The position numbers and the translations under genes are program-made. Below, one piece after another: positions 1 to 64,000 of a stretch of 64,000 nucleotides of DNA. The stretch's first letter is position 1. The number at the start of each line of letters is the position of its first letter. This stretch comes from Nautilus pompilius (Eukaryota; Mollusca; Cephalopoda; Nautilida; Nautilidae), in contig JACATO010000092.1 in the NCBI GenBank assembly GCA_018389105.1, positions 62,001-126,000 of the forward strand. The letters run 5' to 3'. A model generated the notes under the pieces. That model was not told the DNA's origin, ran no database searches, and saw nothing but the letters and a program-made list of their open reading frames with translations.

Positions 1-161
1 ATAAAAAGAATTTCTTGACTGCCATTTGTCTTTTAAGTCTACTTTAATCTCCACACTGTAAAATCATGGACTGTAGCCCATTTTTTTCAGTTATTATTCT
101 GAAAGGAAATGGAAAAAAAAAGCATCTGTATTTGTGCAAGTTAGTCGCAGACTTTTTGCAC

Positions 162-164
<3 letters not shown>

Positions 165-254
<90 letters not shown>
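165..254. repeat. (GA)n microsatellite
   Basis: About 90 bases of almost uninterrupted GA dinucleotides, with two places where an extra G shifts the register. The Glu/Arg-rich reading frame across it is a by-product of the repeat and not a gene. Confidence 0.97.
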
Positions 255-259
<5 letters not shown>

Positions 260-3200
260 TTGGGTATATTTTATCCAACTACTTGTTCATTGCTGCCTTT
301 TTTTTTCTGGTGAAAATTATCACGGAAGAGTTTTGTTGCTACAGAAGATGAGTTTGTCACCACATTAAGAATTTTTTTACAGCCCCAAAGGGGAGAGAAC
401 TGCGAACTTGAAGAATTTGTCACTGACAAAGAAAGTGGAAAAGAAAGAAGAAAAAAAGACAACACATTTAAAGTATTAATGTGTAGAATTAAATTAAAAT
501 TTTAAATTCTGTTTGAGTATAGCAGTTTGGAAAATGTTATATTCCACAAACTCATGAAATATTTTTGGGTCATTGTCAGAAGGATAGCAACTAATGACTG
601 AGGGACAAGTGAAACTGTTCTAGCTTTATTAGCTTTGGAGGACCCGACTAATTGAGTCAAAATGAAACTGTAGTGGAGAGAAAATTGAGCCAAAATATTA
701 GAAGGTACTTTAAAGTAATATTTAGAATGCAAAATAGATTTCTTTGGTAGATGGGTAAAACCTCAGTATCATTTTCTTTGAAAGCTTTAAGGTTGAACTC
801 TAAATTGAAGTGCATGCTTTTTCTCTCCTTTTCGACTAGTGAAACCATTTTTTGTTGAGTATCCTCAGCTAACACTAACCGAATTATTGAAGTGTTTCTT
901 CCATCGAGCTGATACTGTCCATAGTCTGGGTTATGAACTGTATTTTGGAATGCAATAGATGGATGGAAAGGTGTTGAGTCATATAATTATTGCAAAAAAG
1001 TAAATAAAACAGAAAAATAAAACCCTGTTTTCTTTTCTTTTTAAAAAAAAAAAAAATACATGCAACACACAAACAAAAGCGGTCCATAAAAAGGGCATTT
1101 TGAGATAAGCGATGATTTTGAGGTTTCTTGATTTTTATTTGCAAACTATCCAAATATCTGTCCAGTGGTGATGTCAGTTATTTCTTGGCATGGTGAATGC
1201 CTGGAGGTGAACCTAGATATTGAGTTCCTTCTCCACAGGAGCTGATTCTTGTGCAGATTACCAGCTGCCAACTTCATAGCCATCTGCTGGACATTTTATT
1301 TATTCTTTCCTTGCTTTCAGCTATTTAGATTTAGCTTTTCAAATTATCGTATATTTCCATATAATAATCACATCTTTGAATTAAAGGGATATTTTTTCTC
1401 TACCTTAAATAAGGAAAAAAATTTAAAAAACACACTATTTCATTTTCTTATAAAGTGATTTTTTTTTAAAGATATCTTAGAACTAAACCAAAAAAAAAAT
1501 TTAGTGTAATGTTTATGTGTGACAAAAATCTTATTTGTTTTTAGAATTTTTCGCTTTTAATGAAACAATTAGGAAAAAGGATTGGTTCATCGTGTTAAGT
1601 GAAAAACATCTGATTAATTAATAGACTTGAAAACAATATAAATGCTTTGGAAATCTTCTGCAAGTATGAATTTATGCATCTCCCCTCTTTTTCTGCTGCC
1701 ATATTAAGCAAGGATGTTCTTTAATAATATGCATATGAGTATGTCATAAGGAGTTTTGATCACATTTAAATAGCAGATTAAGGTGAAAGAGTACTGAGTT
1801 TGTTGATTTTTACATTTAAAGCAAATTACTAGTTAGAATTTTTAAAAAAAAATGTATTGGCCGCAGCAGTGATCCCTGGTCTACCCATGACAAGAGATGC
1901 ATGACACGTGTCTGTAACTTGTGCTGACGTATGTTTTTAATAGCCCATTTCTGCAGATTTTCACAATTGTATTTGTTTTTATCAGCAGTCAAAGTTTATC
2001 TTGATCAGGAAGTTGTAAACTGTTTTTGTGTGCTTAGACTGCAAGGAAGGCAAAAAGTTCGTCAGTAAACAAAAATGTTTTTTAAAAAAAAGTAGAACTG
2101 GTTTATTTATATTTTAAGTGAATTTTAAGATTTTCTTTTCAGATCTTTTTAGAAAAATGTGCATATTGCTTAATCAGTTGAGTTATATTAACCATTTTAT
2201 TTTAATTAGCAAGCAATCTTTTAAGATTTTTTTGTAAATTTGTTTTATTTTTAGTTTTTCCTTTTAAATTAGGTTAATAGTTTAACATTTTCCCCTGCGT
2301 CTACTTTTCACTGGTAATGGGTTAATTGCATGATGAGCTGGTTTACACCAATTTTTTAGAATATATTTTAGAACATACTTGAACAATAATGAAGATTGAT
2401 TGAATGAATAAACAGAATCTTTTTAATACATGGGTTCCTGGATATGAGGAGAGATTTGATTTTTTAAAAAACATTTCAAGGCTCCATGCATTGTTTGATG
2501 CTAAGATACTTGTAAGTTTGGAGAATGAGATATCTGCTTCCATTTTCTAAGCTGTTGTGTCAACTAATTATATCTAATGTTCTTTGTTTTGTATTGTTTT
2601 TACTAATGAGCTTGGACAAAAACTGAGATTGCTTAGTCCTTGCTCATGAGTTCCATTCATTTCCTTCAACTGCGTTCTGGCAGTACAATAAAATCTCACT
2701 GTTACAATAACAAAAAGTGAGATGAACAACAAAGGCGGCTTAGAAACAGGTGGAGATCTTCACCACCCCTCCCCCCACACATGTTGAGAGAGAGAGACAG
2801 ACAGACAGACAGTTAAAAAAACAAAAATTGTGTTGAAGAAAATTTATTGTGTACCTCCAGAAACTTGACTGATCCCAATTTTAGATGATGGCACTTATTT
2901 TTAGGGAGGTAGCCTATTAATAGAAAAATCTGGAACAACCTTTGTTTTAGCAAACATCACTTATGTGAGATGTCTATGCTGTAGCACTAATTGTTGTCAC
3001 TGGTGGTGGCTGTGATACATTGACTGACAACAATTAGAAATGTTTTTCTAAATGTAAGGAAATGCAAATGGCAGCAGTTTGTAATCAGCCAAATAGTCTT
3101 GAAAACCGAAGATTTCTACTCTAGCAAATGTAATTTAAAAAAAAAAAAAAGATTTATTTTCTTCTTTTTACCAGATCAAAAGAGAAGACACTTCCTGTTA

Positions 3201-5599
3201 ATCTTCTTTTTAAATCATCCTCTGTGGTTTCTTCTCATTGTCTAGAGATCAGTAATGTAAGAGTTATCTCCTGTACCTTTTCTCACTTCCGGGTAGTTCA
3301 ATCAAAGCAAGAGAGAGGGAGAATAATAATGAATTCACACTCTTAATGAAGAAAGATTTGCAGTAATTGCTTCATGCTTGAGGCCAACCATTATTTGGCA
3401 CCAAAGCAGAACTAATTGCAAGCGCAAGGTGGATCAAACAACTTAACATTCCAATGAAATCTGCAATACAAAGCATGGATGATGCAGTTGAAGAAAAGCA
3501 GCAAACAGATCGTCTGTTGATGCATCTTAGCAAGAATTTTCCAGACCCCTCCCCCCCACCGATGGCGCAGTCTTTCTCATGACTGGACGGAAAACTGGTG
3601 CTAATCTTTTTTCCCGGATTTGTCAGAAGTGGGGGACTTTATAATTATTTAGCTTTAATTAATCCATTGTTTTGATGAGAGGTCACTTTTCACTTGAGGG
3701 CAACTTAAAGACAAAACTGTTTTGCAAAGCCAGACGTGTTCAGGAGGTAGTTTTCCATAAAATTGATGCTAAAAGTACCCATTCGCTTCATTAGGTGTGA
3801 TGTCTGTCCCCTTACTGGTGACAGGCAGCCAAGGGAAACCAAGTAAAACACGGGGGTGTGTGTGTGTCTCAACAGCGTATTGTTGAATGCACTTTGCAAA
3901 CAGCAATTGCACTGATTGTGAAGTACATATAAAACTAAAATTAGTTCAAACATTACATTTTTTCAGGAATGCTGATATAATTAATAGTTAGTGTATAAGG
4001 AATATGCAATGAAACTTAAATTCATTAGTAAACTAATACTAAATTCCTATTTTCTTCAAAAAAATTCAATCACCTGTATGCTCTCATATTTTACGTATAT
4101 TTGTATGTTATGGATTCTTCTAACTGATTGTAGTCATCTTTTGTTAGATTCTTGTTTATGTAACACGCATATATTCTTTTTCTCAGCAGAGAAGCTGAAT
4201 AAAACTCTTTGGAAAAAAAAAATTTAACAAACAAACGATACACTTATATGCAGAACAGTAACAAGCAAGCATATTTTAAATAATATTTTAAGTTTATTTA
4301 CTGTGTTACCAGTAATGTTTACTTAGAAAATTCAGATGACGTATTGATCTTACTCCAAATAAATTTAAATATTTTAACTCTCTTCAGAAATATCAAATGT
4401 CCTCTTGCCTGGACTAAAAAATATTTTGATGTTAAAGTATTATCTTTATTATTGTATTGCATTTTTATTTTAATTTATAATGTAATTCTTACTCCACAAA
4501 AGCTTAGTTTTTGCAAATTCTATAAAACAAACTCTAGCCCTTTTTTTCCATTTATGGTATTAATATATATAGTTTGACCTGCCATCAAAATCAAAGAATT
4601 TAATTCTAATCTATATTTGCCTCTGTAGTCAAATATTTTGGGAAAATTCTTGGAAGGAAGAGGATGCCTCTTGGTTGGAGCACATTTACTTTTCTAATTT
4701 TGACATGGCTGACTGCCATCTGTCTACCCAGTCTTTGGGGCTCTTCACACATTTTCCAGATTTTCCTCAGTTACTTGTCTGCAGGAAATCTATGTAGCAT
4801 AATCTTTCCCCCATCTATTACTATACTGCTGTGCTTGTGGCATCCAAGAACAGAACAATATCTCTTCCCCATTGTAGGAAAATTTGAAAAGAATAACAAT
4901 GATGAATAATAGCTATGCTTGAGTGGTGAGTGATCCGGAAATAGAATAGAGGATTCTTTGTTATTTTTTTTCACTAGAGAATTCAGGGGAGATAAGTTAT
5001 GTAGAGAGGCTATAGATAAATTTCATTCCTATTAGTACTTTTTTATTTTGTAAAGATATTCAATAATAATAATAATAAAAATAATTTACTTGGTGACTGT
5101 AATCATTTAAAGGATCTTTCCAGAAAGTGACTTTTGCATATGTGTGTATTAGTTCCACTTTGTTTTGGGAAGCATCTAATTTTTATAAATATGAATATTT
5201 TCATTGAATCACCTGACCATTTAATCTCTATTTGTTAGAGCCTATCAACATCATGAAAATGTTTAAATAGTTATGTAATTATCTTTTGCTCTATTTATTT
5301 ATTTATTTATTTATTTATCTATCTATCTTCTGAAACTTCCCCTCAGTACTTTTTAACATTTGTGATAGTAACACATTGTTTTGCTGTTGTCTTCTTAAGG
5401 CTAATCAAAATTGTTTTGGCACTCCTCTTTCAGAGATTGCCAGTACCATCTTAAAAGTGTTCAGTAATATTTCTGCCTCAAGTTTGAAAAAAAAATTGGA
5501 GAGAATCGCTTATCAAGAGCTCTGATATAAATGAAAGTATTTACAGTATTTTGTTGTTGTGGTTTCTTCGTTAAACGTACATGTTTGAAAAAATTGTTC
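255..5599. other. AT-rich non-coding stretch
   Basis: I see no gene here. The interval is AT-rich with many A and T homopolymers, a short GAGA/GACA repeat near 2787-2812, AAT repeats near 5070-5090 and a TTTA/TATC tract at 5292-5328. Short reading frames in it have no recognisable motifs, and none is bounded by convincing splice sites. It is best read as intron or intergenic DNA. Confidence 0.6.
5292..5328. repeat. (TTTA)n / (TATC)n microsatellite
   Basis: Seven or so TTTA units run directly into three TATC units. Confidence 0.9.
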
Positions 5600-5785
5600 C
5601 TCCTTGTGGTCATTATTAGAATTTGGCTGGTGTGGGCAGCCTGACATGCCTCCCTGGCATGGTATCTTCTTGCTCTTCAGCAACAGCCATGTGGGTTTGT
5701 TCTCGCGTCTAAATATGCAAAGTTCCATTGAGGCTTTCCCTACCATAATCATAAGTGCTGGGCTACTGTGGTGCAGGATTGGCAA
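5600..5785 (+). mobile_element. Old, divergent copy of the window's tRNA-derived SINE
   Basis: The segment 5680-5760 aligns by eye with the reverse complement of the core shared by the other SINE copies: a GTGGGTTT block, a GTCTAAATA block corresponding to the ATCTAAAAA core, then an AGTTCCATTGAGG block. No clear tRNA-like head is left. It is more diverged than the other copies, so boundaries are approximate. Confidence 0.45.
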
Positions 5786-5996
5786 CATTGACAATCATGT
5801 CACTATGCTCCGTAACCAAAAAAAACAAAAAAAAAACACAACCATTAGTGATTGGTTAACTGTGATAATGAAGATAGGCTGTAAATAGACCTACAGTGCT
5901 TTTGCATATAGAAAGTAGAAGGTTAGTTCAGGCATTTCCTATTACCTTAATAGTGGTATAACCAATATTCTATATTTTAGCAATCTGTCAGTTGCC

Positions 5997-6025
5997 ATCA
6001 TCATCATCACATCATCATCATCATC
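5997..6025. repeat. (ATC)n microsatellite
   Basis: Run of ATC trinucleotides with one interruption. Confidence 0.9.
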
Positions 6026-9000
6026 TACTGAAATGTAAGTTTTTTAGTAGTCTTAATTACTGCCAATAAAAGTAATGAGAATTGCCTGAACAAACCCTCT
6101 ACTTTTCATTACTTATTTAACAGAGATGAGGATTTGCCTCTTACCTTTCCAGATGTTGATGTGGCTTTCAGACATTTCATAAATTATTTTCTGTAGACTC
6201 TCATTATTGAAGATATATATCAATGCAATATAGATGAGAAACAATTAAAGTTTACACTCCCATGCTACCAGGATTAATAATTCATTTTGAGTTCATCTCT
6301 GTATAAAATACATACATACACTCTTTTCTACAACAGTGAATTTGATAATTTTCTGACATTTACCATCGTTTGAATTAACTGAGAAATCACTTTCTTAACT
6401 CAGGTAAAGAAAATCTACTACCCAATCTACTTATTTGAATGCATTTTTTTTTTCTATTAACATTTCATTTGTGCTCTGCAGCTATTAAAAATTTCAATTT
6501 GACATGGTTAATTGCTATTAAATAATCTTTCGTGCATTTTCATAATTTTGATACAATTTTAATTTTATTATTTCTAGGTACTGTTGGAAACATTAAGCAC
6601 TGAATCAATGGATTATAAGGCAAGTTATAGCTGTTTTTTTTTAATTCTAAAGTTAACTCCCTGCTTTTGGCATTTTCAAAAGATAGATTTAAAAAAATTT
6701 TTTTTTTTTTTAGAAATTAACATCCACGGAATCTTACTTTGGTTTATTAAAATCTAGCGGCGGTGATTTGGTAGGATTAGAAAGGTTTCGCCGGCCCAGG
6801 TATTTTGCTGCCGACAGCCATCTGTTCTTGTTTGAAAGGTTATTAGGACTAAAGACTTTCCCATTAGGTTAGTGTTTAACAATTGTAAAAAAAAAAAATA
6901 ATAAAAAGTTTTGAAATTTATCTTTAAAGTTTTGATTAATTTTTTATTACATTAAATTATTGCTTTTAGGGGAAAAATACGGATACATCACATTCTTCAG
7001 ATTGATTTCTTCCATACGATGCCGTGTCTGTTACTGAGATTCTAAAACGTTCTACTGCTAGATTTCGTATTTAAGTAACAAGTTTACACATTTAATAAAG
7101 AAGGAACATTAAAAAAACAACAACAACAACAACCCCCCCTCCAATCTTTCAGAAATTGCTACATCTATAGCCAGGGAATACTTCACACAGAAAGTGAAAG
7201 GGTTGTGCAGTAAAACATATTCTTGCCACTTGTCCTTTATGATGATTATTTCAAGCCCCTTAGTCAAATGGACTTCATAGTTGACCAGCCTTCTCCATAA
7301 TAATCTTCTGTTGAACGGTTTGGTCCTTCACTGAGGGTTCCTCAGTTCAGGAATTTATTAAACATTAATGACAGGTGTCTGAAAACAGATTTTATTATTC
7401 TCTGGTTTTCAACAACAATGCTGACACGAAGCTGATATAGCACATTTAAGTCAGCTGAAGCTTCAGGCTAAACTGAAAAAAAACTGCTTCCTCCCCATTT
7501 TATTAATCACCTGGTTAATAAATAAGTTTACTGGTCTGCGTTAGACTCTTGTAGCCTCTCAGTAGAACCTGGTCTCTGATTAAAAGTAGCTTCTAAACAG
7601 GTGGGCTTTATCTACAGGTGATAGGCTACACCAAGTTTGTCTGCATGTGGAAAATGAATCTTCTTAATGCTGTCTTGTCATCAAAGATGCCAGTTCCAAA
7701 GATTATTCCTCACTTTATAAAGATTTTTAGCCTAAAGAATTATATTTGAAGGTTTTGACTTGCATGAAGTGCGCTTGACTTATTTTACAAAACAAGTGTA
7801 TTTATTTGGATTGTGCTTTAATAATGACAGATATTGGGAAATTAACTACATGAAAATTATTTTTGTTCATTGAAACAGTAAATGTTGATGTGCTGCTAGA
7901 TGTAATAGGCAGTATGGAAAAATAATGATAGCTGGATTTATATGAGCTGTCTGCCAGTATTTAACTTCAGTGGAGTAGAAAGCTGTATCCTTTAATGAAT
8001 GTAGATTGATTATGTCAGTTGGTATTGTCCCCAAGTATCTCTTTTTGATGGATTTGTCTGGGGGGGGGTCCTCTCCCACCTAGCTCCACCTTCCAGAATG
8101 AAGGGCCATTACAGGGAAATATTGTTTCCAGCTGGAAGGGAATCTGGCTCCTGTCTGCTGGCTTTCCACTCCTAGCCCAGGGTTGGTCTGAAAGATGAGG
8201 GAAGAAGGGCTAGGCTGGGGCAGAGGGAAGGAGCTGTTCCAGGTTCCTTCCATTCACAACACTACTCTGTATTGTTCACAAAGGCCCAGCTCACTGCCCA
8301 CCCTGCCCCATACTTTTCTCTGCAGGGGAGCTAGGAAGTGGTTACATAATTATAGGATCAGACAGGGTGATGTGATAAGGTCAGAAGATATCTGGTCAAC
8401 TGGCTAGCCATACTACCCACAGCCCTAGTCTTTGTGTTCAGTTACAATGACCAAACCTTTTCTGTTCTTTACCACTTTAAATGCTCTGAAACAATTCTCA
8501 TCTTTTGAGTTTTCCCCTTCTGAATACCCCCCCCAACTTACATGCTCAAAGAGTAAATAAACAACAATGACATTTTAAGATAATTTGTACACTGTAGTAT
8601 GCTTTAGGGTATAATGTGCATACTTACTGTATGACTTTCAAATACACTCAAGATAATGGACTCTCAGCTGCATGCTATCCTTCTTCAGCTGGTTTTGTCC
8701 CATTTCATAAAACCTATGGAATTTCATCCACATATCCATTTAAGATTAGTGAATACATTTTCACCTCATCTCAGAGATTTCTACTATTTATTATTTTTTC
8801 TACAGAGTTTATTTTAAAAGAAGAATGAAAACTAATTTGGCCAAAAAACACAACAACAACAAAAAATAATCAGGCTGAAATAGGTAGTGGGAATTTTCAT
8901 TCAGCTTTTACAGAACGTTTTTTTTTAAAGGAAGAAAACCTAAACAAATCTTACCACCTGGTTCAAGGGTTTCTGATGGGTGCTTTTCCAATTTTTCACA

Positions 9001-10636
9001 TCTTTTTAAAAAGAAGCTAATGCTATACTTCTGATATTTGGCAAGTGAAGTAATCTGCTGATACCATGAATTAGTAATTGAGACTGCAGATCAATATCTA
9101 TTGTTTGTTCTGACTAGTGGCTTTTAGAAAGGTATTCATTTAAAATTAATATTCCACACAGTCCATAATGTAATGGACTTCTCTTCTAATACTCTTGCAT
9201 CAGGTACATTCAGGAACCTAGTAGAGGTGGTGAGTGATTGTTAAAGCAATGGGAGATTATCACTCCCATCGGTTATTTCCTGTTGGATGTTTCGTTTATA
9301 AAAGCAAGCGGAATTTGTTGTTGGAAGTTTTTACATGCATGATGTAATTTATGCTTGTGTTAACTGAAATAATGCCACCAGTCCTTATTACTTGTATAGA
9401 TGAATGATATGCAGTTGGCATGCTTTAATGCAGAAATCTTGGCAACAACTAATCATTTCTATCCTCTGAAAAGAAAACATGCATTTCTTCACAATCTACC
9501 ACCAATAAAACTTCTTCAGCTATTTTAAAGTGCGCCATCTTTCACTTGAAGTTGTTTTTCTTTGGTTTTTACTTGTTTGCCAGATTTGCGCTCTGAATTC
9601 CATAAGTTATCAGTAAAATCCGATATTTGATTAGGTGTTGGGCAAGCAAGAGAGTTGTACTTCATAGACGACAGCACATCACAGCGTAGATTTTTCTTTT
9701 TATTTCACGCATTTTTACAGTGTCCCTTAATGTGTTAACATAGAATGTAACCATCTGAAACTGATCTCCTCCCCATCCCTTTCTGTTACTTTGCCAGCAC
9801 CTTTGTAAAGTGCAGGCTTGACTTTCCACCTGTCTTTAAAAACTAACCTATCAATGATTTGGATCAATTTATTAGTGTTATGTTCATGGAAGTTTGGGAA
9901 GGGTTAAAATAGAGAAGATAAAACAACAGAAAAACAGAAAATGCATCTTGATTTCACTATTCCACTGTTAGCCTTTATCTGTTCTGCAAAGAATTTGATT
10001 TGCACACAAACTAATTTTTATGAAGATGCATATAGCTTGATTCTAATTATCTAGATAAATCTCCCAAGAGTAGTTGTTATATATAATTATGAAGCCTTTA
10101 GTTTTTTAAGATTAGCATATTATTATATCATATAAGATTGCTTTTTTTATTTTATGATTTGTCTAAATTTTATGTGATGTAAGTCATAACTTATTTTCTG
10201 AGCCCTTCTTGTAAGTGATCTATAGTTGACCTGGAGCTTTCTGTTTTTCAGGTGTAATGTCTAATTTTGTGAGGAGGGAGTTATATTAGCTTGCTGTTCA
10301 TTTTTCCACGTGCTCAAAAAGTCACTTATCTTTAAATGTTCACAGTGGTCTCCCTTAGAAAGGTTTGTATGCAAGCCTCGTAAACCAAACCAACCATTGA
10401 TGGTGCAGTAGTATGAAGGTTGGTGCAGTGTGTCACACTGGCCTCAGTGACACAGTCACAAAAAAATTCATTACAAATGATACATTTTAGATTTTCTTCC
10501 ACAAGTTGAAACTTTGCATTAATAGAAACAAAATTTGTATTCATATTTAGATATTCTAACTGTGTTGACTTGCTTGCTTTGTGAACCACTCTCAGCAGAG
10601 AGTTAGTAGGATAGGATCTATGGCACTGGTATAGGT
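6026..10636. other. Non-coding stretch with a few GC-richer islands
   Basis: No supported gene. Most of the interval is AT-rich. Two short islands stand out by higher GC and absence of obvious repeat structure: about 6740-6850, which contains GGCGG and CGCCGGCCC-type words, and about 8045-8430. They may be conserved non-coding elements, but nothing in this one sequence proves it. An AAC repeat followed by a C run lies near 7115-7140. Confidence 0.5.
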
Positions 10637-10865
10637 AACCCACCAAGCTAAGTTACCTGGGCATAGTTAGCAATAGTCAAGGTCAAGAGTTACTTATGGA
10701 ACCTTCACCATAAGTACCTGAAAAAAAAAATCCCTACTAGAACTCTTTAACTTTAGATTTGGGAAGAAATCAGGGCTTTTGGAGGGAAACTTGCATGGCT
10801 GGCTGGCTGGTGGAGAAAAAAACCATGCCAGGGGATATTAGTCTACCACTGAATGCTGCTTTGCC
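10637..10865 (-). mobile_element. tRNA-derived SINE copy
   Basis: Read on the + strand it shows the order shared by the family: a GTTACCT block, a GGAACCTTCA block, ATCCCTACTAGAACTCTTTAACTTTAG-type core (a 3' to 5' view of the element), a GGGAAGAAA block and an AACCATGCCAG block. The tRNA-like head would lie at the right end, as in the better copies at 13.7 and 20.4 kb, so the element points to the minus strand. The head is decayed here. Confidence 0.7.
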
Positions 10866-11208
10866 GATGCTTTTACCTTGCCTAAATTGTTGAAATGTTT
10901 GCTGGCTCTACTGCAACACCCACCATTAGTTTTAATAATTACAAAACAAGCAACAAGAAGAAAATGTCTGATATTGCTAAGCAGTTCTGCACTGATCCCT
11001 TTTAGCTAAATGTTGCATAATCATGAATCCATCAGGATCTTGTCACAAAATATAAGAACTATGGGTGTTTCCATGATTTTTACCAGCTTCCAAGAGCAAG
11101 AATTATTTATTGATGTTTTTGCAAATATTTTCTGTCACTAGTTGCATATTTCATAGCCAATAACATTCTGATAACATAAAGATATCTGGGGATCGCTAAA
11201 AGTGTGTT

Positions 11209-11226
11209 ATACACCAACTGGTGTAT
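11209..11226. promoter_or_regulatory. 18-bp near-perfect palindrome, possible protein-binding site
   Basis: ATACACCA and TGGTGTAT are perfect inverted repeats separated by two bases. The half-sites resemble T-box half-sites (GGTGT). Function is inference only. Confidence 0.3.
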
Positions 11227-11351
11227 GCTGGGGAATATATTCAGAAACCATTCTCTCGCAATGTGTAAATCAGATTAAGTACATTTAGGTGGTTTCAGCT
11301 CTATTATGAGCTGGGTGTTTTGTTGTTGCTTTTTTTAGTCAATACCAAATG

Positions 11352-11355
<4 letters not shown>

Positions 11356-11382
<27 letters not shown>
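11356..11382. repeat. (TG)n microsatellite
   Basis: Uninterrupted TG dinucleotides. A second, shorter TG run is at about 11780-11799. Confidence 0.95.
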
Positions 11383-11799
11383 AGCTTAAAAACAGAAATT
11401 AAAAAAAAATGGCAAGCAAAAAAATAAGAAAATTAAATTTCATTCTTGGAAAGGGAGATAATTTACTTAATATGTTATGAGGAAAATTTTTTTAATGTTG
11501 CTACATTTAATATAATAAATAGCTAATATCTGAACATTTGGGAGACAATTTTTTTTTTTAATTAATTTTCAATTCACTTGGAGGCAGATAAAATTGGCAA
11601 GAAAATAAAGAACATTAGTTTATTTCATTTGGATGTGATGGTGTTCCTGAAGTTGTATCTTTTATTATGCACAGGGTCTATGAAGAGTGAGACGAATTGT
11701 GGTTTTCATGCCCATATGCTATTGTCTAAAGCAAAAAAAAGCTTGGAAAAACGTTTTGTCTTGTTCTAATTAGAAGTGTGTTTGTGTGTGTGTGTGTGG

Positions 11800-11905
11800 A
11801 TTGCTAAGTTGAGGTCCTAAGTTTGAATCTCGGTCAGGAATGGCTCTGTTTGGCACTTGTTCCTGGAAACATGTCTAAATGTAAAACGAGATACTTAAGT
11901 GCCTG
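11800..11905 (+). mobile_element. Possible SINE head fragment
   Basis: A box-B-like GTTTGAATCTC sits in a context (TCGGTCAGGAATGG) similar to the tRNA-derived heads elsewhere in the window. No core follows, so this is at most a fragment. Confidence 0.35.
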
Positions 11906-12249
11906 TTCTTTATGAAAAAGAAGGGAACACTTTGATCGAGGAAAGCTACATTGAGTAGTGGGTTCTTGTTTTTTTCTTCTTCTTAGCAGTGATATTTGAC
12001 AGTGGACTAGAAAGTAGTTGGAAAATAAAGAATTGTTGTCTTTGGCACGAGTAGCTGCAATTTACTGATAATCTGGGAAATAGACAAATTCTAAATATAC
12101 TGAATGATTTGAAAACACATCAACAAGTTTTTTGTCATGTGAAATTTGAACAATTGATCCATGCCATTTGTATGATATATTAAATTAAAATTGTCCCATT
12201 ATGCATGTAAGCGAATGCATTTTGGTTATTAAAACAGCATTTTATTGAT

Positions 12250-12995
12250 AAGAAGTTCTTGAAAATGGTAAACATAACAGACGTTTTCCACATGCAGTGA
12301 CTTTCTTGTTGAGCATCAGTACCGAGTGTGTCCTCTTAAGTTTTCCACAAGAGGCAAACAGCGCCATCTGGATGATTCAGTAAGTCTTCTAAAGAAGGTT
12401 GTGGCGTCAATGGTCTTAACAATGGACATGGTGTACCCCATATGACACATGGTCTGTCAATGTCATATCTGAAGACTGTGCTGGTCAGGTCATTGTACCA
12501 AAGAAATTTTTTGTTCTTGGAGGATATGCAAGGGGATTCTCACATTTAAAGTGCAAGCATTTACTTTCATGCTTAAGGTTCAGGATGGAGTTTGCCTAAA
12601 AAATCAAACGGTTGAAATTTGAGGAACATCATTCCTATAGGTAATGGTATTCATTAAGACCCCCACAGCAAATGTAGAGAAGTGTCATCATCATAGCTCA
12701 TTACTGGCTTTTTGCTTCCCATTGTGAATATAGCACAGTCTTGCACAGCAGTTTTCATTCTTGCAATCTTAAAAGTGAATCTGTCTCAGTATGGCGGCTG
12801 TTCCACAGTGGCGGCATGGCAACACTGTCTGTCAGTCTTGCAGCGTGCCTTGCTGACTGACCTGCTTGAAGCTTTCTCCCTTAAGATTGCTTAGCCTAGT
12901 CATCATTATTCAAGACTCTGATGAGAAGTTTGTCATCACCTCCTCCAGTAAGGTTCTTGAAGGACTCAAGCAGCAGCACGTACGAATTGTGATGT
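12250..12995. other. Unexplained GC-richer stretch without a gene
   Basis: The interval is richer in GC than its surroundings and lacks the homopolymers typical of the flanks. I could read no transposase, reverse transcriptase or other domain in any frame; the longest reading frame, 60 residues at 12712-12894, has no recognisable motif. It could be an old transposon, a decayed processed copy or a conserved regulatory region. Confidence 0.35.
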
Positions 12996-13265
12996 TTTAA
13001 AGAAACGCAGATGAACTAACTGAAATGTATATCTGGGATAATTTTTTAAAAATCTTATTGACTTAGTCATAAATATATGAAATTAGGTTCATATTGCAAC
13101 TTTCAGCAAGAACCTGCTGCTATGACTACACAGTAAGCATTAATTATCCACCGAATTAATGAACAGACAAGAGTTAAGTATGTATGCCAATGCTGCCAGA
13201 ACAAGAAGACTTTGGGTTTATCACAAAAAAAAAGTCCTTAGAACTTGATTGTGAAGTGCTCCTTT

Positions 13266-13338
13266 AAAAACACAAACGCAGACACAGACACAGAGAGACA
13301 GACAGAGACACATGCACACAAACAAACAAACAAACAAA
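13266..13338. repeat. Degenerate (CA)/(GACA)/(AAAC) simple repeat
   Basis: CACAGACACAGA units grade into ACAGAGACAC and then AAACAAAC units. Confidence 0.85.
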
Positions 13339-13699
13339 AATTGATATTTGTTATTTACCTCTAATCTTTCTATTTATGTAGCGTATTTATTTAACCTGTT
13401 TGCAAAAAGTATTGACAGAATTTAACTCTCACTGTGAACTGGTGTGGTATGTATATACTCAGTCAACAGAGAAATGACTTGTATTCTTTCCTGTTATTGT
13501 TTTGTGAGTTGGCTTTAGTCTAAATCTGGTTTTGCTTATTAGAGGAAAGCTTTTTGTTTTATTTGTTTTTTTCCCAAGTAAGTAATTTGTTTATGAACAA
13601 GATAAACATAATAACACTAATTAGTAGTGGTAAGCCCTATAGCTGAAGATAGTTGGTCACAAATTACATACACAGACCTGCTTGTGTCACCTGGCAGTA

Positions 13700-13990
13700 A
13701 GTTTGTTTAATAGTGTAGGTAGGCACACTCTTAGGTAGTGTAACTTGGTATCGAAGAATATCCGAGAACAGAAGCACTCACTAACTACTTGCAAAACCCT
13801 CCCAGAACTCTATTTTTAGATGTGGTAGGAAACTGGAGTACCAATAGGAAACCCATGTGACTGGATGGTGAAGAAGTTAGATAATGTGCCAGGAAGGTAG
13901 GTGAAACTGAGCATGGTCCTGACCAGGATTCAAACTTGAGCTTCAACCATGGCAGTTCAGGAGACGATTGACCACTGGGCCACCAGCAAT
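13700..13990 (-). mobile_element. tRNA-derived SINE copy with intact box A and box B
   Basis: On the minus strand the element starts near 13990 with a tRNA-like head. Box A reads TGGCCCAGTGG and box B reads AGTTTGAATCC, both close to the RNA polymerase III consensus. It is followed by the family core (rc of AACTCTATTTTTAGATGTGG with GGAAAC and GAAACCCATGTG blocks on the + strand). This is one of the clearest copies and identifies the family as tRNA-derived. The ORF that overlaps its right end is incidental. Confidence 0.85.
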
Positions 13991-14137
13991 CCTAAAAATA
14001 AATCTAGAAAGGCTCTGACTATGTCAGAACCTTTCACTATGGTTTTTCTGAATAAGTCCGATTGTTTTGACAATTATCTGGTCTGGATGAAGATTTTTTT
14101 TTTTTTTAATGATGATAAAAGTTCAGATAAACTAGTA

Positions 14138-14663
14138 CAGTTGTCCCCCGGTATTCTCAGGGGTTACGTTCCTAGAGCACCCGCGAATATTGGACGTGGT
14201 CCATAAAAATGCCTATAAACATCAAAATATAATGTAACATATAATAAAAAATACAGTAAAATGTACGGGTACTCACCAATAGCTACACACGGTAAACTGG
14301 GATGATACTGGGCTGCATTTCCCTGAGACAGCGCCTCATGGGAAGTAGCCAATCAGCAGCAAGGAGAAATGAACAGCGCTCTCGGATTGGCTACTTTCAA
14401 ACCTCCAGCCAATAGCATTTATTTTATATTGATATTTTGCTGAATTTACGTTAGTATTTATATTACAAAATTAGTAAATTATATTGTTATTAATAATTTA
14501 GCGTTAAAAAGCGTGAAAAAAAATATATATATAGCCATAAAAAAATCAAAGAATATATTTGTGATTCCGCGAATATGCGGGGGTTTCTACAAACAATTAT
14601 TAGTTAGGTTCTAAGGAAAATTCCGCGAATAACCGGGTCCGCGATTATGCGGGGGGTCGACTG
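14138..14663. mobile_element. 526-bp MITE with Tc1/mariner or pogo-like termini
   Basis: The 5' end reads CAGTTGTCCCCCGG and the reverse complement of the 3' end reads CAGTCGACCCCCCG, so the termini are imperfect inverted repeats. They are flanked by TA dinucleotides at 14136-14137 and 14664-14665, the target duplication of the Tc1/mariner superfamily. Both ends carry CGCGAATA-type subterminal words. The interior has no transposase; a 62-residue minus-strand frame shows no motif. The CAGT start and CGCGAAT words recall pogo/Tigger-type MITEs, but that subfamily assignment is inference. Confidence 0.85.
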
Positions 14664-14665
14664 TA

Positions 14666-15689
14666 CTCATGTAAAGGTAAAAACACGCTGACATTATGGA
14701 ATCATGAATAATAAAAGAAAGCTGCCTTGTAGCAGGAATACTCAAATCCTTGGGAAGCTTTTTTCAAGGCAAGTTTAAATCAAGGGACATGGTGAAGTAG
14801 ATTTTTGACTTCCTTTACTCTTGACCCATGTGAATATTTTGCTATTCATTGAATCCCATTTGGACATGTTTCTACTTTTAAAGAGCACACATCAAACAGG
14901 CCAGTTATCAGTTCCTTGTTTGATTGCCCTGGCTTCTCATCTAAAGCGTTGAGTTATTATGCTATTGCAGTAATGACACTACATGGGTTGCAAATGTTTG
15001 CAGAAATTTTTGCAGGGTAGAACATTTACTACAGTTTATATCCACCATTTGCAGTTTTGAAGAATGCATAGAAATTTTTGGATAGAGTTCAAAAGTATTT
15101 GTGCAAGAATATCTTGCCACCTGATCATAAGACTTCTATGGTAAGGTTGTGGTAAATTTCTAGGCTAAAGATTCTGACAAATAGAATTGAAGATTTTGCT
15201 TCTTCACCCAGTCTGACTGATTTTCTTATTCAAGGAGATTAACATTCTCTGCACGTGAATGGGAGTTGTTTGAGCTAGTAGCTTGAATAGTTTATGAAGC
15301 CACTAGATTAAAAGACTAAGAATGAAAGGTAGGTGTGTCTGTCTGTCTGTCTGCGTTTGCCTTCCAGAAAATTGTATCAAAACCTCTCAATGATGCTATA
15401 GTACTACAAATTAAATAGAGATCAGCGTTACTTTGAAATTCTTCAGCTGTTTAAAGCTCAGTCTTAGGCATGTACCATATCATTATAATTTCTACTCAAT
15501 CATCAATATTAAACTGTCTGAATATCATAAGTACAATCTTTTAAAAATTGTATTACCTATTTATTTATTTACTGTATTTCAATTACTATGAATACTGGGC
15601 TCTAGCTTTTGATTTCTAATATTCTTTATGCTTGCCTTTCATAATTTTCTTTATTGTTAATCTTATCTTTGGTTGAATGCTAGTGTACA
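14666..15689. other. Non-coding stretch between transposons
   Basis: I see no gene, terminal repeat or SINE core. It has a short GTCT repeat near 15334-15352 and a TTTA tract near 15559-15572. Confidence 0.5.
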
Positions 15690-15691
15690 TA

Positions 15692-16240
15692 CAGGGTTAT
15701 TCAAAGAGAATGAACCGATTTCATTACGCAATATTTTAATAAGGAAAAGCAATAGAAAACTCCAGCTAAGTCACAAGTATTCTACTCACAATCAAGTTTT
15801 ATTTCCTGTCTTACAAGTGTTCAATGTGGCCACCACCTGCAGCACGGGCAACATCAATGTGATAAGAGAATTCCTCCCAGATGCGTATCAGCATATCATG
15901 ATCCACTGAGTTGATTGCTGTTGTTATTCGATGTTTAAGGTCATCGAGGTTAGTGGGTAGCGGTGGATCATAAACGCGATTTTTTACATATCCCCATAAG
16001 AAAAAGCACGCTGCACCGTGACAACCGATTTTGTTTTCGCAAACTTGAGGACTCACCATTCTGAGGGTAAACAAACAACTGAACATTGCCAGAGGAATGA
16101 CGTGACTACAGCGCCCCTGTGGCAGCCAATCAAAACTTAGAAAACTCCTCTTTCAAATGGTCACTGACTCATTTCATGACGATGCTTGAGAACTGAAGTA
16201 ATGCGTCATGAAATCGGTTCATTCTTTTTGAATAACTCTG
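15692..16240. mobile_element. 549-bp internally deleted Tc1/mariner-type transposon
   Basis: The ends are inverted repeats of about 40 bp. The 5' end begins CAGGGTTATTCAAAGAGAAT and the reverse complement of the 3' end begins CAGAGTTATTCAAAAAGAAT, and the match continues through ATGAACCGATTTCATNACGCA. TA flanks both sides (15690-15691 and 16241-16242). The interior keeps only the end of a transposase reading frame on the minus strand, so the element is a non-autonomous deletion derivative rather than a MITE of unrelated content. Confidence 0.9.
15811..16086 (-). pseudogene. C-terminal remnant of an IS630/Tc1/mariner transposase
   Basis: The 91-residue frame ends with a segment containing FLWGYVKNRVY, then DPPLPTNLDDLKHRI, and ends HIDVARAAGGGHIEHL. 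From family knowledge, this is the C-terminal tail seen in a group of Tc1/mariner-like transposases, where the WG-YVK-VY block follows the third catalytic acidic residue. The N-terminal DNA-binding domain and the catalytic D,D parts are absent: only about 150 bases lie between this frame and the 3' terminal repeat. It is therefore the surviving 3' end of a transposase gene. It would need a transposase from another copy for mobility. Confidence 0.8.
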
Positions 16241-16453
16241 TATTATGTTGACTGTGCTATAGCATAATTTCATGCAGTGAAAATTTTGCTATTGTTATTT
16301 TACTGTGTTTCAATTTTGTGCTGTGTAGTTCATCTGTGCTACTAAGATTTATTAACAATATCAACAATACTCTTTAATTGATGCAATTCCTTTATTTCTC
16401 ATTATTTTGTGTGTGTTTGCACATGTTCGGGAGGTGTATTATGTACGTATATA

Positions 16454-17721
16454 CAAGGTCTGTCGAAAAAGTATCCGACCTTAGGCTGGGAAAAAAAAAA
16501 TTACGTACTTGGTGGGGTTAAATTGCTAACCCCTTCGAAGTAGGCCCCTTGTGCCTCCACACACTTAGACCAGCGATCCTTCCACTGTTCGAAGCACACC
16601 TGGAATGCTTCTTCTGGAATGGCTCTCAGTTCTACCGTTGCATTCCGCATGATGTCCTCTCGGCTCTCAAAGCGGGAGCCTTTCAGTGGCATCTTCATTT
16701 TTGGGAACAACCAGAAGTCAGAAGGAGGAGCCATGTCTGGAGAGTAGGGAGCCTGGCGAATGAGCGAAATGCCTTTCTTTGCCAAGAAATCTTGGATCAG
16801 CTATGATGAATGAGCCGAGGCGTTGTCATGATGCAGCTGCCAGTTTTGCGAGGCCCACAGATCCGGTCTCTTGCACTGAACTGCATCACGAAGATGTCAG
16901 AGGACTTCCTGATAGTATTCCTTTGTAACTGTTTGTCCTTCTGGTGCATATTCGTGATGCACAATGCCTCGGTAGTCGAAGAAAACAGCATCACCTTGAT
17001 TTTTCTCTGGACCTGACGTGCTTTTTTGGGCCTTGGCGACGTTGGGTGCTTCCACTGTGATGACTGAGCTTTGGTTTCTGGGTCGTACCTGTACACCCAT
17101 GTATCATCTCCAGTTATCACGGTATTCTGGAACTCAGGATCCCTGTTGACAGTATCCAGCCTGCACAACCACAAGACGAAGTTGTTGTTGTTCCTGAGAA
17201 AGCAGCTTGGGCACAGCACAAGCCCAAATCCTCCTTTAAAATTGCATGTGCAGAATCTTTACTGATCCTAACCTCATCACCAATTTTCCGCACCGTCAAA
17301 TGACGATCCTCCATGATCAAGGTCCACACTTTATTGATAACAACTGCATTGCGGCTTGTTGATGGCCTCCTGGAATGCTGGTCACTCTCCACCGATGTGC
17401 GTCCATCTTTGAACCTGTTGTACCATTCTTTAATTTGGGTAACACCCATGGCATTGTCACCAAAAGCCTGTTGAATTTTGCGAATTGTTTCCACTTTGGT
17501 ATCTCCAAGCTTTTGGCAAAACTTGATGCAAGATCGTTGCTCCACATGTTCCGTCATCATGGGTGAAATGAAAATGTGACAAGTAAGTATTACAGCACCT
17601 CACACGATGGCTGCCTGACAGCAACTGACGCATGCGGCTCCACTATGCACACTTTTGCCTCCCTAACATCATTACTTCCCACAGGAAAAAATAAAGTCAG
17701 ATACTTTTTCGACAGACCTCG
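16454..17721 (-). mobile_element. Mariner-like element, 1268 bp, full-length but inactive
   Basis: The left end CAAGGTCTGTCGAAAAAGTA and the reverse complement of the right end, CGAGGTCTGTCGAAAAAGTA, are inverted repeats of about 26 bp with two mismatches. TA dinucleotides flank both ends (16452-16453, 17722-17723). The total length is typical of mariners (about 1.3 kb). The transposase lies on the minus strand and spans nearly the whole interior. The termini are well preserved, but the coding part is broken. Confidence 0.95.
16501..17560 (-). pseudogene. Mariner transposase pseudogene with frameshifts and a stop
   Basis: The gene starts near 17560 (MMTEHVEQRSCIKFCQKL), giving the N-terminal helix-turn-helix region with QIKEWYNRFKDGR and RRPSTSR, hallmarks of mariner DNA-binding domains. 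This frame fails at about 17190. The next frame carries ITGDDTWVYRYDPETK with the first catalytic Asp. Another shift near 16990 leads to FFDYRGIVHHEYAPEGQTV. A further frame holds the second Asp in LHHDNASAHSS, followed directly by a stop at about 16804. After it comes YSPDMAPPSDFWLFPKMK with the third Asp. Between the second and third Asp there are 35 positions including the stop, close to the D34D mariner spacing; the extra position is in APPSD. At least two frameshifts and one stop make it nonfunctional. Confidence 0.9.
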
Positions 17722-17969
17722 TATATAGCCCACTGTGGCCATAATAGTAAATTTCTTCTAGCAAGAAGTGCATAATTTTCTTTACTGTTAATACAATTCC
17801 TATACATATAATAACTAGTCAAACAGTTTTTAGACTTTCCTGGATGTTTTATGCTTACCCAGCATTCTGGACACCATTCCTTTGTCACTTTTTTTGTCTA
17901 GCTTTGTAAAGTATAATTTTTAGATGATTGCTTATGAACAGGTTGTCTTTTCTAAATTTTAATTTATTG

Positions 17970-18205
17970 ATCACTGGGCAGCTAGTGGTCTGGACCGTCA
18001 AGGTTGAGGGCAGTGGTTTGATCTGCTATTTGGGGACAGCTTAGATTGGTGTACCTTCCTGGAATGGTTTTCTTTTTTCTCCTCTTTTTTAACCAACTCT
18101 GCACAGGTTTCCTTCAACATCTAAAAATAAAACGTTCTAGTAAGAGTTTTCTGCTGAAGTTGGCCCTTGTGGTGCAGGATAATACTCTCTAGTGGATAAT
18201 TGCAG
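17970..18205 (+). mobile_element. tRNA-derived SINE copy, plus orientation
   Basis: The head reads CACTGGGCAGCTAGTGG (box A region), then GTGGTTTGATCTGC (box B region). It is followed by the core in the sense direction: GTTTCCTTCAACATCTAAAA, then GTTCTAGTAAGAGTTTTC. This is the reverse complement of the core seen in the minus-oriented copies. Confidence 0.75.
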
Positions 18206-18639
18206 CAGTCCACTTTCTTGCCAGAGTAGTTTTTTTTTTGTAAAGACTGGTAAACGGCATATAGGCACATGCACACAGTACTGGAAACGGGAAAAATAGG
18301 TATGAAATACAAGAAACACTTGATAGATTTACATCTCATATGTAAAAATGAGATGCTCCGTAGTACAGTCATGTGTTGATAGAGTGCACTGGATGGTTAT
18401 CATGCAGCAAATTAGAAATTTGTCCTGCAGGTGTGGCACTATAGAAGAATAGGCAGTGATGTATGTCGTTGTAGTGTGGTGATTGGGTGGTAAATACTAT
18501 GCATCTTGGGAAGGAAATATCACATGATAAGCAAATATGTATATATATATGTATATCAAAGTCTTAGCTAGCGAAGGCTACTCATTTGACAGATTGCAGC
18601 ACCACCTTCATGTTTCAGAAGGAGGTGCATGCAAAATTA

Positions 18640-19400
18640 AAGAGGATACAAAAAACTGGTATTGGTACTGATGACAATAGACACAGTGAAGGATAAAAGC
18701 CTAAATTTTGTAAAAGTAGTGATAGCACCTCGGGGTAAGTTATCCACATAGTAAACAACAAACCAGGCAAAATCTTACAAATGACCTAGCAGCAAGTACA
18801 GCTGTTAGTTCCTTTAAGAACAGTAAGATACACATCAGTGTGAAGTGGTCTCATTGGATGTGTAGCTGCCCAAAAACCTTTGCTGTGAAGAAGCAAACAA
18901 ATGGCAAGGTTGAAATGGGCAGGAGAAAGGAAACAGTGGAATGGCCAAACCTGGTAGAAGGTGCTCTTTACAGATGAGTCAATTTTTAAAATTGTTTGGG
19001 AATAATGAACAGCAGTTGGTTCAGAGGCTGACTAGGAAGCAGTATAACAGTTAGTGTACAACAGCTACAATGAAGCATTGGAGTGGGTCAATACAACTGG
19101 GGCTGTGTATCAGCCAAGAGTGTTGGAGATTTGCATAAAATCAAAGGTATACTGACTCTTGCCAGGTACAGTTAGGTTTTCATCCATCTTCCTATTTCTT
19201 CAGGAAGACATTTGATTGGGTGGTGATTCATCTTACAATATGACAGGTTTTTACCATATTGAAGTCATCTGAAATGAAGAGAGGCTGATGGAACACCCAA
19301 AGATGCCTTGGTCTGCGTAAAGTCCTGATACGAACATCATTGAGACTATATTGGGGTTATGTGGCTATTGAGAAACTCAAATGGCAACCAAACATGTTGG
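18640..19400 (+). pseudogene. Decayed Tc1-like transposase relic
   Basis: Several pieces of a Tc1-type transposase can be read in order on the + strand, in different frames. Near 18840 there is a segment like the VKWSHW / KPL block. At about 18963 CTCTTTACAGATGAGTCAAT encodes the LFTDES motif with the first catalytic Asp. Near 19300-19350 the translation shows MPWS then, after a stop, SPDTNIIETI, the Tc1 SPDLNPIE motif with the third acidic residue. Frameshifts and stops are frequent and no terminal inverted repeats were found. The element is old and dead. Confidence 0.75.
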
Positions 19401-20365
19401 ATAAATTGCAGAAAGTGCTTCAGAATATTTGAAACAAGATTTCACAGATGTACATTGATAATTTGTATGGAAACAAAAACAAGGTGTCATGCTTTCTAAC
19501 AGCAAAGGACTTACATAATTAAATACTAATAATGCACTGTACAACACATTAATTTTGTTTTTTAAATATTTTCTGTAATAATGCATTGTGTAAGTATTAT
19601 ACACGTTTGTCAGTTGCAATTACTCATATGTGCATATCCTGTGTGAGTTTCCATAATTATTTCTGATACAGTATATATCAGTCATTCTGTCTCCTCCTGT
19701 TCTGAGCACAGACACACAGTCTTCTAGTTTTGAAAGGGTATGTTTACTCGAACCTTTCTTTTCCTTTATGCCCTCTGCAGATTTGATGGTTGCTTTCTCT
19801 GCTTGGTTAATCTTTCTGATTTCTTTTGCCACCTCATTTTTTTGCTTTTTTATTCCTGTTGCAGCTGGAGGCGTCTTCCATTCCACTCTGGGCCTAGTTT
19901 CTTTACGTTCTTTTCATAGCATTTTTTTTTCTTTACCTCAGGTTTCATACCTTTTCTTTTTCTTCCGGCCTAGCATTGTCAGATAACACACATCAACCAT
20001 TGTAGATGGTAATGCCACTGTTGACACATCTATCCTCAGCATCTTGATGCTGCAGCTCATTCTATTTCCAGATAGGCAAGGTTTTGTTCCTGCTGTTGTC
20101 AGTCTACCATGTTAGCCCACTCTAGGGCCTAACATGCATAAAAAGGAATTAATGTTATTTAGATATCAGGGATAGAGTTAAGTTATTTTATGTATAAAAG
20201 CACCCTATTTTTCGCATGGGCGGAAACATGCACGCACACCCCATGAAGGCTTCCATGACACTTAGAAAAAGATGAACAGGGAAGGTACCAATTTTAATCT
20301 TCATTTTCTTGCCAAGCCCCCGTCTAAGGTTTAGGGATACCTCACAGCAGTGAGCTAGGGGAGGA
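19400..20365. other. Non-coding stretch, one lysine-rich frame of unknown meaning
   Basis: No gene is supported. An 88-residue minus-strand frame at 19620-19886 is rich in Lys, Glu and Ile and could be a decayed repeat ORF, but it has no recognisable domain. A segment at 20000-20140 is moderately GC-rich and unexplained. Confidence 0.35.
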
Positions 20366-20369
20366 AGGT

Positions 20370-20668
20370 GTTGAGGTGTGGGTACCAGTTTTGGTGATTA
20401 AGTTACTGGTGGACAAAGTGCAAGCCAATCAAGAGTTAACCACAGAACCTCTAACATATACAGCAGGAAAACCCTTCCAGAAACTCTTAATTTTTAGATG
20501 TGGGAGGAAACTGGAGTGTTTGGAGCTGGAAAAGAACAGTGAGAAGAAACACACCATGCTGGGTTGGGGTGGGTGGGGGGGGGGTGCGCCACTGACCTGG
20601 ACCCGAACTTGGGCCCTCAACCATGGTATTCTGTTGGTCTACCACTGGAGCACTGGCTGCTCTTGCCA
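20370..20668 (-). mobile_element. tRNA-derived SINE copy with good box B
   Basis: On the minus strand the head begins near 20668; box A region reads GCTCCAGTGG and box B reads AGTTCGGGTCC. The + strand shows the shared blocks GTTAACCACAGAACC, CTTCCAGAAACTCTTAATTT, TTAGATGTGGGAGGAAACTGG and ACACCATGCTGG. A G-run at about 20573-20585 interrupts the link between core and head. Confidence 0.85.
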
Positions 20669-21156
20669 ACATTTACGAACAGTTTTGTTGAAAGGAGTTT
20701 ATTTATTAACCTTGCTGATTACATTAAATTCATGGATCCTGCTGCTCATAATAAATAACGTCTTGCGCATGCGGGATGAAGGATATTAGCACGTTGGGTT
20801 CCTCTTCATTTTCTTTTTTAAAAAAATGACCAAAAAGGAAAAACAACTTATTTTTCAATTTAAGACCATGTGCTTGCTGTGAGTAGCTTATAAACATTTC
20901 ATATCTCAAATATGGCTTGGATCTGACACAGATGGTCATCATATCAGATTAAATTAGATTTATATTGTCAGCACATTGAACCTTTGATGGGTTTGCATTA
21001 TTTGTTATGATGTCTTCAGCATGATGTCATAAATCATTGGAAATTAATTTTCAAATATCCAAACTTTCGGTTTTGTTACAAATTGCCATCATTTCCCCAT
21101 ATGTGACATCACCACAAAGGATCTCTTGCTTTATAAGGATGTATATTTTTTAAATT

Positions 21157-21202
21157 AAAAAAAAAAAAAAAAAAAACAGAGAGAGAGAGAGAGAGAGAGA
21201 GA
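21157..21202. repeat. Poly-A followed by (GA)n
   Basis: About 20 A residues followed by ACA and about 25 bases of GA repeat. Confidence 0.95.
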
Positions 21203-24200
21203 TGCTGAATATGTATGTATGTTTGTTTAACAAGCACATAAGGTATGCAGTTTAGTTCTTTCATGATCAGCTGCTTTCCTGGTGAACACTGAGAGACAAA
21301 CAACTGGTTAATTATGACCTCTGTGGATGTACTCTCAGAATTTTCATTTTTCACTTAAAAGTAATTTTAATTTTCATGTTTATCACTGTTATGCTGTATT
21401 TTTCTGAGGAGGCCCTCTGCTGTTAATCCATATTGAGACATTAAAAACTGTGATTAGTTCGTCGTTACTATGGTGTTGTATAAATAGCAGATAGTAACCT
21501 TTTTACAGTGTTCCAGCGCCACTAGCCTAGTATCTCTCTTGCTGTGGAGTAATGAAGGAGGAAATGAACATTACAGGGGGACCCTTGAAATTTGCCTGGA
21601 TGATATCCTGTTTATGTATGTCTTTAGCATGTCTGCTTGCAGGGTTTCCCTTCATTTTTACTTGGGATTGCTGTGATCTCATATATTAATGTTTGTTGGC
21701 TTGTTCTGCCAGCTGAGGTATGTAGTATGGTGGAGATTCCTGGCATCACAGTGTTATTAAACCCCTATTAAGCTATTTGTTTATGTGAATATGTGATGTC
21801 ATGTTGATGTATATCTTGATGCCATCCAGCTGTTATTATGTAATGGCTGTATGTACAGAATTTCATGATTTCAAAGCCATTTCCAGAAAGACTACCTACT
21901 GAGAAGCTGCAACCATAGCAGTGGCAGTGATGGCTATTTTTCATATTACTGATGCGTTTCCCCAACACAAACGAGCCTGACTTGGGTAGGGGAGTGGGCG
22001 GGGCATTTCTGCATGGTGCACTTTGTCAAATTTATCAGAATCAATGAGTCATAAGATGATGAGCTTTTACTTCTGGGCAAATGCCATGTTGGAGTACTTC
22101 TCCCTGACAGGGCAAGTGATGAATGGATGGTGTGCTTTGTAAATAATAAAAAAAAAATAAATAAAATAAAGAGAGGAGAAAACTGTGGTATATTTTTTAG
22201 TTAAACTATTTAGTTATCTACCCTTTTTTTTTTATTTTCTGACATTTAGGACCTGGAGTAGTAAGGGTTTAGTATGGCCAGCTAGCAGTAAAAGGAATGG
22301 AAGACTTAAAAAAGTGAAACATGTTCAGGTTGGAGAGAGATACATCCATGTTTACTCTGTGTGGACAGGCCAACTGAGGCAGCCTCCAGTTGTCATTACT
22401 GAAATCAGTGAACCATTGCCTGGTCCACATAAACCCAACTCCCTCCTCCACCATGTGGTGTAGATTTGCTATGGCTCAGCCCTTCTCTTTTTTCACCCAT
22501 GTTTCTACCCCCCTCCCTCTCATTCTCTCAGTTTTCTTTTCCCCTGTTTCTCTCATTTTCTAGAAGTAAGCATGCTTTATTCCACCTTGAATAAATGGTT
22601 TTGAAATCTAACAGTAATCTTCTGTTTCTTAGTCCAGGAGCAAACCAGAGTTGAGGAAAACAGTGCCTCATTCCTTTGTTCATAGTACAATTATAACTGG
22701 ATATAATATTTGATTTATCTTTTTTACTTAGTAAATGTACTGATACAGGTGGTGTTGACAGAGTTTTATTTCCAAATATATATTATTTTTCCCCTTAATT
22801 AAAAGCCCCATTAATAATTTTTTTTTGATTTGAAATACCTGAGGAAAGATAACATGTGAAGAATCTTTAATAAATATTTTAAAATCTAAAGATACTTCAA
22901 TGTTCTATACATCAAAAAGGCTAACTTGACAAAGATGTGAGGCTCGTTTCTGGAAATTTCCACGATAGAAAAATTGACCAGAAAGCAAATCGAATAAAAA
23001 TTGATTCAGACTTGATCTAGCCATGACATTAGAATATGTGATCAATTGTTTGAATGATAGACAGGTTTTAGCTAAGAAGCCTATTTAATATTTTTAAAAA
23101 GATAATGAATCTTGATAGGATTATTATAAAACCTATACAGTCATGGTTGGCACTTTTAAATAATTGTATGCAATTTACCAGTAAAATTCTCTGTATACCT
23201 GGCAAAAATTCAATCATTTGATGTGATTCCATGTCATTATTATGTTTCATAGTTTCTGCAGGTAAAGGATTTTTATTGTTGGCATTTTTGTTTCTTTCTC
23301 ATTAAGGATTTCCGGGTTGGGGTGTGAGAATAATAATGTTATTGGACTAAGAAGTGTTCTGGTAGATTATTAAAGCTGCAGAGTAGGCACTTCCTTTAAG
23401 GACTGCTAGTAATTTCAGACGGGATCTGTTTATGGTTAGGCGCATACCCTTTATGCTGTATTTGGGATGTGGTTGGGTTTAACCCCCCCCCCCAGTTTCA
23501 GGTAATATACATTAATATGTTGAAACTTTCCATCAGCAATAGATGACCCTGTTCTGGGAGCAGAGGATTTGCTAACTGCCCATTTTATGTTGACCTATTT
23601 ATAATTCTTAAGGCTTTGTTTAAAAGTACCCTTGTTGCATGGTGAGAATCCAAACAGGTAATTTGCAAAATACGTTCAGGTAATTAAGACTAAAGGAAAT
23701 TCCGTAATCGAACTAGAGAACAAAAGCTGTCCATGGGTTGGTTGGTTAAACTGCAGAATTCAACATCAGTGCCCTTCAGGTTACAGTTAATTTGATTACA
23801 ATTTTTACCTTTAAAATCGTGTTTTTATTTTCAAGTTTGAATGTATAACAATAAATGCAGAATTTTAAGTTGATTAGATCATTCGTTTGTTTCATCATCA
23901 TTTTTTTAGCTATACATGAGGGGAATCTTTTAAAGGAAAAATAAAATCTGCCCATCTGTTAGGGGCTGTTCTTTGCTCTTAAAATTGTTTATAAAAGATT
24001 AGTTTTTTTTAATTTAATTTTGTCTGTCTGTCTCTGTAAAAGGCACACAGTTAGCGCTTTGCCAACAGAATCACCAGTGTTAAATGCTACAAGAGGTGAA
24101 ATGGAAGGACTGACTATAAGTATTTTCTACAATCTTATCTCGATTTTCTGAATCAACAATGCACACATTTTTATTATTTTCCTTAAGGATTCCTACCTAT

Positions 24201-25284
24201 TTCATTTGCCCTCCCCACATAAACTTACCTAAGGTTATCTTAAGGTTGCCTTATCCTCACCAGATAGTGAATGAGTCAGCAGCATTGTATGAAAGGTTTC
24301 AGCCATTTGTGTTGCTTGCTAATTGTACACTGTTGCTCAGGTGTTTAGAATTCCATAGCTAACTCCTGTTACCATTACCAACGTAAGGCAAAGACAGGGA
24401 ATGTGGGAACAACCAATAGCCAAGCATGTCACAAAAGCCAAATGCGCCACAAAGCGAAATAATATGTAATTTTTAAAATTATTATTTGATTTTTAAATAA
24501 CGAATATTACTCTGATTTGGAACAAATAATGATTTTCACTTTGCTAATGAGACTATTCTTCATGGCAGACAAAACTGGAGATTATTTTTTTACATTATCT
24601 TATTAAGTATATAAATGTTTAACAACTTTTGTTACTCAAGTTAATTATTGCTACTAGTTTGACAAAATAACGATTGCAAGGGGCATTACATGCTTGCTTT
24701 CTTTCTGCCAGGTACGTAGGCATGGCTACTCACATTATTATCAAAAGACATGGCAAAAAACAAGCTCAGGGTGATGGCCTCTTAAATCTTTTGCTATTTA
24801 CAGAATAGATTTGTACAAAATTATTTGAAGGTCACTTGTTCTTAAATCCACAACATGTTGTAATTGTAACAATTTGCTAATAGTCATAAATTAGTTTTAG
24901 CATCAGTTGATTGATAGATAAATAAAAGCCTATAGCTATAGGAAATAATGAGAAAACATCATAACAAATGAAAATTTATTAATTTTTGCTCTCCCATAAC
25001 AAAACTAGTTAATTATTCTGTAATTTCAGCAGTTAGTCCATAGACTGAATCCATTGGTCTACATTTGAGATTGAATGAACTGGAAACGGAAGATTGACTT
25101 GATTTAATTGTTTTAACTAGCTCATACACTGCTCCTGATTCACACTGATGTGGAAAATTTTCAGATGTAATATTTACCACAGGTTTCTGAAAATCAAATA
25201 ACGATTGATACATCTTTAGTTGAACCTTTTCACACACACCATGCTGGCAGTCTACTTGCTTTTTTTGATGCCATCTGTGTTTCT

Positions 25285-25310
25285 ACACACACACACACAC
25301 ACACACACAC
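25285..25310. repeat. (AC)n microsatellite
   Basis: Uninterrupted AC dinucleotides. Confidence 0.95.
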
Positions 25311-28300
25311 TGTGAAGGTTTCTGTTTCCCAGGGATCTTTAACGGTGCAACTCTGAAAATTTACTGGATTTGGATTTACATGCATATGACATTTGTCTCC
25401 TATCCTATATGCATGCGCCCTCTGGTGCAGGTTATAATGCCCTTCCTCCAGTTTTGTCTGTCACTCACTACACCAAAGTCCAACCCAACTCACCATCTTT
25501 CTCCCCCTCCTCTAGTTGAGTTATGACGTTTTCTGATTTTTGGATTAGGACAGGATTTTTTTCTTTTTTTTGTTTGCAAGCCTTGGAAATCAATTTAATT
25601 AATTTTTATTTATTTAATTTAAAATAACATTTTTAATGTGATGTTTTTGAGAATACAAAAAGGCTTTCATAGTATAGAATGTGAAAATGTGATATTCATA
25701 TTCATAAACAATGTTCCATCTGTTATGCAATTTACTTAATCCATTCATTTATGTTTGTTTTATTTTACATTGAGTTTAGATTAACAATTAAAAGAAAATA
25801 TATATTATTGGATAATCCCACTTAACTGTTCTTTAATATAAATATATAAACTGGATCAGATTTTTAAAATTTTTGAATTGTTCTGTTCCTGCTTAATTTT
25901 TCATTTCTAAAAGAATAGATTTTGTTTTACCACCATTGTTTTATTGTAGTTCATCAGTCCCCTTCTTGAGAAACTTCACTGAAAAGACTTTTATCAAGCC
26001 ATTTTTACCAGTAAATATATTTTACTACTAACCTGAGTAACATTTTTCAGAAATATTAGAAGAAAAAAAGAGCAAATTATACTAGTGCCGCACGTTTTAA
26101 GAAATTTACTTGGTTTTAATAAGTGGTTTATTATTGTTTTTCTTATTTTATGGACTTTTTACAAACTGTTTAGTCGGTTTATTTATGAAAAACCTCTGGA
26201 AAATGACTTATATTTAATAAGATGTCAGTTTGCTATCAGCACAATTAATTCTATGGCTGCATTAGTCCTATATCCTCATTTCACTATTTGAATAAGCTAA
26301 TTATTGAGAGAAATGCAAATGTATCTCTGTTTATTATTTTACATATGCATGGAGGCAATCTTGTTGATGAAGCGTAGTGTTTTCAACTAAGAAGTGTTGC
26401 TGTTGGCAGTATGACAGATATTGTACAGTATATTGATATTTATTATAGACTTTTTTTGCAGTTGTACGGAGAGAAAATTTGCTCTACCTTAATAACGATA
26501 AGTGATACAAGTTTTATTGATTTTTTTTTTTAAAGAAAATGTTCATGACTTCATGAGATATTCATGATTTTGAAATAGCAAGAAAAGATGCATATCATGT
26601 AACAATGTCAACTTGGCAATATCTAGTGAATTTGCAAGAATGAAATATATATTTAATATCAATGTTTGCATCAACTGAACTGTGAAAGTACATAAAAAAA
26701 AAAAATAAAGCTCTCAGACTGGAGTTCCAGGCTTTGCCTATCACTAATGTTTATTTCTTGTTTTGTCTTGTATTTCTCCAAGTCAGTAATAACAAATGAG
26801 AACATTGGTTAATTGAAACATCTGTCAGTTTTTCATGGATGGATGTGTTAAAATTTGTATTTTAGAATTTCTTGCTTGGTGTTTTTGGTGGCAAAAGAAG
26901 CTATTTATTTAATTGTCAACATTGATTAAAAGATAGCCTGTTTTAAAATATAAAACTGATTAAAAAGATCATTACATTGTGAAATAAATACCAATTTATT
27001 GGATTTGTTCTTATCTAACAGCCCACCCCACCTAGATAAAACTTTGTAAACAATTCTAGATTCTATTGAATCTGTTTCCAGGCATTATCTGCTGTTTTCA
27101 GATAATACAACAGACTTCTTGTTTAGAGGTTGTATATAACACTAAAGAAATTTGCTTAGTTAAAGGGTAATGGTACTGATGAGTAGATTATTCTGTGACT
27201 TTTGTTTAGGCTACCATGGTGTCCCTGTTTACACACATTGCGTTTAATTAACAAACAAATTCTTTGGTGATGAAGAAAATTTGTCCAGCACACATTCATT
27301 GGGCATAAATTTTTGTAAGTGCTGCTTTGACCATAAAACTTTTACTTTTATATTTTTATTTTCCATTAATAAAAGATTATCTGACATCCTGACAGAAATA
27401 AATTTCAAATTGCAAAAAAATCCAAGTGTTATTGTTTTGGTTTGGAGTGGGGGTTTTGAAGTTTTGGCTTTTGGTTTGGGAAGTACTTAAGACTAGGGGA
27501 CAAAGAGAGCACAAAACTGCAGACACCATTTTTGTTGTATGCTGTTGATTTCTGGTCTAGAGTTAAAGGTATGTGAGTGGATGGACGAGAGATTTCCATA
27601 CTATTGTGTGTTGCTGATCAGATTTTGGCTCTTAGAGGGGTTCCAAAAGGGTAGTTGAAAACTGCAGTTGTTTTTTTTTTGCTAAAGCTCTAGCTCCCAC
27701 ATGACTCAGGTACTCTGTAATGAAATGTAGTAGATAGTGACAAAAGAATTACATTATTTACATTAGACTGCTTTATTGTACCAAGGGCTTTGATGGATTT
27801 TACAAATTTGCATTTTTAATATTCCTACCATAATAATCACTTGCCATGTCACGACCAGTACTATTCCATTTAATGAGGGCACTGGTTGTAAAGGGTAACT
27901 TTTAAAAGAAGAAAAGAAAAATTCTGCGCATTCACTGATGGTCAGTTTAACAAAGAAAGTGAGTAGTTTTGTCTAAATTTACTGCAGTCTAGTAGGTGCT
28001 AATGTTTAATGTTTTATGTAGGTGTTTCTTGCAGTAAGTGAATTTCATGGTTATAAACTCACTGCTTTGGTATTTGGTCTTTATCAGTCCATCTAAATTT
28101 TGACTTAAACAACTTGATAGATGATATCTTAGAATTAGGGTAAAATGAAGATAGAAAGTAGATGAACTTTCCTAGTATCAAATGTACATGTTTTGTCCCT
28201 TTTCTAAAAAAAAAAAGCTTTACAATTAATTGTTTTTGAGTAAAATCCAGGAGGTGAGAAGAGTTAATTTGAAAGCAGACATAAAATTTCATTACCTGAA

Positions 28301-28499
28301 AACTATAACATTTTATTTCACTAAAGTGTGTACAAATGTTTTTGGTGTAAAACTCTGACTTAGTTAAAGGTTGAAGTAGTCTACAATGCACTGATTATTA
28401 GGCTCATTATATTTTAGTAGACATAAACAGAATTTTTTAAAAAAGAAAGTGATGATTGATTGCATGCATAGGTTGCAAGAGTAGCATTTGACAGAACTT

Positions 28500-28870
28500 T
28501 GTGTGTGAGGTCCATAGACAGGGGTCTGGGACACCCTTGTCCTGTGACACGTGCATGCTCTTCCGCCTTCACGTCCACGCATATCGATCAGCAGTCATCC
28601 AACCTTGCCCACCGTGCTGTTTCACAGTGATAGTTTTCAGTTTTTATTATTGGCTCCTTATCAAGATTGTTTCTTGTAGCATGGATCAGATATCTCCCCC
28701 CTCCTCCAACCAGGGTCTGCTGATTCCCAACTCTGCCAAACAAAAGGACAGGGTGCCTTAGTGAGAGGTGAATCTTAGCTGAATGCCTGACTCTGCTTAT
28801 GGCCCCACAGTATTGACGCTGGCCGCTGAAGCGTGGCTGCGTCTTTATCACAACAAAAACACAATTCAGA
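28500..28870. other. GC-richer island, candidate conserved non-coding element
   Basis: This stretch is clearly richer in GC than its flanks and lacks simple repeats. Overlapping short frames on both strands show no domain. It contains GACACGTGCATG (an E-box CACGTG) near 28546 and GACGCTGGCCGCTGAAGCG near 28815. I cannot tell an enhancer from an old repeat. Confidence 0.3.
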
Positions 28871-29577
28871 GGGGCTGAATGGAAAAGGGGAGGTCATCTG
28901 TGCCCACACAATGCAGATAGGAGAAAGGTATTTGGTTTAGAATTAGGCATACTTTTGGCAGGGCTGAAAAAAAGTCGTTAATTAGTCTTAAGCCTTTTAT
29001 TGTAACAACTTGCTTGGAGTTGGATGTGGATAGCCCATACTGACCATACCAGGGTGTATGTGGGTGGTTATGTGACTTTAGCATTACCTCTCTGGGTATT
29101 TTCTGTCAACAAGTTTACTTTAATTAATGGCAGACTGTCATACTTCTTTCTTTTTTTTTGGATGGTTACAATCATCGTATATATAATAAGTTTGTAATCT
29201 GTTATCTTTATTGCACTGAACTTAAAATGTCCAAGCACTGTTTTATCTCCCTTCGTGAAATTGATTTTATTAAGTATTAAAGATGAAATCCAATAATGGA
29301 TAATGATTATGTTATTAATGGAGATATCGATATTTTTCCGCACATTATTTATCTAGCTCCCTCATTGTATGAAATTGTCACTAATGAATCAACATTGAGT
29401 GGTGGCAAACTTATATTTCTATTTTCTTTGTACATGTTAAAGGAAGTAAGATTGCTCAGCATTCAAGTTCTAAGAAAGATTCTGTACAGGTATATTTAGG
29501 ATTTCTTCTGGGAATTAATTTCATATTTAAAAGCCAGCAATTGCTATATATTTCAAACGGGCATTGTGAGTTTACCA

Positions 29578-29599
29578 GTGTGTGTGTGTGTGTGTGTGC
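29578..29599. repeat. (TG)n microsatellite
   Basis: Uninterrupted TG dinucleotides. Confidence 0.9.
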
Positions 29600-30329
29600 T
29601 TGCACGTGTCAGAGGTGATGCTACTGAAGTTTAGTGCCTTGAACACATTTCCCAATGCAGGAGATTGAAATCTCTCTTGCATCAGTTTACTTTTAACCAG
29701 TGTTTTTTGTTGCTGTAGATAACATGTAATATGTGACACTTATTTATTAAAAACATTAAATTTTAAATTCTCATTTAGTGAATGCATGAGCAAACATCCA
29801 AATCTAAATCTAGCCTAGGCATTCATCACAAAATATTGGCTCTGTAGCCAATGCTCCTGAGAATCATAAGTTTTCAAATGTGTGTGTGAAGTTATAGTTG
29901 AGACCTAGGAGGGAACTATTGGATTCGCAGCATATTGGAATCTTCAAAATGGGAAATGCTAATGTTTTTATCTGAATACATTAATGATGCTATACTGTAT
30001 CTACTATGTAATGAGTTTTGTTTTAATGTCTAGAGTAAAGGAATGTAATTTTTCTTTTCTTTATTTTTATTCTTCCATTGTCTTTCCTAGTGTATCTTGT
30101 TTGTCCTTCATGGTGTTGTTTTTCCTCTTTGTTATGGTTTTAGAAGCTGTTGCTCCATTATAAAAGAAAATGACCAATCCACCACACTTATGTATTGTCT
30201 GTATAATACTGAGAAGAAGATGGTATGACTTAGGCTAGGACATTGAGTAGAAATACCTTACAGAGATGTTGCACAAGTGACAGAATGATGCAGCTTAAGT
30301 CTTCTGTTATGTTGTGTTGGATCATGCAC

Positions 30330-30620
30330 CAGTCTTAACAATGGAGATAACTCTGATTAGGGAGCATATTTCTCTGGTGGTCTGCTAGAGACCATTGCCT
30401 CTCTTGCAACACATGGGACCACCCAGCAGGGAAAATCCCTACTAGAATTCTTCTTTTGTAGATGTGGAAGGAAATCAGGAAAGAAACCCACATGATGGGC
30501 TGATGAAGAAGATTGAAAAAGAAACCACACTGGGGAGGTGCGTCATACCCAACCAGTTTTGATTGATTTGGATTCAAACTTGGGTCTCAGTGTTGGCGGT
30601 CCTACTTACTGGCTGTCCTT
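30330..30620 (-). mobile_element. tRNA-derived SINE copy
   Basis: The + strand shows the blocks AAAATCCCTACTAGAATTCT, TGTAGATGTGGAAGGAAATC, AAACCCACATGATGGGCTGA and GAAACCACACTGG. The minus-strand head, starting near 30618, has box B AGTTTGAATCC. The box A part is worn. Confidence 0.85.
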
Positions 30621-32480
30621 ATAGTTCTTGTGGCTATAAACATTTTGTGGTGGAAGAGAAATGACTATGTATGACATTCATGTTGCTTTAGATGCATGAA
30701 TTAGCAGCTGTCAGTTGACACTGTCCAATTTAGGGACTGTGATATCTGAAAATGTATTTGTAAACAGAAGACTTGCTTCCAAAGATTAATTTTTATTCCC
30801 ACTAGTAAATACATGGAAATTAATCTCTTTATTTGGTATTGTTAATTCTGCAAAGCACCTTTGTTATTTGAAATAAAAACAATGATAGAGACCAACAATA
30901 ACTTTTGCCACTCTTTGTAGCACAACGGTCCTTAGTCATAATTGCCAAACATAATCATAAAATTAAAAGACTTTGAATAGGAATGACTTCCTTTCCCCTC
31001 TGTAGTATTTTGCATCTTTAAGTCTAGAGATGAAGCAAAGATAAAATATTTTAAAATTTTCTTTGGCTTAGAACATCATCCTTTGTGGAATATTTTCTAC
31101 TAGCTTGTTATAAAATACATTATTATTTCACAGCTTAATGACCCTGTGTGTGGTATGGTCCGGTTTATCTGCAAGGATAACTGTTTACATTAGCCTCCAA
31201 ATGGGGGATTATGCCCCCTTTAAATTCTAATTTGACTGCTTACATGTTTCTACACATGGCAGTAGCTGAAATGGTGCATTTAACCTGAACTACAAAAAAT
31301 ATTTTCCAAAATATTGAAATGGTCTTTGACAAATATTTGTTGAAATGCTTCTGTGGGAAGACACAAAAAATTTACAGTATTGTATTTTTTTTTTAAAAAT
31401 AATTTTATTAGCGGTATTAAATTGTTAATAATGTTAGGCAATTCATTGCAGTTCATTTATTTGATTTGAGGATAAAAATCTCTCTTTTTTGAAAATTTGC
31501 ATGCAAAATATTTTCTTTTAAAGAAACAAACAAAAAGAAAAATTGATAATTCTTTCATCTTGTAAACTTTGCTTCATGATAATTTGTAATATCTTTATTA
31601 AACAATCAGTAAAATGTTCTGAATTGTCTCCTCTTGATTTTCTCTTTCTCTCCTCCTTTTTTCCCAGAAGTACAATTTAACCCCATTTTGTTCAGTTTAC
31701 ATGCAATTTTTGATCACAGAAAGTCTGACCTAGCTGGCTCATATATATATAACTCATTGGCTTTGACTGTTAAATTTTTTTGGCAATTTTATTTAATATA
31801 CAATTTTCCTGTAAAAACGACTTCATGAAATTCCAAAGCTTATTGATTTTCAAATGTCTTTAGTAAAGAAGAGATTTTGGCTGATTAGATGGAGCTGAAC
31901 ACAATAGTGCAAGTCATAATTGATAAATTATATGGTGCAGCTATTTGAGGGAGACAGATTTTTTTTTTATTATTTATCCTTTTTTTTTTTTTAAAGATTT
32001 TGTTCCTTGAATTCCGTGAAGTCTTTTTGAAAAACATCGTAGGCTTAAGATTAATTTCTGTCTTAAGGCTTCAACATCAGTTTCATAAGTCTTTTTAGCA
32101 AAAAATGCTTTCCAAAATGCAGTATATGTTTTAAATGTAATTTAATTCTGTTTTCTTGTTGAAGGAATTTAGAATTTGAAGGTTTAAAGTTGTGTAGTGA
32201 CACCTTTACCCCTGTCTAATTAAATTATTTTACAAACTGGTTCATTGCTTAGCATCTGGTAAATAATATACAGTAGGGTGATGTTAGTCCAGTTAATTGT
32301 CTTTAGCCTTTCTAGAAGGTTGCATATTTAATGTATTTAATTATATATACTGCCAAAAGAATTCATTTGTACCAGATGTACAAAAGGTGAAAGCGTCAAC
32401 TATTAATCCCCTTTGAAATTCAAACTTTTTACATAGCAACACTCATCTGTCTTGCCATAACGTTTTGTAACAAATTTTAG
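30621..32480. other. AT-rich non-coding stretch
   Basis: I see no gene or recognisable repeat; only poly-T and poly-A runs and AT-rich DNA. Confidence 0.5.
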
Positions 32481-32485
32481 CAACA

Positions 32486-32626
32486 ATGAATCAGTCAGTC
32501 AGGCAAAAGTATAAATACAATGAAATTGATATGAAAATCAAAGTAAGGATTATCGAGATGCTCAAGAAGAATGTTTGGATATCAGCGATAATGGAAGAAT
32601 TCAACTTGGGAAAAACAACAATGTAA
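32486..32626 (+). pseudogene. Orphan pogo/CENP-B-type helix-turn-helix fragment, possible exon
   Basis: A 46-codon frame starts MNQSVRQKYKYNEIDMKI and continues KVRIIEMLKKNVWISAI then MEEFNLGKTTM. This resembles the N-terminal helix-turn-helix of pogo/Tigger transposases and CENP-B/jerky relatives, where a K-V-x-x-I-E-x-L segment leads to I-x-x-E-F-x-x-G-K-x-T. No DDE domain follows nearby. The frame is preceded by TTTTAG and runs into a GTAAGTTC word at 32622, a good 5' splice-site match, which would interrupt the Met/Ile codon after GKTT. It may be a fragment of a dead transposon or a domesticated exon. Joined to the exon at 40421 it would force a frame with a stop, so it does not belong to that transcript in a simple way. 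Confidence 0.55.
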
Positions 32627-32739
32627 GTTCTGGTTTATACAGCAAGAAATGATGATGGAAATGGATTGAAAAATTGAAAGTAGTTCACTGTATCACTTTT
32701 ACTTCCATTTATAAAGCAGTGCTTGAATGGTTTTGTCAA

Positions 32740-32830
32740 ACTCTTTCTAGTTTACATGCAGAGATTTCAGATGTGGGAGGAAGGAAGCTGGAGTACCTGG
32801 AAATGGATTGCATATAGCACTCAGATGAAA
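32740..32830 (-). mobile_element. SINE core fragment
   Basis: Contains TTTCAGATGTGGGAGGAAGG and AGCTGGAGTACCTGG, matching the core of the other copies. Head and tail are missing. Confidence 0.55.
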
Positions 32831-35375
32831 TTGAATTTTTTATAAGGAATGAAATTTAACCAAAAGTTTACCATAGTTAAATGGCAGTAAACTCTGATTT
32901 TCTGTATTATATGTGAAGAATCTTGTTCATTTGATGAGGCTCTGTAGAAAGTTTTCTTTAGACCCAGTTTTATCAAAGCTTAGAATAAAATGTATATGTT
33001 AGTATTTGTTATTCTAGTTAGCATAGTATAGAAAAGTCTCTATAAATTCTCTTCATTCCATCAAAATCCTCGCTTGTTCAACAAAAGAATAACCTAAAAT
33101 ATATTGCTATAATTATTAAATACTCCTATGATAATGAAAAACAAAGTTAAAAAAAAACAAAACAATGGTTCGGGTACTGCTTTGTGTTTTGTTGAAATAT
33201 GCAACGTGTTAATTTATTTGTTTATTTCTAAATTGTAGGATTTTAAAATTTAGCACATTACAACCTGGTTGAGGCCTCCTCGTCTGCTAAATGCATCAAT
33301 GGCGAACACTTTTACATAATTTCAGTTAGGTAATCATTTTACTTGGATCACAATGTACGTTGAATGTGACAGAAAGCCCCTTTGCTTAGTTTTTTTCCTT
33401 TTATATCACTGTCCGTGCTGAAAGTAATTCAGCTGCCACTTAATGAAGCTTTCAGAATGCAGTAACATTCTAGAAGATGTAAAAAAAAATGTAAATATAC
33501 AAATTGCATTTTCTTACTCATTGCTACTGTGTAAGGCACAATCACTGTGCAAAGGTGTAAAATCAACAACAAAAGGTAGTGTGTCTACTACCAGAGGCAA
33601 GGTAGCCAAAAGTAAGGGCACGTCTGTCTGTCCTTTTTGTTGTTTGTTATTTTCTTTTCCACTTGGCTCCTCTACATTATAATTATGGCTGATTGGATAC
33701 TTTTATTCATATTCTCCACTTCTTTGTGTACAGCCAAGATGTTGCTCTTTTGTTAAACTGATATATTGTCTAGATGTAATGTTGTGTCTTTATGAAATTT
33801 ATGAAACCCTGGGGGAGTTTGATGTGATCAGCGATTGACTTTGTGTACCAAAACTGACACGGAATAGCTAGGCCAATATAGTTTACAACATTAAATGGAC
33901 AATGTTGTTTTACACAGCAAATGGCATGAAGCAAACACATCTCCCTTCGACAGTACAACTTGCAAAAAATGAAAAGAAAAATAAGAGGGCAACAACAAAA
34001 ACATCCAACTAACTAACACTGTACAAATGGATTATTACCACTGAAAAGTCCGAAATTACATCATGGCTTAGTTCCTGCCGTAAAAGTTGATGTTGGAGAC
34101 TAATCATGTTATGGGACATAAATCCATGAGTGTTCTATCTCGCCTGGCTTGCGTTATTGCTGGGTGCAGATACCAAGCAGGGGACAGTGTGTATTAGTCT
34201 TTTCACTCGGATAATGGTTTTTTGAAAGCATTGATCCAGTGACATAGCGACAGTACGCCGCTGATGGTCAGCCTGTTCTCTTGTATTATGCACAATCTGT
34301 TGTTAATAAAGTGGCAGTGTTTATGAGGTAGTGCTGGGTAGGGGCTGTGATAACCCGAGTGGGCGGGCGCCAGAGCAAGATGGAACGGATGATGAAGAGA
34401 GCAGACGTAAGACGAGAGACCTGAAAACGAAAGGTACAAACAAATAAATAGAAAATATAGGAGAGAGAGAGAGAGAGAGAGATTAGCGTTAGTGCTAAGT
34501 AACCAATCAGAAAGAAACTTATGGAAAAGGCATCACACTTAATAATCTGGGTTTTGGAAATAAAATGAAAGCATTGGAGAAAAAATGGACTGTGTGTGTG
34601 TGAACAGTGTCAGGGAGGAGGAGAAGCAAAATCTTTAAAAAGAAAATTATCATATTTTTAAAATGCAACAGATTTTTCAATAAATAAATATTTTTAAAAA
34701 AATCAGGATATACTACTCTCTTTATTTTTTGTAGGGGAAAGATGTAAAATGTGCATTTTAAGTCTAGTGCTGTATTTTCATGTTGTTAACAACATACTGT
34801 GCTCAATTAAAAATCTTGTTGATAATGAGTCACCATTTCTTTTTTTTTTTAAGATGATCGATCAAACAACATTTTTGGCTGAATGTGGCTGGCATAATCC
34901 ACTAAATACCTCAGCAACCCTTTTTGTGTGTGTGTGTGGTGTGTGTGTTTAGCTGTTTTTGAGATAACTCTTTAAATGCAGGCTGAATGGAATATGGGTA
35001 TAGAGCTGACACATCATTATATACAAATATGACTGACCTCTGAGAGGGTTTTTTTGGTATATTTAATGATTTAAATAGGGTATTAAACAAAATGACAAAG
35101 TTCAGTATTTTGTAGTCTGAGATTTTTATGCTTCCATAAGCTAAACATCGATCAAACTGGTGCTTCCATTCAGTAAATGTGTGATGGATAGATGAACTAG
35201 TTGCATTTTAAGTTTTATATATATATATGCATCTTTAGGTAGCTGACTAGGGGACAAAAGAGTCCAAGAGATGGAAAAAAAAAACAAACAGATAATTATT
35301 TGTAGCTGCATTTTGGTATGCAGGTTCTACAAATTTACAAAACTTATATTATCATCTGAATTTGTACCATGTATG
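32831..35375. other. Non-coding stretch including a GC-richer island at 34050-34440
   Basis: No exon is supported. The 34050-34440 part is GC-richer, free of simple repeats and dense in words such as CGCCTGGCTTGCG, ACGCCGCTGATGG and GAGTGGGCGGGCGCC; it is a candidate conserved regulatory element. A GA repeat follows at 34461-34482. A TG-rich run is at 34925-34949. Confidence 0.4.
34461..34482. repeat. (GA)n microsatellite
   Basis: Uninterrupted GA dinucleotides. Confidence 0.95.
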
Positions 35376-35610
35376 AAAAGTTGCTGGGCAGGGTTGGTCA
35401 AGCTAGTTACACTGGTCAAGATGTAGGCCAGCCAGTCTAGAGTTACCTGTGTGGAACCTTCATCACAATTATCTGGAAAGTCCCTACTACTATGTTTAGC
35501 TGTGGGAGGCAAGCCAAGTGCCCAGAGGAAATCCCCTTAGACTGACTGGTACATAGCAGCTTGTGGAAGGTAATTGAATCAACTCATATCCAATGGGAAC
35601 CAAATGCACT
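35375..35610 (-). mobile_element. tRNA-derived SINE copy, head eroded
   Basis: The + strand shows GAGTTACCTGTGTGGAACCT, GGAAAGTCCCTACTACTA, AGCTGTGGGAGGCAAGCC and the downstream GACTGACTGG part of the core. The tRNA-like head that should follow on the right is not recognisable. Confidence 0.7.
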
Positions 35611-35984
35611 TTTCTCATCCACAACGATGGCAACAAGGAGAGATTTTTGAAACTAGTTTACTGGTTATTTCAGCTTGAATGATGTGAAAAGCCCATAGTA
35701 ACCCACCTCTTTACATTTTTTTTTTGTTGTTCATATATTTTGCATAAGTAGATGTTTTAAAATAAAACATGAGAATAAAAACCTAATTTTTAACAGTAAA
35801 TTTAATATATTTTCATACTTGTAAAGTGTACAGTATTTGCAACAGTACTATAGAGATTTTTTAAAAAACGACAGCAAACAAGAGACAAACAGATTTATCT
35901 ATTACTTGTTCTCAATTTGCCTATTTAGATAAACATAACTGTAAAATATGCAATGCAGTAAAAAAAATCTAAACTTAATATATG

Positions 35985-36313
35985 CATGGGGTGGCCCAGT
36001 GGTTAGATAATTGGACTGCCAAAGCTGACAGCCTGACTTTATCTGATTCCCAGTTGGGGTCAGCTTTGGCATACCTTTTTGGCATGTCTCCTCACTCTTC
36101 ATCACCAGCTGGTTGTGCAGGGTTTTCAGTGAGCAGTCTAGTAGGGATTTCCTTGCCAAAGTCAGAACTGTGGAGTCCTTTGTCTTTCAGGATAGGAAAT
36201 ACTCTTTCAAGGATAACCAACCACAGCATTACGCTTCCTTACCAGAGTTGTCTCCCTTGTAGAGAGGTTATCTCCATTGTTGTGGCCAGTACACGTGTGC
36301 ACAACAACAACAA
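35985..36313 (+). mobile_element. tRNA-derived SINE copy, plus orientation, with head and AAC tail
   Basis: The head starts near 35990 with box A TGGCCCAGTGG, identical to that in the copy at 13.7 kb, and a degenerate box B (ATCTGATTCCC) about 50 bases later. The core includes CACCAGCTGG and AGTCTAGTAGGGATTTCC. The element ends in ACAACAACAACAA, a plausible SINE tail. It is the best copy for reading the full structure in the + direction. The 125-residue frame over it is incidental. Confidence 0.85.
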
Positions 36314-38445
36314 ATATGCATCTAACTGGAATGTTGTTTTTTTTTTTTCATGGATATGAATACATTTAAAATGTTTAATTGAATTCAGCTTTCTTACTGT
36401 ATAAATTAAATTTTAGATTCTCTATGCTACCTAACATCTATCAACTACATATATAACACACACCATTTGTATTATTTTGGAATATTTCTATTACCAGAAA
36501 GTGAAAACATTTTAAGAATTTTTTTTTTGGTAGTATCCATGAATAAATGTGCATTAAAAAAAAAAATTAATGTTTGTATCTCTAGCCTTTTTATCCTAAT
36601 TGTACCTCCTTCAATGATGCTATATATCATTTAATCTTGGAAGGAAGATTACTTACTACTTAGTGAGTGGATTAATACAGATCTGCGTTCTCCTCTTCTC
36701 TCATATTGGCACACGTTCTTGGAAGTTCTTCCCTTCTGTAAATGGAATGTAGTATCTGTATTGGTTTTTTTTTTTCCCTCGACTAACAGATATGGAAATA
36801 TAAAAGAACTATCCTGACTGACAGGTGGCCAGTGTTGATGCTGGTGTTATCAGATTAGGAAAGTTCTCAGTTCAACTTCTTTCACTTTTAAGAATAGTAC
36901 CTGTATTTGCATCCTTATAGTAGTTGTATATGGGATGAAAACACCAAAACATTTTCTCAATATATGTATGACCTGGGGCTTAAATGCCCCAAATTTGCAT
37001 TAACTTTTCTCTAGGAAGCAGTATGCACTAAATCCTCCCTGTAAGCGACGTAGTTTATCCTTGCTGTGTAATCAAAATACACAAAATACCTAAAACAGGA
37101 CTTGAGAGAGGTGGAGAGGTTTCTATAGATTTTTCTATTATTTTATGAAACCCTCTTTATCACTTTCAGTAGGTATTTTCATATGACTTATGGCTGGAGA
37201 CCTTTAAAATGAATCAGTGAAAGTCAATAGCTGATATCAAACATGAACACACACACACACGATAAATGCTCTGAACTTCTTTGTGTCCACATGAAAGAAA
37301 CAGATCGTCTCAGTTTCAGCATGTCACTTTATTAACCTCCCTCTAATGTGTGCAGAGTTACGCAGACCTCTATATGATATTTAAAATAAATTGAATGTTA
37401 TTATAAGTTTTATATTGTAAGTTCAACATAGATTGCGTCTTCTGTGTGTTTTCATTTTTTTGATCACTGAAGAATTAATTCCCATTACTTGACTATGAGA
37501 ATTACGGTCTTTGTCATATATTTCTCCTCGCAGTTTCTCCACATGCTTTTGTTAAAATTCATTGATCGTACTTAAGACATGAATTTCATACAGGACCAAG
37601 TTCTTTTTAATATACTAACAAAGATGACTTTTATGTACTCAAGAAAAAGAATAGAGGTATTTAAAGGACAAGTAATTAATTAATTTGTTAAATTTTTTTT
37701 TTTTTAATTTGTTTTCGATGTCAAAATCACTGAGTGGTTGTCGTCTGTCATTTGGAGCACATTGTACCATGTAAGCAGAAATTCTGAGCAGATATTAAAT
37801 ATTGGATTTGCCCATGTTATGTACTCTTCTCGCTGGTTAATCGTTGCTTCCCCTATTACCCTATTAATCACATCTGCCCAATAGAGATTTTCTCCTTTTC
37901 TTCATTTTTCTGACATTGCTGATGAGCTGGGTTCATAAACATCCCCCCATTGATGGTTGGTCCCCCAGTCTTTCAGTCCTTTGCCAACCCACTTATTGTT
38001 GAATCAGTAGCACGCTTTCCCACCCTTTCCCCATAACCTAATTACGCAAGAGGTTTGACACTGCATTCATTGTATTGCATCCATGTGCATTATTTCAAGC
38101 CAGTGTTGAAGAATCTGTCAGATGTGAAATGCTGCCAGACTTTTTTTAGGCTTTAGTTTATATATTATCTCATTTCTCACCTTTCTGTTGAGTTACTAAA
38201 AGGGAAAGAATTGTGGGTCATGATTTTATTTTGTTTTTAGCAATTAATAATTTAGAATTATTATTTTTAGCATTGAATCTAAACTATAGATATATTTTAT
38301 AATGTAATATATGCTAAAGCTGTTGGACAAGGGTTGTTGTTTTTTGTAAATTTTGGCATCTGTAGTAATCTTTCTAAGACTTTTGGTAAAGAACATTTTA
38401 TATTTTAGTCTTATATCTTGTACCCAATTGTATTCCATCTCTTAA
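36314..38445. other. AT-rich non-coding stretch
   Basis: No gene, transposon or SINE core found. A short AC repeat is at about 37247-37260. Confidence 0.5.
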
Positions 38446-38449
38446 CTTA

Positions 38450-38692
38450 GGCAGGGACCCAGGACACTGGCTGACTGGGAGGGGGCATGTCAGCCAAAAC
38501 AATAGCTGGCATATTTAACTTCAGCATTCTTTTGTTTAACTGTGGAAGGAAACCTGAGTACATGCTGATAATCTGGTACAGAGAAGAAATCATGCTTTGG
38601 GTGGTTCATCATGGCCTCCAGCTAAGATTGACCCTGGGCTCTTAGCTGGTTGGCCATGGCCATTCCTACCTAGTGGTAAGGAGGAAGTACAA
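38450..38692 (-). mobile_element. tRNA-derived SINE copy
   Basis: The + strand shows GTTTAACTGTGGAAGGAAAC, then GAAGAAATCATGCTTTGGG, then TTGACCCTGGGCTCTTAGC and ACCTAGTGGTA, matching core and worn tRNA-like head. It is oriented to the minus strand. Confidence 0.7.
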
Positions 38693-39384
38693 AGTATATG
38701 TAAGTGTGTATCTATGTAAGTAAAGCTTAGAGGTTGGTCATCTTTTTTTTGCACATATGTATGAAAATACAGATTGCATACGGACAATATGTCATATCTC
38801 TTACAACAGAAAAAAATATATTTAGCAAGCAGAATTTTTTTCCATGAACATTATAAATAATTTGCACACGTTTAGCATTCTATCGCAAATAGAAATACCT
38901 TTGGGGAGAAACGGGCAGAATTTTCTTTTTCTGCTTTTTTACACTAATAGGTAACTGGAAATATTTGAAATACCCTGTATTTATTTATTTGCCAAGTTCC
39001 AGAGGGAATGTTACAATGCATTGTGTCAATAAATTTCCATCCATTAAATATTTTGCTGCTTTGAGGTAGTATTATAGTGAAAACCAGATACAATTAGATT
39101 TAAAATACTTTTTGATAAATAAAAGTTAGGTTTAGTATGGAAGCCATGTTTTGTAGGAGAAAATAATCCAATTTTTTTTTCAAAATTAAAGTTGGTTTTT
39201 GCATTGCTTGGTGCACAATTGGAGAATATATATATATATTTTGTCTTATGTTGAAAATCAGATCCGTTTGTCTGGCTTCTACAACATTTGGTCTTTTCAA
39301 CTATTTCTCTCTTGATTTTGTTTATCATTATTTACAATCTGTTAAATTAGTCTCTTCGTGTGAAACATTTAACGAGCAGTTGTA

Positions 39385-39668
39385 AGAGCAAGTTACCTAG
39401 TAGCCAGATCTCTTGAGTGGAGGTGGTGGTGAAAGTGCGAGTCATCTTAAGGTTACCCACAGAACTGCTGCAGCATATACCTAGAAAGCTCTAGTAGAAC
39501 TCATTTTTGGATATGGGAAGGTGGAGTGGCCAGGGAGAAGTACACCCTTGCAGCTGGCTGATGAAGAAGAGCAGAAAGAAACCAGGCTAGGGGGGGGGGA
39601 TGGATATATGCCAACCTGAGCTGGTCTTGTCTGACCTGGGCCTTTAACCATTAGACCACTGGTCTCTC
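39385..39668 (-). mobile_element. tRNA-derived SINE copy
   Basis: The + strand shows GCAAGTTACCTAGTAGCC, AAGGTTACCCACAGAACTGC, CTAGAAAGCTCTAGTAGAAC, TTTGGATATGGGAAGG, CAGCTGGCTGATGAAGAAG and GAAACCAGGCTAGG. The head on the right reads, on the minus strand, CCAGTGGTCTAATGGTTAAA. The left part is the SINE 3' region and matches the unit of the nearby 81-bp tandem repeat. Confidence 0.85.
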
Positions 39669-40420
39669 TATTTTCTCCTGTTATATGATTGAACAAATTT
39701 GAAGTAAAATACCTGTGTTTATTTTTTAAAATAAGCAATGATTCCTAACCTGCCATAGGTAGGTATCTTTAAATATTCTAGATATGTAAAAAAAAATTTC
39801 AGGATTATTTGTCTGCAATGAATGAATGGTGGCATTATGATAATTGCAACTTGTAGGAATCAAAAGAATCAGAGTGTATGCTATAAGAGAATCTCCTGAA
39901 TGTAAATAAACACTATCCATCATAACAAATGAAAGAGCCAGCTCATGCATATTAGAAACGAACAGCGGAGTGGGCATTACTCACCCTGCTGCCTGCTCAT
40001 TTATTTTTTATCCAATAGTTTGCCTCAAATTGCAGGCAATGAACTAAAGTAAATACAGATATTTGAGTGAAGCTTCTCAATCTTTTAAAAGATCTATTTG
40101 GCAATGGTGTTAAATAAAATCAAAGTAGTTGCATCATTATAGGATGTATATTTTGATTTAAATGCTACAAACCAGAAGCATCAATCCACTATAACTTTTG
40201 AAAGCATACAATTAGAAACATAAACCTGGAACTAAATATTCTCTGGAAGGATTTGCTGTGTTAACCAAGGTGAGAGTGAGAGCATTGATTTGCTTGAATT
40301 TACACAGTTCTGGAATTGGAAATGCAACTGTTGTAAAACATTTTTGCTTTGATTTATAGATTAGCAGATCAATTAATTATTAATTCATTTATTTGTTTAT
40401 TTTTTTTTAAAATTCTGCAG

Positions 40421-40553
40421 AGGCCTCCATCGCAGAATTTAAGTTTCAATCAACAAGACGACACACAGTCTTCAAGGTCGGGAGACACACCTGTGCCAGC
40501 TAGTCAATCCAACACAAATTCTTCACAAAATATCGACAACAGCAGCGAAGTGG
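40421..40553 (+). CDS. Internal coding exon of an unidentified long-intron gene (Ser/Gln/Asn-rich segment)
   Basis: The exon is preceded by a T-rich tract and TTCTGCAG, and is followed by GTAAGTG, both strong splice signals. Its 133 bases read open in one frame from the first base: 44 codons beginning RPPSQNLSFNQQDD and ending SSQNIDNSSEV, plus one extra base, so it exits in phase 1. The peptide is rich in Ser, Gln, Asn, Asp and Thr and has no Cys or Trp, as expected for a disordered linker in a transcription factor or RNA-binding protein. Codon use and composition differ clearly from the AT-rich flanks. I cannot name the gene. N-terminal or linker regions of ELAV- or RBFOX-type RNA-binding proteins are possibilities that I could not test. 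The ORF extends 72 bases upstream into the T-rich intron, but that part is not coding-like. The partner exon downstream is probably the microexon at 59917. Confidence 0.8.
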
Positions 40554-41008
40554 GTAAGTGGCTGTTTTGTAGGCATGTTTGTTTGTTTGGTAACTTTTAT
40601 CTGGAATTAAACTGAATTTGGGGGGGGAGGGTGTTACAGCAAAATAAAGTTGAAAATATGACATTCCATCTACTCTAGCTTTTCTATTCAGTTAATAAAT
40701 GAGAAATAAACTTTTATTATAGTGTTTCTTTTAGAATTAGTTCTTTAGAAGTGCATACCTTTGACATGCGAGCAACAACAGATAAGTTTTATTTAAGTTA
40801 TTCAAGATGGCTAATCCATGGAGCCTAGGTGGTATAGATATATGTAAAAAATGCTTTAGTCAGGCTCTCCTTTTATATCAAGTGCATTCCTTTTGTAATT
40901 TTGCAGAACATTAATTTGCATTAATTTGAGTAGTTACTAGAAGCTACAAAACAAAAAAAAACAAAAACGTGTGTGTATCTTGGTGAACACTTGTCCTGAC
41001 TTTTGAGG

Positions 41009-41413
41009 TCTGAGGACGTTGTCTGAGTGGTGAGCTGCATGGTTTGGGGATATCATCCTTGGTGGTTAAGCAAGTTACCTGGATCCAGGTCTGAAGACGT
41101 CACCTGAGTGGTGAGCTGCATGGTATGGGGATATCGTCCTTGGCGGTTAAGCAAGTTACCTGGATCCAGGTCTGAAGACGTCACCTGAGTGGTGAGCTGC
41201 ATGGTATGGGGATATCGTCCTTGGCGGTTAAGCAAGTTAACTGGATCCAGGTCTGAAGACGTCACCTGAGTGGTGAGCTGCATGGTATGGGGATATCGTC
41301 CTTGGCGGTTAAGCAAGTTAACTGGATCCAGGTCTGAAGACGTCACCTGAGTGGTGAGCTGCATGGTATGGGGATATCGTCCTTGGCAGTTAAGCAAGTT
41401 AACTGGGTACAGT
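41009..41413. repeat. 81-bp minisatellite, five tandem units
   Basis: The word TCTGAAGACGTCACCTGAG recurs at 41090, 41171, 41252 and 41333, exactly 81 bases apart, and a diverged first unit begins at 41009. Units two to five are nearly identical. Because 81 is a multiple of three, the minus strand holds a 114-residue frame of 27-residue repeats (LNRQGRYPHTMQLTTQV and so on). That frame has no splice or start context and is probably incidental. Confidence 0.95.
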
Positions 41414-41648
41414 TTGGGATCTTTTGAGCCATAGAGTTACCCACAGAGCATCAAACACACATACCAAGAAAATCATACTAGAAATCTTCATTTTTTATGA
41501 TGTTGGAGGAAACTCGCAGTTGGTTGATGAAGGAGAGCAAGAAGAAAACATTAGGAAAATCTGCAAACAGCGCTGGGCCCTAACGGACTCTCAACCCTTG
41601 CAGTCCGTAGTAAATTGTCTGCCACTGGAGACGACCCGCCAGCTATAT
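41414..41648 (-). mobile_element. tRNA-derived SINE copy joined to the minisatellite
   Basis: The + strand shows GAGTTACCCACAGAGCATC, ATACCAAGAAAATCATACTA, GATGTTGGAGGAAACTCGC and GTTGGTTGATGAAGGAG. On the minus strand the head starts near 41640 with TCTCCAGTGGCAGAC (box A region) and GGGTTGAGAGTCC (box B). Its 3' side, at the left, passes directly into the 81-bp repeats, whose units contain the same GCAAGTTAMCTGG words as SINE 3' ends. Confidence 0.8.
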
Positions 41649-44620
41649 TTATAATTTTAAATAAGAATTAATTAATTTGTTCTCCCACTGCCTACCCATT
41701 CCATTAATACAAAACTATCCAGAAGGTTTGTTTGTTTGTTTGTTTTTCTTCTGTTTAAAATTATGTAAAATAATTGCATTAAAAAAAAAAAATCCTTTCA
41801 CAAAGGATACAGGGATCGAGTTTGGAGAAAGGCATCTCAGTGAAAAACAGTTTGTACTGAAGGCTGATTTTGTTGTTGTTGTTTAAATGTATTAATTTTT
41901 TAAAGTAAATTTGAGGAACACGAATTTCTTCAGTTACATATAGAAATAAATATTAAGGTTTTATCTATTAATAATTCATGTATTCACTATGCAAAATGTA
42001 ATATATCTCAAAATTTAAAATGAATTGCTAAATTGTTCATAATGTTGTGTGACATTTTGCACCAGTTGGTCCAGTTGATTTGAAAAGAAATTTTTATTTT
42101 CTGTTTTCTTCTTCAAACTTTGTTTGTTATATAATGTATCAAACAATGCCACCCATTAGATGGAAAGTTTGGCATAAATGCATGTTATTAACATTTTAGA
42201 TATACAATTGGTTAATCTTTCCTTTCATAATTCTGGTGGTCAGATAACTTACTTTCTCTATTGTTTTTTTTTTTTTTTTTTTTTTTCCTTTTTTAAGCTT
42301 CTCATTTTGTTTTGGCTTATAAATATTCATGAGACATCTGGTGAGCTATAATGGGTGATTCATGGTAAGGACTCCCAGTTGGGGGATTGGGAGCCTGTAT
42401 CAAGGAAAGGGCCAGGCTATTGATACTAGGAGAATAGCTGGTCTGAGCTTGGCTAGCTGGCTCTCTGGTTGTTCTATCTATCTGGTGGTGGGAGAAGCCA
42501 GATATTCTATCCAGGAAGGAGGGAAATATACAAGGAAGAGCTAGACTAGATGGCTGATAGGAAGGAAAAGGGAGAGGAGGAGGAGAGAAGATAATTGAAG
42601 AAGGGAGAGATTGAAAAAACAACACAAAACAAGCATAACGACCAAGCAGGTTTTTATTTACCTTACATACCAGAAGAAAAGGAAGAATATATTGGATAAA
42701 TATGCTAAATCATGTGGTAGAGTGGTGGCGGCTATTGTTTTATTATGGAAATTAAAGAGATGATTATATTTCAGGTTAATCGGATTGCATTCATTTTTAT
42801 ATAAGATTTTAAAGTTTCTGTGTGTCATATTTCATAATTTATTTTATTGTCTTGCCAGATTTTCAATTAATTTTTTTTCTGTTTGTCTGATAAACTTCTC
42901 TTTTCTTCCTTTTGTAGATGAGACCTTAGCCCCTCTCCTCTTGTCTTTGTTTATATATATGGCAGCTCAGAGAGCATGATGGGATTATTGTTATTATTAT
43001 ATTTTAAAATGTTCTCTTTTTTTCATTCACCCTTCTCCGATCAATGAATAAATTATACAGAAGGATTAAAGTTTGTCTGCTGTAGTAAGAAAGACGGCAC
43101 AGGATGCAAGTAAAAAATCCTAGTTTATAGTAATTATTGAATTATTTTTTTGAAGATCATAATATAACAAATTCAGTTCTCTATCTAGGTAGAACTTGGT
43201 CAAAAGACATGAAACATTGATATTTGTAATATAACAAATAAACTATTTTTCAAAATTGTTATACAGGGTATATTTGATATGAAAACTTCCAGTTTTGTTT
43301 ATAATAATAGGACCTTAACAGGCTTGATAAAATATGCCGCAATTTTATATATAATAAGGCATTATGGGATATATAATCCATTTTCGATTTCCGAGGTTTT
43401 GAAATAGCCCCTGATTTTATAAAAGGAATAAGAATAATCAATTGTCCAAAAGTTGCTCACTATAAAGTCTTGCAATTGAATAGTGAACAACAAGCAAGAC
43501 AGCTAGCTAGCTCTGTGTATTCAGTCCATGGTTTTGATCAAATGACTGATAGATGGAAATCTAGTTTTAGATGGACGCCAAACTCCCTGGTGGAAAATCT
43601 AATTTATAGGTTTGAATTATTAACCCGATAACAGCAGATGAAGACGATAACAGCTGTCTGATAACGACGCCAACATAAATAGCTAGAAAATCTCTTTCAG
43701 TCATCTAGATATCCTTTGGAAATTATTAATTTATATTCTTCAATGTAAATGTAATGGAAATGTTGATATGGAGGCTTGATATATTAATAGCTATTTATAA
43801 ATAATAGCTAAATAAAAGAATCATCAAAGAACAGTATATTGTATTAAAGAGACTGTATTAAAGAGATGTATCATGAAAGTATAGTCTTAAGTAAGGGAAT
43901 CTTTAACAATTTTTATTTGTATTTTTTTTGCCACAAAGGAAGATATTTTGATTGCCTTCCTTTAAACTGTAACTACAATATTTCTTGCCAAAAATATGCT
44001 TATATTGTTAAAAATGATGTTCTTACTGGTTTTTTTTTGTGAAATGTAACATCTAAATAATACAATTGATAATCATTTTTTGATGTTAATGTTAGTTATT
44101 AGACTTTTCATTAAAAATGTATTAGAAAGATGTCTGCCAAAATGATTTGAACTTCACAAGTCTCTCATATGTACATTTATTCTGTAATATTAATATAATA
44201 CTTGTTTTGTTTTTTTTTTAAAAATTCAGTAGTTATTTGGAGTGTCTCCTGCATTGTGCAAAGTTTGTAAATTATGGCATGGAATCTATCAGATTATCAG
44301 TGCCAACTGGACTAAGTTTTCTCAGAGTTTTTTGGCCGTGTCTATGTACACATTCTTATAGGTGTTCAATAAGGTCAATATCTGGCATCTCTGTGGGCCA
44401 TTCAAACTGTAGGGTTCTGGATGTATGGCTTGTTGCTCTAGCTTACTGCAGGATGTGTTCATTGCAGTTAAGGATTAATTCTGGAAAGGTAAATAACTGG
44501 TAGAATTAAGATGTCCTCCAATAAATGCAAAATTTGTCACTCCCATGTTTGATGTGTGTTGAGACCATCACTTCAAACCTATCACATTTGACCAATGATT
44601 GTAAATGCCGGGTCAGAAGG
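41649..44620. other. Intronic non-coding stretch
   Basis: It lies between the two proposed exons. There is a TTTG repeat at about 41727-41747 and a long T run at 42264-42288. A GC-richer part at 42340-42620 and an island at 43440-43700 may be regulatory. No exon is supported. Confidence 0.5.
43627..43664 (+). promoter_or_regulatory. Triple GATA / E-box cluster, candidate enhancer core
   Basis: Three GATAA words occur in the same orientation at 43627, 43646 and 43660. An E-box CAGCTG at 43651-43656 lies immediately after the second and four bases before the third. CAGATG, a second E-box, lies between the first two. The island around it is GC-richer than the flanking intron. GATA plus E-box pairing is known for GATA/bHLH complexes; action here is inference. 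Confidence 0.35.
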
Positions 44621-44624
44621 CGTG

Positions 44625-44915
44625 TTGGACTCTATCTGCAACCCATGTGTTTCCGATGCTTTTGAAGATGGTAATTTGGACGGTGAGTGTTTCCAGCACT
44701 TTTGCTACCAAACAAATCTAGCAAAAGTCTCTACTATAAATCTTTGTTTTTTAGATGTGGGAGGAAATGAGTGGAAACTCTCAGCTGGCTGGTGAAGATG
44801 GGTGTGAAGAAACCATGCTAGCAAGGTATGCCAAACTAAGTCTGTTTTGACTGAGAGTTGTGCTTGGGTCCTCAGAATTGGCAGTCCAGTAATCCATCCA
44901 CCAGGGCACCCTGGA
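44625..44915 (-). mobile_element. tRNA-derived SINE copy
   Basis: The + strand shows AAAAGTCTCTACTATAAATC, TTTTTTAGATGTGGGAGGAA, CTCAGCTGGCTGGTGAAG and GAAACCATGCTAGCAAGG. On the minus strand the head starts near 44912 with GGTGCCCTGGTGGATGG, followed by a worn box B. Confidence 0.85.
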
Positions 44916-47799
44916 TACAGATGGTGAAAAATTGTAGGTAGCGTAGCACATGAACTGCCTGACTTCAGATTTTCATTTAAATCTGGGTATCCTTTAGCTA
45001 CCATGAGGTTTGGAAATTACACTTTATGAAAATGAAGTTACTTGGATATATAAATCATGGAAAAAATTGCTTTTGTGGAGGTTCAACTTATTGTAGCGAG
45101 GAACTTAGATAAACTAAATATAAGAAAATGAACATTTCGTTTGGCTACTTGATAGTTTCATACACTTATTAGGACATTGCAGATCCCTAAATGCTTACCT
45201 AAGGCCTACATCAGATTTTAGAAAGTATTCGTGGTTCTTAGATATAAAGGACCTCACCTACTACCATTATAGTATTTATAAGGGTATTTAGAACCTGACT
45301 TTCATAAAAAATATATATATATGTATATTGTGCTATATCTGAGTACTTAATGATTTCCATATATTTTTTAAGTCCCATATTTTGTTGTTTTATTAAAAAA
45401 TAATTATATGTACAATATCCATAACATAAAACATGACAAGGGTTTTTTTTAAATAAAAAGTGAAATATTTCACCGTTGTAAAATTCTGATTTACTGCCTG
45501 GTGTGCAGGACAGTAACATTTGGATGACCATCTTTAGTCTATTATGCTTAGTTGAAATTTGGGTCTGGAACCACAACAACAGGTTTGGGTATGTATGCAT
45601 GTCTTGTAGATCTTACCTCCAGTTAGCTTTTCAGTGCTGACAAGGAATTCTATAGTTAAAACATATTTTTGCTTTCTTTCATATATGGAACTGGTTGGCT
45701 CAAAATAAAGAAAAAAGGCTAATACTAAAAATCCTTATGTATTGGGTTAATTTTGATTTCAGATTTGAAAACAGCATATTCAAATTAGTCTAAGACATAC
45801 TTTTACCTCATTAGCAAATTGGTTGTTGTCCAGTGGAATCTTATTGCATTTAAGCTCATTTATTTTTTTCTCCCTCCCCTAAACTTTGTAATGATGTTGC
45901 ACAAATAGACAACATTATCTGTCAGATTTCATGCATTGCAAGTTGCATGTTTTAAAGAGAATCTTTAAAGAATTTGGCTGATGTGCTTGATTCTTTCATT
46001 TATTTAGTCCAAGGGTGGATTACCTCCAGAACTGAAAAGGTGTACTTCAAGGCTGTGGCATTGTTTCTCTCTACTGAACTCGTGTATGTAGTTCACCTGA
46101 TATTTATGAATGGAAAAAAAAAGAAACAAGTAGCGAGGTTTCTTCAAGGATAATTTTAAACCTTAATTATGCTATTCAGCGTTGAATCCCCAGAATATTG
46201 TATGCAAATCACACTGTAAATATAAATAGTATACAGTTTCCCTCTTAATGATGAATAAATTACCAACAAAATTAAGTCCATGATAATCTAACAAGTAAGA
46301 GATTGAAAAAAAAACCACAATGAACAAACAAATTTGTATTTCTGGTAAAGTTTTCCTCAAAGATTTTTTTTGAGATAAATTTACTGTCATCATCTCTAAA
46401 TGCTTTTTTATAGTCCACTGTTTTTTCTCTCCTAGGCTGATAAAGTTTTTTTTTTCACTCTTTCTCTCTTGAAGTAGCTTCTAAGTATATGGAATATAAT
46501 GTGATGGATGGAGGGAGAGAGAGACCCAACATGCACTGTGATCACATGGTTAAATTAGGTTCTGTATGCACAATCAATGTTTCCATTGAAGTTGGCAGTT
46601 TACATTAAAAGTGTAAGTTGTGCTCAAAGTGGTTAGTTAGATTGGCAGAAAAAATCTTGATTGTCTTTGCTTAATAACTGGAAATATTTGTGGTGGCATA
46701 AATAAGTGGAAATGAAGTAAACAGGAAAATGAATGCCTGTCATTGGCAGTTTTGATAGACAGAAGGAAGCCGTTTTCCCCTAATTTCATGTTTCTCCAAA
46801 ACTTTATTAGATACCCAAATAAGGGCATTTCTTAAAAGAATCCTAAAGTCAGTCAATAAATAGACTTTCTTCCATGACCAAAACATTTTTTAAAAGAATA
46901 ACCATGCCCTTAATATTAATGGAGTTTTGATAAATTTAAACATTTGTTGGTAATTTTTCCAGTGAATTTCCATTTGCATTTTGAAAATGCTCCAGCAGCT
47001 GCAGCGGTTTGTTAACCAGTCTGCCTGTTTTACCAGTAGAATTTTCTATCATTAGCTAACTGTGTTTCTTTGGACTTCTTCATCCAACTAATGAAGTTAT
47101 TGGGTGGTGGATTCTTATTGTAATGTGTCCTAGATTTTCATATTACTGTAGCAACCATCTTCAGTTTAGCAAGCCACATGACACAGCTAGCTTTCTTTTT
47201 GATTTTTGCCATTTTGGGTTTGCAGCCCTGAAATTGAAAACTTCATAGAATCTTGGCTTTATGATGCAATTAATTTTTCTATGCTTTCTTGTGTAGTTAA
47301 ACAGTTATAAAACACTGAAAGGCTCAAAAACTTTATGAACAAACACCCTCTATGTATTGATTTCATTGGTCCTTAAAAATGTGTTTTAATACAATATTAT
47401 GACAAGTTTATCAAGATGGTATGGAACAATTGGTCCAGGTTTAAGCAGGTATTCTATTTTCTAAGCAAGAATGAAAATACCATGTCTTGTTTTCTTCCAC
47501 TTCACTGTTGTTTGTTTTTTTTTTCTTTTCTGGTAGATGCTGTGTGAATGTGAAGATGGAAATATGATATGCTCTGATAGATAACTAGCTACAAGTTTGG
47601 AATTGTTATGCTTAATTACATGGCAAACGTTTGATCAGCAACTAAAATGATATTTGGCATCAAGCCATGAAAAATGGGAAGAAAAAATGAAAAAAAGGAA
47701 GATGCAACTAGGAATCTGAGTGAGCCATCAGCCTGTTGATTGTGTTCAGTGATGGCACTGCTTGTAGCTGGTTATTGAGATGTAATTCCAGTGGGGTCT

Positions 47800-48150
47800 G
47801 ACTGTATGATTTTCTGCTCCATCTCCCAGACCTGCTTGGTGCTCAAAGGTTCCGCTAGCCCAGCCGACTCCCCGGCACAAATCTAGCGGCAGAGTCTCAT
47901 GGAAGGGACCTTGCCCCAGAAACAAATGAAAGGTCAGCCATTATATGGTGCAGAGAGCAGCTTAATGGGGTTATTTCTGGTCTAGGGGGCTAATTTATAA
48001 TTTATTTTGCACTATTAAGCGTTATTACTTAGTCAATAGATCTAATTGAGAGCGTTTTCGTGGCCACATGGCATTTGCTGAGAAGAAGACTTCGTGGGCA
48101 TCCTGGCTGCAGCTCTGTTCTTGCATGTGTCAGCGATCTCACTGTATAGG
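47800..48150. promoter_or_regulatory. Candidate conserved enhancer-like element
   Basis: A GC-richer first part (CAGCCGACTCCCCGGC near 47860) passes into a segment with closely spaced homeodomain-type and MEF2-like AT words (CTTAATGG, CTAATTTATAATTTATTTT, TCTAATTGAG) without simple repeats. That mix is typical of deeply conserved non-coding elements in developmental genes. Evidence is composition only. Confidence 0.35.
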
Positions 48151-51100
48151 CTATTATTGGAACAGGTTAAAAAGAGAGCAAAAGGAAGAAATATCTTTTA
48201 AAAAGTAAATAATGTGATTTATATTTTCATGAGTGGCTTAGCAGGAAATGCTTGCTTTAATAATGAGTGTCATGTCTGATGCCAGATTCCACTGCTTCCC
48301 TTTTGGGTGGATGCCTTTGCTTACATTATCGGTTTAACTCTTTTAATGTCAATTCACAGCTTTAGAAAGTTTGATAAATATAGAAGATTGGCACCTTATG
48401 AACTTTTTTTTATATTAAGAATGTAGGCATGCAGAAAAGTTAACTGGTTTTTTGTTACATAGAAATAATTTGACGGCTAATTAAGCCTAGTGCATAAATG
48501 CAATAGTAGGTGGCGTTTTTCTGTTTGTATACATGTATTGCTAAATATGCCAGCATAAGTTATGTAGTTCATGAATTGGATAGAGGCTTTTTAACTTTAC
48601 GGTTGCCCTTCTGTAATTACTACATCTTACTATTTATTTACTGAATTAATCTCATAATTAATTTGCCTACAATATGGAACTCTTTCATATCTCTCTGATC
48701 AAAAGAGTTCCACTGGTATTTATTGAAGTATGGTCCTTCCTGCAAACACTTCCAGCTCTAGGTGTAAGTATTTCTGCTTGGAAGGGGTTAAAACTACCTT
48801 TTGCTTATATTTATCCTTGTATATGGAGGAAACATTGATTTAAAAGTCCCCCCCTTTTTACCTGTTGTCCCTTGTAAACAACGAGAAACATCAACAATTC
48901 TGTTGCCAAACATTTTAAGATAACTCACCTATGGATGTTTTCATTCATTTGGAACTGGGTTCTTTCTGATCATGTGTTCATACTGCAGACATACTTTCTA
49001 CACACACACACACACCAGTGTCTGCGCAAAAAAGGATAACTGGCCTGGTTTTTTGGTTTTGATTTTTATTTGGGGAATATCTCAGTGATACCACTGTCTG
49101 CAAACTAAATGACAAGTCTTGTTTGTGCTGAAGGTGTATAACTGAGATTGTTGGAGAACATTAGCAGAAGAAAATTATTATTTTTCAACACCTAGAAAGT
49201 CTCAAGAATTTACCTGTTAGATAAGTCCTGCTTACATCAAGAAATTTTAAAAAAGTAAAATGGGATAGTGCATGTACAGGTGTATGCGCAGTATTTATAC
49301 ATTAGGGATGTTCAGGTGGAGTCCAAACGAGACAGGAAACCGGCCAGGTTTCATTGGAACATCTTTAGTACTTTCTTTTTTTTTACTTTGTTTAAGGAAA
49401 AGTCCTTTTGACTAACTTTCTTTTTTGAAATTCTGTTACCATGGTTTGTAAATTAGGTCTTAAGGATTTATTTTACTCCTAATTTGCATGAACAATTTAA
49501 GGAGTTTACCATTGGTGGTAGTCCATTTTGGTTTAGAGACTGATTTTGGAACTAGATACTTATGAAAGTGAAATTAATTCCCCCCTAAAAGGAAATGATG
49601 GTAGGAAAGACAGCCATTAGATATCTTGAGGGTGTTTTGTCGTCCTTTTTCTTCTTGGAATACCTTATTTAATAATAAGCACATTTTGTTTAAAGAACTT
49701 TGTTATCAATTATACTTTAGAAAAAGTTAGGCTGATCATTTACTTTGCCAGCAATTTGAGAAATAGAATTATCAAAAAAGAAAACAACAACACCAGATGT
49801 TCCTTAAACAAATTATTATACATTTTTATCCAAGACTCACGAGTTAAACCAATTGCTTTTACCAGCTGGTCAAGACAATAATAATAGGTATAGATATATT
49901 TTCTAGAGCATATTCTTAATCTGTTTCAGATAAACTTGCATGTTAATACTTATGGAAAAAATAGAAGAAAAAGGGCAGTTTGTATATAAGGTGGTTCTGC
50001 TAGACTTGTTGTTTTTACGAGTAAATACTTATTTCTTAAGCAACACCTTCACATTATCTTTAACTGTACTATGATGTAATTAGTTAAATAATACTAAACT
50101 TTGCCTTTAAAAAAAATCTAAATTTTAAAATCAATGAAAATGATTGCAGCATGGCAGTGCTGAAGGAACAAGAAAAGTCAACTTTATTCAAGATGAAATG
50201 AGACTAAATATAACACTATTGATTTTTAAATTATTTTATGGCAGTAAAGAAAAGATAATTGTAGGTCAAACTATTTTTATGTTCCAGCAAACATATCATA
50301 AACAAGAAATCTTAAGTTGGTAAAAAGGTTTTTGCAAGGCGCACAAGTGGAGGCATTGAGTCACCAAGGATAGAGGCTGGTGAAATCTAAAAATATTTTC
50401 CTGAAATGTACAGAGCCATGTGAAGCCAAATGAGCAGAGGTCAAAATGATTTTTTCATCGGAGAAACAACCGTGCATTCAAAAAAAATGGTGAATTAGCC
50501 TTTTCACCTAAAGCATTTGATTCTTAAACCAGATACATGTTTGATACTTTTGTAGGGTTCACAAAAGGCCAACATTAAGAATCTTATTATTACATGTTGC
50601 TTTTTTTTTTTTTTTTGTTAAAAATGATCTGATGTTCTAAACTTTTATGGTATGCACATGGCTGGTGCTGATCTGTTATGTGATTTATGCTAAGGACATC
50701 TGCAGCAGAATCTGTCTTTATGATCAGTAGTGACAATACCTTTTGCAATTCTTCTCATTTTTTTTTGTTGTTTTCAAATACTCCTCAGTGACCATGGATA
50801 ACTTCATTGGTAAAATTAACATTTTATAGCAAAATGGTCTTATCAGGAGTAAGTTTTTAAAAAAAGAAACTAGGGGTTAATTGTTAACTAAAATCTCAAA
50901 TCTGAAGAGCAATTAGTTTTCAAGGGTCATTAGCTGGAGTATCAAACAAAAAGTTTTACTTCCATTGTATAAATCCTTTGGTTTGTCCATATCCTGACTG
51001 GGCATGCAGCACAGAGTCCTTATTTGAGGAAGGATATTCATTTGTTGGGCAGGGAGCTCAGCATAGATTTACTGGAATGTTTACAGGTCATAAGCATTTT

Positions 51101-52624
51101 GAATTTGCTGAATGAATGAATAATCATTAGACCTACCAAATTTGAATTTTAGACACTCTAAAATGAATAGAGGTTTTTGAAATGATTAGGGATTCTGAGC
51201 GAGTGGGCAGGGACAGCCAGGGTCATGATAGTAAAGTAGCTTAGATTTGGACATTAAGTAATAAAACTTTTAATGGTTGGTCTAAATTACCAGCCATTGT
51301 TGTTATGGTTACTTAGTAATGATAGCATTAATCAGTTTAAGATTCCACTAATGACCATGTCTCTTCCATGGACGTTAATGCGTAACCTCCCCATCCTATT
51401 TGTAAACTATGTATGGACATTTCTGCCATCAGGTGATCTTGTAGATGATGTCAAGGTTACAAAGAAGGTATGCAGTGGAAGTGCGTGTAAGCAGATTGGG
51501 TTTTAAGAAATCTTTTGAAAAAAAGAATGAAATATAAAAGCATTTCTATACATAAAAGAAATAAATTGAAAATTTACGTATATTATCCTAACTTTGAATA
51601 ATTATGCAAAATTCAGGCAGCTTGAGGGTATATTATATATAATGTATATTTCTATTGTACTAGAGATATTAAAATGAAACCCATCTGGATACCATTATGC
51701 TGATGTTATTTGAGCCATTTCATTTGAATGTCTACCAGCTTCATGTTGTCTTTGAAATTATTTGGTTTTACATGATCGCCATTGTTATTTGAAAAAATAA
51801 TTTCTTTTTTTTTACTGGTGTAGATATGATTTTGAGCACTTTGGATGACTAAAATAGGTGTTAAAATATTGACTTGATTGCTCTATTCGTAGTATTCTGA
51901 ATATATGCCTTGAGTGAGTGAAAAAGTCACTGTTGTAAACAGTTCTGGCACAGAAAGTGTAAAAGGATAAGCATGGCGTTTTCTTTTTACTAGTATCACA
52001 AATACAAGTAAGTATGTGCTGACAATCAAAGGCCATTAACATGCTAAAGTGGCGTGTTGCCCGCTTTCTTTTTCGGCAGCTGAAGGGTTAAATTATGTTT
52101 GTTAACTAATATTTAACTGTAGTTACCAATAAAACTGACAGTTGCCATACCACAGTGAAGCTTTCATCTGGAAATTAAGAATTAATCTAACAATTTCCAG
52201 TGGTGGTGGGTGTGGTTTAAAATGCAGATGCTGTACAAACTCTTTAGTTCATCTTTCAAACCTGGGTCAAAAAAGAAAATGAGCCATTAGCTGAATATTA
52301 ATAAATCCATTTTGGTGGGGGATAAATCTGTATTATTTATAAGTGTAGCAAAAGAGTTAAATAAGATAAGTGTATCTTCAGGTAAAAGGGGTCAGTTGGA
52401 TTTTGGCATTGTTTAGATGGTTTCTGTTGTCTTTGTTTTTCTGTGTGTTGGTTTTATGTAAGAAGATGGAAAGGTGGTGATTTTTCAGGGCCAATCAGAA
52501 TTTGATGATTATAGTTGTTAAGAGATTTTGTGGTGGTGGAAAAGCGTTTCATTCATGAAACTGTAGCTGCCTTGTGAAAGGAAGTTTATGCGGCATTGAA
52601 TAAACAGATGTATTCATTATCAAT

Positions 52625-52830
52625 AAGCTGAGTTCTGTCTGCTGCTGGCCTGGCTCTGCCAGCTGGAGCCTGCCCCTGGAGGTGTCACATCACACCCAAA
52701 CTTACTGGCCAGGGTCACAATATGTATGCAGATAGGACCTACAAGGAAACACTATACCTGGCTTTGCCTTTCTGGGTGGGGAGATCACCCTAAAATAAAA
52801 ACAGCCTCTTGAATCACAGGGAGCTGATGA
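52625..52830. promoter_or_regulatory. GC-richer island with E-box and T-box-like words
   Basis: Contains TGCCAGCTGGAGCC (E-box CAGCTG) and GGAGGTGTCACATCACACCC, an inverted pair of T-box-like half-sites. Function is not shown. Confidence 0.25.
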
Positions 52831-54098
52831 CATGCCTGTCTGTAACTTACATCAATGGGAGCCAATCCTGTTTCCTTTCCCTTCTTCCTTCAGTTCTCAT
52901 TTATCCTCACATCTACATTCTTGTGTTTTTTGGTTACATCATTTTAGTTTATTTATGTTATCTTTTGCTTTCCAGCTAATGAGTATTCTCACTACCGACA
53001 GATCATTGTCTTTACTTTTTACACGGTTTTAAACGCTTTTCTGAAGTAATGAGGATTTTATCACTCATAATCTCAGTGAAACTTTTCCTTTCAACCCTTC
53101 TACCATTTACACCTGAAAATGAGTTAAAGTTGATATCGTACCTGAAAATTGTTGAAAACTGAGATGATGTACGTACATATGAAAGTGAATTCCACTTACC
53201 TAGAAGACTCCTTTGGTGGGAGGACATCTTACCTAATCTTTTGTTTTCTCTATCATCTTCAAAATTAACCCGAAGTATTAAAGTCTGGTTAAGTTTTTGG
53301 TTGATGGAGAGGTGGTTTCAGGAAAAACTGTGTTTTGAAACTTAACAGCACAGCAGATCTTGCCAGAGCTTGGACCAGGATAATAATAATAGCCTGTGGT
53401 GGATTTGGTTCAACTTTGGACAAATTGAAATTTCAATCAGCTGGCTTCCATTCATACAAGCAAAGTGGTTAAACTACTTAATTCTCACACCAACTGGGCG
53501 CTTCCAACCTGTAATACAAAGTGTCTGATGCAAAATAAGGTTCTTAGGCATCAAGGAAGGGAACTTGCAACTTCACCCTGCAATGCCACGGCCTAAGAAG
53601 AACTGTTTCCTTAATAGCCATTTTGCCAAATTCTTTTCTACCAAGGGAAGCTAAACAAATGAAGAAAAGACTCCTTACAATTTAAAAAAAATGCCTTTCA
53701 GCTTGTTCTGATAATTCCTTTAAACAACAGATTGTTGTATTACCCCCTCTGTTTTTTATTGCATGATGTTTGTTTGCTGATTCTGAAAAATATATAATTT
53801 ATTGTTATTTTCTTGTCATCTGTGTTGAATTAGTTTTCTGTTTCAACTAAAGGTATTACAGCTTTTAAATCTAAGCCATAGATTCCATAAATGTGTGTGT
53901 TATCTAAATATAAAAAACCCCCGTTTCCATATTTACTTTTCTCAAGCTTCCTTGCATCTCTCTCTCTCTCTTTTTTTTTATCACTTTCTCGCAAATAAAC
54001 CAAATAGGGGGCTAATTTCATGTGTAGCTTTTAAGAATGAAAAAGCACAATAAAGTTTCATTGATTTAACTGTATGATAATCATCTGCTGAGGTATCA

Positions 54099-54116
54099 TT
54101 CAGCCACGAGGCTGAA
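54099..54116. other. Short hairpin, 7-bp stem with ACGA tetraloop
   Basis: TTCAGCC and GGCTGAA are perfect inverted repeats around ACGA. It is short enough to arise by chance. Confidence 0.3.
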
Positions 54117-57100
54117 ATATATTAGTAGCTTGTTAGAGTTATTTATTGTAGTCAATTGGAACCCAGATGCAATATAGGCGTGTAGTTGATTACCGTTAAA
54201 CTGATACGGATAGTTTACAGTTTACGGAAGGTCTGAAGGAGATTCAGTTGAGTGACTATGGGAATGAAAGATACTTCATACTTACTCAAGGCTGGCATTG
54301 GAAAAACTTGTTCACGCGATTAACGTAAATCTTTACAAATCTTTCCTTTCATGTGCAGTTTGTGGACAATGGAGAGCTGAGACGGATATTTCTTGTTCAT
54401 TGGTGGTTAACAAAACAGATTGAAAGCAAGGCAAACATGAGCAGTATTTTGACACGTGTTTTTTGTGAGATGTTCAACAATATTTTCTTTAGGATTTTTA
54501 AGAACATAATTCTTTATTTGTAAGGTGAACAAAATGAATTTTGTGTGTATGTGTGTGTGTATCTGTGTGTCAATGGAATCTTGCCTCTTAGATCTAACTT
54601 ATCCCATAGTTTTAATATCGGAATTGCATGGCATACAATAGACAGGTATGTAAAAGCTGCAGAGATGGGTTTCTTTTGTTGATCTACCCCCCCCCCAGAT
54701 TTAGTTTTTATTGGGAAATTTTCAACTTTCATGAATAAAGTTCTATCGAGCGTTATTAAAAGTCCAGGTGTGGTGCACGTAACCTGATAGTGTCTTTTGC
54801 TGGTGATGTTACAAGGTGTAGGGGGGACAACTTGGTTATGTTAAGGGGAGGTTATGTTGTGTATGTGGCTGATGGCTTATCTGGTAAATTTTGTTTGATT
54901 TCTCCCACCCCAGCCAAGCCAATTCATTGATGCACCATAGTTGTGTGAACAGACAAATCATAAGAAAGAAAAAAAAAGTCAAAACCAACATATCTATTCA
55001 CACATTTAGGGCATCTTTCTGGGCGAAAAAGAAAACTTCAGTATTTTAATTAATTAATTTGAAAATTGCAAAGCCATCAAGTTCAAATAAGACAAAATAT
55101 GTATTTGAAACAGTTACAGATATCAGTAAATGAATAATTATATAGCATTACTTTAAAACAAAATCAAACAATGGAGAGGGGGAGAGAGAGAGAAAAGGAG
55201 AGAAAGTTAAAATGTGTAAGGTTATCTTGGAAGATTTCTGACATTACTGATACTGTTACGTGTTGTACATTTAAAAACTTTTAAAAGAAGGTTGCTGATA
55301 ATTTGAAAGTAAGAAAATGGCCGAAGCACCTGTAGCACTGAGACCAACTGCATCCTGATTTAAGGAGAAATAGTATGTCTTTAGCCAGTAGATTTTGGCT
55401 CATGTAGAATAACTTATGCCTCATCAGTTTTACTGTCTACTGAGAGTCTTGATTGGGGCCCTGATGTGGTATTCTTCTTGTGTTCCACCTCTCCAGCAGA
55501 GGAGGCAGATGCAGATATGAGGCAAACATAGCTGTTGTTAACTCAAAGAATTTATATTACCATGGGCTGATTGAGTGCAAACGAAAGTGTTGTGTGAAGA
55601 AGTTACAAAGTCTGTTTGATGATAGCTGGCTTGTAGATGGTGTGTGAATTTTTCAGCTCATCCTGGCTGAGACGATAAAGAGGCTTCTTGTTTACCATTG
55701 TGATGCTTTGGTGCTTTTCTGAAAACCACTTTGAGCTGGATATGCTCAATCCTGAAGAATTTAATCATAAAGTGACTTGAGTACTTTTTTAAAAAAAAAC
55801 AACAACAACAACATTTCTGATTGTTTATTGGCATAGTTTTGTGTGTGAGACAGAGAGAGATAGCTGCTACAGATTAAAAGAAAAAATGTAGCCATATAAT
55901 TCTGTTGCCAGCTGATTGATAATCATTTCAGATTTGAAATGAAGAATAAGATTAAGATCGGCTGCTGTGATAGTCTCTTTTGTTGTTTTTGTGCTGTTGG
56001 AATGTATTCAACTCACTTTTTCTAAAACTTGCATCATGTTTTACTTTTCTTTGTTTTTTTGGTTTTCTTTAGTTTGTGTGGATGATGTAACCACCACAGC
56101 ACAGGATCAGAGCAATTTTTTTACTGGTAGTTGGTGCTGTACATTCCAAAAACTTATTTAGAACAAAGGCTTTCAATTTCCTTTTGCATTACATCCAAAC
56201 TGGATGTACACCTCCGACAGTATTCGACGTGGAGGCAGTGCTCTTTATAATACTTCTAAATTTACTGTCATCTTAGATTGAAGCCCAGATTTAAATGAGC
56301 TCAGTTTTTGGTTATGGAAAATTTTTTTGCATGTGTACTTCTGTTGGTCAATAGTGGTTTTATTGCCCTCCCCCCATTTTTTAAATATCTGATAGGAAAA
56401 ATATTTAAAAGTTTGAGAGATTCCAAAACCACCACCTCAAAGATCAAATGGACCTATACATCAAGTGTATATTTTGATGAAAATGGCTCATCTGAAAAAA
56501 CTTAAAAACTAATATCTTTGTTATATGTATGGATTTTGTAACATTTAGATGTTTATAAACATATATGGCTGTATATGTTAATAAATTAATTTATGCATGA
56601 AATACAATGATAGATTTGTCTGCATGTGTGTGTAAATGTATAATTAATTCTTGCTGAAGTAATGAAGAAGAGTGGTCAGGAACACAGGACTGGGAAAGAT
56701 TAAACTAATTTTAAAAGAATAAAGGATTTTTTTTTTCATTTTCTAGTCTAGATTAGATAAGATAGCTGTTTTTCACCATATTTGTAAGCACTTTTTTTTT
56801 TTTTTTAAGTCGTCTTTCTGAATGGATCTGAGATTGCTTAGCCCATTTCCTTCCAGTTCCTACCTACTCACTAAATGTGGGCACAGGATTTATTGAATGT
56901 GGCAGATGTGTACACAGTCACTTGCTTGAAGCTGACCAACAGTTATATCAGAATGTTGCCAGCATGCCTAATCGAGGTAATTGTGGATTCAATTAGAGGG
57001 ATATGAGTGGTAATGTGTCCAAAGGAGAGAGATGGCCTGAGTTATCTGAATCCATATTATCATGGCTGTTCTCTGGTTTTCAACATGATGGGCCCCTTAC

Positions 57101-57331
57101 TGCCTTAACAATTCATTTCTAGGATATAAGGGGGAGGCAGTTAAAGAAAAAGTAGAGAATCCCATCGGTTGGTTAAGCTTCTGTGCAATCACTATAGTAA
57201 TCATACGCGGAGATGAATGGTATTGATTTCAAATACATCCAGCTATTGATTTCTTAAAGAAATGCTGAGATACTGCGCACTGATAAGTTTTGTTTTGAAA
57301 TACTCTTATCCTGACGCTAGCAGAAATGCAA

Positions 57332-57362
57332 TTTGGAGACCATCATTTCTGTGGTCTCCAAA
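57332..57362. other. Perfect 11-bp inverted repeat with 9-base loop
   Basis: TTTGGAGACCA and TGGTCTCCAAA are exact reverse complements separated by TCATTTCTG. The stem has five G-C or C-G pairs. It is too short for a standard pre-microRNA but could fold in the intron RNA or be a dyad protein-binding site. Confidence 0.5.
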
Positions 57363-58149
57363 GGAATGACAAGACACTGTAGATTAATTTGGTTAGCTGT
57401 TCTACTGGGTCCCAGAAGTCAGCAATGGCAGTTTCTTCAATTTATCGCTACTCATGTTGTCACAGTTCTGTAGATGTGCTGGGGAGTGGGCATGGTTTGT
57501 GTAATATGATAATGTTGCCGAAATATTAAATTGCTTGATTGTTAATTTCTTCTGCCTCTCTGTTTTCTCTCATTTTTATTCCATTGTCTTTTCTCCATCT
57601 TGTCATTGTTGTTGTATTTTTTCACATCAAATCTTTTTGATTCCTCCATAAACAAGATTCAGAGGAAAAAGGAAAAAAAATGTTTGCATTTCTGGCTGCT
57701 GCTAATGGTTGATAAAATGGATTAAATAGCTAGTGGAACATTAAATGGCTTTTTTAAAAAATGAATATGAATAAATAAATTATTGATGGTGAAGAAAGAA
57801 GAAAACTTCAAAGGATCTATCTATTTGGCAGTGGAAGATTTTAGATATTCCTGATACTAAGCTCTAAATCAGCCTCAACTGCCTATCCCATCTTCATGGC
57901 TTCCCCATTATTCTGTAGCAACTGTTGTGGCTGATACATCTGAAGGCGCAAGTTGTAACTGCTGGTTTTGTCTTGGTGGTCTGAAGCTTAGTTATCATCA
58001 TTTCCATTTACATCATGGTAACAGAAGTGTGCAGGTATATATTTTTTGGCCTTCTTTCTACCTTCCACCCCTCCCACTTTTTAAAACATAATCTCAGAAG
58101 TTAAGACGAGTGCAGAAAGTTATTGGTGGTGTGTTACATGTAGAAGCTG

Positions 58150-58295
58150 GACGGTTGTTGATTTTGGCCACTCCCACTAACTACCTTGTTAGTAGAACTA
58201 ATTAGAGAGAGCCTACCTTTTGGCCTGTCAGCAAATTATTTCAAGCTCTTTCCATTACCTTGTTTGTAGTGGTAATTAATGCTAATTAATGAACC
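58150..58295. promoter_or_regulatory. Homeodomain-site cluster with 10-bp spaced TAATTAAT pair
   Basis: TAATTAAT occurs at 58273-58280 and again at 58283-58290, exactly 10 bp apart, and a further CTAATTAG is near 58198-58205. The segment is otherwise of mixed composition. Same-face spacing of TAATTA cores suggests cooperative homeodomain binding; this is inference. Confidence 0.35.
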
Positions 58296-59053
58296 TGTTT
58301 TAGAAATCTTTTCCTGTCATCATCTTCAGGCACACATTTTTAATCATTAATTGTCGATGTTGAAGCAACCAAGCAATATTGTATCTTTTTTTTTTTAAGA
58401 TAAGAAATTTATATTTATTTAGTTCTTTTAAAAAAAATATTGTTGGAAATCTTGATCTAATCACATGTAGCATCATCCCTTATTACATTCATAAAACATT
58501 TTTGAAATGCTGTTGGATTTCTGTGAATTTGGGTTTTTTTTGTCTCTCTTGTATCATGTTTAATGGTTCAGAATAGCTGAAAATCACACACTTTCTGAAA
58601 AACATTTGTTCATTTTAAAAAATTTGTCTCCCACCATTTTTTCTTGCCTTTGTACGTTTGACTTTATGGGTGTCACTTTAACGAAAGTGTGTCGGATTAA
58701 CAGAACAATAAATCCCATTTGGAATTTCTAATGAAGACAAGAAGGACAGCGATGATGGTGATGATAAACGAAGATTTTGGGAGTGTGTGGAATTGGTAAC
58801 TTAACTTTGTAATATAAATAATAAGAACAAAAATCTGATGCTGAGCTAATGGTGAAATATAATCTGAATGTTGTTTGATAAAGATAGATTATTTAAAACA
58901 AAAGCTAATTCTAAAATATCTTGGTTATAGAATGGGTCTGTGTTGGGACCTTGCTAGAAAATTTTGAATCACCATAACTGATAGTTTTTTTTTGAAGTTC
59001 TTTATTATACTGCTTACAACATTTTACTTATTTTTGTTTTATTAACTATTAGA

Positions 59054-59055
<2 letters not shown>

Positions 59056-59117
<62 letters not shown>

Positions 59118-59120
59118 CTT
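59056..59120. repeat. (CT)n microsatellite
   Basis: About 57 bases of uninterrupted CT followed by CCTCTCTT. Confidence 0.97.
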
Positions 59121-59916
59121 TAAAAAAGAAATTTTACTTATCTGAGATATATTTTGTTGGTAGTTAATATATTTCTCTCCAAGCAAAATTATTGATCTAT
59201 AGCTCCTGAATGGCCTTTTAAACTCTGATTAGTGGGTTTTTTTGTTGTTTTTTAAAAAGATTCTTTTGAATTAATACACAAATTTTGTGATAGATGCTTA
59301 CAAATCTTGATCTGAGAAGTAAAATTTAAAAGAAAAAATATATACATGTATCCAAACTAACTGAAAATAATTCTGCCATCTAGTAATGGCTTTTTATAAT
59401 TTGTTAAGTGAAATAAAACACTTATTGTATACATGGATCTGTTATGATTCAAAGGTAAAACAGGTGGATTTCCAAACTATATTTTTCTGATTTCTTTTAT
59501 TCTACCCGTTTTCTCATTCCAGATAAACAAACCTACAGGTGTGCTTGCTTTTATTTTTGTTTATCTTAGGATTCAGTTTTATTGTCTTGAATGAAGATAA
59601 AGAAATGGAAGTTAATGTTTTTCATTAAAACTTATAATCACAGATTTTCCACAGCCAAATGGCAAAAGAGTCTACACAAGAAAATGAATTATCGCTTCTT
59701 GCAGTCTTTAAGTATATGTTAGGTGGAGGGAAGGAGAGGTTAAACAGATTTAGTGTTTCCACCGCCAGGTAGTGCTGGCTTTAAAGTGTCATTTTCTTAT
59801 TCTGTAGTTTAGTTTTCTTTTTACCCAGCTCTGTGTATGGCTGATTTATGTGTAACAAGCTGATTTAGGTTCCACTAACCCTCCCCTTCTCTCCCCACTC
59901 TCTCCCTTTACTCTAG

Positions 59917-59934
59917 CTCAGTCTATTAGCTTAG
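59917..59934 (+). CDS. Candidate 18-nt microexon
   Basis: A CT-rich tract of more than 30 bases ends in CTCTAG at 59916, then CTCAGTCTATTAGCTTAG, then a GTAAGTG donor at 59935. Of the three reading frames, two contain a stop inside the exon. The open one needs one base carried in from the previous exon, which is exactly what the exon at 40421-40553 supplies (its last G). The joined codons read A-Q-S-I-S-L, leaving one G over, so phase 1 is kept whether the microexon is used or skipped. The flanking tract has CTCTC and TTCTC words like those bound by PTB-type splicing repressors, and a long CT repeat lies 0.8 kb upstream. Neural microexons of 3-27 nt are known across animals. The chance that strong splice sites frame 18 random bases is not negligible, so RNA evidence is needed. 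Confidence 0.55.
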   Translation, partial: LSLLA

Positions 59935-59984
59935 GTAAGTGATGGGAACACAGGCACTTGTTCATTGTATGTACAGAAAGATAG

Positions 59985-60520
59985 TGTTCCATTGGCATTC
60001 AGGCTTGCGAACAGGCGGTATTCTCTTCTACCTAGGCCCATCATAATACCGCATTCACCATTAGGGGCAGATGGCGGACCTGGGCTATGACTTGGGTATC
60101 CGCTTATTCACACTGCACACAGCTTCCAACAAAACAGTTGCGAACATGCTGAATGGGACAGGAAAACTTGGCAAAATAAAATCATAAGTTGTTTAAACTG
60201 GCTACATTTTGAAGGAGAATTAATAACTGAGGGGTTGGACTTAACTGTGTGGCAAAATGACGCTAATAAGACTTTTGTGTGTGGCGTGAAGCTATTTCTA
60301 TACAGGTGTAGCAAATGGTAACGTGTTGTGAAAGGAAGCTATGAGGCGCTGCTGTTAAGATTTTCATAGCAGACCACTCGGCTAATGGGACCCTCTTCAA
60401 AGTAGACTCTCCACTTCACCTCTGGAAATAGCCCTGACACCTTTCTCTGCTAGGGAAAGGCTTGTAGTAATTAAACGTGCCAAGCTATTTATTCTTTTTG
60501 GGCCACACCAGGTAAGATTT
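59985..60520. promoter_or_regulatory. GC-richer island just downstream of the microexon
   Basis: Mixed-composition DNA without simple repeats: GAACAGGCGGTATTC near 60010, CAGATGGCGGACC near 60068 and GTAATTAAACGTGCC near 60467. Sequence next to alternative exons is often conserved. No coding frame of note. Confidence 0.3.
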
Positions 60521-60529
60521 TTTTTTTTC

Positions 60530-63168
60530 CCTCTTTTTCACAAAGGGGGGGGGGAGAAATCCGTCATCTCATGTGCAGTTTCCAACTTGGAAAATGGTAT
60601 TAATGTACCATATTTTTTGTTTACCATTTTCACCAGATGATATATGTTGCTTTGGTAAGCTTTTGCTGAAAGATTAGTTTCAATTTTTTAAAGTAACTTA
60701 TCAGAAAAGTTAACCATAAAACTTTGTTGTTATATATTAGTAATAATTTCATACTGAAAATGTGAAGTTCTACCATTTAAGCAACTTTTTTTCTTTTTTT
60801 TATTCTATAAAACTCAAATTTTACATAATTTCTACATGGTCTACCTTAGGTACAATATTTTAATTATCTGGAGTTTTCTAGAATTATGAAACCTTTTTAG
60901 CTTTTTATTCTCTTTCCTTACAATTTGTATATTACTAGTAGGTGGGGGAAACATGAATATTTATGAGATGCATATTAATTAAAATCACTCTCATGTTTTT
61001 ATTATATTGCTGCTGCTACTATTACCACAATAGGTGCCTGTCCTATAAAATAAAGGCTCCCTCTGTGACTGCTGTTTTTTGTTTTTTTTTTTTTATGGAA
61101 GTCATTTTAAAACATCTTGATAGAAGGATGTTTGCCTTTAAAGACATACTACAAACAATCATACAGTGAATAGAGCAGTGATTATCCACAAACTTTAAAA
61201 TGGTAAACACTTTACCGGATTCTTTTTATGTTGCTGCTAGATAGCCTCGTTCATGGTATTCACTCTACTAATTCTTTTAACACAAATATATGTATACTTT
61301 AATTTTTATTTTCGGTTTTTTATCAAGGGAGGTAATCATGTCTGCATTATAGACGTTTATGACATAACTTATTTGGCCTTTATTTTTTACTCTAAAGATT
61401 GGTATGGCAAGGCTTTCTTTAAAAAAAAAAGAAAGAAATAGCATGCAACGTCGAAGTCTATAAATGGAAATTGTTCCCACTATTATTTAGTCATCTACTA
61501 AGAATTAATTATAAGTTTCTTTATTTGTGTTGTTTTTAAATCTGTTTTATGATATTGCATGGTGGCAAGTTCTCAGTGGCTAGCAAAAGATTTGCATTTT
61601 CTAGCACTTGCATGAGCAGTGCACGGCAAATAAAGTAAAATTTTACTCTAAAATGGCCAGAGATATAATTGTGTATGTTTGTGTAAGTTTCTTTAAGATA
61701 TCTTCTGAAGTTCTATTTGGTTATAAATAGGTTTTGTATTTCCTCCTCTAATAAAAGTTGGTTGTATAAATCCACTGTATGAGTGAGTAATGTGCCCCAC
61801 AAAACTATAACAGAATTATCTCCCTTTTATTTATTTATTTTGGAAGGTAAGCGATCTTTACAGAAAGATAACTGTTTTTAGGAAGAAAAATACCAATCTT
61901 TAAAAGAGCGTAAATGCATTAGTATAACAGCAATAAATCATTATAGATTTACAAATGATTCATAGAGTTGCATGTCTCCTTTTTTCTTTAGATTTACCAA
62001 AATCTAGATTTCTGTTGTGGTATTATAACCAGTCTCAAACATCTCCAATATTCTCTTTCAGATTTATTATATTTTTGAAGACAATGATTGTCCGGGGCAA
62101 ATACAGTTACATCTTTTATTTTTTCTTTGAGAGAAAAGTTATTTGTTGGTAATTGTGGATTTGTAAACTCTTATCTTCAGTAGGGCATCAGTGATTATGC
62201 TGGATGGCGGAAAGGCTTTTTTTCTGCTAGAAACATCTGAAGGGAGAGCATCTGATAAAAATCCAAATTCAAAACCCAAGACTGGATTATCATCTTTTTT
62301 TTTAAGGTGGCAAATTAATATTTGTATTTTAATAACTTTCTGAGTGATGCTACTGTTTTTTAATAACATGGTCATGGGGTACTTGGCTATTCTCAAACAA
62401 ATTGGCTTCCATGTTTCCTGTTTGCTTTGTTTTTAATCTGTCAAAGTTTGAAATCTGAGATGTGGTCAGTGTTTAGGTCTTGTGGGAGTAAATCAGGATG
62501 GTGCTTTGGATAGGATGGATACTTGGGATTGTTGCTGGTGTTTTTTTTTGTTGTTTTTTTTTATTACTGCAAAGGTTCTAGACTCTGGTATGGCAGGGTG
62601 TACCAGGGTTTGTCTCATCAGTAGCATACTGTTATAAAAGGAATTTGGTGTATGTTGGGAGGAGGATTTTAGTTTCCCTCACTGTTTGTTTGCTGGTTGT
62701 TGGAATGGTACCAACTTTAAGCACATTAAAAGGGACTATTAGGGGATTGTGGGTATGTGGATTGCCTTGTAGGTCAGTTAAACCACTGTAATTGGAAATT
62801 AATTTTAAACATTGGGGCTCTTAGCACCATATAGTCTTATCAATTTTGTTATATCCCAGTAAACTAAAAAAAAAACTGCATATGCTTTATTGGGAAATGT
62901 GAATATTATATGTCGTGCAACGGAAACTTTTCTACTCACAAATTCGCCATTTTATACCTGGTGCATGCAAGTCACAGAAAGTTAGCTCTCATCTTATTCT
63001 GTCACTGAAGGATTTTTGGTTCCTTAATTTAATTAACACATTTGTGCTGAAAGAAGGAAAGGAGACTTTAGCTAACCTTGCTCTTCTCTGTGAAAGAGAA
63101 ACTCGTGTTGCTCCTAACAGTTGTTTTTATTTCTGAAGAATATGGTTAATTCTTTTTTTTTGTTGCAG
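60530..63168. other. AT-rich proposed intron
   Basis: No exon, transposon or SINE core found. It contains a G run at 60546-60554 and many T runs. The 73-residue frame at 62915-63136 has no recognisable motif. Confidence 0.45.
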
Positions 63169-63185
63169 GAATACGTAACATCTGA
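63169..63185 (+). CDS. Weak candidate start of a terminal exon
   Basis: A T-rich tract and TTGTTGCAG precede 63169. If the G left over from the microexon (or from the 40421 exon when the microexon is skipped) is carried in, the reading is G-I-R-N-I followed by TGA at 63183-63185. The rest to an AATAAA at 63754 would be 3' untranslated. Read from the first base instead, it gives eight codons and then TGA at 63193-63195. Such a short tail could be a genuine alternative 3' end, a poison exon or an accidental acceptor match. Confidence 0.25.
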
Positions 63186-63493
63186 TTCCAAGTGAAGAAC
63201 AGGAGAACGTTTGTTCTATTTTTTTTTTTTAAATTTAGATCCATACTTTCTAGAATTATTAAGAATTAATAATAATTTTTAAAAAAAGATTTGAATGGCC
63301 AAGGTCAGAGATAATCGCGGCTGTGTTCATACAGAGAAAAGGTGCTGGCGCCTTGGAACACTCACTAATAAGTTAACCGTGCAGCATAATACTGTAGGCA
63401 TTTCAACGCTATATTTATTTAAACTGGTTTCTTTTGTCTTTTTGTTCTGATAATTTTGTTTTGTGCAGTGTTCTTTCCAGTTATGTGGAAGAA

Positions 63494-63511
63494 AGAGAGA
63501 GAGAGAGAGAA
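63494..63511. repeat. (GA)n microsatellite
   Basis: Eighteen bases of GA dinucleotides, followed by A/G-rich DNA. Confidence 0.9.
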
Positions 63512-63753
63512 GAAAAAGGGTTAAAAATATAGACTGTTTTATTATAACTACTGGCTAGACGTGTGTTCCAGGTACTTTTAATTGGGTCAAAGCAAAGACG
63601 AAAACAGAAATGCAGAATATTCTTTTAAACAAACATTCTAAGAATTTTAACTAGTGAATCCCTTGGGTGGCACTCTACTTGACCTTTAGACTATTGTCAA
63701 AGGGTCAAACTTAAATCTCTTGAAAACCCCAGAAAATTGGGGGGGGGGGAGAG

Positions 63754-63759
63754 AATAAA
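63754..63759 (+). terminator. Candidate polyadenylation signal
   Basis: AATAAA followed within 10-30 bases by GAGTGTAGGAGGGGGTC, a G/T-rich stretch. It only matters if the terminal exon at 63169 is real; AATAAA words are common in this AT-rich window. Confidence 0.25.
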
Positions 63760-64000
63760 CTTGAGTGTAGGAGGGGGTCATTTTGCAGAAATGCTTCTCA
63801 CTGGTCATAATGGTGAGGAGGCCAGACTTGACCAGACATAGTGGCTAGACTAAGGAGCAGGCAGGGTTGGTGTTGATTTCATTTTAATGAGGCAGGAGCC
63901 CTCCAATTAGGCCATTTTTGTCCAGAAGGGAAACCAGCTGACCACTATCACAGGTTAGGAGCATTTTTGTTGTATAGTGGTTATGCTTGATTGCCTCTGG

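Follow-up and report, generated by a model that had tools for sequence, protein, structure and literature searches.

The window analysed here, a 64,000-nt stretch of Nautilus pompilius DNA, contains a pair of closely spaced candidate splice sites that enclose 18 bases, lying some 19 kb downstream of a likely coding exon. The features that bear on this locus, all on the plus strand, are as follows.

40421..40553, plus strand: likely coding exon of 133 nt, whose reading frame starts at base 1 of the exon and whose end is in phase 1
59523-59538, plus strand: second microexon-sized pair, ATAAACAAACCTACAG, 16 nt, preceded at a distance of 33 nt by CTGAT and lying 380 bp upstream of 59917-59934
59875..59879, plus strand: CTAAC resembling a branch point, with the branch A (59878) 39 nt upstream of the candidate exon
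59880..59916, plus strand: CT-rich tract with CTCTAG as its last bases, part of a 46-nt AG-free zone
59917..59934, plus strand: candidate 18-nt microexon, CTCAGTCTATTAGCTTAG, A-Q-S-I-S-L, phase 1 to phase 1
59935..59941, plus strand: 5' splice site GTAAGTG after TAG, donor score 6.3
60454-60511, plus strand: 58-nt exon-like pair, whose donor, CAG/GTAAGA, is the strongest of the plus strand

At 18 nt, flanked by CTCTAG on the 5' side and GTAAGTG on the 3' side, the candidate falls within the size of a GT-AG microexon (no more than 30 nt between acceptor and donor). An earlier note on this DNA had given its coordinates, letters, AG and GT flanks and phase, all of which are exact to the base. Splicing the 18-mer onto exon 40421-40553, with its one-base carry, reproduces the six residues claimed (AQSISL) and leaves one base over, so that the phase is kept as stated; the phase fits this upstream exon and does not fit the downstream candidate at 60454-60511. 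The splice sites had been called strong, and by a home-made score only 35 of the 3811 plus-strand AGs, and 9 of the 3672 plus-strand GTs, are as high or higher, the sites themselves counted in each case. Both remaining frames do contain stops (LSLLA-stop with a carry of 0, GSVY-stop-L with a carry of 2), leaving open the single frame that fits the phase-1 end of the upstream exon; this argument weighs little, however, because the TAG before the donor already closes one frame.

The upstream exon is a credible coding exon. It is bounded by the acceptor TTCTGCAG and the donor GTAAGTG, ends in GAA GTG G, and is open in one of three frames, encoding a Ser/Gln/Asn-rich peptide (RPPSQNLSFNQQDDTQSSRSGDTPVPASQSNTNSSQNIDNSSEV) that is probably disordered. 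Its CpG observed/expected ratio is 0.74, versus 0.28 for the whole window, and, of 9124 plus-strand windows of equal length, 0.78% match it in containing five or more CpGs together with an open frame in one or more of the three registers. Hydrophobic residues are as scarce in only 3 of 9179 open 44-codon stretches (0.03%), counted on both strands with overlapping starts and without leaving out the exon. The exon's acceptor and donor reach only modest scores (2.0 and 4.9), and its peptide has no match in Pfam up to E 1, or by sequence in the PDB up to E 10.

Upstream of the candidate, the CTAAC motif and the CT-rich tract stand in register with the acceptor. The 46-nt stretch free of AG is in itself not rare, since 314 of 3804 plus-strand AGs are preceded by such zones of at least 40 nt. 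CTAAY placed 18-55 nt upstream within the AG-free zone occurs at just 1 of the 53 further acceptors whose score is no lower (34 plus, 19 minus), and the branch point for this reason constitutes independent support; the looser CTRAY is likewise placed at 8 of the 53. It was absent from the argument of the earlier note, and was sought only after the site had been seen. Predicted RNA folding is weaker than that of shuffled sequences at 59840-59990 (z +1.8) and ordinary at 59990-60190 (z -0.9).

Read as a functional unit, the 18 bases would form a short cassette exon within the long intron that follows 40421-40553, recognised by the U2-type spliceosome. CTAAC, with its branch A at 59878, would base-pair with U2, and U2AF would contact both the long CT tract and the AG that comes first after it (59915-59916). 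At the 5' site, U1 would base-pair with eight bases, AGGUAAGU. An mRNA that includes the exon would gain A-Q-S-I-S-L in the Ser/Gln/Asn-rich, probably disordered stretch and would leave the frame unchanged. In favour of use are the CTAAC, the 46-nt AG-free zone and the UCUC-rich tract in register, as well as a strand and phase shared with a credible coding exon. Animal in-frame U2-type cassette microexons of up to 30 nt resemble the candidate in length, in being a multiple of three, in their GT-AG borders and strong sites, and in lengthening a flexible stretch by a few residues; they differ in being seen in transcripts, where 59917-59934 is predicted from sequence.

The contending explanation is a decoy, or pseudo-exon, in which a chance CT-rich and partly microsatellite-like tract happens to meet a good donor in a long intron and is never used. 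The extent to which the two can be separated turns on how often so good a pair would arise by accident, and we approached this by ranking exon-like pairs throughout the window, using splice-site frequencies and branch-point weights for animals in general rather than ones trained on this species, so that the ranks and nulls alike are shaped by those weights. With the branch-point term included, no other pair of 3-300 nt on the two strands scores as well as 59917-59934 (17.7, no floors). Without it, four other plus-strand pairs and one minus-strand pair of 3-300 nt equal or beat it; none of these is microexon-sized, and among pairs of 3-51 nt it remains the best.

One null consisted of circular shifts of donors against acceptors, by which the clustering of each is kept. 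For pairs of 3-30 nt in which both sites are each as strong, the chance mean was 0.13 on the plus strand (probability of at least one, 0.12) and 0.06 on the minus strand, and for a two-score sum as high it was 0.63 (probability 0.47) and 0.24, respectively, in 400 shifts. Requiring of the same sum an acceptor of at least 6 and a donor of at least 5 reduced these means to 0.33 and 0.14, while the score with the branch-point term gave 0.084 on the plus strand (probability 0.08) and 0.013 on the minus strand in 1000 shifts. Per window, a microexon-sized pair as good is thus expected about 0.1 times with the branch-point term and 0.9 times without it. A Markov-1 null, a model that loses local CT-rich tracts, yielded 0.03 per strand for both sites and 0.11 for the sum (150 runs). 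Given this acceptor, an equally good donor would fall within 3-30 nt in about 0.4% of cases by chance, and fit to the frame multiplies chance by approximately 0.24, being the product of the one-third of lengths that qualify and the 72.6% of the window's 18-mers that are open there. The true chance is nevertheless greater than the smallest of these figures, because the pair was picked from the whole window.

Nor is there any clear general excess of exon-like pairs, as the counts above a threshold of 13 indicate for the plus strand: it carries two pairs of 3-30 nt where 1.0 would be expected, and 11 of 31-300 nt where the expectation is 10.3. The corresponding minus-strand counts are none against 0.5 and two against 5.1. 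Moreover, the likely true exon at 40421-40553 scores 8.0 versus 17.7 for the candidate; a high score is therefore neither needed nor sufficient, and cannot prove use. The pair at 59917-59934 is real and unusual, but chance could still account for it, given that it was singled out post hoc.

Several observations accord with the decoy. Its chance expectation on the plus strand for 3-30 nt runs from 0.08 with the branch-point term to 0.63 for the plain sum, and reaches 0.9 when, in 300 shifts with the branch-point term, lengths of 3-300 nt are admitted. CT/AG microsatellites are present in the window, one of them a (TC)32 at 59056-59119, and a near-equal 16-nt pair of frame-breaking length lies 380 bp upstream, at 59523-59538. 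Human introns, according to one study, hold about ten times as many decoys as there are real exons (PMC3098058), a precedent that we count for this reading. Set against it is the coincidence of a branch point, an AG-free zone, an open frame and a kept phase in one pair. If real microexons occur, as in mammals, at roughly one per several hundred kb of intron, and only a minority of them have such strong sites, then by a rough estimate the window should hold true exons and frame-fitting decoys of this quality in similar numbers, near 0.02 each. We therefore place the chance that 59917-59934 is a microexon used in any tissue slightly short of one half, about even with the decoy, to which we assign the same weight. 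The case also shows the reach of sequence-only work: the top-ranking exon-like pair in 64 kb may itself be a coincidence.

A further explanation would leave no exon at all. Recursive splice sites are described as AG and GT juxtaposed in a long intron (PMC6110457), and the junction TTAG/GTAAGT at 59934/59935 has this form, in an intron exceeding 19 kb. It ranks third among 88 plus-strand AGGT sites in 40554-64000 and has a good 5' half (4.6). Its 3' half, however, is poor (-2.6), and among AGGT sites of both strands it ranks only 14 of 420, so that a strong 3' motif is not combined with a strong 5' motif as in a recursive site. It also differs in that three AGs precede it (at 59915, 59920 and 59928), the first of which adjoins the CT tract. 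We rejected ratchet splicing at 59935, and consider it very improbable. By far the strongest recursive-splice-like site lies at 24692-24717 on the plus strand, upstream of exon 40421-40553: GCTTGCTTTCTTTCTGCCAG/GTACGT leads the 420 joined AG/GT sites of both strands (11.5; the next scores 6.9), and of 200 strands of 64 kb that were simulated, 3.5% reached a score so high.

As to the tissue in which a used exon might be included, the earlier note had proposed that the CT-rich tract mediates repression by a PTB-like factor, with inclusion that is tissue-specific and perhaps neural. The tract is indeed there, with one CUCUCU, one UUCUCU, four UCUC and no UCUU, sequences that we take to be PTB motifs; the neural part of the proposal is not supported, there being no TGC in the 100 nt upstream and a strong 3' site, contrary to the published signs of eMIC-dependent exons (PMC8797185). 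In that account, exons of this class have a 3' splice site that is weak and has UGC close by, a long AG-free zone, a UCUC-rich tract and a CUAAY branch point, and in fly they also have weak 5' sites and short introns (PMC8797185). The candidate shares three of these features with eMIC/SRRM4-dependent microexons, namely the CTAAC branch point at 39 nt, the 46-nt AG exclusion and the four UCUC. It departs from them in the absence of any TGC within 100 nt upstream of 59917, and in a 3' site whose home-made score is equalled or exceeded by only 35 of 3811 plus-strand AGs. The weak 5' sites and short introns of the fly exons are likewise not found at 59917-59934, where the flanking intron extends for at least 19 kb. 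In mouse, PMC7821500 places the strongest sites in clusters of included microexons and reports high site scores, together with the highest in-frame share, for non-neuronal clusters as well; on that account strong-site microexons are mostly included or non-neuronal. In fly, knock-down of the PTB orthologue gave no evidence of a role in eMIC-exon repression, unlike the situation in mammals (PMC8797185). Nothing indicates that the gene is neural. We regard the neural PTB model as possible, but not favoured: a strictly neural eMIC (Srrm234/SRRM4) microexon, repressed elsewhere by a PTB-like factor, is unlikely, and takes up only a small part of the probability accorded to use.

If the cassette exon is used, then, because both sites are strong and no UGC signal is present, broad or switch-like inclusion would be expected instead of a strictly neural eMIC programme, and binding of some factor to the CT tract might modulate it. 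The locus would in that event supply one more microexon in an animal gene. Having strong sites but no UGC motif, it could usefully be compared with the neural class.

When joined to exon 40421-40553, the other microexon-sized pair, the 16 nt of 59523-59538, has an open frame at the required offset and changes the phase from 1 to 2; the 18-mer read after it (with a carry of 2) meets a stop. It is conceivable, though very unlikely, that the two are alternative microexons in one long intron. Were this so, the 18-nt exon alone would keep the frame, the 16-nt exon alone would shift it, and both together would give an in-frame stop, such that the choice between them would switch among an inserted peptide, a changed frame and RNA decay. 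Beyond the candidate, the pair at 60454-60511 is open at offset 1 only and, after the 18-mer, reads GKGL followed by two stops, at its very start. Among the pairs listed by a heuristic search (up to 40 per strand, at least 15 codons, with minimum site scores), none downstream of 59934 is a convincing coding exon. At 60454-60517, on the plus strand, the donor end of the 58-nt pair forms the second-best joined AG/GT of the window, although roughly every second simulated strand would be expected to reach its score. A 470-bp patch at 60008-60477, just past the candidate, carries 12 CpGs in an otherwise CpG-poor window, and no within-window repeat of at least 60 nt covers 59917-59934.

Protein searches, which took in exon 40421-40553, two further peptides and partly overlapping sets of ten and seven, returned no match that would name a gene among the frames searched, a subset of the 202 frames of at least 60 aa plus shorter pieces. 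The sole match above cut-off among them was to HTH_48 (Mos1 transposase, mariner). It lies within 17120-17599 (E 6.5e-9) and belongs to a broken mariner transposon at 16501-17599 on the minus strand. The segment 16501-16800 of that strand, presumably the transposase part of the mariner, gave a Pfam CHCH match below cut-off. No RNA family was matched in Rfam at the gathering score, and no tRNAs were detected by ARAGORN under bacterial settings. At 4774-4872, also on the minus strand, a peptide beginning MGKRYCSVLGCHKHSS and continuing to LHRFPADK may be the start of a THAP-domain protein (E 0.065, below the Pfam cut-off), while the whole frame around it matched no family. Finally, a minisatellite of five 81-bp units with 97% matches occupies 41006-41406 on the plus strand, and is open throughout in one minus-strand frame.
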